Positions 1-64,000 of a stretch of 64,000 nt of DNA are shown here, piece by piece (within the stretch, counting starts at the first letter, position 1; every line of letters starts with the position of its first letter). Below the pieces are notes generated by a model, which was not told the DNA's origin, made no database searches, and saw only the letters and a list, made by a program, of their open reading frames with translations. A program made the translations under genes and the position numbers. Source of the stretch: Marivirga arenosa (GTDB taxonomy: Bacteria; Bacteroidota; Bacteroidia; Cytophagales; Cyclobacteriaceae); assembly GCF_030503895.2 (NCBI RefSeq), contig NZ_CP129970.2:2217001-2281000 (forward strand), read 5' to 3'.

Positions 1-41
1 AGTATGTTGAATATTTTAGGTTACTAGAATTTAAAAATTAT

Positions 42-1250
42 TTATTTTTCAAAGGATAAAGGTAGTGTAAAAGAAAATATACTACCTTCATTTTCTTTTG
101 AATCGATATTCAACTCAGAATTATGAATAGTTAGGAATTCTCTAATTAGTTTTAATCCTAGACCAGTTCCTCTTTCATTGCGAGTTCCTTTAGTTGATAC
201 TTTCTTTTTCTTAATGAAAATTCGTTCAATAATTTCTGGACTCATTCCAACTCCAGTATCTTTCACCTTGATCTCAATTCTATGCTCTTGTGTTTTTTGA
301 GCTTCAATTCTAATTGTGCCATCTTCAGTAAACTTTACAGCATTGTTGATTAAATTTCTCATAATAAATTTAATCATAGAGGCATCACCTGATATTATTA
401 AATCAAAGTCAATATCAAACTCCATTTTGATATTTTTCTGATTCATATCGGATTCAAATAGGCTTGAAATTTCTATGATTAGATCAAATAAGTTAAATGA
501 GGTGATATGAACATCATTTATATTGCTGGACCATTCTAAAAGGTTCTCTACCAATACTCCCAGATTGTTCAAATTCTCTTTGACAACAGGAAATAATTCT
601 TGTAAATCATTAAGATCATTGATATTCACATAATCTGAATTCATATAGGATCTAAGACTACTGATTGGGCCTTTAATGTCATGAGAAATTATACTGGTAA
701 TCTGATTATTTAAGTTATTTAGATTTTCTAAATCGTGATTCTTCTTTTCAAGCTCATGCTTCTTATCTCTTAATTCAATTAGCTTAGTGGCTTGAGTACT
801 CAGGGTTTTTAAGGCAGCAATTTGAGTTTCGTTGAGCTTTTTTGGTTTTGAATCAATAACACATAATGTACCTAAATTAAATCCCTTTTCCGATTTGATT
901 GGCATTCCAGCGTAAAACCTAATATTCGGATCATCAGTTACTAAGGGGTTGTCATAAAACCTTTTATCCGCTACTGCATTCTCAACTATAAAAATATCAT
1001 CATAATTAATTGCATGACCACAAAATGAAATATCCCGGTCTGTTGATTCAACTTTTAAGCCTTTCTTTGCTTTGAACCATTGTCGGTTCTCATCAATTAA
1101 AGTAATTAAAGAGATAGGGACATCACAAATTGCAGAAGCCAAATCTACAAGATCATCAAAATCTTTTTCTTTTTCAGAATCTAGAATTTGTAACCGTTTA
1201 AGATCGGCCAGCCTATCTTTTTCATTATGTGGTATTTTTGGCTTCTGCAT
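42..1250 (-). CDS. GAF-domain sensor histidine kinase
   Basis: Predicted cytoplasmic two-component sensor kinase of about 402 residues. An N-terminal GAF domain (about residues 25-160, with the GAF-kinase signature ISFCGHAI) is followed by a short coiled linker. The dimerisation/phosphoacceptor helix reads ISHDIKGPISSL (His about 190), and the HATPase domain has N-box NLINNAVKF, G1 DTGVGM and G2 GTGLGLKL. No transmembrane segment or receiver domain is seen, so the sensed signal must be internal, and no cognate response regulator is adjacent. The open frame reaches a TTG at 1271, but the ATG at 1250 (MQKPKIPHNEK) is preferred because the extra seven residues show no family resemblance. Family assignment is firm; ligand and partner are unknown. 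Confidence 0.88.
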   Translation of the reverse strand: MQKPKIPHNEKDRLADLKRLQILDSEKEKDFDDLVDLASAICDVPISLITLIDENRQWFKAKKGLKVESTDRDISFCGHAINYDDIFIVENAVADKRFYDNPLVTDDPNIRFYAGMPIKSEKGFNLGTLCVIDSKPKKLNETQIAALKTLSTQATKLIELRDKKHELEKKNHDLENLNNLNNQITSIISHDIKGPISSLRSYMNSDYVNINDLNDLQELFPVVKENLNNLGVLVENLLEWSSNINDVHITSFNLFDLIIEISSLFESDMNQKNIKMEFDIDFDLIISGDASMIKFIMRNLINNAVKFTEDGTIRIEAQKTQEHRIEIKVKDTGVGMSPEIIERIFIKKKKVSTKGTRNERGTGLGLKLIREFLTIHNSELNIDSKENEGSIFSFTLPLSFEK

Positions 1251-1308
1251 AAAATTATTTCTGCAATTCAATAAATTAGAATGAATTGCAATCCTGATTG
1301 TTCACAAT

Positions 1309-2187
1309 TTACGATAATTGTGATACTTCAGATTCCCGGTTTATCTTTTTTACTAATCCTTGAAGCACTTTGCCCGGACCACTTTCTGTAAAGCTGGTAG
1401 CACCATCTTGAATCATTTGCTGAACTGATTGCGTCCATCTTACTGGAGCTGTCAACTGTGAAATTAAATTATTTTTAATATCTTCAACTTCAATTGATCC
1501 CTGAGCATTTACATTTTGATAAACAGGACATTTTGGTTTGTTAAATTGCGTTTCTTCAATTGCTTTAGCTAATTCTTCTCTAGCAGGCTCCATTAATGGA
1601 GAATGGAATGCGCCCCCTACAGGTAATGGCATTGCTCTTTTAGCGCCAGCCTCTTTCATTTTTTCACAAGCAATTTCAATTCCTTTGTTAGAACCTGAAA
1701 TAACGAGTTGTCCAGGGCAATTATAGTTTGCAGGAACTACTACTTCTTCTGTTATTTCACTACAAACTTTTTCAACCACTTCATCTTCTAAGCCTAAAAC
1801 AGCAGCCATTGTTGAAGGATTTATCTCACATGCTTTTTGCATGGCTAAAGCTCTTTTGTAAACAAGCTTTAATCCATCTTCAAATGATAAGGTGCCATTA
1901 GCAACAAGGGCAGAAAATTCTCCTAAAGAATGACCTGCTACCATATCAGGTTTAAAATCTGGATGAATTATGGCATTGATTACAGAATGTAAAAAAACAG
2001 CGGGTTGAGTTACTTTAGTTTCTTTTAACTCTTCGGCTGTGCCTTCAAACATTATTTTTGTGATCTCAAAGCCTAATATTTCATTTGCTTGATCAAATAA
2101 TTTTTTTGCTTCTGCATTATTATCATAAAGTTCTTTTCCCATTCCAGGATATTGAGCGCCTTGGCCCGGAAATACATAAGCTTTCAT
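1309..2187 (-). CDS. fabD: Malonyl-CoA:ACP transacylase FabD
   Basis: Transfers malonyl from CoA to acyl carrier protein, supplying the extender unit for type II fatty acid synthesis in the cytoplasm. The 292-residue length is normal for FabD. The N-terminal FPGQGAQYPGMGK motif, the nucleophile elbow GHSLGEFSAL (Ser87) and the catalytic His195 in GGAFHSPLM are all present. It starts at an ATG and stands alone rather than inside a fab cluster. A small perfect inverted repeat (1302-1323, arms TCACAATT/AATTGTGA) spans the stop codon and may act as a weak transcript end. Confidence 0.95.
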   Translation of the reverse strand: MKAYVFPGQGAQYPGMGKELYDNNAEAKKLFDQANEILGFEITKIMFEGTAEELKETKVTQPAVFLHSVINAIIHPDFKPDMVAGHSLGEFSALVANGTLSFEDGLKLVYKRALAMQKACEINPSTMAAVLGLEDEVVEKVCSEITEEVVVPANYNCPGQLVISGSNKGIEIACEKMKEAGAKRAMPLPVGGAFHSPLMEPAREELAKAIEETQFNKPKCPVYQNVNAQGSIEVEDIKNNLISQLTAPVRWTQSVQQMIQDGATSFTESGPGKVLQGLVKKINRESEVSQLS

Positions 2188-2248
2188 ATCGATTTTTTTT
2201 GTTTCTTGAATATGATGGCAAGTTATAAAATCTATATAAAACTATGGG

Positions 2249-2674
2249 TTAATCCATTTCTAAAAATCTATTTTTAAGCTCAGGAGTTGGTAGCCTGCAT
2301 ACATCTCTTTTCCCAAACCATTTATAACGGTTTTTTGCAATTATGTCATAAATAAAATCTCTTAGAAAGGGAGGTAGAATAATAAAAACATAGAATAATT
2401 TCCAAAACCCACCCAATTGAGAGGCAATTTTTAGAGCTGCAGTACTTTTTTGATAAAAATTACCATTTACTTGTAAAATAATGCTGTCGGTATTTTTTAT
2501 TAATTCAACAGGAAGGTTTTTTTCAGCGTGTTTAGATTGCAGAGGAGCAAATTTAAATATGGCTTTAGAATCTCTGTCAATGATGTAATTTACTGCGCCA
2601 TTACATAAATTACAAATACCATCGAAATATATGATAGGATTAGAATTTTTCAAGCTATCTGATAATTTGAACAA
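2249..2674 (-). CDS. DCC-family thiol-disulfide oxidoreductase-like protein (DUF393)
   Basis: Small protein of about 141 residues carrying the DCC-family signature near its N-terminus: YFDGICNLC, with a CxxC pair as in thioredoxin-like folds. Family members are predicted redox proteins; no substrate is known. There is no ATG at the 5' end. The longest frame opens with TTG at 2674, 20 nt inside the end of the upstream T9SS cargo gene on the same strand, and an AAAGGA stretch lies directly before it, so translational coupling is likely. A second TTG about seven codons later is an alternative start. The conserved motif lies downstream of both, so function is unaffected by the choice. Confidence 0.75.
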   Translation of the reverse strand: MFKLSDSLKNSNPIIYFDGICNLCNGAVNYIIDRDSKAIFKFAPLQSKHAEKNLPVELIKNTDSIILQVNGNFYQKSTAALKIASQLGGFWKLFYVFIILPPFLRDFIYDIIAKNRYKWFGKRDVCRLPTPELKNRFLEMD

Positions 2675-5444
2675 ATCCTTTATACCTTTTTTCTCTATTC
2701 TCTGGTCTTAACATATCAAAGGTTACAATAGCCTCATAGAAATAGGTAGCTGAAGGCAACTCTTCTCCTCCAAAATTAGTACCGTCCCAATTAATATATA
2801 AACCATTTTCCCCTCCGCTTTTGTAACTGTAAACTAGTTTTCCGTATCTATTGTAAACATTAAATTCAATATCCTCTAAGAATCTAGGGCATTTATTTAG
2901 AGGAATATTACCAGCCTCAAATTCTCTTTGGAAGAAAGGAGTGAAGGTATCATTCTTTCCATCATTATTTGGTGTGAAAATATTAGGGAACGCAATGTTA
3001 GGACAGTTTTCTTTACAGAAAACTTCTGAAAAACTACTTCTATTTTCTGACTGATCAACCGCTCTGATCATGTAACATCCTGCAAATTCAGGTAAATTAT
3101 CATGGATGTAGAAAGTGTCTCTGGTAGTTCCTATTAATTCAAATTCAGTATCGAGTTCTTCCTGGAAGAAAATCTCATAATAGCTAATATCACTGTCACA
3201 ACTATCGGCTAGATTAGCATTCCAATAAAGTTCATTTTGGAATTGATTGAATTCACAATCTTTATCGGCCAAGAAATCAAGACATTTTTCAGGAGAATCT
3301 AATTCGAAAGCAATTTCAAATGGGGGACATGGATCTATTTGATCATCTGGCCTTGCACAGATTATTTGAGAATCATTCAATAAAGGTTCAAAGATTTCAT
3401 CATTTCCATACCCGCCCGCTGTGGTAACATAATAGCAATACTCTTCAGAGTTAATAAGAGTTTCCCCATTAAACTGACCGCTATCTAAATAATGGAATCC
3501 ATTTAAAGTAACATCAACTGAATCGATAAGCACTAAGCTGCTGGCGTTCGATCCTGCTTTATTTCTGTATATATAATGATAAGGGTGATCTTGATTAGTA
3601 TTTGACCACGGAACATTTGCCTCCCAGTTTAGCTCAATTGATTCAAATAAACCTACTGATGATAGTCTTACAGAAGAAGCGTTAGCAGAAACCTCTATCA
3701 AATTATCTTCATTTATCTCATCATTTACTAAATAAAGCTCAACTTGATATTCATACTGTATCGATAAAGTATTTAATCCTGTATCAATAAATGTTGTGTC
3801 ATCCTCAATTACTCCCACAGCTTCAAATCCTCCGCCATTGCTTCTTAATATTTGGTATTTGTACGGAGCTGGGTAAACATCTGTGTCTATATCTAAAGGT
3901 GGAAGCCAGCTAAGGGTTATCTCTCCATTTACATCACTGGTTTGATCTACGCTAACATTGGTAACTACTGGACCAGTAGCCTCAATTTTTTGACAAACTT
4001 CTTCTGAAGCATAACTTACGCCTCCTTTTGGTAATTGGAAAACAGCAACTAATCTGTAGCAATAAGTAGCGCCAAAATCTAAACCTTGACCAGCATTATC
4101 ATCAAGGAAAGAAGTTTGATCTACCGGAACAGCTCCAATTAATTCATAACCTCCGTTTTCAGGAATTCCAATCTCACAATTTTCAGGAGTAAAATCAAAA
4201 CTATCAACTCTTCTGTAAACTTGAATTACTTCTGCATCGCCACAATTATACTCATCCCATGATACTTCAATTGAACGTTGAGGTTTACTTTCAGCTATCA
4301 CATTTTTAGGTGCTGGCGGCACTACGGTAATACTCCAAGTCTCAAAGCTTGTTAAACGAATACCTGGTCCATTATCTGTAGCTTTAAATCTAACTAAATA
4401 TGGGTTCTGCCGGATGTGAGAGCAGTCAGTTTGCCATGAGAATTTTGATGTGGTAGGGGATTCGAAAAATGCATTTGTATTAGGAGTAAGGGCTGCGGGA
4501 GGATTTAAAACAAAAGGACCACCAAAGCCTTCAATTCTTACTAAAGATTCGAGGTTTGGATCAGTAGCAATAATATCCGCTTCTAAAAGTGTTCCTGCTT
4601 CTATACAAGTGTCCATTGGAATTTCTAATTCTGGCGGATCATTATCGGTTTCATCTACAATGATTTGCATGTCTCGAGTAACACTTCCTAAAAGAATCCA
4701 TTCACCTTCTATATTCCTCCATTCCTCTGCTATAAAAGCTATATTGTATTCTCCTTTCAAACCTGGAGCATCCCATATGAGATCACCCAAGATTTCATCT
4801 AAGGTTAAGGTTGCAGGCCCAGTTTGTTGACTGTTTTGCCCGCCAGCTGCCACTTCTGGTGATCGATAATTACCCACGTTTACATCTTCTCTACTTTGTG
4901 GAATCACCATTTTAAATGCAATACTATCCCCATTTACATCAAAAGCTCCAGGATTATGGTAGAACAAAGCGCCAACTGCTGCCTTATCTACAGGAGGGAT
5001 TAAGAAAACGGGTGTATCATTGCATCCGAAAAATGTGTCTATTCTGATCAGGGTTTCTACATAAAAAGCAGTTTGTCCTGACTGACTCATATTTATAATG
5101 CCATTATTTCTATAATCTTCGACATAAGAAACTACATAATTTCCATCCGACCTGTAAGTATATTCAAATTTAAATTCAACTAATTCAACTTCATCATCAA
5201 TAATCTCTTTTCGACTGTAGCCGTCAGGATTTAAGATTATGGATTCTCCATTTCCATATTTAAATTCTCCATTTCCAAATAAAATGTCTGATCCTGTATC
5301 ACGATAGGCGGTAAGTGTAAATTCATAAGTTCTACTATTACAACCAATTCTTTTGGCAGTAATTTCTCCAGCCCTGATATGGGTGGCTAGAGCCTCACCT
5401 AAAAAGCTTAGGGTTAAAATAGAAAATATGAGTATTTTTTTCAC
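2655..5444 (-). CDS. Large secreted fibronectin-type protein with T9SS type B sorting domain
   Basis: A 929-residue exported protein. It has a clear signal peptide (MKKILIFSILTLSFLGEALA), a long body with several fibronectin type III-like modules (recurring ITLSWLPP and IELNWEAN-type strands), many paired cysteines, and a C-terminal gliding-motility-associated (CHU_C/T9SS type B) domain beginning at FPNIFTPNNDGKNDTF and ending in YKGFVQIIR. Type B cargo is carried over the outer membrane by the type IX system and usually stays surface-associated, so an adhesin-like or structural role fits (inference). The start codon is GTG at 5444; no in-frame ATG gives a better signal peptide. It overlaps the DCC gene downstream by 20 nt. 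Confidence 0.88.
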   Translation of the reverse strand: MKKILIFSILTLSFLGEALATHIRAGEITAKRIGCNSRTYEFTLTAYRDTGSDILFGNGEFKYGNGESIILNPDGYSRKEIIDDEVELVEFKFEYTYRSDGNYVVSYVEDYRNNGIINMSQSGQTAFYVETLIRIDTFFGCNDTPVFLIPPVDKAAVGALFYHNPGAFDVNGDSIAFKMVIPQSREDVNVGNYRSPEVAAGGQNSQQTGPATLTLDEILGDLIWDAPGLKGEYNIAFIAEEWRNIEGEWILLGSVTRDMQIIVDETDNDPPELEIPMDTCIEAGTLLEADIIATDPNLESLVRIEGFGGPFVLNPPAALTPNTNAFFESPTTSKFSWQTDCSHIRQNPYLVRFKATDNGPGIRLTSFETWSITVVPPAPKNVIAESKPQRSIEVSWDEYNCGDAEVIQVYRRVDSFDFTPENCEIGIPENGGYELIGAVPVDQTSFLDDNAGQGLDFGATYCYRLVAVFQLPKGGVSYASEEVCQKIEATGPVVTNVSVDQTSDVNGEITLSWLPPLDIDTDVYPAPYKYQILRSNGGGFEAVGVIEDDTTFIDTGLNTLSIQYEYQVELYLVNDEINEDNLIEVSANASSVRLSSVGLFESIELNWEANVPWSNTNQDHPYHYIYRNKAGSNASSLVLIDSVDVTLNGFHYLDSGQFNGETLINSEEYCYYVTTAGGYGNDEIFEPLLNDSQIICARPDDQIDPCPPFEIAFELDSPEKCLDFLADKDCEFNQFQNELYWNANLADSCDSDISYYEIFFQEELDTEFELIGTTRDTFYIHDNLPEFAGCYMIRAVDQSENRSSFSEVFCKENCPNIAFPNIFTPNNDGKNDTFTPFFQREFEAGNIPLNKCPRFLEDIEFNVYNRYGKLVYSYKSGGENGLYINWDGTNFGGEELPSATYFYEAIVTFDMLRPENREKRYKGFVQIIR

Positions 5445-5583
5445 AATATGCTTACTTAGCGAAATTACAAAACGTTAATTTATAAAAATATGTTCTTAAA
5501 ACATCAATTCTTTTTGAATTCCTAAATAATATTACTTTCTAAAATCATGCCATTATTTAGAATTGTTTAAAATAGAAAACACA

Positions 5584-5615
5584 ATTGTTTTCTAATTGTT
5601 CCAAATGTAACTTTG
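5584..5615 (+). promoter_or_regulatory. Predicted Bacteroidota sigma-A promoter for sdhCAB
   Basis: A -7 box TAACTTTG at 5608-5615 matches the Bacteroidota consensus TAnnTTTG exactly. A -33 element ATTG at 5584-5587 lies 20 nt upstream. This predicts a start near 5620 and a leader of about 35 nt to the sdhC ATG. Confidence 0.65.
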
Positions 5616-5655
5616 AAACAAATATTTTATTATAAACCCATAACTAATACAATAT

Positions 5656-6327
5656 ATGAGTTGGCTTTCTGAAACGTTAACGAGTACAATTGGTAGGAAA
5701 CTTGTAATGTCGCTTACCGGTTTGTTTTTAATCATTTTTTTAGTTGTCCATTTAGCAGGAAATTTTCAATTGTTAGCTGATGATGGTGGATTGGCATTCA
5801 ATGCTTATGCAAAGTTCATGACTTCTAATCCCATAATTAAAACAACTTCCTATGGATTATATGCATTCATATTAATCCATATTGCAATGTCTATCGCATT
5901 GGCTATGAAAAACAAAGCGGCTAGACCAGTTGGATATGCAGAAGTAAAAGGGTCTGCAAACAGTTCTTTTTCTTCTAGAAACATGGGGATTCTCGGTTTC
6001 ATCATTTTTGTTTTCTTAGTGATTCACTTAAGAAACTTTTGGTATGAAATGCACTGGGGATCTATCCCAATGGATGAAGCTGGAAACAAAGACCTATATA
6101 AAGTTGTTAGTGCTGCATTCAGTGAATGGTGGTATGTTGCGATTTATGTTGTGTGTATGATAGGACTTGCATTCCATTTATCTCATGGTTTCTCAAGTGC
6201 TTTCCAAACACTAGGATTAAATCATAGCAAATACACTCCATTTATTAAGAAATTAGGTGTTGTATATGCAGTCTTAATACCGGCTGCTTTTGCAATAATT
6301 CCAATAATCATGTTTTTGAATAGTTAA
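5656..6327 (+). CDS. sdhC: Succinate dehydrogenase cytochrome b558 subunit
   Basis: Membrane anchor of the b558-type succinate:quinone oxidoreductase. The 223 residues hold five hydrophobic helices, the single-subunit (type B) arrangement, and begin with [20 protein letters not shown] as in Bacteroidota homologues. Histidines in helices ([34 protein letters not shown]) are suitable haem b ligands. It carries haem and the menaquinone site and docks the SdhAB head to the inner membrane. First gene of a three-gene operon in the order C-A-B, with a well-formed promoter upstream and 16 nt to sdhA. Confidence 0.95.
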
Positions 6328-6343
6328 GGATAATTACTGTACT

Positions 6344-8278
6344 ATGAATTTAGAGTCAAAAATACCTGAAGGTCCATTAGCAGAGAAATGGACGAATCAT
6401 AAATTTAATGTGAAGCTGGTTAACCCAGCGAACAAGCGTAAATACGATGTAATCGTTGTAGGTACTGGTTTGGCTGGTGCTTCTGCAGCAGCTTCTTTAG
6501 CAGAATTAGGTTATAATGTAAAGTCTTTCTGTTTTCAGGATAGCCCCAGAAGAGCCCACTCTATTGCCGCTCAAGGGGGTATAAATGCCGCTAAAAACTA
6601 TCAAAATGACGGTGATAGTGTTTTCCGTCTATTCTATGATACTATCAAAGGGGGTGATTACCGTTCAAGAGAGGCTAATGTTTACAGATTAGCTGAAGTA
6701 AGTGTTAATATCATTGACCAATGTGTGGCGCAAGGGGTTCCTTTTGCAAGAGAATATGGTGGTTTATTAGCAAACAGATCATTTGGTGGTGCTCAAGTAT
6801 CACGTACTTTCTACGCTAGAGGTCAAACTGGGCAGCAGTTATTATTAGGTGCTTACAGTGCTTTAAGCCGTCAAATTGCCAACGGTAAAGTTGAGCTTTT
6901 CCCAAGAACAGAAATGCTTGATTTAGTGATGGTAGATGGAAAAGCAAGAGGTATTGTAACCAGAAATTTAGTTACAGGTAAAATTGAATCTCATTCAGCT
7001 CACGCAGTTGTTTTAGCTACAGGTGGATACGGAAACGTTTTCTATCTATCTACTAATGCGATGGGATCGAATGTGACAGCAGCTTGGAGAGCTCACAAAA
7101 AAGGAGCTTTAATGGCTAACCCATGTTACACTCAAATCCACCCGACTTGTATTCCAGTAAGTGGAGATCATCAATCTAAATTGACCTTAATGTCAGAGTC
7201 ATTAAGAAATGATGGTAGAGTATGGGTGCCGGCTACGAAAGAGTTAGCACAAAAAATTAGAAAAAAAGAAATTCATCCAAATGATCTTTCTGAAGACGAA
7301 AGAGATTATTATTTGGAAAGAAAATACCCAGCATTCGGTAACCTTGTGCCTCGTGATGTGGCTTCAAGAAATGCTAAATATGTTTGTGATGAAGGTAGAG
7401 GGGTAAATGAAACAGGTAAAGCCGTTTACCTAGATTTCAGAGATGCTATTAAGCGTGATGGTGAGGATGTGATTGCTGGTAAATATGGTAACCTGTTTGA
7501 TATGTATAAGCAAATCACAGGAAGTAATCCATATAAAGAGCCAATGACAATATTCCCTGCAGTACACTACACTATGGGTGGACTTTGGGTAGATTACAAT
7601 TTGAAAACTAATATTGATGGTTTATATGCGACTGGTGAATCTAACTTCTCTGATCACGGAGCAAACAGATTAGGTGCTAGTGCATTAATGCAAGGTTTAG
7701 CAGATGGTTATTTTGTAATACCTTACACTATCGGTAACTATCTAGCAGGCGAGAAATACGAGAAAGTAGGCACTGATCACGAAGCTTTCAAAGAAGCAGA
7801 AAAAGCTGTGAAAGATAATATTGATAAGCTATTATCTATCAAAGGTTCAAAATCAGTAGACCAGTACCACAAAGAATTAGGTAAAATTATGTGGGACTAC
7901 TGCGGTATGTCTAGAACTGGTGAAGGCTTGAAAAAAGCTAAAGAAATGATCAAAGAGCTTAGAGCAGATTTCTGGAAGAATGTGAAAGTTTTAGGTTCAA
8001 ATGAAGAATTCAATAGTTCTTTAGAGAAAGCATCAAGAGTTTCTGATTTCTTAGAATTAGGTGAGTTGATGATTGATGATGCATTGCATAGAGAAGAATC
8101 ATGTGGAGGTCACTTCAGAGAAGAACATCAAACTCCTGAGGGAGAAGCAAAACGTAATGACGAAGACTTCGCATATGTTGCTGCTTGGGAATACACTGGT
8201 CCTGAAAAACCAGAAACCCTTCATAAAGAACAATTGATATTTGAAAATGTAAAACTGACGCAAAGGAGCTATAAATAA
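6344..8278 (+). CDS. sdhA: Succinate dehydrogenase/fumarate reductase flavoprotein subunit
   Basis: Catalytic FAD subunit that oxidises succinate to fumarate in the TCA cycle. It is 644 residues long, as expected for the b558 family. It has a dinucleotide-binding motif [20 protein letters not shown], the covalent FAD-attachment region [13 protein letters not shown] (His72), the capping-domain signature [11 protein letters not shown] and the late FAD segment [20 protein letters not shown]. It works with SdhB and SdhC, passing electrons to menaquinone. Start is ATG, 16 nt after sdhC. In this family the enzyme may run either as a succinate dehydrogenase or a fumarate reductase; sequence alone does not decide direction. 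Confidence 0.96.
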
Positions 8279-8305
8279 TCCTGAGGTCATCAAAATATTT
8301 TAATT

Positions 8306-9055
8306 ATGAAATTTAAATTAAAAATCTGGAGACAGAAGAATAATCAAGATAAAGGAGCTTTTAAAACATACGATTTAGATGGTGTATCATCCGATATGTC
8401 ATTTCTAGAAATGATTGATGTTTTAAATGAGCAACTTATTGAAAAGGATGAAGACCCTGTTCATTTTGATCACGACTGTAGAGAGGGTATCTGTGGGATG
8501 TGCAGCATGTACATTAATGGTGAGCCACATGGTCCATTAAAAGGAGTTACTACTTGTCAGCTTCACATGAGAAGTTTCCAAGACGGTGAAACGATTACTA
8601 TTGAGCCATGGAGAGCAAAAGCCTTCCCAGTAGTGAAAGATTTAGCAGTGGACAGAAGCGCATTTGATAGAGTAATACAAGCTGGAGGTTATGTTAGTGT
8701 TAATACTGGGGGTACTCCTGATGCTAACGAAATTCCAATTCCTAAGTCAGTTGCAGATGAGGCCTTTGATGCTGCTACTTGCATTGGATGTGGAGCTTGT
8801 GTTGCAGCATGTAAAAATGCATCAGCCATGCTATTTGTAAGTGCTAAAATTTCTCAATTATCAATGTTACCACAAGGACAGGTTGAGCGAGCAGAAAGAG
8901 CACAGAAAATGGTAGCGCAAATGGATGCTGAAGGCTTTGGAGCTTGTACAAATACAGGTGCATGCTCAGCAGAGTGTCCTAAAGGCATCGATCTTTCAAA
9001 CATTGCTAGAATGAATAGAGAATTTCTTAGTGCTAAAGTAGGCTCTCAAGAATAA
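8306..9055 (+). CDS. sdhB: Succinate dehydrogenase iron-sulfur subunit
   Basis: Electron-transfer subunit of 249 residues linking SdhA flavin to SdhC haem/quinone. The N-terminal ferredoxin domain has the [2Fe-2S] cysteines in CREGICGMC (Cys58, 63, 66) and Cys84. The C-terminal domain carries the cysteine sets [13 protein letters not shown] and [14 protein letters not shown] for the [4Fe-4S] and [3Fe-4S] centres. Last gene of the operon, followed directly by a strong intrinsic terminator. Confidence 0.96.
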
Positions 9056-9075
9056 AACCTCATTAAAATATATTT

Positions 9076-9098
9076 AAAAGGGCTTTGGCCCTTTTTTT
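9076..9098 (+). terminator. Intrinsic terminator after sdhCAB
   Basis: GGGC/GCCC stem extended by A/T pairs with a TTTG loop, followed by seven T residues, 21 nt after the sdhB stop. Confidence 0.85.
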
Positions 9099-9172
9099 AT
9101 TGGCTAATGTTTCATCTGAATTTTAGTAAAGGTATAAAAAAATAATCCTTTGATTATTATGGCAATTGGAGG

Positions 9173-9598
9173 TTAATATTCTTTTTTGGTAGGATGCTCG
9201 TAGTTTTTGCACAATACAAATTCAGCTTCTGAAGAATCTTTCAATGGAATTAGTTTAGATTTATATTTTTGATACTTTAAATTTAGAACGTCATCTATTT
9301 GAGCCGGTATTAAAGTTAAAATTTGGCCATTAGAATTCCATTGACCCGAGACATATCCATTTGTTTGACTACATCCATAATAACTGAACCTAAAGGTGCT
9401 GTCTTTCATTAACACCAACGATTTCCCATATAAACCGAAGCCTCCACAATAAGAGGATAGAATTTCCGCATTTTGTTTTTCATTTGTGAAAAAAAGTAAA
9501 AGACCTGAAAGTATTGCCACAAGAGTTATGATACCGAATAAACCAGTTCGTTTGTTCGGTTGAAGTTGCCTCCTGTTTATTGGAAAATATCTTTTCAT
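9173..9598 (-). CDS. Small hypothetical single-pass membrane protein
   Basis: I do not recognise this 141-residue protein. It has a basic N-terminus (MKRYFPINRRQLQPNKR), one hydrophobic helix (about residues 18-38) and a C-terminal domain of about 100 residues, probably outside the inner membrane, with three cysteines. The strand pattern SYYGCSQTNGYVSGQW resembles small beta-sandwich copper-resistance NlpE-like folds, but this is only a resemblance. It starts at an ATG and stands alone in a region of orphan and broken genes. Confidence 0.55.
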   Translation of the reverse strand: MKRYFPINRRQLQPNKRTGLFGIITLVAILSGLLLFFTNEKQNAEILSSYCGGFGLYGKSLVLMKDSTFRFSYYGCSQTNGYVSGQWNSNGQILTLIPAQIDDVLNLKYQKYKSKLIPLKDSSEAEFVLCKNYEHPTKKEY

Positions 9599-9686
9599 TC
9601 AAAAACAATATTCAAGATTAAATTACAAATGATAGCGAAGAACAAGCCAAAATTTCATTTGTAATGTAATATAGGTTTTCTTCCTT

Positions 9687-10087
9687 TCATTCTGTTCCAA
9701 TCAAGGATATTAATTCGTCTGAAAGTGTTCCCCTCCAATTAATGTAATTGTGGTCGCCTTTAAAATCACGATAATCTACTTTATAGCCTTTTATTTCAAG
9801 GATATCTCGAAATTGTCGGTTCACTCTGAGCATTGATGCACTTGCATCATATAATCCAATATCTAGATAGAATTTGATAGGCAATCGTTCACTCTGTTTA
9901 TACAGATTGATTAGTTTCCCATTTTCTTCTGGATATATCCAATAGGAATCTGATTGCGAGAGGACATTCCCAATAACATCCGAGTGCCTAAAGGTAATAT
10001 AGCTCGATGCAAAACAAAACCTCCCCAACTTGTGCCCGCTAAAACAGATTTGTCAGATTTTGGAGAAATGTTCAAAATACTGCTCAA
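9687..10087 (-). pseudogene. Truncated, frameshifted alpha/beta-hydrolase (enterochelin-esterase-like)
   Basis: Remnant of a Fes/putative-esterase family hydrolase. From about 10087 downward one frame encodes ISPKSDKSVLAGTSWGGFVL, including the nucleophile elbow G-T-S-W-G-G. Near 9985-9995 the similarity jumps to another frame, which continues ITFRHSDVIGNVLSQSDSYW, then the acid segment DIGLYDASASM, and ends at FKGDHNYINWRGTLSDEL, where the catalytic His is expected. An in-frame TAG precedes the first segment and the N-terminal half of the family is absent. The gene is therefore both 5'-truncated and frameshifted. No insertion sequence is visible at the break. Confidence 0.72.
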
Positions 10088-10198
10088 CTACTTTTTATTT
10101 TTTGTCTTTTTGTGTAGAAATGTCGCTCTTTTCTGTACAAGAATTTGTTTAAGTTATGATTAGGATTATATAGTGTTTACATAATTCTAATGTTCTAT

Positions 10199-11412
10199 TC
10201 AGAAGCCAGTTGATATATTTTCTAATATGTATTCCCGTCTGATTTTTTGCTTAATGTTTTTTAATACTTGCTTAATTATTTTTTCGGATTCATAGCTTTC
10301 TTTATTTGAGAGCATGTTAGCCTTTACCAAAGAAAGATAGATGTGTTCGTCAGGTAATTCATTTTCGACAATTTCCAATAATTCTTTTGCCTCCTCGATC
10401 CTCTGTGCCTTACTTAAACAATAACAAAGGTTCAATTTCGTAATTGGCGAATTAGAAACCGAAATCAATAATTGGTATAGTTTTATTATTTCGTTCCAAT
10501 GCTCAATGTCATTCTTACTTGCTGTTATATGTTTACTTGCAATTACAGCCTCTAAATAGTATTTATTAAGCTTTTCAGGTTTTTCCATATAGTGGAAACC
10601 TAATTTTATAAAGTCGTAATCCCAATTGGTTTTATCCTGCTCAAAGAATGAAACGATTTTGTCATTTTTAATCTTTGCCGGAATTCTTGCAAGATGGAAG
10701 CAAAATAATGCAAGAAGATTTTTTGTGCTTACTCGCTGAAACGTATCGGACAAAATTTTTTTGAAAGTGATAAAGCCTCTAAACACAAATCTTCATTGAT
10801 TATTGAATTGGTTTTTTCGTTGAAAGAGTCAAAACCAATGTTGAAAACTGCATATAGAATTTCCTCTACAATTTTAATTTCTTGATCCGCTATTTGCTCA
10901 AAAGTCAAATCAAAATTTTCATCTTTTGTAGATTGTTGAAAGTCTTTTTTAGCTCTGTTTATGCTTTTGTAAATAGCATCTTGAGATAGTAAAGTACATT
11001 CGCTAATCTCTTTGATGTGCAGTCCAAAGATATTTTTTAAAACAAAAATCATTTTTACTTTTGAAGATGCCTTTTTAGACTTAGATAAAAATAGGATAGT
11101 TTTTAGCCTTAAATCTTCTTTTGGATTTTCTGTTTCTACCTTGCTTTTAAAATCAGATTGCGATTGCTGTCGGCTGTCTTTTTTTATTTGGTTCAAAACT
11201 TCATTTCGGGCAACAATAAAAAGCCAATTTTCTTTGTTGGTAGGAACTTGATTAGGTTTCCAACTTTTTAAAGATTTGTAAAATGAATTTTGAATTGCAT
11301 CTTCGATTTCACTTACATAATTCGCACCGAATTGACTGAAAAGAGCCGAAAATAATTTTCCGTAAAAAGCTCTGTAACTCGATTCGACAACCGAAGAAAT
11401 TTTATTCTTCAT
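10199..11412 (-). CDS. ECF42-type sigma factor, reading frame split at an A7 slippery run
   Basis: RNA polymerase sigma factor of the ECF group that is paired with YCII/DGPF proteins and has a TPR-like C-terminal extension. Frame 1 (11412 to about 10735, 227 residues) carries region 2 (YRAFYGKLFSALFSQFG, EDAIQNSFYKSLKSW, NWLFIVARNEVLNQI) and region 4 (IKEISECTLLSQDAIYKSI), then the linker LCLEALSLSKK. The typical next segment continues only in the -1 frame: ILSDTFQRVSTKNLLALFCF then EQDKTNWDYDFI and helical repeats to 10199. The junction is seven A residues (minus strand of 10756-10762) phased as A AAA AAA. Joined in -1 the protein is about 404 residues, normal for the group. This is either programmed slippage or an indel. 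It overlaps the upstream YCII gene by 11 nt. Confidence 0.75.
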
Positions 11413-11749
11413 ATTCCATTATCGGTCTGATTTCGGTAGTTCCACCCCATAAATGGCAAGGACAACCTTTTACCAATTCTATAATCGTTTCTAAATCTTT
11501 GGCTTGTAGTAAATAGTAGCCACCAATCATTTCTTTGGATTCCAAGAATGTCCCATCTTTAACGATACTATCCTTTCCAGAAATCTTAACACTATTTTCT
11601 TCAAGGCCCTCGCCAGAAATAAAATGACCCGATTTGCCTAACTTTTCCGCGCAAGCCATATGGGAATTTGTTAATTCTTCCATTTCCTTAGGGGAAAGTT
11701 TTTGCATTTTTTCTATGTCTTCATGAAGAAGTAATAAATATTTTTTCAT
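11402..11749 (-). CDS. YCII-related (DGPF-domain) protein, sigma-factor partner
   Basis: A 115-residue YCII/DGPF-domain protein (MKKYLLLLHEDIEKMQKLSP, then GGYYLLQAKDLETIIELVKG and CPCHLWGGTTEIRP near the C-terminus). Members of this family are almost always encoded next to ECF sigma factors with TPR extensions; the exact chemistry is unknown. The start is a clear ATG. Its last codons overlap the ATG of the downstream sigma factor by 11 nt, so the two are translationally coupled, as in the usual gene pair. Confidence 0.82.
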   Translation of the reverse strand: MKKYLLLLHEDIEKMQKLSPKEMEELTNSHMACAEKLGKSGHFISGEGLEENSVKISGKDSIVKDGTFLESKEMIGGYYLLQAKDLETIIELVKGCPCHLWGGTTEIRPIMEYEE

Positions 11750-11881
11750 TGTAAAATGTTTTAGTTCACTCTAAAGACATTTGGTATATTCAATTTTGGA
11801 CATTTTTTTCTAAAAATTTAAAATTTATTCAAATGTTAAATTTTGGGATGATTATATGTTGACACAAAACGCTAAGTCGTT

Positions 11882-11915
11882 GAAATCATAGCATTTCATA
11901 GGATGCTATGGTTTC
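11882..11915 (-). terminator. Stable hairpin downstream of the VOC gene
   Basis: Thirteen-base arms (GAAATCATAGCAT and ATGCTATGGTTTC, one wobble) around an eight-base loop, 24 nt past the stop of the VOC gene. It lacks a good T run, so it may be an RNA-stabilising hairpin rather than a true terminator. The rest of 11750-11938 shows nothing I can name. Confidence 0.4.
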
Positions 11916-11938
11916 ATTTACAAATGTTACCTATCTTT

Positions 11939-12355
11939 TTATTCTTTAATTAATCCTTTATTGTTTTCATTGGGTTCAATCAAGTCCCAAAGATTGCCAT
12001 ATAAATCCTTAAATACAGTAACAGTCCCATATTCAAATTCAGAAGGAGGTCTTATAAAATCTATTTTTCTATCTATCATATTGTTATAATCTCGCCACAG
12101 ATCATCTGTGAATAGAAAAAATCCAACTCGTCCTCCAGATTGATTTCCTATACTTTCCTTTTGTCTTTGATTAGCAGCTTTAGCTAGTAATAAGCAACAT
12201 TCTTTTGCTCCTGGTGGAGCGACCATCACCCATCTTTTCTTTTCATCTATTCTCGTGTCCTCAAGAAGTGTAAAATCCAACTTTTCCGTATAAAATTCAA
12301 TCGCCTCATCATAATCCTCAACTACTAAAGCGATATGTGCTATTCTTTGGTACAT
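11939..12355 (-). CDS. VOC-superfamily (glyoxalase/bleomycin-resistance-like) protein
   Basis: Single-domain vicinal-oxygen-chelate protein of 138 residues. The N-terminal half IAHIALVVEDYDEAIEFYTE begins with the usual HxxLxVxDxxxAxxFY pattern, and the C-terminal half ends with FKDLYGNLWDLIEP, the DPxGNxxEL-type strand. VOC proteins bind a divalent metal and act as lyases, dioxygenases or antibiotic-binding proteins. The substrate cannot be told from sequence. Close relatives are often simply called glyoxalase-family. It stands alone; 19 nt before its ATG lies a short motif that recurs at 17941. Confidence 0.85.
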   Translation of the reverse strand: MYQRIAHIALVVEDYDEAIEFYTEKLDFTLLEDTRIDEKKRWVMVAPPGAKECCLLLAKAANQRQKESIGNQSGGRVGFFLFTDDLWRDYNNMIDRKIDFIRPPSEFEYGTVTVFKDLYGNLWDLIEPNENNKGLIKE

Positions 12356-12374
12356 TGTTTATTTTAATTGAGGC

Positions 12375-12397
12375 TAACGTTCTGTTTAAGAACAGTA
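12375..12397. repeat. Short intergenic motif, copy 1
   Basis: A 23-nt motif beginning TAACGTTCTG and ending AGAACAGTA, directly upstream of the VOC gene start. It aligns at about 20 of 24 positions with the copy at 17941-17964. Its function is unknown. Confidence 0.35.
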
Positions 12398-12512
12398 TTG
12401 AATTAGCGCTCTTAAATTTCATTTCACATAGCAATATACCTAATTAAGCAAAAAAACGGCTCAAGTTTATATTGAATCGCTATTGCTTTTATACCCCGTT
12501 TGGCACAATATT

Positions 12513-13421
12513 TTAATTCAAACTCCTAAATTCACTCGGGCTCATACCTGTTTTGGCCTTAAACAGATTGCTAAAGTGTTGCGGATACTCAAAACCCAGC
12601 GCATAGCCAATCTCGCTAATGGATTGCTTAGAATTCAGTAAGGTGTTTTTCGCACGTTCAATCAAGAAAAGATGGATGTGTTCTTGGGCTGATTTACCGG
12701 TTTCTTTTTTCAATAGATCACTTAAATAGTTTGAAGAGAAATTTAATTCATTTGCAAAATATTGTACATTGGGGATACCGACTTCATGCACCATCTCTGT
12801 TTGATAAAAGGCTTTGATAAGCCTTTCAAATTTTGAGACGATGTCTGTGTTTAAATTGGTTCTTGTATAAAATTGACGATCGTAGAATCGCGTGCAATAA
12901 TCCAGTAGGAGTTCAATGTTCGATAAAATCAGGTTCTGACTGTGTTTGTCTAAATTTTGGCTATATTCTTTCACTATCTTATCTAAAAGACCTTCTATAG
13001 TAGCCAACTCTTCCTCTGACAGATGCAAGGCTTCATTCACATCATAATTGAAAAATGAATAGGTATCAATTTTATCCGATAAGGTTGATTTTCTAATTAA
13101 ATCGGGATGAAAAGCTAATGTCCAACCTTCATCACTTTCTTGTGCGGACATATCACCCTCAAACCTAGTTACCTGGCCGGGAGATGTAAATACCAAGGTG
13201 CCTTCCTCATAGTCATAGGAATTTTTACCATAAAATAAATTCCCGCAGCCTAATTGTTTGAGCGTGATTTGATACAGATTATTGATGACTTTCACGCCAT
13301 TAAAGTCAAGCTTTGTGTCAAAATCCTTCGTTTGAACTACTGTGACCAAAGGATGCTTGGGTGCAGGAAGCCCCATAGCTTGATGTGCCTGACTGATTGA
13401 ATTGATTTGATAAGATTCCAT
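12513..13421 (-). CDS. AraC-family transcriptional regulator
   Basis: A 302-residue regulator with an N-terminal cupin-like effector domain (about residues 25-170) and a C-terminal double helix-turn-helix DNA-binding domain (about residues 200-300). The end reads ISEIGYALGFEYPQHFSNLF followed by KTGMSPSEFR, the AraC signature. The divergent half ANELNFSSNYLSDLLKKETG is the first HTH. It lies downstream of, and on the same strand as, an SDR / membrane protein / Hsp31 cluster, and 59 nt separate it from the SDR stop, so it probably controls that cluster (inference). The ligand is unknown. Confidence 0.9.
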   Translation of the reverse strand: MESYQINSISQAHQAMGLPAPKHPLVTVVQTKDFDTKLDFNGVKVINNLYQITLKQLGCGNLFYGKNSYDYEEGTLVFTSPGQVTRFEGDMSAQESDEGWTLAFHPDLIRKSTLSDKIDTYSFFNYDVNEALHLSEEELATIEGLLDKIVKEYSQNLDKHSQNLILSNIELLLDYCTRFYDRQFYTRTNLNTDIVSKFERLIKAFYQTEMVHEVGIPNVQYFANELNFSSNYLSDLLKKETGKSAQEHIHLFLIERAKNTLLNSKQSISEIGYALGFEYPQHFSNLFKAKTGMSPSEFRSLN

Positions 13422-13480
13422 CTTGTTTCTGTATTTAAAGAGATAGGATTGTTCCCTATCTCTTTCACTAATTTAAATAA

Positions 13481-14302
13481 TTATAAGCCGAACTGCTGTT
13501 CTTGCATGGTAAAAAATTCTTCATCGGACATATTTGAACGAGCTGCTAACAATTGCTTTGCATCTGCCCCCGCTCTGTAGCGTAAAGTATCTTTTCCATC
13601 GGTAGCCGCAGTATAAATCACCTCAGCAATTTGCTCAGCTTTGCTCATATTGGAAGGATCCATGGAAGCCTGCATAGCTTTGGTAAATGCGCCAACAAAT
13701 TCATTATACTCTGTCAGTTCTGGATTATGCTGCATGTCTAAAGAACGACCACCAAAATCAGTGGCTACACCACCCGGTTCAACCAGTTTTACCTTCACTC
13801 CAATTTGCGCCATTTCCCAGCGCAAGGATTCCGAAAATCCTTCCACCGCCCACTTTGTGGAATGATACAGAGGCATTAAGGGAAAAGTCATTTTTCCTCC
13901 GATAGAAGATATATTAATAAACATTCCTTCTTTATTGGCTCTGAAGTGGGGCAATACTTCTTGCGTAACATCAAATAGCCCCTGTACATTCACTCCAAAT
14001 TGACGGATAATGCTTTCTCGTTTGGCGGATTCAAAAGTTCCCATCAAAGCGTATCCAGCATTATTGAGTACCACATCAATTTTACCAAATTTCTCTATTC
14101 CTTCTTTTAATGAACTTTTGATAGTATCAATTTCTAATACATCAAGCTTATTCACCAATACATTATCTAAGCTTTTAAGCTCAGACTCCTTCTCAGGTGT
14201 TCGCATCGTAGCGATTACGTTCCATCCTTTTTCTTGAAATAATAAGGCAGTTGCTCTTCCTATTCCTGAGCTGGCTCCTGTTATTAAAATGGTCTTGTTC
14301 AT
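13481..14302 (-). CDS. Short-chain dehydrogenase/reductase (SDR)
   Basis: Classical SDR of 273 residues. It shows the cofactor motif TGASSGIG (residues 9-16), the structural motif NNAG (80-83), the catalytic Ser133, and Tyr146-x3-Lys150 in YHSTK. Arg34 just after the second strand (ATMRTP) suggests NADPH preference. The substrate is not predictable; similar genes neighbouring AraC regulators in Bacteroidota reduce reactive carbonyls. Start is ATG. It follows the four-TM membrane gene by 19 nt, so an operon with Hsp31 is likely. Confidence 0.9.
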   Translation of the reverse strand: MNKTILITGASSGIGRATALLFQEKGWNVIATMRTPEKESELKSLDNVLVNKLDVLEIDTIKSSLKEGIEKFGKIDVVLNNAGYALMGTFESAKRESIIRQFGVNVQGLFDVTQEVLPHFRANKEGMFINISSIGGKMTFPLMPLYHSTKWAVEGFSESLRWEMAQIGVKVKLVEPGGVATDFGGRSLDMQHNPELTEYNEFVGAFTKAMQASMDPSNMSKAEQIAEVIYTAATDGKDTLRYRAGADAKQLLAARSNMSDEEFFTMQEQQFGL

Positions 14303-14321
14303 GTTTTTTATTTTTATGTGT

Positions 14322-14825
14322 TTAGTTTAATAAAGCGTTTAGGTAAGTCTTTACTGAGAGGTAAGAGATAGATTCTACGATCAAAAGACCTAGGAAATAG
14401 ATCGATATACCGTAGGATACACCTCTCCATAAAGGTTGCTTGATCCATAAAATTAAGACCAAGAGTATGATTGTCAGGACAATGCTTAGCCCCAAGATGA
14501 TTTTAGGCACACTTTTGTTCACACCTTCCATTCGCTCTACTTCCTGATTTTTGAATTCAGACGGATCTGCTTGATAGATTTCCGTTTTGGTCTTCAAAAG
14601 ACTTTTTTGATTGACTACAAACCCAATACCGCTCACTAACAGTAATATGCTGATCACTAAAAAGCTATTTCTTAAACCCTGCGTGATAGGGTTAAGCTGG
14701 CTAAAATGCAGTAGGATAGCGGCTAGGAGAAGGGCTACACCAAAAATGATGATTTGCATACCTGTGGCTCTTTGGGCAGCGATATAAATTTCGAACTGCT
14801 TCATAATTTCCATGTCTTCTGTCAT
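14322..14825 (-). CDS. Four-helix integral membrane protein, unknown function
   Basis: A 167-residue protein with four predicted transmembrane helices: IIIFGVALLLAAILLHF, FLVISILLLVSGIGFVV, IILGLSIVLTIILLVLILWI and YGISIYFLGLLIVESISYL. Between helices two and three lies a charged loop. I do not recognise a named family. It sits 11 nt after the Hsp31-like gene and 19 nt before the SDR gene on the same strand, so it is probably co-expressed with them. Confidence 0.65.
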   Translation of the reverse strand: MTEDMEIMKQFEIYIAAQRATGMQIIIFGVALLLAAILLHFSQLNPITQGLRNSFLVISILLLVSGIGFVVNQKSLLKTKTEIYQADPSEFKNQEVERMEGVNKSVPKIILGLSIVLTIILLVLILWIKQPLWRGVSYGISIYFLGLLIVESISYLSVKTYLNALLN

Positions 14826-14836
14826 TTTAAAAGCTA

Positions 14837-15706
14837 TTAGTTGACCTGTAATTCATGGAATAAGATATCCACGGTGATTTTGCCCAGCTCGTCACAAGCC
14901 TTCGGACTGTCCCCTGAAATAAGCTTTCGATCGATATGAGTAGCGCCTGTGATTTTGTCATTTATCACTTCAATTCCTTCTTTCTCTAGTGCTTCACATT
15001 GAAACCATGGAAGTTGTCCGGGTAAATAACCCAAGGAAGGGGACTGTTTATCAAACTTGTCGGGAAAAGCAACCATTTTATATCCCTGGTAAGGGTTGGG
15101 CTCATCTTTTTTGTCCTTTGCTATCATAGCAGCGGGGCCATGACATACTGCAATCAAGTATCGCTCAGATGATTTTATCCAGCGAAGCAATTTTCCTACG
15201 TTTTCATCTTCAGGCAGACCAAGCATAGCGCCATGGCCACCTGGTAGAAAAAGTGCAATGTAATTTGAAGTATCATTCAGCTCATCATTTTCAATGAGCT
15301 TTTTGAGTGATAATGGATTATTAAATTTTAATTGGTTTTCAGTTCTAAATTTGATAACTGCCTCATCCTTGAGAGGTACTGACCATTCCTCTAAAATAGC
15401 CGCTTTACCTGTTGGAGTTACCACCTCAAAATTAAAGCCGCCATTCACTAAGTGCATTAACGAAACCATGGTTTCCTGTACATTATTGCCTGTAGAAAAC
15501 TGTTTACCATTGGCCATTTCAAAATAGCGTTCTTCAGTGCACAGCACTAAAATTTTCTTTTCTCCGCTATACTTTTTACCTCCGAAGTTGGTGGCTTTAA
15601 ATCCGCTTACTTTATCTACCCCTAGCATTCTGCCCATTGGAGAGGGGATATATCCAGGGCCATTTTTTTCTTTTGTAGGGGCAATTCCGAATATCTTTTT
15701 AATCAT
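14837..15706 (-). CDS. hchA: Hsp31/HchA-like DJ-1 superfamily protein
   Basis: A 289-residue type-1 glutamine-amidotransferase-like protein of the DJ-1/PfpI superfamily, most similar in layout to Hsp31 (HchA), a holding chaperone with glutathione-independent glyoxalase III and deglycase-type activities. The nucleophile elbow is AVCHGPAAMIA (Cys188, His189), with the matching Glu78 in GNNVQETM. HchA landmarks are FLPGGHGAMLGLPED, MVAFPDKFDKQSPSLGYLPG and DRKLISGDSP. It is the first gene of a minus-strand cluster with a membrane protein, an SDR and an AraC regulator, a plausible carbonyl/electrophile stress unit (inference). Confidence 0.85.
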   Translation of the reverse strand: MIKKIFGIAPTKEKNGPGYIPSPMGRMLGVDKVSGFKATNFGGKKYSGEKKILVLCTEERYFEMANGKQFSTGNNVQETMVSLMHLVNGGFNFEVVTPTGKAAILEEWSVPLKDEAVIKFRTENQLKFNNPLSLKKLIENDELNDTSNYIALFLPGGHGAMLGLPEDENVGKLLRWIKSSERYLIAVCHGPAAMIAKDKKDEPNPYQGYKMVAFPDKFDKQSPSLGYLPGQLPWFQCEALEKEGIEVINDKITGATHIDRKLISGDSPKACDELGKITVDILFHELQVN

Positions 15707-15913
15707 GGTTCCTCATTTTTTATTTGTTTTACAAATTTCTATGAATCAAAATGAGGGAACTAAATGATTTCTCGGAAAGACTAAATGAAATTAAGGAAGT
15801 TCATTTTTTATGGTCGTGCGTTCTTATTGCAAATAATGCTAAGTATATGAAAATTAGTCGATTAAAAAGAACCAAACTTTCGGATAATTACATAGTTTCC
15901 TACGAATCAGAAC

Positions 15914-17197
15914 TTATTTCCTTAGTGCCTTTTTTCTGCCAATAAATTGTACCCATTGAATAAAATTGAATTCGAGATGGTCGAACATCATCTTTTCCCC
16001 TTCAACACTCATGTGTAAGTTAGGATTGTAACGTAGATTTGTCCTCAAAAGACTTGTACCTGTCTTTGTCACCCTGATATCCCAACCAAATGTAACTCCT
16101 AAAGCCAATTTATTTTCAGTGTAATCGACACCATTCACTGATGTATTCAAGTTTTCATAGGAAATGATTGGTCCTACAAAAGGCACAAAACCGAGGTAGT
16201 TAAAAAGGAATTTAACTGACTCAACTCCAACTGAATGTCTTCTAGTTCTAATTTCAGTGCCAAAACCTTCAAACCGGTCACCATAAGTTCGGTAAGCCAA
16301 ATTTACATTTGCATCAATGTTATTGAAATATCTACCGAAAGTGAGGTCAGGTAGAATAGCAGCAGAATAATTATCATATAAAAATGGATGATTTTCCTTC
16401 AAATAAGTGGATTTGTTCATTTGTAAGGCAGCGGAAGGCCCTATTCCAAAAAACCATGCACTCAATAAGTTTTCACTTTTAAGTTTTTTATAATAATCAT
16501 TTAATTGCCTCGCTGCACTAGGTGTTCTAAAGTGCCGGTCTGTGTCAATATATCTTAGCAAGCTTAAATTAACCGATACTGGGTTCAATCTGACATCAGC
16601 TGTTTCGGTTGGGGAAATATAATAGTCAAATTCATTTTGGTAGTTATAATATCCTGAAGCTGAAATATGCCACTTATCAGATGTGTAAGTCAACCCAAAC
16701 TGTAAGGGATGAATAAAGCGACCATAGGATGGGATACCGTTGCTACTATTACTCTCTTCTGATTCCTGAGAAAAACGAAACCTTCTGAAACTAATACCTA
16801 AAAAGGGGCTTAATCTTTGGGGTTGAAGTTTTAAGGGGTAGAGTCGCATACCTGTTTCAACTCCTTGATAAACGTCTAATTGATTTATTCCACTTGGTTT
16901 ATCTTGCAGCGTTAGAAAGGATAATGGGAAAGTCACATAGAAGTCAGCATGGCCCCAAAAGTGGATACCACCAATTGTCAACCTAGGCATTAAGGTACTT
17001 CCGAAATCGGTATCTTGCTTAACACCGTTAATAAATTGCTGTGTTGTGCCACCACTCAAATAGTTCAAATCACCACCGTATGTCAGCCAAGCAAATCGTG
17101 TACTCTTGTCTAAATAGGATTGAGTATATACACTATCTGATTGACCATTTAATTTTATTGAGACAAGTAGGCTAAATACTATAAAAACAGCTTTCAT
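15914..17197 (-). CDS. Exported outer-membrane-like protein, unknown
   Basis: A 427-residue protein with a signal peptide (MKAVFIVFSLLVSIKLNGQ). The body alternates amphipathic strands rich in Tyr, Phe and Gly (for example PFLGISFRRFRFSQ, FGLTYTSDKWHISASGYYNY, LALGVTFGWDI) and ends with an aromatic strand, which suggests an outer-membrane beta-barrel. No named family is recognised. It stands alone. The 226-nt gap upstream (17198-17423) has no gene; it contains only a start-less open stretch of about 42 codons on the minus strand. Confidence 0.6.
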   Translation of the reverse strand: MKAVFIVFSLLVSIKLNGQSDSVYTQSYLDKSTRFAWLTYGGDLNYLSGGTTQQFINGVKQDTDFGSTLMPRLTIGGIHFWGHADFYVTFPLSFLTLQDKPSGINQLDVYQGVETGMRLYPLKLQPQRLSPFLGISFRRFRFSQESEESNSSNGIPSYGRFIHPLQFGLTYTSDKWHISASGYYNYQNEFDYYISPTETADVRLNPVSVNLSLLRYIDTDRHFRTPSAARQLNDYYKKLKSENLLSAWFFGIGPSAALQMNKSTYLKENHPFLYDNYSAAILPDLTFGRYFNNIDANVNLAYRTYGDRFEGFGTEIRTRRHSVGVESVKFLFNYLGFVPFVGPIISYENLNTSVNGVDYTENKLALGVTFGWDIRVTKTGTSLLRTNLRYNPNLHMSVEGEKMMFDHLEFNFIQWVQFIGRKKALRK

Positions 17198-17423
17198 ACT
17201 TCATCTTCTTAATTGCAAGTATCGGGCGCGTGTAAAAACCGTGGGCCACTATTAATTAAGGTAATGAAGATAGCAATTTTTACTTTGTTACCAATGGCTC
17301 GGTTGCTTTGCCTACTAAAGTTCCAATGAGGCTATGATCCTGCCAGCCAAAAATTGCGGTAATCAACTGTTTTGCTTGCAAGAAACTGCTGAAGCGTATG
17401 GTTAATACTTAGTGTTACAGACT

Positions 17424-17927
17424 TTATTTAACTGTTTCCAAAAGTTCATCAGCCCAGTCATATTTCTCTTTTGATGTCTTTAGGAATTCAGGTGATTTCG
17501 TATCCACATACTCACCATCTGGGCTGATCCAGCGGATCATTCTGTTGTCCCAAAAATAGTATCGAGATTCTTCAATTGTGGTTTTGTCCTGATCGTACCC
17601 CGATTCTGCAGGTGGCATGTTATATCTAAATTCCTTGAGGAAAATAAAGTAGATTTGTCCGTTCAGGTAATAGAATTCCGCCACGGTCTTACCCATGTGA
17701 CCATAGTACCTTGCCTCGATTAAACGAACTTCTTGTGAATCCTTAAATGCTTTTAATTCTCCTCCCTCGGATGAATTTTCAAAATCATCTGCTGTCAGCG
17801 TCTTATAGGTTGATTTATTATCTTGAGTCTCATTGTATAGTTTCTTAATCTCTGTTATTCCATCAGTTTGACCGAAAACAGTTATTGTGAAAAGCAAAAA
17901 TATTGTCGACAGTAAAGAGTAACTCAT
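17424..17927 (-). CDS. Hypothetical exported protein
   Basis: A 167-residue protein with a signal peptide (MSYSLLSTIFLLFTITVFGQ). The mature part is mixed alpha/beta, with KLYNETQDNKSTYKTL, an aromatic segment EFYYLNGQIYFIFLKEFRY and YYFWDNRMIRWISPDGEYV. It resembles small periplasmic proteins of Bacteroidota that are described only as hypothetical. No catalytic motif is seen. Start is ATG; the copy-2 intergenic motif lies 13 nt upstream. Confidence 0.6.
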   Translation of the reverse strand: MSYSLLSTIFLLFTITVFGQTDGITEIKKLYNETQDNKSTYKTLTADDFENSSEGGELKAFKDSQEVRLIEARYYGHMGKTVAEFYYLNGQIYFIFLKEFRYNMPPAESGYDQDKTTIEESRYYFWDNRMIRWISPDGEYVDTKSPEFLKTSKEKYDWADELLETVK

Positions 17928-17940
17928 GGAGGATTTTCTG

Positions 17941-17964
17941 TAACGGTCTGGTATAAGAATAGTA
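17941..17964. repeat. Short intergenic motif, copy 2
   Basis: TAACGGTCTG to AGAATAGTA, matching the copy at 12375-12397 and likewise sitting immediately 5' of a minus-strand start codon. Confidence 0.35.
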
Positions 17965-18007
17965 GCGGATTTTTATGCGCTATCTTTTCGGTTAAACACA
18001 GACCCTA

Positions 18008-18928
18008 TTATTCTTTACTTACTTTAGTTTTAGCGATTAAACCGCTATTATTTTTATACAATGTTGTGTGGCGTTTTTTAATTTCCGATATCAAATTGAG
18101 AGTAAAATCATTGTCCTTCATTTTGCAAGAATAAAATTGTGGATTACTAATTATTTTTTTCAATTCAGGAATGTTCAAATCTTGAGAACAGTAATATCCT
18201 TCCACCAATCTTAATCTTTGATAAGGATTAAATTTTCTTTTGATAATAGACTTTTCAATTAGACTTTGAAATGTCTCTGACTCAACAAACTTTACAGAAT
18301 CTAAAATCCCTAAATCTTTTACAATAGATATTACTTTTTTAATGAAGTCCAAAGAAGGTAATTCATCAAGGATTTCTTCTCTATAGTTTCTTTTTACGAC
18401 TCTTAATTCCCTTAAAACATTAATGGCAGATTGATTTATTAAACCTTGCTCTTTTAATCTGTTTAATAGTTTTATAAATGAAAATTCAAAAATTCCATTC
18501 TCCGCATTTTTAAACACTAAATAATTCCTTAATCCAACAAAAAGGCAATCGCAAAACCAGGCAAAACCTAAAGTAGTTTTCGGAACAGTCTTAATTATGT
18601 CAAAATACTTCTCACAATCTTTAATGTCCTTTTTATAATCTGTCTTTGGATTGAAATGACTTATTATATCTTTAAATCTATCATTTGGGTCAATAATGGT
18701 TTTTGATTCTTTTTGTAAATGCTTGATAAATAAACTACCATTTTTAGATAAATAATTGAGCTTCGAGTATGTATAGTAGGATATTGACCAATCATCCTTA
18801 GAGTAGATTTTTTTTAATCTTTTTAAAGTTTCAAAATCTTCAGCGACAATTAATAAATCTCTATCACTGTATTTGTCAAAATCTGCTCTTAATGAGCTAC
18901 CGAAAATTGCGATACTAAAATTTTTCAT
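18008..18928 (-). CDS. Nucleotidyltransferase-domain protein
   Basis: About 306 residues. The N-terminal polymerase-beta-type nucleotidyltransferase domain begins at once: FGSSLRADFDKYSDRDLLI holds the G-S motif (residues 10-11) and the metal-binding D-x-D pair (Asp22, Asp24). The remaining two thirds is alpha-helical, with FAWFCDCLFVGLRNYLVF and LRELRVVKRNYREE, and has no obvious HEPN RxxxxH motif. The frame extends to 19006, but the ATG at 18928 is chosen because it forms an ATGA overlap with the stop of the upstream pentapeptide/membrane gene and puts the domain at the N-terminus. The activity could be modification of a protein, an RNA or a small molecule; the pairing suggests a two-gene system. 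Confidence 0.72.
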   Translation of the reverse strand: MKNFSIAIFGSSLRADFDKYSDRDLLIVAEDFETLKRLKKIYSKDDWSISYYTYSKLNYLSKNGSLFIKHLQKESKTIIDPNDRFKDIISHFNPKTDYKKDIKDCEKYFDIIKTVPKTTLGFAWFCDCLFVGLRNYLVFKNAENGIFEFSFIKLLNRLKEQGLINQSAINVLRELRVVKRNYREEILDELPSLDFIKKVISIVKDLGILDSVKFVESETFQSLIEKSIIKRKFNPYQRLRLVEGYYCSQDLNIPELKKIISNPQFYSCKMKDNDFTLNLISEIKKRHTTLYKNNSGLIAKTKVSKE

Positions 18929-19866
18929 CTTACAAATTTGTTTATTATGATTGTCAACAAGGCACTTAATAAAAAGAATCCAAATAAGCTTTGTGCTGTC
19001 AGCCAAACCATTCCAAGTTCAGTTGTTGCTTGAAATTGTGAATCTACAAGCTTGGTTGTGGAATCTAAAGTGTAATAAAATGTAGAACTGAAATTAGGTA
19101 ATTCTGCATTAAATGATTCTATTTTTAAATCTTTTTGAACAAGTCCATAATTAACCCAATTGTGATAGTTGTTGTAGAAAAAGAAACTAAATCCTAATAA
19201 AAATACTATCAAAAAATTTGGGATTTTATATCCATAACCTGTGAAAAAATACAGTAGCATATTGGGTATGAACTTTTTTATAAAAGTCCAATTTGTAGTT
19301 CGTCTACTATCTTTTTCAGGGAATAATCTCTTTTGGATGTAATTTAAACCTTTCCACTTTCTAAAATGATAATCAGCTTGTTTTGTATGTTCAGGTTGTC
19401 CTTCGTCTTTTGAGTTGTCAAGAATTTCTTGAAAAAATGTAACACACATATTAGCGTTTTTGAGACAACCTCTAAAATCACGAATGTTTGGTATTATATT
19501 TCTAAAAGAATTTGGTTCTACATATGTTTTTTTAACGGCCACTTTAAACATATTTACGTACTTAAAGTTGCAATCATGAAATCTACATTCTTTTATTTTT
19601 GCGTGATTAAATTTACAATTATAGAATTTGCAATTTTGAAAGATGATGTCTTCTATTTCTGTTATTGCAAAACTGCAATTAGTAAAAGTTTTATTTTCTA
19701 TTTTATATTGTCTTTTGCTATTAGGTTTTAATTCTTTTGGCCAATAAACAAAATCTTTTACATCGTCAGAAACATCAAGAAGCTTATAAAATTCTTCCTG
19801 CGATTCAATTACTCTTTTAAATTGCTCGCTATCTAAATTCCAAAATTCTTTAATTTCTTTACTCAT
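18925..19866 (-). CDS. Pentapeptide-repeat protein with two C-terminal TM helices
   Basis: A 313-residue protein. After a helical N-terminus, residues about 60-115 form pentapeptide-type coils (CSFAI, CKFYN, CKFNH, CRFHD, CNFKY). Two hydrophobic helices follow near the C-terminus (LIVFLLGFSFFFYNNYH and TAQSLFGFFLLSALLTII). The spacing resembles two-TM channel modules that follow pentapeptide domains in some bacteria, but no GYG selectivity filter is present: that region reads DSTTKLVDSQFQATTELG. It is thus a membrane protein with a cytoplasmic solenoid. Its stop overlaps the start of the nucleotidyltransferase gene (ATGA), and two tandem palindromes lie 30-90 nt upstream of its ATG. Function is unknown; a toxin-like or defence role is conceivable. 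Confidence 0.65.
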   Translation of the reverse strand: MSKEIKEFWNLDSEQFKRVIESQEEFYKLLDVSDDVKDFVYWPKELKPNSKRQYKIENKTFTNCSFAITEIEDIIFQNCKFYNCKFNHAKIKECRFHDCNFKYVNMFKVAVKKTYVEPNSFRNIIPNIRDFRGCLKNANMCVTFFQEILDNSKDEGQPEHTKQADYHFRKWKGLNYIQKRLFPEKDSRRTTNWTFIKKFIPNMLLYFFTGYGYKIPNFLIVFLLGFSFFFYNNYHNWVNYGLVQKDLKIESFNAELPNFSSTFYYTLDSTTKLVDSQFQATTELGMVWLTAQSLFGFFLLSALLTIIINKFVR

Positions 19867-19896
19867 ATGCTTTTCTCAAATGACACACAACAACTG

Positions 19897-19924
19897 AATA
19901 TAGTCACCCCCTGGTGACTATATT
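19897..19924. promoter_or_regulatory. Perfect palindrome upstream of the pentapeptide/NTase pair (site 1)
   Basis: Twelve-base perfect arms, AATATAGTCACC and GGTGACTATATT, around CCCT. Together with site 2 it shares the core GTCACC-N4-GGTGA. The sites lie 30-90 nt before the start of the pentapeptide gene, so they are good operator candidates. Confidence 0.5.
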
Positions 19925-19925
19925 T

Positions 19926-19955
19926 ATATATCGTCACCACTAGGTGATGATATAT
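19926..19955. promoter_or_regulatory. Near-perfect palindrome (site 2)
   Basis: Thirteen-base arms ATATATCGTCACC and GGTGATGATATAT with one mismatch around ACTA, one base after site 1. The remainder of 19956-20176 is an AT-rich intergenic stretch upstream of the hydrolase fusion, with no recognised promoter. Confidence 0.5.
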
Positions 19956-20176
19956 CTATTTTGTCAGTAATCACCATTCAAAAAATAAAGCGGAGCATTA
20001 GGTTTTGGTTGTAGATGAACTGATGCGATAAATGTAATGAAAAAATGGAGTTTTTTGAAATTTGTACCATTTCAAATTCCCCAATCAAAGCGAACTTACC
20101 CATAAATAGGTATTGCATTCCTGCTTTAAAAGTGCGAATTTGTATATGGATTCAATTTCAACTAAAACCTTCCAAT

Positions 20177-23100
20177 ATGAGACCTATAGCACTTGATGTC
20201 CGTTCTTTCATGGCATCACCCATCGAAAAGAAGTTTATTTTATTACGATCAGAAAAAGCAGATAAAGACCTTAAATACCTTCAAAATTTTGCCATCCCTA
20301 AAATCCTGAACCGGAAAGACGCGGATAAAATGCCAGGTGTTTGGGGTACTTTGGGCTATGCCGATAATACTCCTGTCGATTGGGAAGGACAGCTGTTTTG
20401 TTCGAATGAAGGAAATGATAAATTTGAGGATAAATCTACCGTAGGGGAGGAGGTAAAGCTGATTAAGGAGATGTATCCTGAGTTGGATCTTCAAAATGAC
20501 GTCAAAGAAAAGGTGGTCAACCTTAGCGAGTTAGACATTCCTTATCCTGATATTTTTGCTTTAGAAGAAATTCCAAAGCTAAGATTAGATGCTTTTCTCG
20601 GCCCTGATCAGGGCGCTTTGGCCTTTTATCAGCACCAAAGAGAAAATAATGAAGCGGCAGAATTAGACTACATTTTACCGATAGCCACTACAGCTCATAA
20701 TACCAATGAGCGCGATCGCCTCACCTATATATTTAATGCGCTCCCCCATAAAGCCATTGAAGCCGTTCCCGGTATTCCGAATCGCTATCGTCTTTCCACC
20801 CAATACAAGCAGGAGGAATTCATTGTGAAAGTGTTGGTATTCAAAAGAGCCTACAGAAAGAATAAGGAAAAGGATTTACCCTCTAATAGTCAGGAAATAG
20901 TAGAATTGATTGAAGATGAATTGGCCAGCTATAAAACGGGCCTTTTTGTGAAGGATCATCAGCTATTGGTGATGAATGATAAGGGTAAATTCAGGAATGC
21001 AAACTTTGGTTCTATAAAGGAAAGTAAGAAGACCTTATTACTCTTACATGGAACCTTCGCCAGTACAAAAGGCTCCTTCGGTGAGGTTTATGATTGGCTA
21101 CATGATTTCTTAAAGGAGGGAAATTATGAGCAAGTGATTGCCTTTGATCATCCTACCTTTTTCTGGGATGCCGAAGGCAATATCAAGAAGATGTTTAGCA
21201 TGCTCAACGATTTGGATATTCAGGCCTTTGATCAGGAAGTGGATGTAATAGGAACTAGTCAGGGAGGATTGTTAGCGCAATTTCTAGCCAATTACGGGCA
21301 AGACAGCATTCGAGTCGGCAAAGTTGCGTTGGTAGCTTCTGGAAATGGGGTAGGGTATCTCACTTTTGCAGAAGGCATGGCTTTTGGCTTTAAAATGTTG
21401 AAAAAGGTAATGCGAAAGATTGGAATTGGAGCGCCTGTTGTGTTTATCTCTGCCTTATTGCAACATTCTTTCGAATGGGTGATTAAGCAGCCCGGAATGG
21501 AAGTGATGAAACCTGGAAGTGAAGCCTTAAATAAAATCATTTACAATACACCTATTCGGGAATCAACTCGCTATCTGCCTGTAGCTGGAAATTATGAAAA
21601 TAACGGATGGGGGGCTAGAAAGCTAGAGTTAGGAATTGATAAGATCTTATCGGAACATAATGATTGGGTGATCAGCACCAAAAATCAATTCAGTTTACCG
21701 AGTCAATACGTTGCCATTGAGGGCTATAATCCCGCTAAATACAAAAAGTATATGATTGATGATGCCTTACATGGCAGGTTAATTGAAAAGCAGGATTGTA
21801 AGGATAAAATTGAAAGCTTTTTCTTTACCGAAGAAGCTGAAAAAGTAGATTATAACAAACTAAAATCCATAGATCATTTTGATGCCCATTGTCATTTATT
21901 TGGCCGAAATGTGATCACGGGTAGGCTTATATTAATGCTGTTAGGCGATATAGTGGAGTATCTTGATCAGGATAATCCTGATGAGCAGCGTGAACCTATT
22001 AGCACCCGGGAAGGAGAGGGAAGTGAACATGGAATTGGCAGGGTAATTCGTAATGTATTTAATTATTTCTTATTCAATAAAGGTGCTCGCCAAATGTTAG
22101 ATGATTTGGAAGAAGACTATTGGGAAACTAGAGCGCATCAGCCAAAAACCTTTCGATATATTCCCCTCATGTTCGATTTAGAAATGACTTTCAGGAATGA
22201 TTATGATGCGGATAATGCAGCCTCCGTAATTGCAGAAAAAATGCAAGAGTTTAAAGTGAAGCATGCTGAATTTTTAGATCAAATGGATAGTCTGGTTCAA
22301 CGCTTTGAGGAGAATGGTGAGTTTATCTTTAGCGATGAAAAGGTGCCGAATGAAGATTCAGTAAGAATACTGAAATATGCCAAAAAGATTATAAAAGGCT
22401 TGAACCTTGTGAACGCTTCGGTTTTAGAGGACGCAAAGAATTCCTATAAAACCCAAAAGCAGGAATTAGAGCAATTAAAGACGCTCTACGGAAATGATAT
22501 CTTTCCATTCCTAGCTGTTGACCCTCGTAGAGAAGGCATGGCTCAGGAAGTAGAAGAGAATATTGGGAAGGATAAAGTTTTTCATGGGGTAAAGCTCTAC
22601 ACGCCAAACGGGTATTCGCCCACCGATTTAAATCTATTTGATCCCGAAAAGGCTTTCGTGCATGGCACCAGTTTGTACAAATGGTGCGAAGAAAACCAGA
22701 TTCCCATTATGGCGCATTGCTCCGATTCTGGCTTTGCTACTTTTACAGATCGTATTCAAATTTATGGCGATCTGTGCACCCAAGAGGAGGACACTAGCGA
22801 CAATGACTATACCTATAAATTAGTTTTTAAAGATAAAGCCTATCATGATTTTGAATACAACCTATTGCAAGGAGGTTTTGATAAGTCAATTAAAGAAAGA
22901 GCCCATCGCTTAAATCATCCTACTTTATGGCGTAAGGTTTTAGAAAAGTATCCTGATCTGAAAATATGCTTAGCTCATTTTGGTGGAGGCAGCCACGAAT
23001 GGCAAGAAGAAATCAAACGTCTGATTCTGGATTTTGACAATGTATATACAGATTTATCCTGTCAAACTAAGCCTGAGATGCTTCAAACTATAGCAGAACG

Positions 23101-23290
23101 CTATTTTAAAACGGATACTGCTGATAATCAAAAAATCAGAAGTAGAATTATGTACGGCAGTGATTACTTTTTAAATATGCTTCAGGGCATAGCGTTTAAA
23201 AACTATTACGGTAATTTCCAGAAAGCTTTTAGCGAGCAACATATGGAGTATATGTCGGTGAAAGTAGTAAAAGAATATCTTGGGGTATAG
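20177..23290 (+). CDS. Fusion protein: alpha/beta-hydrolase plus amidohydrolase-type TIM barrel
   Basis: About 1037 residues joining two hydrolases. Residues about 265-500 are an alpha/beta-hydrolase: LLLLHGTFASTKGSFGEVYD (oxyanion region), then VDVIGTSQGGLLAQFLANYG with nucleophile Ser361. Residues about 565-1035 are a metal-dependent amidohydrolase-2-like barrel: FDAHCHLFGR (His571, His573), IMAHCSDSG (His847), CLAHFGGGSHEW (His934) and MYGSDYFLNM (Asp996). The first 250 residues have no recognised motif. The frame is open from 20045, but the ATG at 20177 (MRPIALDVRSFMASPIEKK) is preferred because the 44 extra residues look non-coding. No signal peptide is present, so it is cytoplasmic. The substrate is unknown; the two active sites could act in sequence on an ester- and amide-containing compound. 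Confidence 0.72.
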   Translation: MRPIALDVRSFMASPIEKKFILLRSEKADKDLKYLQNFAIPKILNRKDADKMPGVWGTLGYADNTPVDWEGQLFCSNEGNDKFEDKSTVGEEVKLIKEMYPELDLQNDVKEKVVNLSELDIPYPDIFALEEIPKLRLDAFLGPDQGALAFYQHQRENNEAAELDYILPIATTAHNTNERDRLTYIFNALPHKAIEAVPGIPNRYRLSTQYKQEEFIVKVLVFKRAYRKNKEKDLPSNSQEIVELIEDELASYKTGLFVKDHQLLVMNDKGKFRNANFGSIKESKKTLLLLHGTFASTKGSFGEVYDWLHDFLKEGNYEQVIAFDHPTFFWDAEGNIKKMFSMLNDLDIQAFDQEVDVIGTSQGGLLAQFLANYGQDSIRVGKVALVASGNGVGYLTFAEGMAFGFKMLKKVMRKIGIGAPVVFISALLQHSFEWVIKQPGMEVMKPGSEALNKIIYNTPIRESTRYLPVAGNYENNGWGARKLELGIDKILSEHNDWVISTKNQFSLPSQYVAIEGYNPAKYKKYMIDDALHGRLIEKQDCKDKIESFFFTEEAEKVDYNKLKSIDHFDAHCHLFGRNVITGRLILMLLGDIVEYLDQDNPDEQREPISTREGEGSEHGIGRVIRNVFNYFLFNKGARQMLDDLEEDYWETRAHQPKTFRYIPLMFDLEMTFRNDYDADNAASVIAEKMQEFKVKHAEFLDQMDSLVQRFEENGEFIFSDEKVPNEDSVRILKYAKKIIKGLNLVNASVLEDAKNSYKTQKQELEQLKTLYGNDIFPFLAVDPRREGMAQEVEENIGKDKVFHGVKLYTPNGYSPTDLNLFDPEKAFVHGTSLYKWCEENQIPIMAHCSDSGFATFTDRIQIYGDLCTQEEDTSDNDYTYKLVFKDKAYHDFEYNLLQGGFDKSIKERAHRLNHPTLWRKVLEKYPDLKICLAHFGGGSHEWQEEIKRLILDFDNVYTDLSCQTKPEMLQTIAERYFKTDTADNQKIRSRIMYGSDYFLNMLQGIAFKNYYGNFQKAFSEQHMEYMSVKVVKEYLGV

Positions 23291-23385
23291 TTTTCATCTT
23301 CTATGTGTTGAAAACTAATGCATGCAACAAAGGCCATAGTGTGAGATAAGACCCTTATTGTGGCATCGAAGATTTAGAAATTATT

Positions 23386-23709
23386 TTAAGCTACTTTTAC
23401 GCCCGATTTATGAAGTTTCAAACTGGTATTGTCAATTGAATCATTCAAATTATTGATATTTTTAAAGCCTTTCATGGATAAGTATTGTGCAGTAACCGCA
23501 CTTCTGCCTCCTACTCGGCAGTGAACAAAATACTCTTTCTCAGGATCAAGTGTAGAGATGGCTTCACTTATGTTGGGTGCATTAAATGCATTCTCTAAGT
23601 GACCGCTTGCAAATTCTGATGGAGTTCTAACATCTAAAATTATTGCTTCAGGATTTTCTTTGATTCCTTGATCAAATTCCTGAATAGTTAAATTTTTATA
23701 ATTAGGCAT
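23386..23709 (-). CDS. Single-domain rhodanese-like sulfurtransferase
   Basis: A 107-residue rhodanese domain with the conserved ILDVRTPSEFASGHLENAFN segment and the active-site loop HCRVGGRS (Cys64). Single-domain rhodaneses move sulfane sulfur through a cysteine persulfide in the cytoplasm. It has no signal peptide and no fused partner. It is transcribed convergently with the hydrolase fusion gene. A palindrome resembling the one upstream of the cbb3 operon lies 118 nt before its start. Confidence 0.88.
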   Translation of the reverse strand: MPNYKNLTIQEFDQGIKENPEAIILDVRTPSEFASGHLENAFNAPNISEAISTLDPEKEYFVHCRVGGRSAVTAQYLSMKGFKNINNLNDSIDNTSLKLHKSGVKVA

Positions 23710-23826
23710 AACTTTAATGTATATAGTTTGTAATTTCTGTACACAAGTAAATATATGAAATAATTAATTAAAAAATCATAACGGCTTGATTATTATGTGA
23801 ATAAAATAATAATAAATGTTGCTAAA

Positions 23827-23842
23827 CATGACAAATATCATT
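23827..23842. promoter_or_regulatory. Palindrome related to the cbb3-operon operator
   Basis: CATGACAAATATCATT matches 14 of 16 bases of the site upstream of ccoI (CATGACAAATGTCATG on that strand). It lies between the divergent rhodanese and sodium-solute symporter genes. No well-placed -7 box was found at the expected distance on either side, so its target is unclear. Confidence 0.35.
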
Positions 23843-23993
23843 CTTTTAGGCTAAGTAAAATTGTCGGTTAGCTTTCAAGAAAGTTCACTCATCCATATAA
23901 AATCCTCATTAAAATAAGTTCATTTTACTAGCCAACTTATTTTTTGTAGTTTAAAGATTAACTGTTCTTTAAATCAATCAATAAGCTTAAGAT

Positions 23994-25595
23994 ATGCACA
24001 TTATAGATATTTCAATATTCGTCATATATATGCTGGCTATGCTGGCGGTAGGCTATTATTTTTTGCGATCCAATACGGGTATGGATGACTATTATGTGGG
24101 CGGAAGAAAAATGAGCAGTTGGCATATTGGATTAAGTGTAGTGGCAACCGATGTTGGTGGAGGCTTTTCTATTGGATTGGGTGGTTTAGGATTTACGATT
24201 GGAATATCCGGTTCATGGATGTTATTCACCGGTTTAATAGGAGCATGGTTAGCGGCTGTTTTTCTTATCCCGAAAGTAAGAGGGAATAAAGCTTTTGAAA
24301 AGTTTCATACCATGCCGCAGTTATTTGCCTATTTTTTTGATAAGAAGACAGCCATAGCTGCCGCATTAATTTCTGCAGTAGGATATTTAGGCTTTACTAG
24401 TTCTCAAATATTGGCAGGAGCAAAATTGGCTTCAGGTACATTTCCTGAAATCGGTTTAAACCAGGCTTTGATCATTATGGGCGTTATCGCAGTGGTTTAT
24501 ACGGTGATGGGAGGAATTAAAGCGGTGATCTATACTGACACTGTTCAATGGATTATTTTACTGGGAGGCTTAATTTTAATAGGTATACCCTTATCCTATT
24601 ATTCAGTGGGCGGGTGGTCAGAAATAAAAAAAACGCTTGATCCTGAGATGCTTTCCTTAACTAATTTAAACTGGCAGGATATAGTGTATTGGGTAGTTAC
24701 CATCATCCCCATTTGGTTTGTGGGTATGACTCTCTATCAAAGAATTTATGCGAGTAAGGATGTGAAAACAGCTAAAAAAGCATGGTTTATTGCGGGCTTA
24801 TTTGAGTGGCCGGTGATGGCTTTTATGGGCGTTGCATTAGGATTATTAGCTCGAGTAGCAGCCGATCAGGGGATGTTCTCAGCTTTAGGTCCTGATAATA
24901 TTGCTCAGGCCGATCCTGAAAAAGGTTTACCTATGATGCTGGCAACCGTATTGCCGGTAGGATTATTAGGAATTATGATGTCAGCTTATTTTTCAGCTAT
25001 TCTTTCTACTGCGGATAGTTGTTTAATGGCTTCCTCTGGAAACTTTGTTTCTGATTTCATTAAGCAGTTTACCAACAAATTTAACACTGATAAAAAGGAG
25101 TTAAGATTATCACAAGTGGTTACCTTGATAGTGGGTGCCTTAGCTTTATTGCTCGCCAGTGCCATGGAAAATGTTTTGAGTTTAATGCTCTATAGCTATG
25201 CTTTTATGGTATCGGGCTTATTCGTTCCTATTTTGGGAGGATTATTTTGGAAAAAAAGTAATAATAATGCTGCCTTTACTTCTATGCTTACCGGTGGGTT
25301 TATAACTGCTGTTCTTCAAGCCAATAAAATCACCTTTGGTACTGCAACTAAAATGGATGAAATACGAACATTTATAGAGAGAGCATCCAATTATGTTAGT
25401 TTTGGTAATCTGAATATGGCAGAGATGACTCCTGGTCAGTTAGTGAAGGTGGTGAATAAAATGCAAATAATTGAGCTGCCATTTAGTGATTTTCTATTCA
25501 AATTGCCGCTCGGTTTAGACCCTAACGTATTTGGTATCTTTTTTTCAGCAATAATTTTTGTATCTTTCTCTCTAATATACCCAAAAACTAAATAA
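23994..25595 (+). CDS. Sodium:solute symporter family transporter
   Basis: SSS-family (LeuT-fold) secondary transporter of 533 residues with about 13 hydrophobic helices. Diagnostic features are YYVGGRKMSSWHIGLSVVAT near the first helices, QILAGAKLASG, the YTVMGGIKAVIYTDTVQW region and STADSCLMASSGN near helix 8, which contributes to sodium binding. It imports a solute with Na+; the substrate is not readable from sequence. It opens a five-gene plus-strand cluster (5 nt to the GNAT gene, 2 nt further to the racemase), so an amino acid, N-acyl amino acid or small peptide is likely (inference). Confidence 0.9.
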   Translation: MHIIDISIFVIYMLAMLAVGYYFLRSNTGMDDYYVGGRKMSSWHIGLSVVATDVGGGFSIGLGGLGFTIGISGSWMLFTGLIGAWLAAVFLIPKVRGNKAFEKFHTMPQLFAYFFDKKTAIAAALISAVGYLGFTSSQILAGAKLASGTFPEIGLNQALIIMGVIAVVYTVMGGIKAVIYTDTVQWIILLGGLILIGIPLSYYSVGGWSEIKKTLDPEMLSLTNLNWQDIVYWVVTIIPIWFVGMTLYQRIYASKDVKTAKKAWFIAGLFEWPVMAFMGVALGLLARVAADQGMFSALGPDNIAQADPEKGLPMMLATVLPVGLLGIMMSAYFSAILSTADSCLMASSGNFVSDFIKQFTNKFNTDKKELRLSQVVTLIVGALALLLASAMENVLSLMLYSYAFMVSGLFVPILGGLFWKKSNNNAAFTSMLTGGFITAVLQANKITFGTATKMDEIRTFIERASNYVSFGNLNMAEMTPGQLVKVVNKMQIIELPFSDFLFKLPLGLDPNVFGIFFSAIIFVSFSLIYPKTK

Positions 25596-25599
25596 ATAC

Positions 25600-26037
25600 A
25601 TGGAATATCAAACTTTAACTTCGATAGACTCAGCAACTACTTTACAAAAAAATGAGATAGCAGATTTTCTCTATACTCATCTAGATGAATTCGGTGATCC
25701 TAAAGACGACATCATGAAATGCTTGGATTACGCGCTTAGTTCATTTGGTCATCAGGGTGGATTTGTAGTTTTAGCCAGAGAAAATGGAAGTATAAAAGGT
25801 GCCGTTGTGGTGAATCAAACCGGTATGTCGGGTTATATTCCTGAAAACATATTAGTATATATAGCCGTTCATTCTGATCAGAGGGGTAAAGGTGTTGGAA
25901 AGGAATTAATGAAAAAAGCAATTAATACAGCTAAAGGAGATATCGCCCTTCATGTTGAACCCAATAATCCTGCAAAATTCCTTTATGAAAAATTAGGCTT
26001 CACCAATAAATATTTGGAGATGAGGTTAAAGAACTAA
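25600..26037 (+). CDS. GNAT-family N-acetyltransferase
   Basis: A 145-residue single-domain acetyltransferase. The acetyl-CoA binding motif A is VHSDQRGKGVGKELMKKAI (the Q/RxxGxG/A signature), followed by ALHVEPNNPAKFLYEKLGF, the usual motif B end. The acceptor is unknown. It begins five bases after the transporter gene and ends two bases before the racemase gene, so it acts in the same pathway. Acetylation of an amino acid or its product would fit with the amidohydrolase further down, which could reverse it. Confidence 0.88.
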   Translation: MEYQTLTSIDSATTLQKNEIADFLYTHLDEFGDPKDDIMKCLDYALSSFGHQGGFVVLARENGSIKGAVVVNQTGMSGYIPENILVYIAVHSDQRGKGVGKELMKKAINTAKGDIALHVEPNNPAKFLYEKLGFTNKYLEMRLKN

Positions 26038-26039
26038 AA

Positions 26040-27110
26040 ATGGCATTTTTAAAACTATACAGAAATAAACTAAAACATAATTTTGAATTCCTACATAAGC
26101 TATTTACTGACAATAATCTAGACTGGGGAGCGGTAACCAAGCTTTTTTGTGGTAACGAGCTTTATTTAAAAGAAGTAATCAACCTTGGATTTAAAGAAAT
26201 ACATGATTCCAGAATTGCGAATCTTAAAAAGGTAAAGGAAATAGATTCAAACGTTAAAACTTGCTACATAAAGCCTCCTGCAAAAAGAAGCATATCAGAT
26301 ATTGTAAAATATGCTGACATGAGTATGAATACCGAGTATTATACACTCAAATTATTGTCAGATGAAGCAGTTAGGCAAAATAAAACACATAAGGTAATCA
26401 TTATGGTTGAAACCGGTGACCTCAGAGAAGGGGTTATGGGGGATCATTTGATTGATTTTTATGCTAAGGTTTTTGAGTTACCTAATATTCAGATTGAAGG
26501 GATAGGTACCAATTTGAACTGCCTACATGGTGTAATGCCTTCACAAGATAAATTGATTCAACTTAGTTTGTACAAACAGATAATTGAATTAAAATTCAAT
26601 AGAAAATTACCTTTAGTTTCTGGTGGTACATCGGTTACCATTCCACTCATAATGAATAAGCAAATACCCGCTGGTATCAATCATTTTAGAATAGGTGAAA
26701 CCCTATATTTCGGGGCAAACTTATTTGAAGAAACTACTATTGAGGGTATGCATGATGACTGCTTAGAGCTTTTCACTGAAATAATCGAAATAACTGAAAA
26801 ACCGAAAGTGCCAATGGGCGAAATGGCGGCTAATCCTCAAGGAGAAGTAACGGAAATTGATGAGTCCTTATATGGCGAAACCAGTTACAGAGCCATATTG
26901 GATATTGGGGTATTGGATATTGATCCAAAATATTTAATACTTGATGATTACGACTTTGAAATTGTTGGCTCAAGTTCTGATATGATTGTTATTGATTTAG
27001 GGGATAATAAGGAAAAAAGAAAAGTGGGAGATTTAATAAATTTCAAGCTAAAGTATATGGGAGCTTTAGGTATCCTCAATTCAAATTATATTGAAAAAAC
27101 TGTAGAATAG
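26040..27110 (+). CDS. PLP-dependent alanine/ornithine racemase-family protein
   Basis: A 356-residue fold-type III PLP enzyme of the YhfX/ornithine-racemase branch rather than a classical Alr. The PLP lysine is expected at Lys34 in AVTKLFCGN. Later landmarks are MVETGDLREGVMGDHL, GTNLNCLHGVMPS and LVSGGTSVTIPLI, then the HFRIGETLYFGANL segment. Members interconvert L- and D-amino acids such as ornithine. It is tightly packed in the cluster (2 nt after the GNAT gene, 8 nt before the M20 amidohydrolase), and a classical alanine racemase lies two genes on, so it likely acts on a different amino acid. Confidence 0.85.
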   Translation: MAFLKLYRNKLKHNFEFLHKLFTDNNLDWGAVTKLFCGNELYLKEVINLGFKEIHDSRIANLKKVKEIDSNVKTCYIKPPAKRSISDIVKYADMSMNTEYYTLKLLSDEAVRQNKTHKVIIMVETGDLREGVMGDHLIDFYAKVFELPNIQIEGIGTNLNCLHGVMPSQDKLIQLSLYKQIIELKFNRKLPLVSGGTSVTIPLIMNKQIPAGINHFRIGETLYFGANLFEETTIEGMHDDCLELFTEIIEITEKPKVPMGEMAANPQGEVTEIDESLYGETSYRAILDIGVLDIDPKYLILDDYDFEIVGSSSDMIVIDLGDNKEKRKVGDLINFKLKYMGALGILNSNYIEKTVE

Positions 27111-27118
27111 GTAAACCT

Positions 27119-28264
27119 ATGGATTTGAATTTAGATGTAGAGGAACTTATTCAGTTACGACATCTCTTACACGAAAATGCTGAGACTTCTAATAATGAGG
27201 AGAAAACAGCAAAAATCATTGTTGAATTTTTGGAAGATTTAAAGCCTGATGAAATTTGGAGTAATCAGGGTGGTCATGGTGTTATTGCTTTGTTCAAAGG
27301 AAAAGAGCCTGGTGAAAATATAGGTTTCAGAGCCGATACCGATGCACTACATATTGCAGAAACCATCCACTTAGAATATGCTTCCAAAACACCTCATACG
27401 GCTCACAAGTGTGGTCATGACGGACACATGACCATGGTGGCAGGAATTGCGGCTTATTTAAAAAACAATCCAGTACAGAAAGGGAATGTATATCTCTTAT
27501 TCCAACCTGCAGAAGAAACGGGAGAAGGAGCGGAGAGAATTAATAAAGCCTTAAAAGATTTAGATATCCATCTGGATTATATTTTTGGATTACATAATCT
27601 TCCTGATTTCCCTAAAGGTAAAATACTAAGCAAAAGTGGAACTTTTGCTGCCGCTTCCAGAGGTATGGTGATTAAGCTATTTGGGAAAACAAGTCATGCT
27701 GCAGAACCAGAATTTGGGATCAGTCCAGTATTGGCAATGGCAAAAATCACCACTCAGATGACGAACCTGCATAAAGAATTAGAGTTTTCATCTTTAGCAT
27801 TAGCAACTGTAATTCATGCGGAATTAGGTGAAATTGCATTTGGTACCACTCCTGGTTATGCTGAAATCAGGGTTACTTTAAGAGCAATGAAGGATGAGGA
27901 TATGGAAATCTTGATAGAGGAGGCTGAAAATCTAGCTAGAAAGCATTGTGAAGATGAAGGCTTGGGTTGTGAAATATCCTATACTGAAATATTTCCTTCA
28001 ACAGAAAACTCTGAAGAAACTGTAAATATTCTGAAACAATCAGCTTCATCCATGGGCCTTGATTATGTTCCATTAGAAAAGCCATTTAAATGGAGTGAAG
28101 ATTTTGGGCATTACAAATTGCAGTCACAAACCGGATTCTTTGGCTTAGGGTCTGGGGTTGAATGCGCTCATTTGCATGATGAATTTTATGACTTTCCTGA
28201 TGACATTATTCCAATGGGAGTAAAAATGTATATTGGTTTAATGAAATATTTTAAAGTTATTTAA
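27119..28264 (+). CDS. M20-family amidohydrolase (N-acyl-amino-acid hydrolase)
   Basis: A 381-residue metal-dependent amidohydrolase of the M20D type that removes acyl groups from amino acids or cleaves related amides in the cytoplasm. Metal and catalytic motifs are visible: RADTDALHI, AHKCGHDGHMTM, FQPAEETGEGA, GLHNLPDFPKG and the dimerisation-domain entry GKTSHAAEP. Start is ATG, 8 nt after the racemase. In this cluster it could release free amino acid from an imported acylated precursor, which the racemase then converts (inference). Confidence 0.88.
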   Translation: MDLNLDVEELIQLRHLLHENAETSNNEEKTAKIIVEFLEDLKPDEIWSNQGGHGVIALFKGKEPGENIGFRADTDALHIAETIHLEYASKTPHTAHKCGHDGHMTMVAGIAAYLKNNPVQKGNVYLLFQPAEETGEGAERINKALKDLDIHLDYIFGLHNLPDFPKGKILSKSGTFAAASRGMVIKLFGKTSHAAEPEFGISPVLAMAKITTQMTNLHKELEFSSLALATVIHAELGEIAFGTTPGYAEIRVTLRAMKDEDMEILIEEAENLARKHCEDEGLGCEISYTEIFPSTENSEETVNILKQSASSMGLDYVPLEKPFKWSEDFGHYKLQSQTGFFGLGSGVECAHLHDEFYDFPDDIIPMGVKMYIGLMKYFKVI

Positions 28265-28353
28265 TCTTTCCAATTTTTAGTCTATTAGTTACTGTAGGTC
28301 ATCAAGATTGATTAAGCTTTTAATTTAAGATATACTTTATAAATGCATCAAAT

Positions 28354-29529
28354 ATGTTTAGCACTTCTAATATCAGTTTAAGTAAAAAGGCGGTAAAGCA
28401 AAATGTCCGTTTTGTTAAGCGAAAATTGCATAAAGGTGTTAAACTTTCTGCAGTGGTAAAAGGAAATGCATACGGCCATGGTATTGAACAAATGGTCCCT
28501 TTATTTGAAGCTGCTGGCGTTAAGCATTTCTCAGTATTCTCAACTCATGAAGCTGCACAAGTCTGTGAATTCAAAAGTAAATCTACTGGAGTTATGGTTA
28601 TGGGTTGGATGGAAGATGAAGCCGTTGAGTGGGCAATAGCTAATGATATTGAATTTTATGTATTTGAAATAGGGCGACTACAGGCTGCAATTCATTATGC
28701 TCAGAAATTAGATAAAAAAGCAAAACTACATATCGAAGTAGAAACCGGTATGAACCGCACGGGCTTTGAAGAGGAGCACCTTCAAGAAGTAATTGACTTG
28801 ATGCAGGAAAATAAAGACTATTTTATTTTAGAGGGCTTGTGCACACACTATGCAGGTGCTGAAAGCATCACGAATTACTTAAGAGTAATGGATCAAATCA
28901 AAAAATATCATAAGATTTCCGATCTTTTCGAAGAAAATGGATTCATGCCTAAAAATAAGCATACAGCATGTTCAGCAGCAGCCATGTCCTATCCTGAAAC
29001 CCAAATGGATATGGTAAGAATTGGAATCTTACTTTATGGTTTTTGGCCTAGTCAGGAGACTTTTATCGCCTATCAAAGAAGTAATGGCTACGGGCAAGAT
29101 GACGTAAAAAGGAAAGTTAGACATCCTCTGAAACGAATTATCAGCTGGAAAAGTAAGGTAATGTCTGTAAAGGAAGTGCCAGTGGGAGAGTTCATTGGCT
29201 ATGGCACCAGTTATCAAGCTACAAAAAAAATGAAGATAGCGACTGTGCCAGTCGGGTATGCCTACGGTTTTGCAAGATCGCTCAGCAATCAAGGACGGGT
29301 GATTGTAAACGGAAAAAGAGTGGCGGTTATCGGAACTGTAAACATGAATCTCATGATTATAAATGTGACCGAATGCAAAAACATCGGAAAAGGAGATGAA
29401 GTAATCATAATAGGGAGCAATGGAAAGCAGACGGTTTCTGTAGCCAGCTTTGGAGAATTAAGTAATCAATTGAATTATGAGTTGCTTAGCAGATTACCCC
29501 AAGATATTCCGAGAAGAGTAGTAGAATAG
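28354..29529 (+). CDS. alr: Alanine racemase
   Basis: A 391-residue fold-type III PLP racemase that makes D-alanine for peptidoglycan. The PLP lysine is Lys36 in AVVKGNAYGHG. Further signatures are VETGMNRTGFE, HTACSAAA, MVRIGILLYGF, the C-terminal-domain catalytic tyrosine in FIGYGTSYQATKKM, and PVGYAYGFARSL. It follows the M20 gene by 89 nt, so it may have its own promoter. It is the second racemase within 3 kb and is the housekeeping-like one. Confidence 0.92.
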   Translation: MFSTSNISLSKKAVKQNVRFVKRKLHKGVKLSAVVKGNAYGHGIEQMVPLFEAAGVKHFSVFSTHEAAQVCEFKSKSTGVMVMGWMEDEAVEWAIANDIEFYVFEIGRLQAAIHYAQKLDKKAKLHIEVETGMNRTGFEEEHLQEVIDLMQENKDYFILEGLCTHYAGAESITNYLRVMDQIKKYHKISDLFEENGFMPKNKHTACSAAAMSYPETQMDMVRIGILLYGFWPSQETFIAYQRSNGYGQDDVKRKVRHPLKRIISWKSKVMSVKEVPVGEFIGYGTSYQATKKMKIATVPVGYAYGFARSLSNQGRVIVNGKRVAVIGTVNMNLMIINVTECKNIGKGDEVIIIGSNGKQTVSVASFGELSNQLNYELLSRLPQDIPRRVVE

Positions 29530-29541
29530 AGATAAGAAGGA

Positions 29542-29568
29542 AGGGGTGTTTTTTGAAAACCACCCCTC
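29542..29568. terminator. Hairpin between convergent genes
   Basis: AGGGGTG and CACCCCT arms, extended inward by T/A pairs, lie 12 nt after the alr stop and before the stop of the lipoprotein gene on the other strand. There is no clean T run after it. Confidence 0.5.
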
Positions 29569-29577
29569 CATATAGAA

Positions 29578-30045
29578 TTATTTTATTTTAGCCAATTTTG
29601 CTTTTACTTCAACCTCAGTGGTTTTAAAAATAAAGCCTAAACCTAGTACGGGTCTTTTCACTTTAACCTCATATTGAGGATAGAAAACAACATCGTAACC
29701 TTCATTTTTTTGCATCATATCATATAATGCATAATTAGCGGTGGGGTCACTAAGCAGATTCCCGTAAACCGGAATGCTTGCAAATAGATTAGAAACTTCT
29801 CTGGTAAACGGATCCTCTACAATTGACTCTTTTTCCACCCTTGCACCTTCCTGCTTGAAGAGTCTTTGAAAATCTATACCGAAAACTCTAGTGCTTTTTG
29901 CACTTCCTGCCACTTGATCTGAAAATTCAAAGTCATCTTTTTCAAGATTTACCAAAGTATTTGGCTGCTGCATAGATCTTTGAAGACTTGTACAAGAAGT
30001 ACTTAAAATTGTGGCGATAATTAACGAGATAATTATTTTGTTCAT
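29578..30045 (-). CDS. Hypothetical lipoprotein
   Basis: A 155-residue protein with a lipoprotein signal peptide (MNKIIISLIIATILSTSC, lipobox Cys about 18). The mature part has FSDQVAGSAKSTRVFGIDF and a C-terminal EVKVKRPVLGLGFIFKTTEV. Its overall layout resembles small envelope lipoproteins found across Bacteroidota that lack a known function. It is monocistronic. Confidence 0.65.
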   Translation of the reverse strand: MNKIIISLIIATILSTSCTSLQRSMQQPNTLVNLEKDDFEFSDQVAGSAKSTRVFGIDFQRLFKQEGARVEKESIVEDPFTREVSNLFASIPVYGNLLSDPTANYALYDMMQKNEGYDVVFYPQYEVKVKRPVLGLGFIFKTTEVEVKAKLAKIK

Positions 30046-30292
30046 GGTTCTTTTTTTAATGTAAACTTATAAATATTTAACTATTATGTTGGTGTTTAAT
30101 AAATGTGTTTTCTTTTGATTGATAATTCTTAAATAAAGAAAATATTTGAATACTTGTTCTACACAAAAAACTTGCCAGAATAGGATGATAAAATTTAAGT
30201 TTAAAGTAAAAAAAGTTATATAAAGGTTATGAAATAACATATTAAAACTGTTAATTGTGCCTGATATTTGAAAAACTAAAAACTATTGACAC

Positions 30293-30736
30293 ATGAAAAA
30301 AGTATTTTTAGCCTTAATAGCTGTATTTGTAGTATCCTCTACTTCTTATGCTTCTAATACTGATCTTTTCACATTAAATGAAGAAAAGATAAATACAGAG
30401 TTCAAAGAATTGAATGAATTAGAAGAATTCGTTGCAATGAATGAAGACGTTACCCTGAATACTGTTTATTCAGAGAATTCCAATTTAGTAGCAGGGATGA
30501 ATTTATCCTATGGTGCTGAGGGTATGATGGGCCACAATGGCTTTTCAATGGACAGCTTTGAGTGGGGTTCTTTTGCATGGGGATTCTGCTGTTTTCCTAT
30601 TGGTGCTGCGATTGGTGTCTTTACTGTATTATTGAATGATAATAAAGGAAGTGATCACAAAATATCATACTTTATAGGAGCAGGCCTTGGATTCTTATTC
30701 AGTGGAGGATTAGGAACCTATTATATAGGTCTATAA
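30293..30736 (+). CDS. Small exported protein with two C-terminal hydrophobic segments
   Basis: A 147-residue protein with a cleavable signal peptide (MKKVFLALIAVFVVSSTSYA), an acidic middle (EEKINTEFKELNELEEF) and two hydrophobic stretches (GFCCFPIGAAIGVFTVLL and FIGAGLGFLFSGGLGTYYIG). Similar small proteins with a Cys-Cys-Phe-Pro turn occur in Bacteroidota without assigned function. It has its own intrinsic terminator. The 247-nt gap before it (30046-30292) shows only weak promoter-like sequence. Confidence 0.6.
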   Translation: MKKVFLALIAVFVVSSTSYASNTDLFTLNEEKINTEFKELNELEEFVAMNEDVTLNTVYSENSNLVAGMNLSYGAEGMMGHNGFSMDSFEWGSFAWGFCCFPIGAAIGVFTVLLNDNKGSDHKISYFIGAGLGFLFSGGLGTYYIGL

Positions 30737-30759
30737 TTAAGAATTAATAACATTTAAAC

Positions 30760-30788
30760 GGCTGATTAATCCTTTAATCAGCCTTTTT
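30760..30788 (+). terminator. Intrinsic terminator
   Basis: Arms GGCTGATTAA and TTAATCAGCC with a TCCT loop, then TTTTT; it ends only 8 nt before the next ATG. Confidence 0.85.
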
Positions 30789-30795
30789 AGTTTTT

Positions 30796-31473
30796 ATGAG
30801 AGTACATTTCTTTTATCTATTCCTGTTTTTAACGTTTTCTTCATTCACACTTTTTTCTCAAGCTTATTTTAGAATCAGTGCTGACTTTTCTATTAAGGAT
30901 AAAAATCCAAAAGGATCAGAATTTTATAAAGGCAAAGTATTCTTTGATAAAGAGGTAAATAAAGTAGTTTACAATATAAGTTTTCCTGATAAAAAGATGT
31001 TGGTTATGGCTGATACCCAAATGTATCAGTTGGTCAATAAAAAAGTAGTAAGTCAACAGTTTGTTCCCTCTACCAACAAGTTTACGGTATTTAACTTAGC
31101 CTTAAGTGGTGATCTAAGAAATTTCGGTTTACAAAAAACGGGTTATGCCATTAACACCATCGAAGAGAATGGCGATCAAACCATAATAGAATGGCTACCT
31201 CCATCTTATTTAGAAGATAAAATGGGGAAAGTGGTTTTATCACTTAAAGAAGGGCAACTTTTTGGGATTGCACTTTTTAATCCTGAAGGCGAGTTAACCG
31301 CAAAAAAGTTTTATCAAGAATATAAAAGTATAAAAGGTTTACCTTTCCCTTCAAAAGTTATTCAAATCAGCTATATAGATGGGGCTGAATATTATAAAAT
31401 GACTACTTTTAGTAATGTTAAAATTGATGAATTAGAAAGTGATGAGATGTATAATGTTGATTTGTCTAATTAA
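30796..31473 (+). CDS. LolA-like periplasmic carrier protein
   Basis: A 225-residue exported protein (signal peptide MRVHFFYLFLFLTFSSFTLFSQ). The mature strands YFRISADFSIKDK, YKGKVFFDKEVNKVVYNI and the later FNPEGELTAKKFYQEYKSI pattern match the LolA/LppX-like half-barrel family that shuttles lipoproteins or lipids across the periplasm. It opens an envelope operon with yidD and three TPR-type genes. It overlaps the yidD frame by 32 nt. The family call is by pattern and is moderate. Confidence 0.65.
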   Translation: MRVHFFYLFLFLTFSSFTLFSQAYFRISADFSIKDKNPKGSEFYKGKVFFDKEVNKVVYNISFPDKKMLVMADTQMYQLVNKKVVSQQFVPSTNKFTVFNLALSGDLRNFGLQKTGYAINTIEENGDQTIIEWLPPSYLEDKMGKVVLSLKEGQLFGIALFNPEGELTAKKFYQEYKSIKGLPFPSKVIQISYIDGAEYYKMTTFSNVKIDELESDEMYNVDLSN

Positions 31474-31852
31474 TCTAATTAGTATAAATGCTTATTCTCA
31501 AATACCTAATGAGTTGGAATTATTAAGTGAATTGAGAGAGGTAAAAGAAAAAAAGGAGCCCTCAAAAATCAAGGATAAGTATGAAGCGGTAAATCAGAAT
31601 ACAAACGAGCTTCAAATGCTATTCTCTGGTCTATTTATAGGCTATAAAAAATTTATTTCCTCACAGGATGCACAAAACTGCTCTTTCATTCCTTCTTGTT
31701 CAGAATATGCACTACAAGCTGTAAAACAGCAGGGAGTTTTAAGGGGGATGCTCAACGGATTTGATCGATTAACAAGATGTAATTCACTCTCACCTGAAAA
31801 GTATGAATTAGATCCTGAGACACAATTATTAAAAGATCCTTTAACATTATAA
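31442..31852 (+). CDS. yidD: Membrane protein insertion efficiency factor YidD, with export signal
   Basis: YidD/haemolytic-domain protein that helps YidC-dependent membrane insertion. The family core is unmistakable: GYKKFISSQDAQNCSFIPSC, then SEYALQAVKQQGVLRGML and DRLTRCN. Unlike the short proteobacterial form it has an N-terminal hydrophobic signal (MLICLINLISINAYSQ) and about 50 extra residues, a form found in Bacteroidota. Starts at 31439 (GTG), 31442 (ATG) and 31454 (ATG) are all possible; 31442 is chosen because it keeps an arginine ahead of the hydrophobic core. The stop and the next start overlap as TAATG. Confidence 0.85.
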   Translation: MRCIMLICLINLISINAYSQIPNELELLSELREVKEKKEPSKIKDKYEAVNQNTNELQMLFSGLFIGYKKFISSQDAQNCSFIPSCSEYALQAVKQQGVLRGMLNGFDRLTRCNSLSPEKYELDPETQLLKDPLTL

Positions 31853-32676
31853 TGAGATATAACTTTCTTTTCCTTCTACTACTGCTAGCAGTTTTCAGAA
31901 GCTATTCGCAAGATATTTATGGGCTTGAGAAAAGTAAAAAATTTGCAAGTTATTTATTCAAGAGTGGTCAATATGATCTGTCTGCTATGGAATACGAACG
32001 TCTATTATTTATGGATGAGGATAATGACACCCTTAAATACAACTTAATAAACAGTTATTTCCAAAATGAACAAATTGATAAAGCTTTGGATAGAACACAA
32101 TATTTATATCCATCTTTAGCGGATTTGAGCATTCGAATGGCTGAGTTATATACTCAGATTTTAATACTGGGTGGTCGGTTTTCTACTTTTGATAATGAAT
32201 TCAAAGAATTGCCTCTTAAAGAAAATGATAAGAGAATTTATCAGTTTCATAAGGACTTTTTATCCCAGAATTGGGAACAAGTAAAGCAAGGAACCATACA
32301 ATTGTCTGAAGATGATCATCCGTCAATGGGTAATTTATTAATGCTATACAATAAGCATGAAAGTTATAAGCCTAAAAAGCCATGGGTTGCAGGATTACTA
32401 TCAGCTGTAATTCCAGGAAGTGGAAAATTTTATACAGGGAATTGGAAAGATGGTGCTTTTAGTTTCATTGCAATAGGTGGGCTTGCTTTTCAATCCTATA
32501 GAGGGTTTTCTAAAAATGGAGTTTCTTCAGCCTCCGGATGGATTTTTGGGGCAGTGGCTACTGGTTTTTATGCCGGAAATATTTATGGTTCAGCTAAATC
32601 AGCTCAAGTTAGAAATACTGAATTTTGGTTAGAAATTGAAAAGGATGCAAAAGATATTATTCGTTCTAGCTATTAG
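31852..32676 (+). CDS. TPR-type protein with C-terminal PGSG membrane segment (paralogue 1)
   Basis: A 274-residue exported protein. It has a signal peptide (MRYNFLFLLLLLAVFRSYSQ), a helical TPR-like body (FASYLFKSGQYDLSAMEYER, NLINSYFQNEQIDKALDRTQ), then a C-terminal module with WVAGLLSAVIPGSGKFYTGN and SFIAIGGLAFQSY that probably inserts in a membrane. The following gene has the same architecture and a matching MSVVLPGSGQILYGDW motif, so the pair are tandem paralogues. It is coupled to yidD by a 1-nt stop/start overlap. Function is unknown; the context suggests membrane-protein biogenesis. Confidence 0.7.
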   Translation: MRYNFLFLLLLLAVFRSYSQDIYGLEKSKKFASYLFKSGQYDLSAMEYERLLFMDEDNDTLKYNLINSYFQNEQIDKALDRTQYLYPSLADLSIRMAELYTQILILGGRFSTFDNEFKELPLKENDKRIYQFHKDFLSQNWEQVKQGTIQLSEDDHPSMGNLLMLYNKHESYKPKKPWVAGLLSAVIPGSGKFYTGNWKDGAFSFIAIGGLAFQSYRGFSKNGVSSASGWIFGAVATGFYAGNIYGSAKSAQVRNTEFWLEIEKDAKDIIRSSY

Positions 32677-33490
32677 TTTATTTTCTTCATGGTCAGTATT
32701 TAGCCAGAATGTTGAAGAAACCTATCAATTTGCCGAGGAGCAATTAAAGTTAGGGAATTATAATAATAGTTTACTGGCTTTTGAGCGTGCTATATTTTTT
32801 GAGGACTATACTTCTGCTGATACGTATACAAAATTAGCAGATGTCTACTTCGCAGCTGGCAATCAAGAGCGAGCGATAAGGTTTTATGATATTGCTTATT
32901 TTTCTGAGAATGATCCAGATTTGAAAAATGAGATTATTTTCAAAAAGAGTCTAGCCTATCTTCAATTGGAGAATTATGATCAGGCTTTGATCTCTTTAAC
33001 CTCTATTAATAGTTTTCAAAATAAGGCAGTAGCCCAAAAAAAGACATTTTATAAAACATTAGCCTATTATCTGAAAGGTGATTTTGCTTCCTACCATGAG
33101 CAATTGAGTCAATATACTGCTGATCAAAATATTGAAGGTAAAGATGAATTCCTTTTGCATAATAAGTGGGAAAAGAAGGCGGCTAAAATAAAACCTAATT
33201 TAGCCATGTGGATGAGTGTTGTTTTACCTGGATCTGGCCAGATTTTATATGGGGATTGGCAGAATGGACTCAATTCCTTAGCCTTAACTACAGGGCTCAT
33301 CGCCTTGTATATTAATTATATTGATCAGTTTTCTTTAATTGAAGCTTATCTCGTTGTTTTTCCATGGTTTGAGCGCTATCATAAAGGTGGATATCTTAGA
33401 GCAAAGGAGAATGCTGAAGAAAAAATTGATTTATATAGAAGTAAAGCTTATCAGTCTTTACTGAAACTGCATCCCGCAATGCTAAAATAA
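32645..33490 (+). CDS. TPR-type protein with C-terminal PGSG membrane segment (paralogue 2)
   Basis: About 281 residues: signal peptide (MQKILFVLAISLFSSWSVFS), TPR-like helices (YQFAEEQLKLGNYNNSLLAF, KLADVYFAAGNQERAIRFYD, SLAYLQLENYDQALISL) and a C-terminal hydrophobic module with VVLPGSGQILYGDWQNGLNS. The frame starts at a TTG (32636); the ATG at 32645 gives a cleaner signal peptide. Its first 32 nt overlap the previous gene. It is a diverged duplicate of that gene. Confidence 0.7.
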   Translation: MQKILFVLAISLFSSWSVFSQNVEETYQFAEEQLKLGNYNNSLLAFERAIFFEDYTSADTYTKLADVYFAAGNQERAIRFYDIAYFSENDPDLKNEIIFKKSLAYLQLENYDQALISLTSINSFQNKAVAQKKTFYKTLAYYLKGDFASYHEQLSQYTADQNIEGKDEFLLHNKWEKKAAKIKPNLAMWMSVVLPGSGQILYGDWQNGLNSLALTTGLIALYINYIDQFSLIEAYLVVFPWFERYHKGGYLRAKENAEEKIDLYRSKAYQSLLKLHPAMLK

Positions 33491-33495
33491 GAACA

Positions 33496-34545
33496 GTGAA
33501 GGTGAAATTTAAAACTATCATTTTAAGCTTGATTTTGCTGTGCATTTCCTCATCGCTAAGTGCCCAAGTATCCTTATCAAAAGTGGATTCAGTTTTGAAA
33601 TCACTTTACAAATTTGATTTTGAAGGTGCCAATCATCAAATTGAAGCAATAGATTCTATTGCAAACCCAAGTTTTTTCAATTTTTTAAAATCCCATTATT
33701 ATCGCTGGTATAAGATGCCTATTCATGAGCAATCTAATCAAATAATTGAGCGCTATCAGGACTATTTGTCTGGAGTTGAAGACATAAAGCATGAGGATTT
33801 ATTAAAAGATTTAAACTACAGTGAAATTAACTCTACTTTATTAAAGGCTGAATACCATTATAACAAGGGGAATTATTACAGGGCTTTTAAATATGGAAAC
33901 GATATTTACGAAATAGTATCGGACCATTTGGAGCAAGAACCGGAGCTTAGTGAGATAAAATTTTTATCGGGGCTTTACCATTTTTATTACCATTATTATA
34001 AAGAACAAAAACCTGCATTTTTCGCTTTCAGTTGGATTTTCAAAGAGGGAGATAAAGATACAGGCTTAAAATGGTTAGAAGAAGTAGCTCAAGAAGAAAG
34101 CTTTGTTCAGACAGAAGCCAATATTTATTTGGCTCATATTTATTTAAGAATTGAAGATGAACCTGAAAAGGCACGGCAATATGTTGAATGGCTGAATGCT
34201 CAATATCCAAATAATTTGAAGTTTTATGAATTATACATTGAAACTCATTTAGCACTAGATGATTTTTCTCCAGAACTAAAGCTTATGATAAACAAATTAT
34301 TGAGTTCTGATAAAGTATACTTTCATAAATACGGTAAAGCATATGAAGCAGTATTATATGCTAAAATAGAAGCTGAAGAAACAGATAAAATTAAAGCGAT
34401 AGAAAGAGCAAAAAAGTTCATCTCATCATTTGGGAAAGCTAATCATTTGATGAGTCTATTACTTTTTCAACAATACTTAATGACAGGGGAAGAGGATTGG
34501 AAAGATTATAGGGTATATGAATATAAACTAACTTCAATTGATTAA
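33496..34545 (+). CDS. Exported TPR-like protein
   Basis: A 349-residue protein with a signal peptide (MKVKFKTIILSLILLCISSS) and helical repeats (KAEYHYNKGNYYRAFKYGND, LAHIYLRIEDEPEKARQYVE). It has no enzyme motif. Start is GTG, 5 nt after the previous stop, so it closes the envelope operon. Its stop faces that of ppgK one base away. Confidence 0.65.
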   Translation: MKVKFKTIILSLILLCISSSLSAQVSLSKVDSVLKSLYKFDFEGANHQIEAIDSIANPSFFNFLKSHYYRWYKMPIHEQSNQIIERYQDYLSGVEDIKHEDLLKDLNYSEINSTLLKAEYHYNKGNYYRAFKYGNDIYEIVSDHLEQEPELSEIKFLSGLYHFYYHYYKEQKPAFFAFSWIFKEGDKDTGLKWLEEVAQEESFVQTEANIYLAHIYLRIEDEPEKARQYVEWLNAQYPNNLKFYELYIETHLALDDFSPELKLMINKLLSSDKVYFHKYGKAYEAVLYAKIEAEETDKIKAIERAKKFISSFGKANHLMSLLLFQQYLMTGEEDWKDYRVYEYKLTSID

Positions 34546-34546
34546 T

Positions 34547-35275
34547 TTATAAAAACTGACTGGCTGCTCCTACAATACCCGCATGATTTTTAAGCTCGGC
34601 AGGAATGACATTCAATTTGTTATCAATGTACTTTTCATACTTTTTGAATTTTTTGCTTACTCCCCCTCCAATGATGATTAAATCTGGCCAAAAAAGTTTG
34701 TTGACCTCAACAAGATATTGATTCAGGCGTTTTCCCCATACTTCCCAACTTAAATCTTCATTCTCTCTTATGGAATTAGCGGCATATTTTTCGGCTATAT
34801 CACCTTTAAATTGGATATGACCTAATTCTGTATTTGGCATTAATTGTTGATTGTGGAACAAGGCTGATCCTATGCCCGTGCCTAAAGCAAGTACTAGTAC
34901 GGTACCCTCATGTCCTTTGCCTGCTCCAAATCTCATTTCAGCCAAACCTGCTACATCCACATCATTCATTACACGGGTGGCACAGCCTGTTGCTTTACGG
35001 ATCATATTGGCCAGTGGCTTATCAATCCAACTTTTGTCGATATTAGAGGCAGTTTTTACAGTTCCGTTGATTATAGCTGCGGGAAATCCGCAACCAATTG
35101 GGCCATTCCATTCAATATGTTTCTGGAGTTTTACCACCGTCTTCATCATAGCTTCAGGAGTAGCGGGCTGAGGTGTTTTAAATCGCTTTCTTTTTGTAAT
35201 AAATTCGCCAGTTTTTAAATCTACAATAGCGGCTTTCATTCCAGTGCCACCAATGTCAATGCCTAATACTTCCAA
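34547..35275 (-). CDS. ppgK: Polyphosphate glucokinase (ROK family)
   Basis: Phosphorylates glucose with polyphosphate (or ATP) in the cytoplasm. The 242-residue length fits bacterial PpgK. The ATP/polyP-binding start VLGIDIGGTGMKAAIVDLKT, the KRFKTPQPATPE segment typical of PpgK, the glucose-binding/catalytic region VMNDVDVAGLAEM, the LALGTGIGSALF loop and IIIGGGVSKKF are present. The start is TTG: the only ATG lies after the phosphate-binding loop, and a stop is found five codons upstream. The gene is convergent with the envelope operon. Confidence 0.88.
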   Translation of the reverse strand: MEVLGIDIGGTGMKAAIVDLKTGEFITKRKRFKTPQPATPEAMMKTVVKLQKHIEWNGPIGCGFPAAIINGTVKTASNIDKSWIDKPLANMIRKATGCATRVMNDVDVAGLAEMRFGAGKGHEGTVLVLALGTGIGSALFHNQQLMPNTELGHIQFKGDIAEKYAANSIRENEDLSWEVWGKRLNQYLVEVNKLFWPDLIIIGGGVSKKFKKYEKYIDNKLNVIPAELKNHAGIVGAASQFL

Positions 35276-35387
35276 TGTGTGATTATTTTAATTTAATTTA
35301 AGATAGGGTATTTTTTAGCTTGAAAAAAGTAGATCTTATAACAATTTAGATTCTGTTGGATAATTGAAATTCAATGGGCCCTTAATG

Positions 35388-35425
35388 AAAAAATCCTTAC
35401 CAAAATGAATTGATAAGGATTTTTT
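35388..35425. terminator. Bidirectional intrinsic terminator after gcvT
   Basis: Perfect 12-base arms AAAAAATCCTTA and TAAGGATTTTTT; on the minus strand the right arm supplies the T run that ends gcvT. Confidence 0.8.
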
Positions 35426-35440
35426 AAAAGTATGGTATAT

Positions 35441-36529
35441 TTAAATAAGAGGTAATTTTTTTACTTCTGCTTTCAATTTATTTTTCCTCACTGCAATCTG
35501 GATTTCAGTTTCAGGTTTAGCAAATTCAGTTTTGACATACCCTAAACCTATTCCATGACCCAAAGTAGGGGATTGTGTTCCAGAGGTCACCAATCCAATA
35601 GTATTTCCTTCCATATCCAATATTTCGTATCCTTTTCTTGGAATACCTCTGTCTTTCATATGGAAGCCTACTAGTTTGCGCTCCACGCCTTCTTCTTTTT
35701 GTTTCTTTATTTCTTCAGAATTAACAAAGTCTTTAGTGAACTTTGTTACCCATCCTAATTTAGCTTCAATAGGAGAAGTAGTATCGTCAATATCATTTCC
35801 ATACAAACAATATCCCATTTCCATTCTTAAGGTATCTCTTGCACCTAATCCGATAGGTTTGATTCCAAATTCTTCACCTGCATTCATGATTTTATGCCAG
35901 ATGCTTTCAGCATCCTTATTGTGCATATAGACTTCAAAACCACCAGCACCTGTATAGCCAGTATTCGACATGATGACATATTTAGCATCAGCAAAAGGAG
36001 CTACCTGAAAATTATAAAATTTAATAGCGGATAGGTCCATATCCGTAGTAAGCTTTTGAAGTGTAGCTTCTGCTTTAGGACCCTGTACTGCAAATAATGA
36101 AAAGTCATCAGATATGTTTACCATTTTGGCTCCAAATGTTTCATTATGCTTAGAAATCCAGTTCCAATCTTTTTCAATGTTGGAGGCATTAACTACCAAC
36201 ATATATTCTTCTTCACCTATTTTGTAAACCAATAGGTCATCTACTATTCCTCCTTCATCATTGGGTAAATAAGTATATTGAGCTTTTCCTACTGTTAAAG
36301 TAGAAGCGTCATTACTGCTTACTTTTTGAATTAGATCTAAAGCTTTTGGCCCAGAAATTAAAAATTCCCCCATATGGGAAACATCAAAAATTCCAACAGC
36401 ATTACGAACGGTATTATGCTCTTCAATTAAACCTGAGTAGGAAACAGGCATATTGTAGCCTGCAAAAGGTACCATTTTCGCCCCTAATTGCTCGTGGATG
36501 TCATTTATTGCTACTTTTTTCAATTCCAT
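35441..36529 (-). CDS. gcvT: Glycine cleavage system aminomethyltransferase (T protein)
   Basis: Transfers the methylene group from the aminomethyl-lipoyl H protein to tetrahydrofolate, releasing ammonia. About 362 residues. Family signatures: [83 protein letters not shown] and [20 protein letters not shown]. The frame opens further upstream (36568), but the ATG at 36529 ([16 protein letters not shown]) matches the family start. It stands alone, away from gcvH and gcvP, as is common in Bacteroidota. Confidence 0.94.
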
Positions 36530-36607
36530 AGTAGTTGAGTTATAGTCTAATGTTTCTTTACACAGCAAAAGTATGGAAAATAAAGGATTTTGGTGGGGTT
36601 TGCAGTA

Positions 36608-36640
36608 AGCTTTTCCAAAGTTTAGAACTTTGGAAAAGTT
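36608..36640. repeat. REP-like double palindrome at the left border of the CRISPR locus
   Basis: Two 15-nt units in opposite orientation, AGCTTTTCCAAAGTT and AACTTTGGAAAAGTT, separated by TAG. Each unit is itself a 6-bp inverted repeat around TCC or GGA. The same 33-nt arrangement, also with a TAG spacer, recurs at the right border (45035-45067) with 30 of 33 bases identical. Confidence 0.8.
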
Positions 36641-36747
36641 GTATTAGTGCAAGGAAGCTAAAAATAGATTACATATTGAACGGTAATAGAATAGTATTTA
36701 TCGAAAAAGTATAATTTTTAAGGAGAATATTTGTATTATGATGTGTG

Positions 36748-36835
36748 GAAAGGAAAATCCCACGGAGTACGCAGGATTTAGAATTTCTTCGGCTTATAGC
36801 CTTGTTGTGAATTGTCTTTCGAATTGTAAATGTAA
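36748..36835 (-). ncRNA. tracrRNA of the type II-C system
   Basis: The anti-repeat lies at 36804-36828. Read on the minus strand it is complementary to the 5' half of the crRNA repeat: 11 continuous pairs (GTTGTGAATTG), a one-base bulge, 8 pairs (CTTTCGAA), a second bulge and further pairs. Downstream on the minus strand come a GGCT-ATA-AGCC nexus-like hairpin (36791-36801) and a hairpin with AAATCC/GGATTT arms (36755-36779), followed by a T-rich stretch that would terminate it. It is divergent from cas9, whose ATG is at 36850. End points are estimates. Confidence 0.85.
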
Positions 36836-36849
36836 TAAAATATAATTAA

Positions 36850-39800
36850 ATGGAAAATGTTTTAGGAGTTGATTTAGGTACTAATTCAATTGGGTTAACA
36901 TTAAGAGAAGGTAATACATTCCCATGGTACGGTGTTAATACATTTAAAAAGGGTGTTGGAGAAGGGAAGTCTGGTGAATTCTCATTTGCTGCTGAAAGGA
37001 CCAAACATCGTTCTTCCCGAAGATTATATAACGCAAGAAGATACCGGAAATGGGAAACATTAAAAGCATTAATTGAAAATGGATATTGTCCTTTGCATAT
37101 TGCAAATCTAAATAAGTGGAAAAAATACAAAAAAGGTATCGGTCGGGTTTTCCCTATAGATGATAAAGCTTTTCAGCAATGGATTAAATTGGATTTTAAT
37201 GGTGACGGTGTTCCTGATTTTGCAAGTCCATACCAACTTAGAAAATTGTTGATTACTGAGAAACTCGATTTATCAATCCAAGAAAACAGATATAAAATTG
37301 GTAGAGCCTTATATCATATAGCTCAAAGAAGAGGATTTAAAAGTAGTAGAAAACAGGGAGCAAATGAAAAAACTGCTGTTTACAAAGGTAGTAATGAGAC
37401 AAAAACTATTGGGCATAATGATTATGAGAATCTAATTATTGAATATGGAAGTTTAGGGGCAGCACTCGCACATATAGAAGATAAGGGTATTAGAATAAGA
37501 AACCGTTATACATTAAGGTCAGATTACAAAAATGAAGTTGAGAAAATATTAGATTTTCAAGATGTAAAGGATAATAATTTCAAAGATAAATTGCTTCTTG
37601 AAACTTCAAATGGCTCAATCTTTTATCAACGTCCGTTACGTTCTCAAAAAGGATTGATTGGTAAATGTACGCTTGAATCCAATAAATCAAGATGCCCTAT
37701 AAGCCATCCGAAGTTTGAGGAATATCGAGCATGGTCATTTATAAATAATATCAAATATCGATCTGAAAAAGACGCTTCCTTTGAACCCATTCCTTTGGAA
37801 TTAAAAGAAAAACTATACAATGAAAAGTTTTTCTTCAAGAGTAAAAGAGAGTTTGATTTTAGCGAAATACGGAAATTTATAAAAGGCAATGGAGGAAATA
37901 ATTGGGAATTGAATTACAGCAGGAAAATGGATAAGGTGTCCGTTTCAAGTTGTTTTGTTTCCGCAAGATTAAAATCGTTATTTGGAGAAAGTTGGAAAAT
38001 TTTCAAGATTAATACTACCAAAAAAAGAACTAATAGAAAAACTGGAAAAGAGCATAATGTAGTAGTTGATGTTAATGATATCTGGCATGTACTCTTTTCA
38101 TATGAAGATGAAGAGATATTTGAGGAGTATTTGATAAAAACACTCGGATTGGAAGAAGATCAAGTCAATGAACTAAAAACACTCTTTAGTAATTTCCCTA
38201 TAGGTTATGCCAATTTGAGCTTAAAAGCTATCAACAATATTTTACCGTTTTTGCGAGAAGGGATGGTTTATTCAGATGCTGTGATTTTAGCAAAAATCCC
38301 CGAAATTATTGGTAAAGAACTGTTTGAAGCAAATAAAGAAGTCATTTTCAAGGCAATTAAAGATGAGATTAAGGAAAACAGGAACCAAAAGGAAATCATC
38401 AGAATTGCCAATAACTTAATTTTTAAATATTATGCGTTAGATTACCAAGATAGGTTTGCGTGTAAAGATACGTCTTACAAGTTAGTTGAATCAGATTTGA
38501 AAGATGTTGAGAAAGCGGCAAAAGAGCACTTTGGAGAGAAATCCTGGGAGAAATTAAATGAAGGGTTTAGGCAACAAATCCTATTTAAAGTAACCGAAAA
38601 ATATCAAGAATTCTTTGCTTCCTCAAAAAGAGAGCATTTTAAATCACCCCATTTAATTAATCAAATAAAGCAGTTTTTGGATGATAATTTCGAAGTGAGA
38701 GAAAACATGCTGGATAAAATTTATCATCCTTCTCAAATTGATATTTATCCAAAAAAAGAAGGGCAACAGTTTTTGTTAAGTCCAAAAACTGCAGCATTTA
38801 AAAATCCGATGGCTTATAAAACACTCTACAAATTACGGGATGTGATCAATTATTTGATTGAAACCAATAGGATTGATGAAGAAACCCGTATTGTGGTTGA
38901 GATAGCAAGAGATGGTAAGAATAGTTTGGACTATAGTAACAAACGTTGGGCTATTGAAACATATCAACGAAATCGTGAAGTCGAGAATAGAGAATTTGCC
39001 AATGCTATATCTGAATTGATAAAAGATCCAGATTTTTCAGGACAAGCAAACCCAGAAAGTGTTAAAGATAAAGAAAAGATCAGACTATGGACAGAACAAA
39101 TCGAAAATTCCAAAGAGGTTTCTAAATTAGTTAATGCTTCAAAAAATGATGTTCAGAAATACAGGCTTTGGAAAGAACAGAATGGCATCTGTATTTATAC
39201 AGGAAAGGTAATTAAACTGACTGATTTGTTCGATGTCAATAAGATTGATTTTGAACATACTATTCCAAGAAGTAAATCATTTGACAATTCATTAGCGAAT
39301 AAGACGGTTTGTTTTGCGCATTATAATAGAAGTATTAAGAAAAATCAAATACCAACTGAACTACCTAATTATGAGACTGAATCACATGGTTTCTCTCCTA
39401 TAACGGCTAGATTGAAAGAATGGGAAAAGAAAGTCGATGATTTATATTTTCAAATTGATTTTTGGAAAGCGAAGTCTAAAAAAGCTATGGTTAAGGATGA
39501 AAAGGATTATGCCATTCGCCAAAGACATTTAAGGCAAATGGATTATGAATACTGGAAAAATAAATTAGATAGATTCACACGTAAGGAAATTCCTCGAGGG
39601 TTTGTAAATAGCCAACTTATAGATACGCAAATTATATCTAAATATGCTTTCCATTATTTAAAAACAGTTTTCAATAAAGTGGATATAATAAATGGTAGCA
39701 GTACTGCACAGTTTAGAAAGATTTATGAAGTTGAATCTAAAGAAGTATCCAAAAATAGAGGAAAACATCATCACCATGCAATTGATGCTGCGGTTTTGAC

Positions 39801-41025
39801 TTTGATTCCATCAGCGAGAAAACGTGAAGAAATTTTGAAAAGGGCTTATGAATTTGAAGAAGAATACAGAGGGAAACAATACCATGAAAAGCCATTTTCT
39901 ACATTTAAATACTCGATGATTGAAGAAATAAAACAAAATATATTAATTAATAATATTGCTGAAAAGGACCAAACATTAACTCCTGCTAGAAAAAAGGTTA
40001 GGAAAAGAGGAAAAGTGGTTTGGTTAAAGGATAAAAATGGGGAATTATTACTTGATATAAATGGTAATAAAAAGCCTAAAATAGCTCAGGGAGATTCCAT
40101 AAGAGGAGAATTGCACCAACAAACTTATTATGGGAAAATAAAAATAGCGGCTAAAAATGAAAATGGTAGTTTAAAAAGAGATGTCGATGGGGATATTCTA
40201 TATAACCAAGTCGAAGGAAAGGATGAAATAAGAATGGTTCTTAGAATTGATGTCAATGATAGCAAATTCAACTTAGATAATGTTGTAGATGAAAATCTTA
40301 AAAATCACCTTAAAAATCAAATTAGCAATAAAGTGAAAATTAATGAATTAACTGATTTTCAAGGCAATAAAGTTAGACACGTCAGATGTTGGGTTAAATC
40401 AGGAAGAGGATTGATGAATCCAAATAATGTTACAGTAGTAAAAGAGCAAGTGTATAAATCAAATAAAGATTATAAGAGCTTTATTTATTCAGACTCTGGA
40501 GAGAATTATTTGTTTGGCTTATATGAAAATGATAAAGGAAGAGAGATTAAATCAATAAATAAGTTTGAGGCTGCTGAATATATTGAAAGAATAGGAAAAC
40601 CTGACCATAAAGGAGATTTATTCAAACAAAAAGAACCTTTGTTTATAAAAAAAGAAGAAGCCCAATTGATACATATTTTTGAAGTAGGGCAAAAGGTGAT
40701 TTTTTATAAGAACATAGAGGAATTAAAGGATATCGAGAATGATAATTTTGAAATCTCAAAAAGACTCTATTTCATTAAAAGATTACATCAAGCTTCGGTT
40801 GGGAATATGCTTTTTCAACATCATTTAGAATCAAGAAGTGATGATGAACTCACCAAGGCTTTTCCTAAAGAAGAATTTAAATCAGCAGGAAAAGATGGTT
40901 TTTCAAAATATCAAGATGATTTTATTGCTCCTAGAATATTATTTAAGCCAACAAAACCAATGTTTATTATTGAAGGAAAAGATTTCGAAATGAAATTAGA
41001 TGGAAGTATTCAGTATAAGTATTAA
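36850..41025 (+). CDS. cas9: Type II-C CRISPR endonuclease Cas9
   Basis: RNA-guided dual-nuclease effector of 1391 residues, in the size range of Bacteroidota II-C Cas9 proteins. RuvC-I is VLGVDLGTNSIGLTL (Asp8). The arginine-rich bridge helix reads KHRSSRRLYNARRYRKWE. RuvC-II is RIVVEIARD (Glu684). The HNH centre is IDFEHTIPRSKSFDNSLANK (His803). RuvC-III is HHHHAIDAAVLT (His976, Asp979). All catalytic residues appear intact, so the nuclease should be active. The REC lobe lies between about residues 70 and 660, and the PAM-interacting region occupies the last 300 residues. ATG start; it leads cas9-RAYT-cas1-cas2. There is no csn2 or cas4, which defines subtype II-C. Confidence 0.97.
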   Translation: MENVLGVDLGTNSIGLTLREGNTFPWYGVNTFKKGVGEGKSGEFSFAAERTKHRSSRRLYNARRYRKWETLKALIENGYCPLHIANLNKWKKYKKGIGRVFPIDDKAFQQWIKLDFNGDGVPDFASPYQLRKLLITEKLDLSIQENRYKIGRALYHIAQRRGFKSSRKQGANEKTAVYKGSNETKTIGHNDYENLIIEYGSLGAALAHIEDKGIRIRNRYTLRSDYKNEVEKILDFQDVKDNNFKDKLLLETSNGSIFYQRPLRSQKGLIGKCTLESNKSRCPISHPKFEEYRAWSFINNIKYRSEKDASFEPIPLELKEKLYNEKFFFKSKREFDFSEIRKFIKGNGGNNWELNYSRKMDKVSVSSCFVSARLKSLFGESWKIFKINTTKKRTNRKTGKEHNVVVDVNDIWHVLFSYEDEEIFEEYLIKTLGLEEDQVNELKTLFSNFPIGYANLSLKAINNILPFLREGMVYSDAVILAKIPEIIGKELFEANKEVIFKAIKDEIKENRNQKEIIRIANNLIFKYYALDYQDRFACKDTSYKLVESDLKDVEKAAKEHFGEKSWEKLNEGFRQQILFKVTEKYQEFFASSKREHFKSPHLINQIKQFLDDNFEVRENMLDKIYHPSQIDIYPKKEGQQFLLSPKTAAFKNPMAYKTLYKLRDVINYLIETNRIDEETRIVVEIARDGKNSLDYSNKRWAIETYQRNREVENREFANAISELIKDPDFSGQANPESVKDKEKIRLWTEQIENSKEVSKLVNASKNDVQKYRLWKEQNGICIYTGKVIKLTDLFDVNKIDFEHTIPRSKSFDNSLANKTVCFAHYNRSIKKNQIPTELPNYETESHGFSPITARLKEWEKKVDDLYFQIDFWKAKSKKAMVKDEKDYAIRQRHLRQMDYEYWKNKLDRFTRKEIPRGFVNSQLIDTQIISKYAFHYLKTVFNKVDIINGSSTAQFRKIYEVESKEVSKNRGKHHHHAIDAAVLTLIPSARKREEILKRAYEFEEEYRGKQYHEKPFSTFKYSMIEEIKQNILINNIAEKDQTLTPARKKVRKRGKVVWLKDKNGELLLDINGNKKPKIAQGDSIRGELHQQTYYGKIKIAAKNENGSLKRDVDGDILYNQVEGKDEIRMVLRIDVNDSKFNLDNVVDENLKNHLKNQISNKVKINELTDFQGNKVRHVRCWVKSGRGLMNPNNVTVVKEQVYKSNKDYKSFIYSDSGENYLFGLYENDKGREIKSINKFEAAEYIERIGKPDHKGDLFKQKEPLFIKKEEAQLIHIFEVGQKVIFYKNIEELKDIENDNFEISKRLYFIKRLHQASVGNMLFQHHLESRSDDELTKAFPKEEFKSAGKDGFSKYQDDFIAPRILFKPTKPMFIIEGKDFEMKLDGSIQYKY

Positions 41026-41069
41026 TAGTGTTTAATTTTTCAAAAATTAGGTATTAAAAAAACAAGTAA

Positions 41070-41663
41070 TTGGAAACAGGACAAATTTACCATATTTACA
41101 ACCACGCAAATGGAAGTGAAAATATCTTTCGAGAGAAAGAGAATTATCGTTTCTTTTTACAACAATATAAAAAGCATTTGGAAAAGGTGGTGGATACATA
41201 TGCGTATTGCTTGATTCCCATCCATTTTCATTTTTTAGTAAAAGTTAAAAAAGCTGATGTGCTCAAAAAGAATTCAACTTTCGAAAAGTTGGATTCTTTG
41301 GATGAAGTCGAAGCAAAAGCCTCAAAGCAATTTGCAAATCTTTTTATTAGTTACACGATGGCTTTCAACAAAAAATATGATAGAAAAGGAAGCCTATTCA
41401 TGAAGAATTTTAAAAGAAAACCAATCGAATCGATTGAACAGTGGCAGGAGACCTTTTTATACATCCATATTAATCCTATAAAACATAAATTCTCTAATAA
41501 AATTGAGGATTGGAACTGGAGTAGTTGGCACGCATATAACAATATGGAGTCTAGAAGTCTATTAGCTAGACCAAAAGCTATAGGCTATTTTGATAATATA
41601 GATAACTTATTGTATTGCTCAGAAGAGAAAAGGAGAAGGATTTTAAATATGAATTTAGAATAA
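41070..41663 (+). CDS. REP-associated tyrosine transposase (RAYT, TnpA_REP family)
   Basis: A 197-residue Y1/HUH single-strand transposase of the IS200-like RAYT branch, which acts on REP palindromes. It begins ETGQIYHIYNHANGSENIF, the usual RAYT N-terminus. The metal-binding HUH motif is IPIHFHFLVKV (His52, His54), and a candidate catalytic tyrosine is in NKKYDRKGSLF (Tyr103). The end FLYIHINPIKHKFSNKIEDW is also family-typical. The start is TTG directly after an in-frame stop; no ATG fits. It lies 44 nt after cas9 and 67 nt before cas1 on the same strand, interrupting the usual cas operon. REP-like palindromes surround it. It appears intact. Confidence 0.88.
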   Translation: METGQIYHIYNHANGSENIFREKENYRFFLQQYKKHLEKVVDTYAYCLIPIHFHFLVKVKKADVLKKNSTFEKLDSLDEVEAKASKQFANLFISYTMAFNKKYDRKGSLFMKNFKRKPIESIEQWQETFLYIHINPIKHKFSNKIEDWNWSSWHAYNNMESRSLLARPKAIGYFDNIDNLLYCSEEKRRRILNMNLE

Positions 41664-41672
41664 GGGTATAAG

Positions 41673-41705
41673 AAAGTTTCCAACTTTCTTAAAGTTGGAA
41701 ACTTT
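41673..41705. repeat. Double palindrome after the RAYT gene
   Basis: Arms AAAGTTTCCAACTTT and AAAGTTGGAAACTTT with a CTT spacer. It has the same 15+3+15 architecture and TCC/GGA centres as the border elements, but the flanking six-base arms are swapped. It sits 9 nt after the RAYT stop and 25 nt before the cas1 ATG. Confidence 0.7.
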
Positions 41706-41730
41706 AGAAATTTTATAATTGACAAAAGCT

Positions 41731-42967
<1,237 letters not shown>

Positions 42968-42984
42968 ACTACCTCCATTTATAA

Positions 42985-43070
42985 AACTTTTCCAAAGTTT
43001 TTATTTCATCAAGCAAGACTGAGATACTCAAATCTTAACTGTTTTAACTTAGAACAACTTTGGAAAAGTT
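42985..43070. repeat. Expanded REP pair 1 between cas2 and the array
   Basis: AACTTTTCCAAAGTT at 42985-42999 and its inverse AACTTTGGAAAAGTT at 43056-43070 enclose 56 nt of sequence not shared with the neighbouring pairs. It starts 17 nt after the cas2 stop. Confidence 0.75.
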
Positions 43071-43103
43071 GAATAGGAAATTAAGCTCAGCTATATTATT
43101 AAA

Positions 43104-43187
43104 AACTTTTCCAAAGTTCAGTATCAATAATTGAAGAGTTTATTTCAAACTTTTACTGGAAATGGCTAAAGTAACTTTGGAAAAGTT
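43104..43187. repeat. Expanded REP pair 2
   Basis: The same inverted 15-nt units at 43104-43118 and 43173-43187 enclose a different 54-nt segment. Confidence 0.75.
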
Positions 43188-43238
43188 CATAAGCTAACTA
43201 TAGTAACTGGAATTATTTTAATATCTCCACCCTACTAA

Positions 43239-43323
43239 AACTTTTCCAAAGTATCAAGGAATCGGAATTACAGGATATGCTGATCCCTTGAAGCCTAATA
43301 GAAATTTTAACTTTGGAAAAGTT
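43239..43323. repeat. Expanded REP pair 3
   Basis: The same inverted units at 43239-43253 (last base changed) and 43309-43323 enclose a different 55-nt segment. The remaining 132 nt to the array (43324-43455) are AT-rich and hold only the hairpin described at 43426. Confidence 0.75.
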
Positions 43324-43425
43324 GCTTTTTAAAGCACTGATATCAGAACCAATAAATCCTTGCATTCTTATTAAAAACGGTAAGAATATAGCTGTTTTTT
43401 TGAATTCTAATTTCGGTCATAACAA

Positions 43426-43460
43426 ACAGGATACCAGCTTTTTAAGGCATGGTATCCTGT
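43426..43460 (-). terminator. Putative pre-crRNA terminator hairpin using the last repeat
   Basis: Perfect 11-base arms ACAGGATACCA and TGGTATCCTGT around a 13-base loop that can pair further. The second arm includes the outermost five bases (CCTGT) of the terminal repeat. In the minus-strand crRNA direction it comes right at the array end and is followed by TTTGTT. Confidence 0.5.
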
Positions 43461-45021
43461 GAATTATCTCATAAGATACAATTTCGAAAGCAATTCACAA
43501 CATTATGAAGCTGCAGCAAAAAAACGGAAAACCTGTGAATTATCTCATAAGATACAATTTCGAAAGCAATTCACAACTACAAAAAAAGTGATTTTACAGT
43601 TGAATTACCTGTGAATTATCTCATAAGATACAATTTCGAAAGCAATTCACAACATCATCATGGCAGCATCCAGTGTTGGGCTACCTGTGAATTATCTCAT
43701 AAGATACAATTTCGAAAGCAATTCACAACAAAGTGCTGTATCTTGTGTATCATTTCTTACCTGTGAATTATCTCATAAGATACAATTTCGAAAGCAATTC
43801 ACAACACAGCCTCTTTCCTTCTCTCAAGTATGTTACCTGTGAATTATCTCATAAGATACAATTTCGAAAGCAATTCACAACCCTAAAGTATTTGAACAGC
43901 ACGAAGTTCACCCTGTGAATTATCTCATAAGATACAATTTCGAAAGCAATTCACAACACAAGCCTATTTTGTTCGTAATAATTAAAACCTGTGAATTATC
44001 TCATAAGATACAATTTCGAAAGCAATTCACAACTATACAGGAAGTGATGTACCTAAGAGTTATCCTGTGAATTATCTCATAAGATACAATTTCGAAAGCA
44101 ATTCACAACAGGTTTTCAAGTTGACATGTTAACAAGTTTCCTGTGAATTATCTCATAAGATACAATTTCGAAAGCAATTCACAACCCCAACGAATGGCTT
44201 CGATTGCCATATCCACCTGTGAATTATCTCATAAGATACAATTTCGAAAGCAATTCACAACCAAAGAATCCTCAAAGATTTTTTATTATAACCTGTGAAT
44301 TATCTCATAAGATACAATTTCGAAAGCAATTCACAACAGAGCAAGTAAGCGTGCATCATGAATTCGCCCTGTGAATTATCTCATAAGATACAATTTCGAA
44401 AGCAATTCACAACCTTGAATGGCATCTAGCTCAGCATCATCTACCTGTGAATTATCTCATAAGATACAATTTCGAAAGCAATTCACAACATGGCGCATGA
44501 ACTAGGCTGGGAAGTAAGACCTGTGAATTATCTCATAAGATACAATTTCGAAAGCAATTCACAACACCATGCTAGCTAATGCCTCTCGAGAGAGACCTGT
44601 GAATTATCTCATAAGATACAATTTCGAAAGCAATTCACAACAGAAAAACTTGGCCTTTTGTTCGTTGGTTCCCTGTGAATTATCTCATAAGATACAATTT
44701 CGAAAGCAATTCACAACCCTCAAACACCAGTGGAGATCATCTACAGACCTGTGAATTATCTCATAAGATACAATTTCGAAAGCAATTCACAACTCTCTAG
44801 GCTTAAGGCTGCTGTCGTCAATACCTGTGAATTATCTCATAAGATACAATTTCGAAAGCAATTCACAACTATAAAAGTCGTGAAATCTAAAAAAGCAAAC
44901 CTGTGAATTATCTCATAAGATACAATTTCGAAAGCAATTCACAACACGGGTTTATCATCAGAGAAATTAGAAAATCCTGTGAATTATCTCATAAGATACA
45001 ATTTCGAAAGCAATTCACAAC
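43456..45021 (-). CRISPR. CRISPR array, 21 repeats and 20 spacers (type II-C)
   Basis: The 46-nt repeat (CCTGTGAATTATCTC to AAAGCAATTCACAAC on the plus strand) occurs at 43456 and every 76 nt to 44976. All 21 copies look identical and all 20 spacers are exactly 30 nt. In crRNA orientation (minus strand) the repeat begins GTTGTGAATTGC, the normal start of Bacteroidota II-C repeats, and pairs with the tracrRNA anti-repeat, so transcription runs from 45021 to 43456, antisense to cas9-cas1-cas2. The repeat ends are inverted (TGTGAATT/AATTCACA). No long leader is visible: only 57 nt separate the 45021 end from the tauE-like stop, and they contain a REP-like element. Confidence 0.98.
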
Positions 45022-45034
45022 CAGCTTACTTAAT

Positions 45035-45072
45035 AACTTTTCTAAAGTTTAGCACTTTGGAAAAGTTTTTTC
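45035..45072. repeat. REP-like double palindrome at the right border of the CRISPR locus
   Basis: AACTTTTCTAAAGTT, spacer TAG, CACTTTGGAAAAGTT (45035-45067), followed on the plus strand by more T residues. It therefore resembles a rightward intrinsic terminator as well. It is nearly identical to the left-border element at 36608-36640. Confidence 0.78.
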
Positions 45073-45078
45073 ATTCTC

Positions 45079-45780
45079 TCACCTTTCACCACAAATCGGA
45101 ATATCCATAGTAGTCTGAGTTTGCCCTAAATCAGGCAAAGGGATATGAATAAACTGTACTTCCATGCCTCGTAAAAATAGAAACAGAGCTAAGGTGAGGG
45201 CTAATACTGGTTTAAGTTTTTGAGTGAAGCCATTCAATCTTTTAAAGGTCATTTTTCCAGCCCAAACGCTTGCTATGATCCACGGTAAAGTACCCAAACC
45301 AAATACTGCCATAAATACGATGGAATCCATTATGGTTTCAGTCGTAAAGGAGCTTAATAATGCCAGGTAAACCAAACCGCAAGGTAATAGGCCATTCAAA
45401 AGACCAATAGAAAATCTTGAAATAAGATCTGGCTTTCCAATGAATTTTTTAAAGCCATTCTTTACTTTCTGATAAGGAATTGATTCTATTTTATTGATAA
45501 AGTTTAGAAACCTATAACGGCTAGGGATAACATAAAAATAAACTATGAAAATTGCCATCAATAAAGACAGACCATTTTGCCAACCTAATATGGATAAACT
45601 TTCACCTACAAAAGCAAGGGCAAGACCAAGGATGATATAGGTTATAATTCTGCCGAATTGATAGGCTGCAAAACCAAGTGCTAATTGCTGATTTCGGAAA
45701 ACACCTAGCATTAATGGAGAGCACATTAAGGTGCAATGCATTCCTCCTAAAAGTCCGATGCTAAGTGCTGCCCAAATCAT
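45079..45780 (-). CDS. TauE/SafE-type membrane protein of the cbb3 operon
   Basis: A 233-residue integral membrane protein with about six helices. It starts MIWAALSIGLLGGMHCTLMC, and this GGMHC motif is typical of the sulfite-exporter TauE/SafE-like (DsbD-related, CcoH2-like) protein found at the end of cbb3 operons in Bacteroidota. A second motif is SIGLLNGLLPCGLVYLALL. It is probably involved in copper or thiol handling for oxidase assembly (inference from position). Last gene of the operon, 1 nt after fixH. Confidence 0.82.
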   Translation of the reverse strand: MIWAALSIGLLGGMHCTLMCSPLMLGVFRNQQLALGFAAYQFGRIITYIILGLALAFVGESLSILGWQNGLSLLMAIFIVYFYVIPSRYRFLNFINKIESIPYQKVKNGFKKFIGKPDLISRFSIGLLNGLLPCGLVYLALLSSFTTETIMDSIVFMAVFGLGTLPWIIASVWAGKMTFKRLNGFTQKLKPVLALTLALFLFLRGMEVQFIHIPLPDLGQTQTTMDIPICGER

Positions 45781-45781
45781 A

Positions 45782-46201
45782 TTACTTTTGAATAAAGATT
45801 TTATCTTCTTTGAAATATTTCACTCCACCCTGTTCCCATTCATAGGCAACTTTCCAATTTCCTACCTCAAATTTTTCTACTGGAATATTGGCTTCTTCGG
45901 TTAGTGGAATGAAAAAGTCTAGATTAGCATCGGCAGGTCTGATAAAGCTTATTTTTCCAGACACCTTATCAGCATCTTCAAAACTTAAGGATACTATATT
46001 TCCATTTTGAATGGTGCGAATTTTCCCCTGCCAATTTTGTCCATTTTTTATTTCTTCCATTTTCGATTGATAGGCAATCTCTTCCTCATAATAGTTTTCT
46101 TCTACTAAATAAAAGTCCTGCTTCATGCTTATCGTTACCATAGTGATCACTAAAATCACAAAACTGATAAAAACAATGGTTATTTTATTTCCCCAATTCA
46201 T
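45782..46201 (-). CDS. fixH: FixH family protein
   Basis: A 139-residue single-pass membrane protein: helix ITIVFISFVILVITMVTISM, then YYEEEIAYQSKMEEIKNGQN and a small beta domain. FixH/CcoH family proteins are needed for cbb3 oxidase assembly or maturation, together with the CcoI copper ATPase. It sits between ccoG and the TauE-like gene. Confidence 0.85.
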   Translation of the reverse strand: MNWGNKITIVFISFVILVITMVTISMKQDFYLVEENYYEEEIAYQSKMEEIKNGQNWQGKIRTIQNGNIVSLSFEDADKVSGKISFIRPADANLDFFIPLTEEANIPVEKFEVGNWKVAYEWEQGGVKYFKEDKIFIQK

Positions 46202-46202
46202 A

Positions 46203-47615
46203 TTACAATGCGTTATTAAATGTTTTTGGTCCCGGAAAGCGAGAATCTACCTTTTGAATTAACTTTCCATCGCGGTATATTTCAACTACTATTTCCTCAT
46301 CAATTTTTGAGAAGGAATCTTTTGTCATTTCTATAAATACGTAAGTATCCTCTTTTGCTTGACCTTCTAAAACTTTTATAGGACCTGCTGGGAAAAATAG
46401 TGTTGCACTTTTTGGGATCACTTTATAGCTTAGATTCATATCATCAAATGATTTATTAATCATTTCCATCTGGTACATATTGCTAATAATAGAATCATTT
46501 TTTATTTGATAAATTGAACCAGGCGTTCTGGTAACGGTCACCTCAATTGGAGCTCTTTGCACCAATAAAAAGCCCATGGCTACTACTAAAATAGCAAGTA
46601 CTGCTGAATAAGCCATGACTCTAGGCGTAATCAATTTTTTCTTTTTCTTTTCAACCCCTTCTTCAGAGTCAAATCGGATCAACCCTTTTGGTTTATCAAT
46701 TTTAGTCATTACCTCATCACAAGCATCAATGCAAGCCGTACAGTTTACGCACTCCATTTGCGTTCCATTTCGAATATCTATGCCTGTAGGGCAAACCTGA
46801 ACGCATAAATTACAATCTATACAATCACCTTTATCGGCTTGAGGTTCTTTCTTTTTCATTTTCCCTCTTGGCTCACCTCTAAGCCAATCATAAATCACAA
46901 CTATTGATTTTTTATCTAGGAAAACACCCTGAAGTCTACCATATGGACAAACTACGGTACAAGCCTGTTCTCTAAAATAAGAAAATACAAAATAAAAGAT
47001 ACCTGTAAAAACTAGAAGCCCTGTAAAGCCACTCCAATTAGCGTTAGGCCCCGCTTTTATGACGGTAGTCATTTCATCTATTCCTAATAAATAGGCCATG
47101 AAAGTATGCGATACCCAAAATGCAATGGCCAGGAATATTGCTTGTTTTAAACTCTTTTTCCAGATTTTATTAAAGCTCCATGGAGCAGCCGCAAGTTTTC
47201 TTTGTTGATTGGCATCACCTTCGATCCAATATTCAATTTTACGGAATACCATTTCCATAAATACAGTTTGAGGGCAGGCCCAACCGCACCAAACTCTTCC
47301 AAAAACTACTGTAAATAATAATACAAAAACTACAAAGATCAGTAAAAGAAAAATGAGTAGGTGAGTATCCTGAGGCCAGAAAACACTACCAAGAATTACG
47401 AATTCTCGATCAAAAATATTGAATAATAGTAAAGGGTGACCACCTATGGTGATAAATGGACCAGCAAAAAACAAAATCAATAAAAGCCATGCCAATATCC
47501 TTCTATAATTATGGTAAAAGCCTTTAGGCTTCTTGGGAAAAATCCAATTTCTTTTTCCTTTTTCGCCAACGGTGGCTAATTGACCTCTAAACTGCTCTTG
47601 ATTTAAACTATCCAT
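46203..47615 (-). CDS. ccoG: cbb3 oxidase accessory protein CcoG (polyferredoxin)
   Basis: About 470 residues. It has an N-terminal membrane part of about five helices with GRVWCGWACPQTVFMEMVFR and QACTVVCPYGRLQGVF. Two ferredoxin-type clusters follow: CIDCNLCVQVCPTGIDI and CVNCTACIDACDEV. The C-terminal immunoglobulin-like domain is of the FixG type. CcoG handles copper reduction for cbb3 assembly. The frame opens at 47648, but the ATG at 47615 (MDSLNQEQFRGQLAT) is the natural start. Confidence 0.92.
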   Translation of the reverse strand: MDSLNQEQFRGQLATVGEKGKRNWIFPKKPKGFYHNYRRILAWLLLILFFAGPFITIGGHPLLLFNIFDREFVILGSVFWPQDTHLLIFLLLIFVVFVLLFTVVFGRVWCGWACPQTVFMEMVFRKIEYWIEGDANQQRKLAAAPWSFNKIWKKSLKQAIFLAIAFWVSHTFMAYLLGIDEMTTVIKAGPNANWSGFTGLLVFTGIFYFVFSYFREQACTVVCPYGRLQGVFLDKKSIVVIYDWLRGEPRGKMKKKEPQADKGDCIDCNLCVQVCPTGIDIRNGTQMECVNCTACIDACDEVMTKIDKPKGLIRFDSEEGVEKKKKKLITPRVMAYSAVLAILVVAMGFLLVQRAPIEVTVTRTPGSIYQIKNDSIISNMYQMEMINKSFDDMNLSYKVIPKSATLFFPAGPIKVLEGQAKEDTYVFIEMTKDSFSKIDEEIVVEIYRDGKLIQKVDSRFPGPKTFNNAL

Positions 47616-47673
47616 TTTACTATAGTTTAAACCTGTTAGGCATATCAATGCCTGACAGGTTTTTAAAATATAT

Positions 47674-48636
47674 TTATTCTACTTCCTTTACTTCAGGTAA
47701 TTCCTCAACGTTTTCTTCTATTCTCTCTTCTGCCATTTCTTGTTTTCTAATCTCACCTTGAGGTTCCTTAGGACTAGCAGGAGTTGTTCCCACCAAACTC
47801 AAGACATAATTTGATACATCCTGAATTTCTTTAGGACTTAAATTCCCTTTCCAAGGAATCATGCCTTTAGCCGGTACACCTTCAGAAACCGTAGTAAAAA
47901 CTCCTGAAATATCATTACCATGCAACCAGTATTCATCTGTTAAATTGGGGCCAACTCCACCCCCGCCATCATTTGCATGGCATACTGCACAGTTTTTCTG
48001 ATATATGGCATTACCTGCTTCAATTACAGATTGCTCATCTGAAAACTCTGCAGTTTCTGCCGAAATAGCTACCATTCCAGCTTTAGCTCTGGCTTCTGCT
48101 AATAAAGCTGCTTCTTCAATTTGTTGTTGATATTCAGTTTGCTGATCTGGAACAATATCAAAAATTAAAAAAGCAGGGATATAGAATACAGCGAATAGGA
48201 AAGTGCCTAAGAAAACATAACTCAACCATGGAGGCATTCCATAGTCCATTTCTTTAATGCCATCATAATCGTGATCCAGCATCATGTCACCTTGTTGATC
48301 AACAGGTCTTAATTTACCTGTAATCCATCTTTGTTTAAACTGCTGATAGAAGGATAGTCTAACTTCTCCTTTTTCTACTGCTCTTTTATTGAGAATTATA
48401 TCAGCAGTTTTAACCATAAGGATAGTTAGTACAATTAGTAGTACTATTAAAGTCGCTAACAATCCACCAATCAAGAGTAGCATTCTACCCTGTTCAGTTT
48501 GCATTAGCTGATCCCAGATAGAAACTTTTTCAATTGTGATATCTTCCAAAACCTCTTCAGTTTGAGCAAAAATTGGCTGAAGGCCTATCCCAAATAGGAA
48601 AAGGCCAGTCCATAACTTTTTATTAAAAATTTTCAT
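47674..48636 (-). CDS. ccoP: cbb3 oxidase subunit III, monohaem cytochrome c
   Basis: A 320-residue subunit with an N-terminal signal or anchor, a second helix (LLIGGLLATLIVLLIVLTIL), a third (WLSYVFLGTFLFAVFYIPAF), and one C-terminal cytochrome c domain with the haem site CAVCHANDGGGG and the distal Met in GMIPWKGNLS. Proteobacterial CcoP has two haem c sites; here only one CxxCH is found. The tail is rich in Glu. The start overlaps the ccoQ stop (ATGA). Confidence 0.92.
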   Translation of the reverse strand: MKIFNKKLWTGLFLFGIGLQPIFAQTEEVLEDITIEKVSIWDQLMQTEQGRMLLLIGGLLATLIVLLIVLTILMVKTADIILNKRAVEKGEVRLSFYQQFKQRWITGKLRPVDQQGDMMLDHDYDGIKEMDYGMPPWLSYVFLGTFLFAVFYIPAFLIFDIVPDQQTEYQQQIEEAALLAEARAKAGMVAISAETAEFSDEQSVIEAGNAIYQKNCAVCHANDGGGGVGPNLTDEYWLHGNDISGVFTTVSEGVPAKGMIPWKGNLSPKEIQDVSNYVLSLVGTTPASPKEPQGEIRKQEMAEERIEENVEELPEVKEVE

Positions 48637-48821
48637 TGTTGGTCCGTTTTAAGTGTTTTAGTTTCCTCTTCCACCGGTAAGGATTTCATTTTGCTGATAT
48701 ATTGTTTATCTGCTTTGATTACCCACCAAATCAACCCAATAAAGAATATGAAGAATATGCTTAAAGAGATGATTGGAAAAATTTCCACATTATCGATTTT
48801 TTCAAAATAGTGTTTAAACAT
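48633..48821 (-). CDS. ccoQ: Small CcoQ/FixQ-like subunit
   Basis: A 62-residue single-helix protein (FPIISLSIFFIFFIGLIWWV) with a charged cytoplasmic tail, in the position of CcoQ between ccoNO and ccoP. CcoQ stabilises the cbb3 complex. Its stop overlaps the ccoP ATG. Confidence 0.8.
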   Translation of the reverse strand: MFKHYFEKIDNVEIFPIISLSIFFIFFIGLIWWVIKADKQYISKMKSLPVEEETKTLKTDQQ

Positions 48822-48832
48822 GTCTTCTTATT

Positions 48833-50956
48833 TTAATTTTCTGCTACTTCAGTTTTAATATCAGTACCCAGTCTTTGTAGGTATGCAATTAAGGCTACAA
48901 TTTTGGCTTCAGGTACTGTTTCAATTCCATCTGCTTTCAAGCTTTTAACAATTTTATCAGCTTGTGCTAATGCATTTGTTTGTACATCCTCTTCAAATCC
49001 ATCTTCATAAGGAACTCCCAATTTTCTCATCGTAGTGATCTTATCAGGAAGTCCTTCTAAATCATAAGCTTGGCTCAACAACCAAGGATATGGAGGCATG
49101 GTAGAACCTGGAGACATGGATCTTGGATCATACATGTGATTGTAATGCCACGAATCCGGATATTTTGCTCCTACCCTATGTAAATCGGGTCCCGTTCTTT
49201 TTGAACCCCATAGGAATGGGCGGTCATAAACGAATTCACCCGCTTTAGAGTATTCTCCATATCTTTCAGTTTCAGATCTGAATGGTCGAATCATTTGAGA
49301 GTGACACCCTACACAACCTTCACTGATATAAATATCTCTACCTTCAAGCTCAAGTGGCGTGTAAGGCTGAACTGATGCAATTGTTGTAACATCTTTCGTT
49401 TTCATCATGAAAGATGGTATCAACTCAAAAATTCCTCCTAACAAAATAGCAACTGTAGTTAAAATAGTAAAGAAAACAGGTTTTCTTTCCCATACTCTGT
49501 GCCAGTACTCTTTCCCTGTACTTACTGCCTTTTCCAAAGCTGGTGCTTCAGCAGCTTCGTTAGGCACAAATGTTCCTTGCTTAGCTGTTTTAATAAGGTT
49601 ATAAACCATCACAAAAACACCAGATAAGTATAATAGACCACCAAATGCTCTTAGCATATACATAGGGATGATCTGTAAGGTGGTAGATAAGAAGTTAGGG
49701 TATTGTAAGATACCTTCTGCTGTAAATTCCTTCCACATTAAACCTTGTGTAATGGCTGATACATACATTGGCAAGGCATAAAATACAATTCCTAGAGTAC
49801 CTAACCAGAAGTGTGTATTTGCTAATTTTTTAGAGAATAGCTGTGTTTTCCACATTTGTGGAATCATCCAGTACAAAATACCGAAGGTTAAGAATCCATT
49901 CCAGCCTAAACCACCAATGTGCACATGTGCTACAATCCAATCTGTATAGTGAGCAATAGCATTTACATTTTTTAATGAAAGCATAGGACCTTCAAAAACT
50001 GCCATACCATAAGCAGTAATCGCCACTACCATAAATTTCAAGATAGGATCTTCTTTAACGCGATCCCAGGCACCTCTTAAGGTTAATAACCCATTTACCA
50101 TACCACCCCAAGATGGCGCAATCAACATAATAGAGAAAGCTGTACCTAGAGCTTGTGCCCATTCTGGTAAAGAAGTATATAGTAAGTGGTGTGGACCTGC
50201 CCAGATGTATAAAAATATTAAAGCCCAAAAGTGAACGATAGATAGTTTATAAGAATAAATAGGTCTGTTTGCAGCTTTAGGTAAGAAGTAGTACATCAAA
50301 CCTAAATAAGGTGTTGTTAAGAAAAATGCAACCGCATTATGCCCATACCACCATTGTACTAAAGCATCCTGTACACCTGCAAAAGCAGAGTAACTCTTTA
50401 AAAAGTTAACAGGAAGTGCAAAAGAATTTACTACATGAAGTACTGCAACTGTTACAAAAGAAGCGATGTAAAACCAAATGGCAACATACATATGTTTTTC
50501 TCTTCTTCTAATGATAGTACCAATCATATTGATACCGAATACTACCCAAATTAGAGCAATGGCAATATCAATTGGCCATTCTAATTCAGCATATTCTTTA
50601 GAAGTGGTGATGCCTAATGGTAAGGTTAAAACAGCTGAAAGAATGATGATTTGCCATCCCCAGAAGTTTATCCATGATAGAGCATCACTAAACATTCTTG
50701 TTTTTAGGAGTCTTTGCATCGAATAATAAACCCCAGCAAAAATTGCGTTCCCTACAAATGCAAAAATTACTGCATTTGTATGGAGAGGTCTTATTCGGCC
50801 AAAGGTAGTATATTCATTACCCATATTGGCTTCAGGTGCAAATAATTGCGTGGCGGCCAATAAGCCAACCAGCATTCCTATAGCGCCCCAAATTACTGTT
50901 GCTATTGCAAAGTATTTGACGACTTTGTTGTCATAGTGAAATTTTTCAATTCCCAT
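48833..50956 (-). CDS. ccoNO: cbb3 cytochrome oxidase, fused CcoN-CcoO
   Basis: A 707-residue fusion of the catalytic subunit and the monohaem c subunit. Residues about 1-480 are CcoN: twelve helices with haem and copper histidines in RPLHTNAVIFAF, VQWWYGHNAVAFFLT, AGPHHLLYTSLPEW and DWIVAHVHIGGLGWNG. After a linker and helix, residues about 540-700 are CcoO with the haem c site EGCVGCHSQMIRPF and the downstream GPDLHRVGAKYPD and SPGSTMPPYPWL segments. It reduces O2 to water with high affinity and pumps protons. The fusion is common in Bacteroidota. It overlaps ccoS by 11 nt. Confidence 0.95.
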   Translation of the reverse strand: MGIEKFHYDNKVVKYFAIATVIWGAIGMLVGLLAATQLFAPEANMGNEYTTFGRIRPLHTNAVIFAFVGNAIFAGVYYSMQRLLKTRMFSDALSWINFWGWQIIILSAVLTLPLGITTSKEYAELEWPIDIAIALIWVVFGINMIGTIIRRREKHMYVAIWFYIASFVTVAVLHVVNSFALPVNFLKSYSAFAGVQDALVQWWYGHNAVAFFLTTPYLGLMYYFLPKAANRPIYSYKLSIVHFWALIFLYIWAGPHHLLYTSLPEWAQALGTAFSIMLIAPSWGGMVNGLLTLRGAWDRVKEDPILKFMVVAITAYGMAVFEGPMLSLKNVNAIAHYTDWIVAHVHIGGLGWNGFLTFGILYWMIPQMWKTQLFSKKLANTHFWLGTLGIVFYALPMYVSAITQGLMWKEFTAEGILQYPNFLSTTLQIIPMYMLRAFGGLLYLSGVFVMVYNLIKTAKQGTFVPNEAAEAPALEKAVSTGKEYWHRVWERKPVFFTILTTVAILLGGIFELIPSFMMKTKDVTTIASVQPYTPLELEGRDIYISEGCVGCHSQMIRPFRSETERYGEYSKAGEFVYDRPFLWGSKRTGPDLHRVGAKYPDSWHYNHMYDPRSMSPGSTMPPYPWLLSQAYDLEGLPDKITTMRKLGVPYEDGFEEDVQTNALAQADKIVKSLKADGIETVPEAKIVALIAYLQRLGTDIKTEVAEN

Positions 50957-51146
50957 TTGATTTTTGTTTATGATTAGACGATTGTTTATTTATTTTCTTT
51001 TGAGTGGTTGCATCATCCCACAGCATGCGATAAGATGGAGTGGAGGCATCATCGAACTGGCCTGATTTTACAGCCCAGATGAAAGCCACCAGAAATCCAC
51101 TGGCAACGAACAGACTCACTATAATTAGGATGATCATTACACTCAT
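50946..51146 (-). CDS. ccoS: cbb3 maturation protein CcoS
   Basis: A 66-residue protein with one helix (ILIIVSLFVASGFLVAFIWA), then VKSGQFDDASTPSYRMLWDD, the CcoS signature. It is needed for cofactor insertion into cbb3 oxidase. It is ATGA-coupled to ccoI upstream and overlaps ccoNO downstream by 11 nt. Confidence 0.9.
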   Translation of the reverse strand: MSVMIILIIVSLFVASGFLVAFIWAVKSGQFDDASTPSYRMLWDDATTQKKINKQSSNHKQKSNGN

Positions 51147-53566
51147 ATCTCATTCTTATTTTGGGTGTTGAAGAAGTATTTTTTAGCATAATACCTTGTG
51201 CCTACAGTAGCTAAAAGCACTACAGAAAAGGAGCTAATAGGCATTAAGATAGCAGCAATAACAGGGGATAATAAGGCTTGAACTGCTAAGCTTAAACCGA
51301 TAATGTTGTAAAGGAATGATACTATAAAACCAGCAATCACTAATTTGAAAGCAGATTTTGAGAATTTCATGATTTTTGGCAACTGCTGAATTTTATTTCC
51401 TAATAAAATTCCATCACAAGCAGGACTAAATTGACTGGTTGATTCAGTAATGGCTAATCCAAAATCACTGCTCTTTAATGCAGCAGAATCATTTAATCCA
51501 TCTCCTGCCATTAATACCTTTTGATTTGCAGCTTGAGATTTTAGTATGAATTCCTTTTTATCACCAGGAAGCTGTTCAAAATAAAGGTTTTCCTCCTTTA
51601 TCCACTTCTTTAAGTAGTCTTTTTCGGTAGAAATGTCACCAGAAAGCAGACTTAATTCGTATTCGGGTGTGAGACTATTGAATAAATCACCTATGTTTTC
51701 TCTAAAAACGTGCTTAACATTAAAGCAGCCATAAGTTAAACCATCTACATTAATATAGACTTGCGTTCTATTTACAGTATTATTATCACTTTTTAATTGG
51801 TGATCAACAAATTCCTTTTTACCTAATTTAATGATTTGGCCATTTACCTTTGCAGAAATGCCTTGGCCGCTGATTTCTTTATAATCCTCAATATTTTGAA
51901 CAGGATAGGATGGAAGCCAATTGTAAATAATTCTGCTTAATGGATGCTTTGATTGGTTAAATAAGGTTTTTATAGCTGCCAAAACTTTATGCTCCGGCAT
52001 ATTTCCTTCAAATACAACTTCTGCTTTATCTGAATAAGTTAATGTGCCCGTTTTATCAAATACTATTGTGTCAATTTTTGATAAGTTTTCTACGGCTTGG
52101 GTGTTTTTTACAAAGAATCCAGTTTTAGCCAAGATTCTCATTGCAAAACCAAGTGTAACAGGTGTAGCTAGTGCTAAGGCACACGGACAAGCCACTATCA
52201 GGACAGTAGTAAATGCGGTGATGGCATTTTCAAACGATCCTATGAATAACCAACTTAAGAATGCGATAAAAGCAATTGATAAAACTACTCCAGTGAAATA
52301 TTTACTGATTTTATCTGCAGTACTTTGTACGGCTGCTTTTGCACCACTTTGAATGGATTCATCGTCCCATAGCTGATTTAAGTAGCTCTGAGAAGGTCTT
52401 TTCTTTACCTGAACTAATATTGCAGATCCTTTTAAACGGCCGCCAGCATAAATTAAATCTTCTTTTTGCTTGATTTCTGGTAAGGATTCACCTGTAACAA
52501 AACTATAGTCGATGGAAGCAGAATCTGAAATCAATAAGCTGTCTGCTGGAATTATTTCTTCGTTTCTGATTTTTAAAATATCAGATGGAAGAATATTATT
52601 TAATAACACTTGTTCTTCTAATCTTCCTTTTAACCTACTTACTGAAAGAGGAAAGAATGATTTAATGTCTCTATCGAATCGAAGGTGATCAAAAGTTTTC
52701 TGTTGGTAATACTTGCCTAACAATAAGAAAAATACTAAGCCAGATAAGGAATCTAAATATCCTAAACCGGACTGTATAAAGATAATATAGTAGCTGTAAA
52801 TAAATAAAGTGATGATCCCGATACTGATGGGAACATCCATATTGATTTGTTTTTGTCTGATGACACCCCAAGCAGATTTAAAATAATCTTGGGCTGAAAA
52901 AAATAGTACTGGAATAGCTAATAATGCATTTAAATAAGGAAATATTTTGGTTAGTAAATCTTCATTCAGGATATCAAGTCCAAAATATTCTGGTAAGCTG
53001 AAAAGCATACTATTACCGAAAACAAAACCTGCTATACCAATCTGAAGCCAAATTCTTCTATAAGGAGAAGGATTAGTTTTTTTATTTTCAAGTTGAATAT
53101 CAGGTGTGTAAGCAATGGAATCTAATAATTTCACTAGTTCATAAAGTGAAAGATCATTATGCTTAAAAGAGATGATAACCGTCTTTTTATTGAAATCTAC
53201 CCTGCTGCTTACAATGCCAGAATTCAATTTGTATAATTTTTCAAGTAACCAAATACAGGCACTGCAATGAATTGCTGGAATAAAGAATCGAACTTTACTT
53301 ATTTCATCATTTTTAAAATCGAGCAGGCTGTTCGCAAAGCTTTCTTCTTTTAAATATTCGAAACTATTATTTTTCTTTTTATTAACTCCTGGTGAATCTG
53401 CTACACAGTAAAAGTTATCTAAGTCATTTTCCAGCAGGATTTCATAAACCATTTTACAACCTTCGCAGCAAAAGTTTTCTCCTTGGCTTTGGATTAATTC
53501 ATCCACACAAGGCTCTCCGCAATGGGTACATTTTAAGGCTTTATTTTGTGCTGTTTTTAAACTCAT
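51143..53566 (-). CDS. ccoI: Copper-exporting P1B-type ATPase CcoI
   Basis: An 807-residue heavy-metal P-type ATPase that supplies copper for the cbb3 binuclear centre. It has an N-terminal zinc-ribbon-like CTHCGEPC and CCEGCKMVYEILL, a heavy-metal-associated domain with HCSACIWLLEKL, eight membrane helices, the transport motif VACPCALALATPV, the phosphorylation site DKTGTLTYSD and the hinge AGDGLNDSAALKSS. It is the first gene of the cco operon, with a predicted promoter and a palindromic activator-type site upstream. Confidence 0.94.
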   Translation of the reverse strand: MSLKTAQNKALKCTHCGEPCVDELIQSQGENFCCEGCKMVYEILLENDLDNFYCVADSPGVNKKKNNSFEYLKEESFANSLLDFKNDEISKVRFFIPAIHCSACIWLLEKLYKLNSGIVSSRVDFNKKTVIISFKHNDLSLYELVKLLDSIAYTPDIQLENKKTNPSPYRRIWLQIGIAGFVFGNSMLFSLPEYFGLDILNEDLLTKIFPYLNALLAIPVLFFSAQDYFKSAWGVIRQKQINMDVPISIGIITLFIYSYYIIFIQSGLGYLDSLSGLVFFLLLGKYYQQKTFDHLRFDRDIKSFFPLSVSRLKGRLEEQVLLNNILPSDILKIRNEEIIPADSLLISDSASIDYSFVTGESLPEIKQKEDLIYAGGRLKGSAILVQVKKRPSQSYLNQLWDDESIQSGAKAAVQSTADKISKYFTGVVLSIAFIAFLSWLFIGSFENAITAFTTVLIVACPCALALATPVTLGFAMRILAKTGFFVKNTQAVENLSKIDTIVFDKTGTLTYSDKAEVVFEGNMPEHKVLAAIKTLFNQSKHPLSRIIYNWLPSYPVQNIEDYKEISGQGISAKVNGQIIKLGKKEFVDHQLKSDNNTVNRTQVYINVDGLTYGCFNVKHVFRENIGDLFNSLTPEYELSLLSGDISTEKDYLKKWIKEENLYFEQLPGDKKEFILKSQAANQKVLMAGDGLNDSAALKSSDFGLAITESTSQFSPACDGILLGNKIQQLPKIMKFSKSAFKLVIAGFIVSFLYNIIGLSLAVQALLSPVIAAILMPISSFSVVLLATVGTRYYAKKYFFNTQNKNEI

Positions 53567-53588
53567 TAATAGCTAAATTTTCTAGATT

Positions 53589-53633
53589 CAAAACTAGCAG
53601 CAGTATAGTTCTAAAAACATGACATTTGTCATG
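53589..53633 (-). promoter_or_regulatory. Predicted cbb3-operon promoter with a palindromic site at about -41.5
   Basis: On the minus strand a -7 box TAGTTTTG (53596-53589) fits TAnnTTTG, giving a start near 53584 and a leader of about 18 nt to ccoI. The 16-nt palindrome CATGACA-AA-TGTCATG (53633-53618) ends 21 nt upstream of the box, so its centre is about 41.5 nt before the start. This is the classical position of a CRP/FNR-family activator. A weaker FNR-like TTGAGATTAATCAC lies further up (53641-53654). Confidence 0.55.
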
Positions 53634-53817
53634 ATTTGGCTTGAGATTAATCACATCCTTCAATCTACAAAAAATAATAACATATGTAAAGGAGATAGAA
53701 GTAACTAAAAAAAATTAGTTTAGAATGGCTTTAAACTTCAATAAATTAATCCTATGCTATTTTGTACTTCGTAATCAAAACTTAACTTTAGTGATTGAAA
53801 AAGAAAATAAGCTAATA

Positions 53818-54318
53818 ATGTCGATCTCTAAACCAGTGATGAAGGAAATTTTGCAGCGCGCAAAAAACATATTAGATGAGTATCTGAATGATCAAAATTT
53901 AAGAAAAACTTCAGAACGCTATTCTGTATTAGAAGAAATATATTATCTCCCTCAGGATGAACATATTGATGTTGAGACTTTATTCCTAAGAATGAGGAAT
54001 AAGGAGTATACTATTTCAAGAGCTACAGTTTATAATTCTATTGACTTATTAGTGGAATGCGGTTTAGTAGTAAAACATAATTTTAAAGATAAGAATGCAC
54101 TATATGAGCCAGCATTAACTTATGAGCACCACGACCATTTAGTGTGCAACAACTGCTTAAAAATAAAGGAGTTTTTAGACCCTAGCATAGAGGGAATTAA
54201 AAAGAGAATAGGGAAATCACTAAGTTCAGATATCAAAAATCATTCTTTAGTTTTTTATGGAGATTGCACTATTGAAAATTGTGAGAACTTAAAAAGAAAA
54301 GAAGTAGCAAAGGATTAA
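53818..54318 (+). CDS. Fur-family metal-responsive regulator
   Basis: About 166 residues. The N-terminal winged helix has KTSERYSVLEEIYYLPQDEH and RATVYNSIDLLVECGLV. The C-terminal dimerisation/metal domain has YEHHDHLVCNNCLKI (His-rich site and CxxC) and a second Cys pair in CTIENCEN, suggesting a structural zinc. It could be Fur, Zur or PerR; sequence does not decide. The frame extends to 53725, but the ATG at 53818 (MSISKPVMKEILQRA) fits the family length. It is divergent from the cbb3 operon. Confidence 0.9.
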   Translation: MSISKPVMKEILQRAKNILDEYLNDQNLRKTSERYSVLEEIYYLPQDEHIDVETLFLRMRNKEYTISRATVYNSIDLLVECGLVVKHNFKDKNALYEPALTYEHHDHLVCNNCLKIKEFLDPSIEGIKKRIGKSLSSDIKNHSLVFYGDCTIENCENLKRKEVAKD

Positions 54319-54410
54319 TTACTAGATTATTAGGCGCTTTTTTAATTACTTATCTTACAGTAAATCTGAATTAATCGTAACAAAATCCTGATTTAAACGC
54401 TTTCTATAGT

Positions 54411-54761
54411 ATGATGCAATTACAAGAAACCGTTCAACATTTAAATAGGATAGTAGATAATATAGCTCAAATTAATGCTCAAACAGATGGCATGACTTAT
54501 GAAGATTTCCGTAAAAACGAAACTGTAAAAGAAACAGTTTATGAATATCTTCAGGAAATTGGTCAGGCCGCGAGAGAGTTGTCAGAAAATCAAAAACTGC
54601 CAGCAGAAATTAATCTTGAGCCCTTAGTGGCATTTAGGAATGCTCGGTACAATCAAGAGGCTGAAACTGCTCATCAACAAGTATTTAATGTTTTAGCGGA
54701 TTTAAGGAATGTAGCAGAAACTATTGAACAATCAGATTTATACCAAAACAACTTATCATAA
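54411..54761 (+). CDS. HepT-like HEPN-fold protein with degenerate RNase motif
   Basis: A 116-residue helical protein whose pattern resembles the DUF86/HepT HEPN family: LQETVQHLNRIVDNIAQI, DGMTYEDFRKNETVKETVYE, LQEIGQAARELSENQKLP, then VAFRNARYNQEAETAHQ. In active HepT ribonucleases this last segment has RNxxxH; here Asn81 stands where the His is expected (Arg76-Asn77-x3-Asn81), so nuclease activity is doubtful. No MNT antitoxin gene is nearby. Its stop overlaps the start of the hibernation-factor gene (TAATG), so the two are co-translated. The family call is by pattern only. Confidence 0.5.
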   Translation: MMQLQETVQHLNRIVDNIAQINAQTDGMTYEDFRKNETVKETVYEYLQEIGQAARELSENQKLPAEINLEPLVAFRNARYNQEAETAHQQVFNVLADLRNVAETIEQSDLYQNNLS

Positions 54762-55081
54762 TGGATATTACACTAGAACCAGTAGATTTTAATATTAGTC
54801 AGGAACTGAATGATCATGTTAGAGACATGTTTAATAAACTAAGTAAGTATAATGACCAAATCGTAGGAATTGATCTTTACTTAAAATCAAACGCTCAAAA
54901 TGATGATCGAGAAAAAACAGTTGAGGCAAAGTTCTTTTTGCCAGGAAACGATCTTTTTGTAACTGGAAAGGGAGATAGTTTTGTTAAAGCAGCACAAGAT
55001 TGCTACGATACTGCAAAGAGTAATCTCAGCAGAATAAAAGAGAAGGTAAAAGATCGACATCAAAATAGACCTGATAAATGA
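54761..55081 (+). CDS. hpf: HPF/RaiA-family ribosome hibernation factor
   Basis: A 106-residue protein of the short HPF/YfiA type that binds the ribosome and blocks or dimerises it under stress. The fold signature is DITLEPVDFNISQELNDHVR, then DMFNKLSKYNDQIVGIDLYL, KTVEAKFFLPGNDLFVTGKG and SFVKAAQDCYDTAKSNLSRI. It ends in a short basic tail. It is coupled to the HEPN-like gene and followed by a strong terminator. Confidence 0.85.
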   Translation: MDITLEPVDFNISQELNDHVRDMFNKLSKYNDQIVGIDLYLKSNAQNDDREKTVEAKFFLPGNDLFVTGKGDSFVKAAQDCYDTAKSNLSRIKEKVKDRHQNRPDK

Positions 55082-55088
55082 TTAATTG

Positions 55089-55118
55089 AAAGAAGTAGTT
55101 TTTACTACTTCTTTTTTT
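55089..55118 (+). terminator. Intrinsic terminator after hpf
   Basis: Ten-base arms AAAGAAGTAG and CTACTTCTTT with a six-base loop and a run of seven T residues. Confidence 0.9.
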
Positions 55119-55232
55119 GTCCTCAATTTTCTTATATACATCCGTAAATTAAATCTATTTGTAGATTATATTTCGTATCTACTTTCAAAATATATTAATA
55201 TTTCTAACTTGCTGATATATAGGGGAGAATTT

Positions 55233-55886
55233 ATGAGAATTACAATTGCGATAATATTTATATTATCGATTCTAACTACAATCGGGTTTATATTTTGGAA
55301 TCAGGAATGGAAATTTTCTAAGCCTACTCCAAAACCAGAAAACCTAATAGAAATAGAGTCAGGAGATTCTGTTTCAGCTTCAGTATTAAAGGCCTTAGGA
55401 GTTCAAAATGAAGAGAATGTATTTGTTCACTTCTACAATTATGATTGCCCTTGTTCCAGATTTAATATTAAAGAATTCAAAGATCTGACAATAAAATATA
55501 GAGATAAGGTTAAGTTTGTTGCGGTTCTAGAATCCGTTGATAAATCACCTAAAGAAATTAAAGAATTCAGAGAAAAATATGATTTAGGTATTCGATTGCA
55601 TTTAGATACCTCAGGCGAGATTGCAAATCAGTTAGGTATTTATAGTACTCCGCAAGCAGTTTTAATTAAAAATAATGTTATATATTTCAGTGGTAATTAC
55701 AATAAAGCAAGATTTTGTACAACCCAAAATACGAAATTTGCTTCCATAGCATTACAGGCTATGACCACTGGAAAAGAAGCACCCGTATTTCCAGAGTTAG
55801 CAACTATAGCGTATGGATGTGAATTACCAGCTAATGGTAATGATTTAACTAGAATTGATAAGTTTTTTAATTTTTTAGAAAAATGA
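55233..55886 (+). CDS. Membrane-anchored thioredoxin-like protein with CPC motif
   Basis: About 217 residues. One N-terminal helix (ITIAIIFILSILTTIGFIFW) is followed by a thioredoxin-like domain: NVFVHFYNYDCPCSRFNIKE holds a Cys-Pro-Cys instead of CxxC, and the cis-Pro loop is GIYSTPQAVLI. A later Cys pair (RFCTTQN, YGCELP) may also take part. The frame is open from 55086, but that part runs through the terminator; the ATG at 55233 has AGGGGAG seven bases ahead and starts the anchor helix. It is probably a periplasmic redox protein. Its stop overlaps the next ATG (ATGA). Confidence 0.75.
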   Translation: MRITIAIIFILSILTTIGFIFWNQEWKFSKPTPKPENLIEIESGDSVSASVLKALGVQNEENVFVHFYNYDCPCSRFNIKEFKDLTIKYRDKVKFVAVLESVDKSPKEIKEFREKYDLGIRLHLDTSGEIANQLGIYSTPQAVLIKNNVIYFSGNYNKARFCTTQNTKFASIALQAMTTGKEAPVFPELATIAYGCELPANGNDLTRIDKFFNFLEK

Positions 55887-57328
55887 GCAAAATTTCTGTA
55901 GACCGCTTTAAACCCTTTATGAATGAAATCAATTGTAGAGCGGATAGGTTAATAGAAAGGACATTATTAGGTTATTACATATTTGGTATATTTTTAGCCT
56001 TCTTTTATGATACATGGTTGGTCGGTTTAGGAGTTGGCTCCTTGAGTTTAATATTGTATTTCGGTGTTAAATTTTTATTGAGAGGTAAGAGGGCTCACCA
56101 ATATATAGGAAGTTTGGTAGTGGGTATATTCATGGCTCAATTCATTTATCAAATGCATGGCCTTTTTGAAATGCACTTTACTGCATTTGTTGCTATTATA
56201 GTTTTAATGGCTTATCAGGATTATAGGGTATTTATTCCAGCTACCTTATTTATAGCGATTCATCATGCATCTTTTGCATATATTCAATATTTAGGGTTTA
56301 TTGAAGGAAATGAAGCTTATCAATCTATCTATTTTACTCAACTAGATTATATGGATTTACAAACCTTCGTATTTCATGTAGGTTTAGTAGTTGTGGCCGT
56401 AATAATTGCATCAATATATTCAATTAATAGTAAGGAAAGGTCTTTTGTTCTATTTGAAAAGTTGATAGAAAGTGAAGATAGAGAAAAAGCAACCAAAGTA
56501 AATATTGAATTTGCAAAAGAAATTGCCAATAATAATTACGATAAGGAATTTGATGTAGACGAAGATAATCCGCTTAGTGCAGCGCTAATTGATATGCGCG
56601 ATAGTCTCAAGAAAAGTTCATTAAGAGAAGAGCAGGAACGCTTTACGAATAAAGGGCTTGCAGAGTTATCAAATATCATCCGCGATAATGGTACAAACCT
56701 TAAAGATTTAACTTATGAGGTGATTGAATTCCTAGTGAAATATATGAAACTAAATCAAGGAGGATTCTTTATTGTAACCGAAGATGAAAAAGGAGAAACT
56801 GTACTTGAACTTCAGGGAGCTTATGCTTACGATAGAAGGAAGAAAATTAAAAAGCAATTAATGCCAGGAGAAGGCTTAGTAGGACAATCTTATCAGGAAA
56901 AGGATAGCATTTATTTGACAGAAGTGCCTGATGATTATATTAACATAAAATCAGGTTTAGGAGATGCTAATCCAAGATCTATAATTATTACGCCTGTTAA
57001 AAGGGATGAAACCATTGAAGGTGTAATTGAATTAGCAAGTTTTAGAGTATTGAAAGAGTATGAAAAAGACTTCTTAGAGAAGGCAGGTGAAAGTATTGCA
57101 GTGGCACTAAATACAGCAAAAGTAACACAACGAACTACGGAGCTTTATGAGCAATCACAGCAACAAACTGAAGAGATGAGAGCTCAAGAGGAGGAAATGC
57201 GTCAGAATATGGAGGAGCTTTCTGCAACTCAGGAAGAAATGCAGAGGACACAAAAAGATTATGAGATTAAACTTGCTGAAACTCAAAAAGAAAATGAAGA
57301 GTTGAAAAAGAAGTTAGCTGAGAAATAA
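55883..57328 (+). CDS. Six-helix membrane receptor with GAF domain and coiled-coil tail
   Basis: A 481-residue protein. The N-terminal membrane domain of about six helices carries conserved histidines in HGLFEMHFTAFVAI and FIAIHHASFAYIQ, the pattern of the membrane sensory domain in some chemoreceptors. A HAMP-like helical linker follows, then a GAF domain (about residues 265-420, with GGFFIVTEDEKGETVLEL and MPGEGLVGQSYQ). The C-terminal coiled coil is rich in Glu and Gln (EEMRAQEEEMRQNMEELSA). No kinase or methyl-accepting hairpin is present, so it must signal through a partner. It is ATGA-coupled to the thioredoxin-like gene. Confidence 0.78.
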   Translation: MSKISVDRFKPFMNEINCRADRLIERTLLGYYIFGIFLAFFYDTWLVGLGVGSLSLILYFGVKFLLRGKRAHQYIGSLVVGIFMAQFIYQMHGLFEMHFTAFVAIIVLMAYQDYRVFIPATLFIAIHHASFAYIQYLGFIEGNEAYQSIYFTQLDYMDLQTFVFHVGLVVVAVIIASIYSINSKERSFVLFEKLIESEDREKATKVNIEFAKEIANNNYDKEFDVDEDNPLSAALIDMRDSLKKSSLREEQERFTNKGLAELSNIIRDNGTNLKDLTYEVIEFLVKYMKLNQGGFFIVTEDEKGETVLELQGAYAYDRRKKIKKQLMPGEGLVGQSYQEKDSIYLTEVPDDYINIKSGLGDANPRSIIITPVKRDETIEGVIELASFRVLKEYEKDFLEKAGESIAVALNTAKVTQRTTELYEQSQQQTEEMRAQEEEMRQNMEELSATQEEMQRTQKDYEIKLAETQKENEELKKKLAEK

Positions 57329-57335
57329 AAAATTA

Positions 57336-59156
57336 TTAAACACTAGGAAGCGCTACATAGAATGTGCTTCCTTTTCCTTTTTCTGATTCTACCCACACTT
57401 CACCATCCAATAAATCCACATATTTTTTTACAATCGATAAGCCTAAACCTGTTGAATTTTCACCATTGGTGGGCTTAGAACTTAATTTTTGAAACTTTTT
57501 GAAAAGCATAGACTTATCTTCATCTGTAAAGCCAGGGCCTTCATCTTTAACGGAAAAGATGGTTTTATTATCTTTTTGGAAAGCCAGAACCTCTATTGAT
57601 GTATTTTTATTTGAAAATTTTATAGCATTTACAATAATGTTCTCCAATATCTGAGTTAAAAATAGGTGGTCAGATGTAATTGATATAACCTCATTAGTTT
57701 TATAATCAATTTCAATACTTTTTTTATCAGCAAGCACCTCTAATTCTTTTTCAATTGCATGAAGTAACTCACTTACATTAATATCTTCCAGCATTACTTT
57801 CATCCGATTACCCTCTAAAGCATCAAAATCTAATATTTTACTGATCATCTGGCTAATGCGAGCAACTGAATCCTGTGCTTGATTTATTGTAATTTTACCG
57901 TTATTACTGATGTTTTCTTCACTTAATTTTAAGATTTCTAATAGACCGGTAATTTGATTTATTGGTGATCGTAAGTCATGTGCTAGTATTTTAACTAAAT
58001 TGTTTTTCTCTTCATTTAAATTAGTAAGCTGAAGGTTTCTATTTGAAAGCTGTTCATTTTTACTTTTTATACTTAATTGCTGTTTTTCGATTTGCGCATT
58101 TTTTTTACTTAATGCTTTAGATGATTTTTGCTCTCTGTAAAATAAAGTGAGTGTTATGGCTACTAAAATTGAAGAGGATATAGCTAATGCTATGTATGTG
58201 AATTGATTGTTTTTTTCTTGTTGAATTAAAAGATTAGCAGTTTTTAATTGTTCAAGTTGTAATTCTTTTTCTTTTGTAAGTATAGAGGCACTTATATTTT
58301 CTTCATTATATAAACCATCAATAAAATTATAGAGCTCAGGCCCCAAATATTTCGAGGTTATTCTAGCTAACTGAGTGGTGGTTTTGGGATTTTGAATGAA
58401 CTCATCAAAAATGATGCTCCAATCACTATTTTTTGGCATTATAAAACCATAGCCGTCACCTTTAATCGTAAAGAAATTTTGCCTGGTAAGACTTTCGCCC
58501 TGTTTTATTAGCATTAAATATATTGGAAGGTCTATGAAGCCAAATCTATCATCAGCTTTACTTATTTCTTCTAAGATATTTTTATCTGATTTAATATAAA
58601 GTGTATTAAAATCTAAATTAAGCTGCCTTTTTATGTCAATTAATAACTGTTCATAAGTAGTCCCTTTGATAGTAACGGCTGTCATTTCCTTCATCATCTT
58701 ATTGATCCCGTCTAAAGTCCTTACGATAGGAGTTCCTTTACTTGATACTAAAACGGCTACATCAGGAAGGTAGGAAGAACTGAATTTTACGATCTCCTTT
58801 CTCTTATTGGTAATCGAAAAAGCAGAGACGCCAAAAGAATTGGGTTTGTTCGTATTGGATGTGTTTTTAATTATATCATAAAAACTTTTCGATTCCTTCC
58901 AGTTTAATTGAAGATCAACTTCATATTCCTCTTTTACATAAGTTTTGAAGGATTCAATTATTTCAACTTCTAAACCTTCGAGATTTTGATGAGAATTAAG
59001 ATAAATGAATGGCTTGGAAATATACCAATGAAGATCTAATGAGGCACTTTTCTTTTCTTTAGCTTCAGCCCAACTTATATCTTCTTGAGAATAAGAACTT
59101 AAGTTTAAAGTAAAAAAAGAAAGAAGGAAAAGGTAAAACGATCTATTAATCTTCAT
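57336..59156 (-). CDS. Sensor histidine kinase with periplasmic solute-binding-like domain
   Basis: A 606-residue kinase. Signal peptide (MKINRSFYLFLLSFFTLNLS), then a periplasmic SBP_bac_3-like domain (about residues 40-270: SKPFIYLNSHQNLEGLEVEI, GVSAFSITNKRKEIVKFSSS, FGFIDLPIYLMLIKQGE). One transmembrane helix at about 315 (FTYIALAISSSILVAITLTL) and a coiled linker lead to HisKA with LVKILAHDLRSPINQ. The HATPase has NIIVNAIKFSN, KDEGPGF and GLGLSIVKKYV. It probably senses a small solute such as an amino acid. No receiver gene is adjacent. It is convergent with the GAF receptor gene. Confidence 0.88.
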   Translation of the reverse strand: MKINRSFYLFLLSFFTLNLSSYSQEDISWAEAKEKKSASLDLHWYISKPFIYLNSHQNLEGLEVEIIESFKTYVKEEYEVDLQLNWKESKSFYDIIKNTSNTNKPNSFGVSAFSITNKRKEIVKFSSSYLPDVAVLVSSKGTPIVRTLDGINKMMKEMTAVTIKGTTYEQLLIDIKRQLNLDFNTLYIKSDKNILEEISKADDRFGFIDLPIYLMLIKQGESLTRQNFFTIKGDGYGFIMPKNSDWSIIFDEFIQNPKTTTQLARITSKYLGPELYNFIDGLYNEENISASILTKEKELQLEQLKTANLLIQQEKNNQFTYIALAISSSILVAITLTLFYREQKSSKALSKKNAQIEKQQLSIKSKNEQLSNRNLQLTNLNEEKNNLVKILAHDLRSPINQITGLLEILKLSEENISNNGKITINQAQDSVARISQMISKILDFDALEGNRMKVMLEDINVSELLHAIEKELEVLADKKSIEIDYKTNEVISITSDHLFLTQILENIIVNAIKFSNKNTSIEVLAFQKDNKTIFSVKDEGPGFTDEDKSMLFKKFQKLSSKPTNGENSTGLGLSIVKKYVDLLDGEVWVESEKGKGSTFYVALPSV

Positions 59157-59243
59157 ATAATTGTAAACAGTTCCACAAAATATGAAGATTAATGAAAAAT
59201 ATAAAATAAATTATATTCTATCTTTCTTTATTTTAGCAAACCA

Positions 59244-60050
59244 TCAATACGAGGGGTCTAAAATATTTTTTCTTAATTCAATTTTTTCAGAAGCTGATTT
59301 ACCGTAATCGTTTTTATAAACAGCTGATTCCCACTCACCATACATAGGGTTAGCTAACATAATGAAATTATGAAGCAGCTCTTTTTTATTCTTATGCACT
59401 AGATCTTTACCCAAACTTGAATCTCGGTCGGCAAATATTTGACTGTAATCTGTCAGATTATCCCCTATATATAATAAGATTTGATGACCAGCTTTTACGG
59501 AATCTCTTCTCTCAGTTTTATCGCTCGTAGTAGTTCTTAAAAGTAAATGATTAGCATTTGATTGAGGAAGATTTAAATTTTGGAGGTTTTTAAGAGTTTC
59601 ATCAAATACTTCATTTTTTCTATTTGAGATATAAAAAATATGAACCCCTAGTGAGTCGCCAAATTCGAGAAAATCCGCTGCTCCTGGCAATAATTCAGCT
59701 TTAGCTTCTTTGCACCATTTCTCCCAACTACTCGGGCTGTAGTTTTCACCAGCTAAGAATAATCTTGCTTCAAAAGGACTATTGTCTAGTACAGTTTCGT
59801 CCAAATCTAAAACAACGGCTGGTGCTAAATCACTTTTTGATAAGGTATCCATTTTCAATTTCAACAGCATTTTAGCTCTATCATAAGCTTGCAGATAAAG
59901 AGCTTCCATTTCAGCAGACTGCTGAAACCATATGGTAGCATTTCCTAATTGCAAGGAGAGCTTTTCATCAGCACTCATAGTTTTATTTTTTGGACTTTGA
60001 TTGCAAGCTGTAATTCCTATTGAAAAAATGAATATGATTAGTAATCGCAT
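59244..60050 (-). CDS. 5'-nucleotidase/acid phosphatase, lipoprotein e(P4) family
   Basis: About 268 residues with a lipoprotein signal (MRLLIIFIFSIGITAC). The HAD-superfamily class B-like phosphatase motifs are VVLDLDETVLDNSPF (nucleophile Asp and acid Asp), IFYISNRKNEVF and LYIGDNLTDYSQIF. e(P4) enzymes remove phosphate from nucleotides such as NMN at the envelope. Starts at 60074 (TTG) and 60068 (ATG) are possible; 60050 gives the shortest standard lipoprotein signal. It is divergent from hemB. Confidence 0.88.
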   Translation of the reverse strand: MRLLIIFIFSIGITACNQSPKNKTMSADEKLSLQLGNATIWFQQSAEMEALYLQAYDRAKMLLKLKMDTLSKSDLAPAVVLDLDETVLDNSPFEARLFLAGENYSPSSWEKWCKEAKAELLPGAADFLEFGDSLGVHIFYISNRKNEVFDETLKNLQNLNLPQSNANHLLLRTTTSDKTERRDSVKAGHQILLYIGDNLTDYSQIFADRDSSLGKDLVHKNKKELLHNFIMLANPMYGEWESAVYKNDYGKSASEKIELRKNILDPSY

Positions 60051-60162
60051 AACGGTTGTTTTTTCCATCCACAAAAATAGAGGCTATTTTTGATCTTATA
60101 TATAAATTTGTGAAGCATTTGAGTTTTTTTAGAATCTAATCTCTTATGCGTTAGATTAACCT

Positions 60163-60170
60163 TAACTTTG
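60163..60170 (+). promoter_or_regulatory. Predicted -7 box for hemB
   Basis: TAACTTTG matches TAnnTTTG and is identical to the box before sdhC. It lies 20 nt before the hemB ATG; no convincing -33 element is visible. Confidence 0.4.
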
Positions 60171-60190
60171 AGAAAGAAAAATTTAGAAAT

Positions 60191-61165
60191 ATGCTTATTC
60201 GTCCTAGAAGAAATAGAAAATCAGCCGCCATTCGTGAAATGGTAGAAGAAACCACGCTTACTACTAAAGACTTTATTTTCCCTCTATTCTTATTAGAAGG
60301 TACCAATAAGAAGGTGGAAGTTGATAGCATGCCAGGCATTTACCGCTTTACATTAGACTTAATGTTAAAGGAAATTGAGGAATGCCTAAATATGGGAATA
60401 AAAGCTTTTGATGTTTTTCCAGTCGTAGATGAGAAGTACAAAGATAAAATGGCTACCAAAAGTGCTGATCCGAATTTCTTCTACATAAAGGCCTTAAAAG
60501 AAATAAAATCTAAATTTCCCGAAGCTTGTATTATGACTGATGTCGCTATGGATCCTTATAGCAGTGATGGTCATGATGGAATTGTGGATGAAAATGGAAA
60601 TATCTTAAATGATGAAACACTGGATGTATTAGCCGATATGGCCTTAGCGCAAGCAGAAACAGGAATTGACATCATAGGTCCATCTGATATGATGGATGGT
60701 AGAGTGGAATACATAAGAGATGCATTAGATGAAAATGGTTTTGAAAACACTTCTATCATGAGTTATTGTGCTAAATATGCTTCTGCATTTTACGGCCCGT
60801 TTAGAGATGCTTTGGATTCCGCACCTAAGTCAGGAGATAAAAAAACTTACCAGATGAATCCTGCAAATAAACATGAAGCCATGATAGAGGCTGAACTTGA
60901 TGCACAGGAAGGAGCTGATTTTTTAATGGTGAAACCAGCCTTGGCTTACCTTGATGTTATTCACCTTTTGAAAGAAAATAATGAATTACCGATTGCTGCT
61001 TATAATGTTAGTGGTGAATATAGCTTAATTAAAGCAGCTGCAGAAAAGGGCTGGTTGGATGGTGAAGCTACCATGATGGAAAGTTTATTAAGCATAAAAA
61101 GAGCGGGAGCAGATGTGATTCTAAGCTATTTTGCAAAAGAGGCTGCTCAAATTTTAAGGTTTTAA
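60191..61165 (+). CDS. hemB: Porphobilinogen synthase (delta-aminolevulinic acid dehydratase)
   Basis: Condenses two 5-aminolevulinate molecules to porphobilinogen in haem synthesis, which feeds the cytochromes encoded nearby. It is 324 residues, normal length. Signatures are VFPVVDEKYKDKMATKSADP, DVAMDPYSSDGHDGIVD, SDMMDGRVEYIRDALDENGF, SYCAKYASAFYGPFRDA and the Schiff-base lysine region ADFLMVKPALAYLD. The metal-site segment has Asp in place of the zinc-binding cysteines, so it belongs to the magnesium-type enzymes. Confidence 0.95.
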   Translation: MLIRPRRNRKSAAIREMVEETTLTTKDFIFPLFLLEGTNKKVEVDSMPGIYRFTLDLMLKEIEECLNMGIKAFDVFPVVDEKYKDKMATKSADPNFFYIKALKEIKSKFPEACIMTDVAMDPYSSDGHDGIVDENGNILNDETLDVLADMALAQAETGIDIIGPSDMMDGRVEYIRDALDENGFENTSIMSYCAKYASAFYGPFRDALDSAPKSGDKKTYQMNPANKHEAMIEAELDAQEGADFLMVKPALAYLDVIHLLKENNELPIAAYNVSGEYSLIKAAAEKGWLDGEATMMESLLSIKRAGADVILSYFAKEAAQILRF

Positions 61166-61171
61166 AAATAG

Positions 61172-61190
61172 GCAGCCTCTTATGGGCTGC
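61172..61190. terminator. Short hairpin after hemB
   Basis: GCAGCC and GGCTGC arms, 6 nt after the hemB stop, without a T run; a weak terminator at best. Confidence 0.35.
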
Positions 61191-61259
61191 TTCCATTCAA
61201 ATAATCCTTATTGTATTTCTTGCTTTTTAAGATTACTTTCAATCAAATTTTATAAAAGT

Positions 61260-62978
61260 ATGAGAAAAATAAGAACCATATTCGCAATGCTATTTATTTT
61301 AGTATTAGCGAGTTGTCAAAATCAAAATGAACAAGAAAAGGCCGATTTAATCATTTCAGGAGGTACCATATATACTGTAAATGAAAATATGCCTACAGTT
61401 GAGGCGGTAGCAGTTAAGAATAATAAAATCATTTTTGCAGGAGCAGCCACTCAAATAGATCAGTATAAAAATGATGATACGAAAGTCATAGATCTGCAAG
61501 GAAAAACCATGACCCCTGGCTTCATTGAAGGCCATGGGCACTTTATGGGCTTAGGTTATAATGAATTGAATGTTGATTTATTGCAAACCAAAAGTTTTGA
61601 TGAAGTTATCCAGAAAGTTAAGGAAGCCGTGGATGCTGCTGAACCTGGTCAATGGATTACTGGAAGAGGCTGGCATCAAAGCAAATGGAATGAATTACCT
61701 GAAAATACTATAAATGGATTCCCTTTGCATCATGCTATTAGTGAAGTTTCTCCAAATAATCCAGTGTATTTAAGACATGCAAGTGGACATGCGGGTATGG
61801 CAAATGAAAAAGCGATGCAAATAGCTGGTGTTTTACCATTATCTAAAGAAAGCATGGCTAATTTAGATGTAGAAGGGGGTGAAATTTTCAGAGATGAGCA
61901 GGGTAACCCGACAGGTGTTTTTAATGAAAGGGCCATGACTCTGATTACTAAGCATATTCCAGAGAGCACTCCTGAAAAAGACCGAAAAGCATTCGAATTA
62001 GCGGTTAAAGCCAGTCATAGAAATGGAATTACAAGTTTCCATGATGCAGGAATTGGTAAAGAAAACATTGCCTTATACAGAAAAATGAAGGAAGAAGGCA
62101 AGTTAAATGTTCGCATGTATGCAATGTTAACCGGCTGGGATCCTGAGCTTCTAGAAGAATGGTATGAGAAAGGCATTGAAGTAGATTCTTCCCATTTGCT
62201 GACGATTAGGTCTATCAAATTAAATTGTGATGGTGCTTTAGGTTCAAGAGGAGCATGGTTATTAAAAGAATATACAGATCAGCCAGGCCACTTTGGACAT
62301 GAAACTTTACCGATGAGTTTTGTTTACACCACTTCACAAAAAGCTTTAGAAAATGGTTTTCAAGTTTGTTCTCATGCGATTGGGGATAGAGCCAATCGTG
62401 AAATTTTGGATCGATACGAAAAGGCAATGCAAGAACAGCCTGGAAAAACAGAAGATCATAGGTTTAGAATTGAGCATGCACAGCATTTGCATCCAGATGA
62501 TATCCCAAGATTTGCAGAGTTAGGTGTAATTCCTGCTATGCAAGCAGTTCACATGTCATCAGACAGACCTTGGGCGATTGATCGATTAGGTGAAAAAAGA
62601 ATAAAAGAAGGAGCTTATATGTGGCAGGCTTTACTAGAATCAGGAGTGCCTATTGTGAATGGTACAGATGTTCCAGTTGAACCGATTGATCCCTTAGCAT
62701 CTTTTTATGCAAGTGTTACGCGAAAAACTCTAAAGGGAAAACCAGAAGGAGGATATGAGCCAGAACAAAAAATGACAAGAGAACAGGCTTTAAGATCTTA
62801 CACTTTAGATGCTGCATACGGTGCCTTTGAAGAAGATATAAAAGGATCAATAGAAATAGGCAAACTTGCTGATTTCACGGTTTTCGATAAAGATATCATG
62901 ACAGTTGAGGAGAATGAAATTTTGAAAACGAATGTAGCTATAACTATTTTCGATGGCAAAGTAGTATATCAAAAATAG
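61260..62978 (+). CDS. Exported amidohydrolase lipoprotein (YtcJ-like)
   Basis: About 572 residues. A lipoprotein signal (MRKIRTIFAMLFILVLASC) precedes an amidohydrolase-family 3 domain: ADLIISGGTIYTVNENMPTV, then the metal motif TPGFIEGHGHFMGLG (HxH), LRHASGHAG, FHDAGIGKEN, CSHAIGDRANREIL, RIEHAQHLHP and IVNGTDVPVEPIDP. It ends with KGSIEIGKLADFTVFDKD. Family members hydrolyse amide or N-acyl bonds of varied compounds; the substrate is unknown. The frame is open from 61182, but the ATG at 61260 starts the lipobox signal and is preferred. Confidence 0.88.
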   Translation: MRKIRTIFAMLFILVLASCQNQNEQEKADLIISGGTIYTVNENMPTVEAVAVKNNKIIFAGAATQIDQYKNDDTKVIDLQGKTMTPGFIEGHGHFMGLGYNELNVDLLQTKSFDEVIQKVKEAVDAAEPGQWITGRGWHQSKWNELPENTINGFPLHHAISEVSPNNPVYLRHASGHAGMANEKAMQIAGVLPLSKESMANLDVEGGEIFRDEQGNPTGVFNERAMTLITKHIPESTPEKDRKAFELAVKASHRNGITSFHDAGIGKENIALYRKMKEEGKLNVRMYAMLTGWDPELLEEWYEKGIEVDSSHLLTIRSIKLNCDGALGSRGAWLLKEYTDQPGHFGHETLPMSFVYTTSQKALENGFQVCSHAIGDRANREILDRYEKAMQEQPGKTEDHRFRIEHAQHLHPDDIPRFAELGVIPAMQAVHMSSDRPWAIDRLGEKRIKEGAYMWQALLESGVPIVNGTDVPVEPIDPLASFYASVTRKTLKGKPEGGYEPEQKMTREQALRSYTLDAAYGAFEEDIKGSIEIGKLADFTVFDKDIMTVEENEILKTNVAITIFDGKVVYQK

Positions 62979-63001
62979 AATCAACAATATTTAAAAATAA
63001 G

Positions 63002-63032
63002 AAGGCTCAGTAAATCACTACTGAGCCTTTTT
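63002..63032. terminator. Bidirectional intrinsic terminator
   Basis: Eleven-base arms AAGGCTCAGTA and TACTGAGCCTT with a six-base loop and a T run, between the amidohydrolase and the convergent DUF2905 gene. Confidence 0.88.
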
Positions 63033-63034
63033 CA

Positions 63035-63259
63035 TTAGAAGAAATATCTATATAAGCGTATTAAAATTGAAATCACTAAACTGGCGAGTAACATGGTGGT
63101 CAAAGGAAAGTAAAATCTGAAATTTTCCCTTTCAATTCTAATATCTCCAGGTAGGTTTCCTAACCATTGAAGTTTATCATAGAAAAAGTAGATGACAATT
63201 CCGACTAATATGATGAGTCCGCCTATTATTATTAAATATTTACCAAGATTATTATTCAT
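63035..63259 (-). CDS. DUF2905 family small membrane protein
   Basis: About 74 residues with two helices (YLIIIGGLIILVGIVIYFFY and PLTTMLLASLVISILIRLY) joined by the family signature WLGNLPGDIRIERENFRFYF. Function is unknown across bacteria. The frame is open from 63283, but the ATG at 63259 (MNNNLGKY) matches homologue length. It overlaps the end of the upstream DUF4249 gene by 8 nt. Confidence 0.85.
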   Translation of the reverse strand: MNNNLGKYLIIIGGLIILVGIVIYFFYDKLQWLGNLPGDIRIERENFRFYFPLTTMLLASLVISILIRLYRYFF

Positions 63260-64000
63260 TGAGTTCTTCTGTAAATTCATCAACTTCTATTCTACTTACT
63301 GTAGAAGTAGCCAAAATACCATATCCATTTTCAACATTCGTGTAAATTTGAGATGGCTCGGTAAAGGGGTCGGGATATTGATTATTTTCAATGCTTTTTA
63401 AATACAAATAAAAGGATTTACTAATTTTATGAATTTCAATTACATTTTGAGAAATATAGCTGCGTTCTTCATCACTGTATTCATATTTTCTTAAATCGTT
63501 TGTTCTGAAATTTATGGTGTAATCATTCCCATTAAACAATTCATCTCTTAGAATTTGCATTTGCCCTAAACCTGGTGAATAGATATACTCGATTTGAGTA
63601 TCGGATGAGTTTAGATAGGTAATAAATTCATTGTAGAGCGTGTCGTATGGATTCTCATTACTCCAACTTTTATTGGTGTCTTTTACCAAGAAAAGGTAGA
63701 TGTCTTCTGATGAGCTATTATCTTTCAGGGTTATTTTAATATCTGATAGCGATTGATAATTACTTCCAGCAGGGTTTGAAAACGATTCATATTCAAATTC
63801 ATATTCACTATCATTAAATTTCATTAATGATTTTTCGATTGCTGTAACATCTTCAAAACCATCAACTTTCGCAACGATCTTGTATTCTGTATCGGGTTTA
63901 ATTTTAATGTTTTCATTCTGATAAAAACCTGAACCAAAGTGCTCCAAAAAGCCAATTTCCTCGTTATTTTCAAACAAGATTACTTCTGCATTTTGAATGA
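63252..64000 (-). CDS. DUF4249-like protein, N-terminus beyond the window
   Basis: The frame remains open to the last base of the window, so the true start lies outside. The visible 249 residues begin IQNAEVILFENNEEIGFLEH, then GSGFYQNENIKIKPDTEYKI, a carboxypeptidase-regulatory-like/DUF4249 strand pattern. It continues with long acidic stretches (NDSEYEFEYESFSNPAGSN) and a C-terminal domain ending IYTNVENGYGILATSTVSRI. DUF4249 proteins are secreted lipoproteins of Bacteroidota, often paired with TonB-dependent receptors; none is visible here. Confidence 0.65.
   Translation of the reverse strand, partial: IQNAEVILFENNEEIGFLEHFGSGFYQNENIKIKPDTEYKIVAKVDGFEDVTAIEKSLMKFNDSEYEFEYESFSNPAGSNYQSLSDIKITLKDNSSSEDIYLFLVKDTNKSWSNENPYDTLYNEFITYLNSSDTQIEYIYSPGLGQMQILRDELFNGNDYTINFRTNDLRKYEYSDEERSYISQNVIEIHKISKSFYLYLKSIENNQYPDPFTEPSQIYTNVENGYGILATSTVSRIEVDEFTEELNE

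Follow-up and report, generated by a model that had tools for sequence, protein, structure and literature searches.

RAYT transposases, REP palindromes and type II-C CRISPR-Cas loci are known from earlier work. Among the known classes close to the transposase described here is TnpA-REP / RAYT subclass 2.4 (Quentin et al. 2018, PMC6006769), in a study whose main text does not contain the word CRISPR. Bertels and Rainey (2011, PMC3116915) included the speculation that CRISPRs possibly derive from REPIN-like elements. In type II-C loci of Bacteroidota, exchange of Cas9 is known in Flavobacterium psychrophilum (PMC10309648), and a palindrome between cas2 and the array has been reported in Riemerella anatipestifer (PMC5006608). 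REPs within RAYT genes and II-C Cas9 exchange are already published; searches of the literature found no paper linking RAYTs to CRISPR. How CRISPR-Cas loci pass from one species to another when no transposon is evident remains to be explained.

Organisation of the locus and its hairpins

The window, a stretch of 64,000 nucleotides of the Marivirga arenosa genome, carries a type II-C set (cas9, cas1, cas2 and array), with gcvT on its left and a dsbD2-like gene on its right. A putative tracrRNA (36720..36835, minus strand), whose anti-repeat, located by eye at about 36803-36830, would be complementary to the array repeat, is followed on the plus strand by cas9 (36850..41025, 1391 aa; NCBIfam TIGR01865, E=5.3e-112, with HNH_4 and RuvC_III), a gene for a RAYT, or Y1 TnpA-REP-like transposase, of 197 aa with a TTG start (41070..41663), type II cas1 (41719..42630; TIGR03639, E=1.3e-87) and cas2 (42620..42967; TIGR01573, E=6.7e-23). 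The array (43456..45021) holds 21 identical 46-bp repeats and 20 spacers of 30 nt, and is assigned to the minus strand on the evidence of the anti-repeat. Except for the RAYT, no further plausible ORF of at least 80 aa lies between gcvT and the dsbD2-like gene. The initial annotation, which had placed a RAYT between cas9 and cas1 in a II-C module with an array, was borne out in these points; family matches confirm cas9, cas1 and cas2, and the reading of the repeats confirms the array.

The locus is bracketed, as had been noticed, by two 33-nt palindromes identical at 30 of 33 positions, both with a TAG loop. The left copy (36608..36640; AGCTTTTCCAAAGTT-TAG-AACTTTGGAAAAGTT) lies between gcvT and the putative tracrRNA; the right one (45035..45067; AACTTTTCTAAAGTT-TAG-CACTTTGGAAAAGTT) is found also in strain G191 and in the congener G197. 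The 15+3+15 variant said to follow the RAYT gene was recovered directly after it (41673..41705). Overlooked at first were a hairpin of the same architecture, with one arm mismatch, inside the RAYT reading frame (41267..41299), and, in the interval from cas2 to the array, six further units of 15 nt, starting at 42985, 43056, 43104, 43173, 43239 (1 mismatch) and 43309. These form three inverted pairs, unit 1 (42985..43070, 86 bp), unit 2 (43104..43187, 84 bp) and unit 3 (43239..43323, 85 bp), whose spacings are almost equal despite unrelated inner parts (z -0.7 to -0.2), so that the pairs are not copies of one unit. The idea that the DNA separating cas2 from the array stems from a phage was also rejected, with 0 matches in a phage collection. 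The bracketing hairpins and the inverted pairs are of type A (AACTTT-TCC-AAAGTT), those inside and beside the present RAYT of type B (AAAGTT-TCC-AACTTT).

The 13-mer core has eight exact copies in the window, more than expected by chance, since 100 first-order Markov sequences contain 0.01 on average. A count over the whole genome (3.94 Mb) gives 8 exact matches to the 15-mer, 6 of them in the CRISPR locus, the other two making one perfect 33-nt element (C1:2355483). With at most one mismatch 18 matches were found, 11 within the locus; with at most two, the 52 matches do not exceed a reversed-pattern control (66). The high, dispersed copy number of REPs is thus missing, and this concentration goes against the idea that the palindromes are terminators scattered genome-wide. 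The hairpins do flank a RAYT gene and are related to the RAYT, as REPs are. A GTAG/GTGG tetranucleotide, however, is lacking at most feet of hairpins beside RAYTs (present at 10/196, background 10/588), and the elements are for this reason termed REP-like.

The RAYT protein and its slot in the family

The predicted RAYT fold (model pLDDT 94.2) has PDB 4er8 as top Foldseek match (E=1e-7, TMt 0.68, 16% identity), and a profile search recovers the same structure (E=7.1e-7). The match to NF047646 (E=1.4e-15) scores 57.4 bits with a curated cutoff of 80, and a Pfam search at 1e-3 gave 0 matches. The residues of the HUH motif and the catalytic tyrosine (H52, H54, Y131) are kept in 104/104 relatives, a set of sequences of at least 150 aa from which 3 shorter ORFs were excluded; at position 51, adjoining the HUH motif, the window RAYT has I, the other 103 N. 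Short ORFs represent two CRISPR-linked RAYTs (L094, L124). For CRISPR-linked RAYTs, dN/dS measures 0.06-0.21 in nine pairs with usable dS; a tenth pair, a distant one, gives 0.39. Values for solitary RAYTs are much the same (0.09-0.49, 29 pairs), and constraint is therefore no sign of a CRISPR role.

A RAYT resides in the cas9-cas1 slot, directly upstream of cas1, in 24 of the 42 type II cas1 loci of the family sample, and is missing from 17 of the 41 loci with the slot visible. Outside the family, in the phylum sample, the slot is so occupied at 1/56 cas1 matches. RAYT divergence follows that of cas1 (Mantel r=0.67, p=0.0005, n=24) far more closely than that of Cas9 (r=0.12, p=0.046), even if RAYT and cas1 are not significantly correlated when the close-cas1 clade is taken alone (n=11; r=0.28, p=0.19). 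For cas1 and Cas9, r is 0.23 (p=0.011) in the same comparison; split by RAYT status, it is 0.22 in 24 loci with the gene and 0.39 in 15 loci lacking it. On the RAYT tree the label CRISPR-linked requires 11 changes.

Hairpins inside RAYT genes resemble those of their own locus, both downstream (0.79, against 0.59 after permutation; p=0.0002, n=35) and upstream (0.77, against 0.61; p=0.0002, n=20). A truncated RAYT copy in L055 stops at its own internal hairpin, and 5' RAYT pieces ending beside a hairpin occur once in L046 and twice in L045; the 5' remnant in L050 has no adjoining hairpin. L172 carries a different RAYT, with a single hairpin type before, inside and after the gene, while the hairpin behind its cas2 matches in type those of its cas1 relatives. 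Post-cas2 hairpins were scored in 8/23 loci with and 1/13 without a RAYT, a suggestive difference only (p=0.11), in a scan blind to long-spaced pairs such as those of the window and G191.

The module site within the genus and the origin of the arrangement

All three filled loci of the genus (those of the window, G191 and G197) have a hairpin at both ends, an arrangement found in none of the other family loci scanned. In four congeners (G055, G116, G196, G199) gcvT and the dsbD2-like gene enclose an empty site, and the comparison with an empty site proposed in the initial annotation could thus be made at exactly this position. One empty site, that of G116, retains a single degenerate hairpin (25/30 arm positions; 0/5000 shuffles); the other three lack a matching hairpin, the best stretches reaching 16-18 of 30. 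Even spread of the element as a common terminator, together with the lack of any strain without the locus, had been named as grounds for abandoning the proposal; since the 15-mer is concentrated here and locus-less congeners exist at this very site, neither was found.

Between the window and G197, dS is 0.52 for cas1, 0.94 for cas2 and 1.11 for the RAYT, against 4.4 for dsbD2 and 2.9 for ccoG. The low synonymous divergence of cas1 and cas2 indicates, as far as sequence comparison goes, that the two genes were exchanged between species at this site. As to whether the empty sites reflect loss or gain, a tree of flanking proteins leaves 3/5 inner forks open, though it makes G197, which has the locus, and G199, which does not, sisters. 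The left hairpin is identical at 31/32 positions in window and G197, adjoining stretches at 34/61 and 80/100; in unit 2, the 15-mers match at 30/30 positions and the inner part at 34/54. At both places hairpin sequence is more conserved than the surrounding DNA; the right hairpin is identical at 30/33 positions only. In G191 the region from about 36746, on the tracrRNA side, is replaced along with cas9, and its Cas9 is about 26% identical to that of the window over the aligned part, cas9 being where the strains differ. The two strains whose spacers were compared as a guide to the leader end of the array (20 vs 18) have none in common.

We lean towards an explanation in which RAYT and hairpins are long-term residents of the slot in II-C loci of the family, and the hairpins serve as breakpoints. 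Comparison shows, at the level of sequence, that the RAYT diverges with cas1 across the family with its predicted catalytic residues kept, and that hairpins lie in the RAYT gene, beside it, directly after cas2 in some loci, and, within this genus, at either end of the module. At such breakpoints RAYT halves, hairpin pairs and possibly the whole module would be gained or lost, either because the RAYT cuts and joins single-stranded hairpins, or by recombination between copies of a hairpin. The evidence on RAYT-driven REP-to-REP movement consists of comparative footprints, no movement having been observed. The colonisation of the module by REP-like hairpins and a RAYT, as initially proposed, is supported by these data.

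RAYT and hairpins might also be selfish hitchhikers that the cas operon tolerates, the module moving by homologous recombination via its flanking genes and the end hairpins being incidental; we regard this as possible but doubtful. Solitary RAYTs are common (72 of the 104 relatives, which had been gathered by similarity), II-C Cas9 exchange through homologous recombination is published (PMC10309648), Cas9 is exchanged also in loci without RAYT, and three empty sites lack a matching hairpin. Mere passengers would hardly account for the identical slot in 24/42 loci, the co-divergence with cas1 and the conserved active site, nor for a left hairpin so much better conserved than its surroundings.

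A stronger version of residence, in which the RAYT has a function of its own in the II-C loci, is improbable. Here the enzyme would cut and join the edge and array-side hairpins; the locus could thereby leave one place and insert at another that carries a hairpin, and RAYT halves, Cas9-tracrRNA cassette and hairpin pairs could be exchanged while cas1-cas2 stay. The suggestion that the RAYT could mobilise the 8.5-kb module finds no support: such a hairpin is missing from 3/4 empty sites, the bracketing hairpins are of type A and the RAYT's own of type B, and none of the other loci scanned in the family is bracketed at both ends. Transfer of the module by homologous recombination would be just as feasible. 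The specific claim that the RAYT drives Cas9 swapping was rejected, because loci lacking it swap Cas9 too: among close-cas1 pairs Cas9 differs in 57/82 with and 7/11 without a RAYT.

It is unlikely that the RAYT is a true cas-associated gene, recruited to Cas1-Cas2 as an accessory adaptation factor that acts next to the array on DNA in single-stranded or hairpin form. Its co-divergence with cas1, the overlap of its stop with the cas1 start (ORFs as called) in L173, L174, L177 and L115, and the hairpins at the cas2-array junction of some loci would fit such a role; the many family slots without a RAYT, and its near absence from the phylum sample outside the family, do not. That the palindromes are terminators or mRNA-end hairpins is very unlikely, and is retained solely for the right copy (45035..45067), which precedes a T run and receives a terminator score on the plus strand, whereas neither the left copy nor any unit between cas2 and the array does so, a T-rich stretch follows, by eye, 1/8 post-cas2 hairpins scored in RAYT-bearing relatives, hairpins occur also inside RAYT reading frames, and the genome holds only one other perfect 33-nt copy.

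With a single-strand transposase in many II-C loci of a single family, and in one genus REP-like hairpins at the edges of a module present at one site in some species and absent there in others, there is a testable case either for CRISPR loci being reshaped with the help of a Y1 enzyme or for an immune locus that gives shelter to a selfish element.

Comparison with known systems

With subclass 2.4 (PMC6006769) the locus shares a REP inserted in frame inside the RAYT gene, between HuH and Y. It differs from that class, as there described, in hairpins mostly without GT[AG]G foot, few exact genomic copies, and a gene placed inside a CRISPR locus; the missing foot speaks against membership, judged from sequence. 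Fold and catalytic residues resemble those of the REP-bound RAYT of 4er8 (TnpA-REP biochemistry in PMC8266576), to which identity is low; the present hairpins are rich in A and T and have no GTAG foot. As in REPINs and BIMEs (PMC3116915), inverted REP pairs are closely spaced in a RAYT-linked system. Unlike REPINs and BIMEs, the three pairs have unrelated inner sequences and sit at a single locus.

The locus can also be set beside systems in which a transposase gene accompanies CRISPR genes. Tn7-like CRISPR-associated transposons likewise have a transposase beside CRISPR genes. The same neighbourhood is seen in CasMu (PMC10910872). Judged by domain matches, neither the DDE transposase nor the nuclease-dead effector of CRISPR-associated transposons is found here, the enzyme being a Y1 HUH protein and Cas9 retaining HNH and RuvC-III domain matches. 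The cas9-cas1-cas2-array order and the long repeats are those of Bacteroidota type II-C CRISPR-Cas, from whose known examples this locus is set apart by the RAYT between cas9 and cas1 and the hairpins at the module borders.

The type II-C locus and its palindromes

The window carries on the plus strand a complete type II-C locus, in which cas9 (36850-41025) is followed by the gene for a RAYT, a single-strand transposase of the Y1 TnpA-REP-like type (41070-41663), then by cas1 and cas2, 3' of the RAYT and all on the plus strand, and by an array of 21 identical repeats of 46 bp each. Two matching 33-nt palindromes (36608-36640 and 45035-45067), identical at 30 of 33 positions, bracket the locus, as reported in the initial annotation. 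Elements absent from that annotation are a 15+3+15 hairpin within the RAYT reading frame and, between cas2 and the array, six further 15-mers, forming three inverted pairs of 86, 84 and 85 bp whose inner sequences are unrelated to one another. The pairs (42985-43323) have a near-equal start-to-start spacing of 67-71 nt, G191, a genome of the same species, included; they number 3 in the window and 1 in G191. A stem at 43426-43460 overlaps the first CRISPR repeat (GGATACC/GGTATCC); in G191 and the congener G197 (loci L042 and L215) the same stem features, by eye, paired changes to GGTTACC/GGTAACC.

The view that the palindromes are plain terminators scattered genome-wide does not hold. Exact copies of the 15-mer in the 3.94-Mb genome are 8, of which 6 reside at the CRISPR locus and 2 form one perfect element elsewhere. 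Allowing one mismatch, 11 of 18 matches are at the locus; with up to two, the count (52 vs 66 in the control) is drowned by background. Among copies at the locus, the right-hand one alone is terminator-like in the scan. The 33-nt palindrome is not a common terminator. The sole other perfect 33-nt copy in the genome (G000:C1:2355483-2355515; L009:7484-7516) is flanked by genes named by eye as GNAT-like and YdcF-like; G191 has one perfect copy too. Hairpins of the bracketing type (AACTTT-TCC-AAAGTT) were found off the CRISPR locus in four copies at G108:C32:76594-79578 and five at G143:C7:32450-35364, spaced by 713-731 bp, save one gap of 1514 bp.

The structure model of the RAYT (pLDDT 94.2) has as best match the REP-bound RAYT 4er8 (E=1e-7). 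Curated-family scores are weaker (NF047646 falls under its cutoff), and Pfam gives no match. All 104 relatives of at least 150 aa have the HUH histidines and the tyrosine, a count excluding three shorter ORFs, of which two are CRISPR-linked and the third is solitary; the window RAYT alone among the 104 has I in place of N directly before HUH. Two further RAYT matches in the same genome (E<=0.01; L011, L012) are each surrounded, by eye, by their own repeated palindromic motifs. At G221:C165:9570-11197 two equal-scoring RAYT copies start 983 bp apart.

Distribution of cas1-linked RAYTs and their hairpins

In 196 Cyclobacteriaceae genomes, sampled evenly out of a larger set, type II cas1 was called in 42 (E<=1e-50). 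A RAYT lies directly upstream of cas1 in 24 of these loci; in one it is found 3' of cas2 on the opposite strand, and in one the slot is interrupted by a contig end, the 471 nt present showing no RAYT match. In the Bacteroidota sample, 60 cas1 matches were identified in 59 of 395 genomes (E<=1e-40). Coordinate comparison places a RAYT (E<=1e-30, up to 8 candidates scored per genome, hence lower bounds) directly upstream of at least 4 of the 60, that is at least 3 of 4 within the family and at least 1 of 56 outside it (G324). Scanned with a profile, one of 27 newly retrieved cas1 loci, from a family member (G057), had a RAYT. Among 80 RAYT loci from named genomes, the best of at least 316 confirmed, at least 11 RAYTs lie upstream of cas1 on the same strand, separated from it by 1.5 kb in one case (L116); cas1-linked records in this set include Belliella, Hydrotalea, Paenimyroides, Owenweeksia, Paludibacter and Draconibacterium. 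The linkage is thus strong in the family and sporadic elsewhere. On a 102-row RAYT tree the CRISPR-linked label requires 11 changes vs 26 in shuffles; it is clustered, yet with several entries or exits. The RAYT-less loci of G173 (L183) and G014 (L186) have cas9-cas1 gaps of 1.4 and 1.9 kb whose sequence looks, by eye, like ATPase genes.

In-gene hairpins (score >=12) mark 26/32 CRISPR-linked and 22/72 solitary RAYTs, counts which ignore kinship, and 0/96 control windows in cas1. Internal and downstream hairpins of the same locus resemble each other (similarity 0.79 vs 0.59 permuted, p=0.0002, n=35). Post-cas2 hairpins (score >=13) occur in 8/23 loci with and 1/13 without RAYT (p=0.11), 6 of the 42 loci being not scorable. 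The RAYT remnant in L055 (nt 1-231 aligned) ends at its in-gene hairpin, and shorter 5' remnants end beside a hairpin in L046 (one) and L045 (two); the L050 remnant has no hairpin beside it. In L172 a single hairpin type is found inside and on both sides of a RAYT very different from those of the other loci with closely related cas1, and the post-cas2 hairpin matches the type seen in its cas1 relatives. Such footprints suggest turnover at hairpins.

Filled and empty sites, and signs of exchange

The site is empty in part of the genus: gcvT adjoins the dsbD2-like gene in the congeners G055, G116, G196 and G199, with no cas match in the stretches fetched. The G116 junction retains one degenerate hairpin (25/30 arm positions; 0/5000 shuffles as good). 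The best matches in G055, G196 and G199 (16, 18 and 16 of 30) are equalled by 1912, 72 and 1095 of 5000 shuffles, and the 18/30 match (G196) falls in flank sequence common to the empty sites. The comparison leaves aside G148 and G170, whose fetched stretch showed no gcvT beside the dsbD2-like gene, and G198, with no match to either gene. Filled sites in G191 and G197 have hairpins at both ends; the G197 assembly is fragmented, and its two ends fall on separate contigs. In that assembly the gcvT match (G197:C292:78-1184, L243) is reported with two internal stop codons.

By a simple counting method, which saturates, dS between window and G197 comes to 0.52 for cas1, 0.94 for cas2 and 1.11 for the RAYT, against 4.4 for the dsbD2-like gene and 2.9 for ccoG in the flanks; between window and G191 it is 0.24 for cas1 and 0.03-0.11 for flanking genes. 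In the flanking-protein tree, filled G197 is sister to empty G199. These contrasts indicate that the module has been exchanged at one site. Between window and G197, the left hairpin is identical at 31/32 positions, the adjoining 60 nt at 34/61 and the 100 nt of the other side at 80/100; the right hairpin matches at 30/33. The second inverted pair is unchanged at 30/30 hairpin positions and at 34/54 inner ones.

Across the 24 loci RAYT distances correlate with those of cas1 (r=0.67, p=0.0005), and weakly with those of Cas9 (r=0.12, p=0.046); within the 11 loci with closely related cas1, L172 among them, the correlation of RAYT with cas1 falls short of significance (r=0.28, p=0.19). Co-inheritance of RAYT and adaptation genes across the family is well supported. 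Cas9 differs in 57/82 close-cas1 pairs with RAYT and 7/11 without, so its frequent replacement is not confined to RAYT loci. In G191 the region from about 36746 to the RAYT start is replaced relative to the window, the two Cas9s sharing about 26% identity where they align; the RAYTs differ at 17 positions in the first 162 nt and 8 in the remaining 432, the in-gene hairpin spanning nt 198-230. The Cas9 of G197 falls in yet another group; its best match, L051, reaches 56% across 1184 columns. Three Cas9 groups therefore reside on one RAYT-cas1-cas2 side (window 36746-41070; G191, L042; G197, L244 and L215). G191 and G197 look alike in the tracrRNA region. The 21 window repeats are all one base off the 19 of G191, and no spacers are shared with the G191 array (L042), as though the entire array had been swapped.

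Colonisation, possible mobilisation and known systems

The initial annotation suggested that REP elements and their transposase had colonised the module, or could mobilise it. The first part stands, the loci compared demonstrating that II-C loci have been colonised by a RAYT with its hairpins, and that module borders fall at hairpins in three filled congeners. As to the second, movement of the module or its parts by the RAYT is inferred. Around TCC, bracketing hairpins have the hexamer AACTTT and those of the present RAYT AAAGTT; since they differ, the former may have been laid down by an earlier RAYT.

A full-text search for RAYT and cas9 as whole words, covering main texts of mostly open-access papers, listed no paper. 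The CRISPR passages of PMC3116915, PMC3686654, PMC3733652, PMC3390384 and PMC8266576 do not describe a RAYT in a cas locus. In-gene REPs are already described for subclass 2.4 (PMC6006769), and PMC3116915 speculates that REPIN-like elements may be the origin of CRISPRs.
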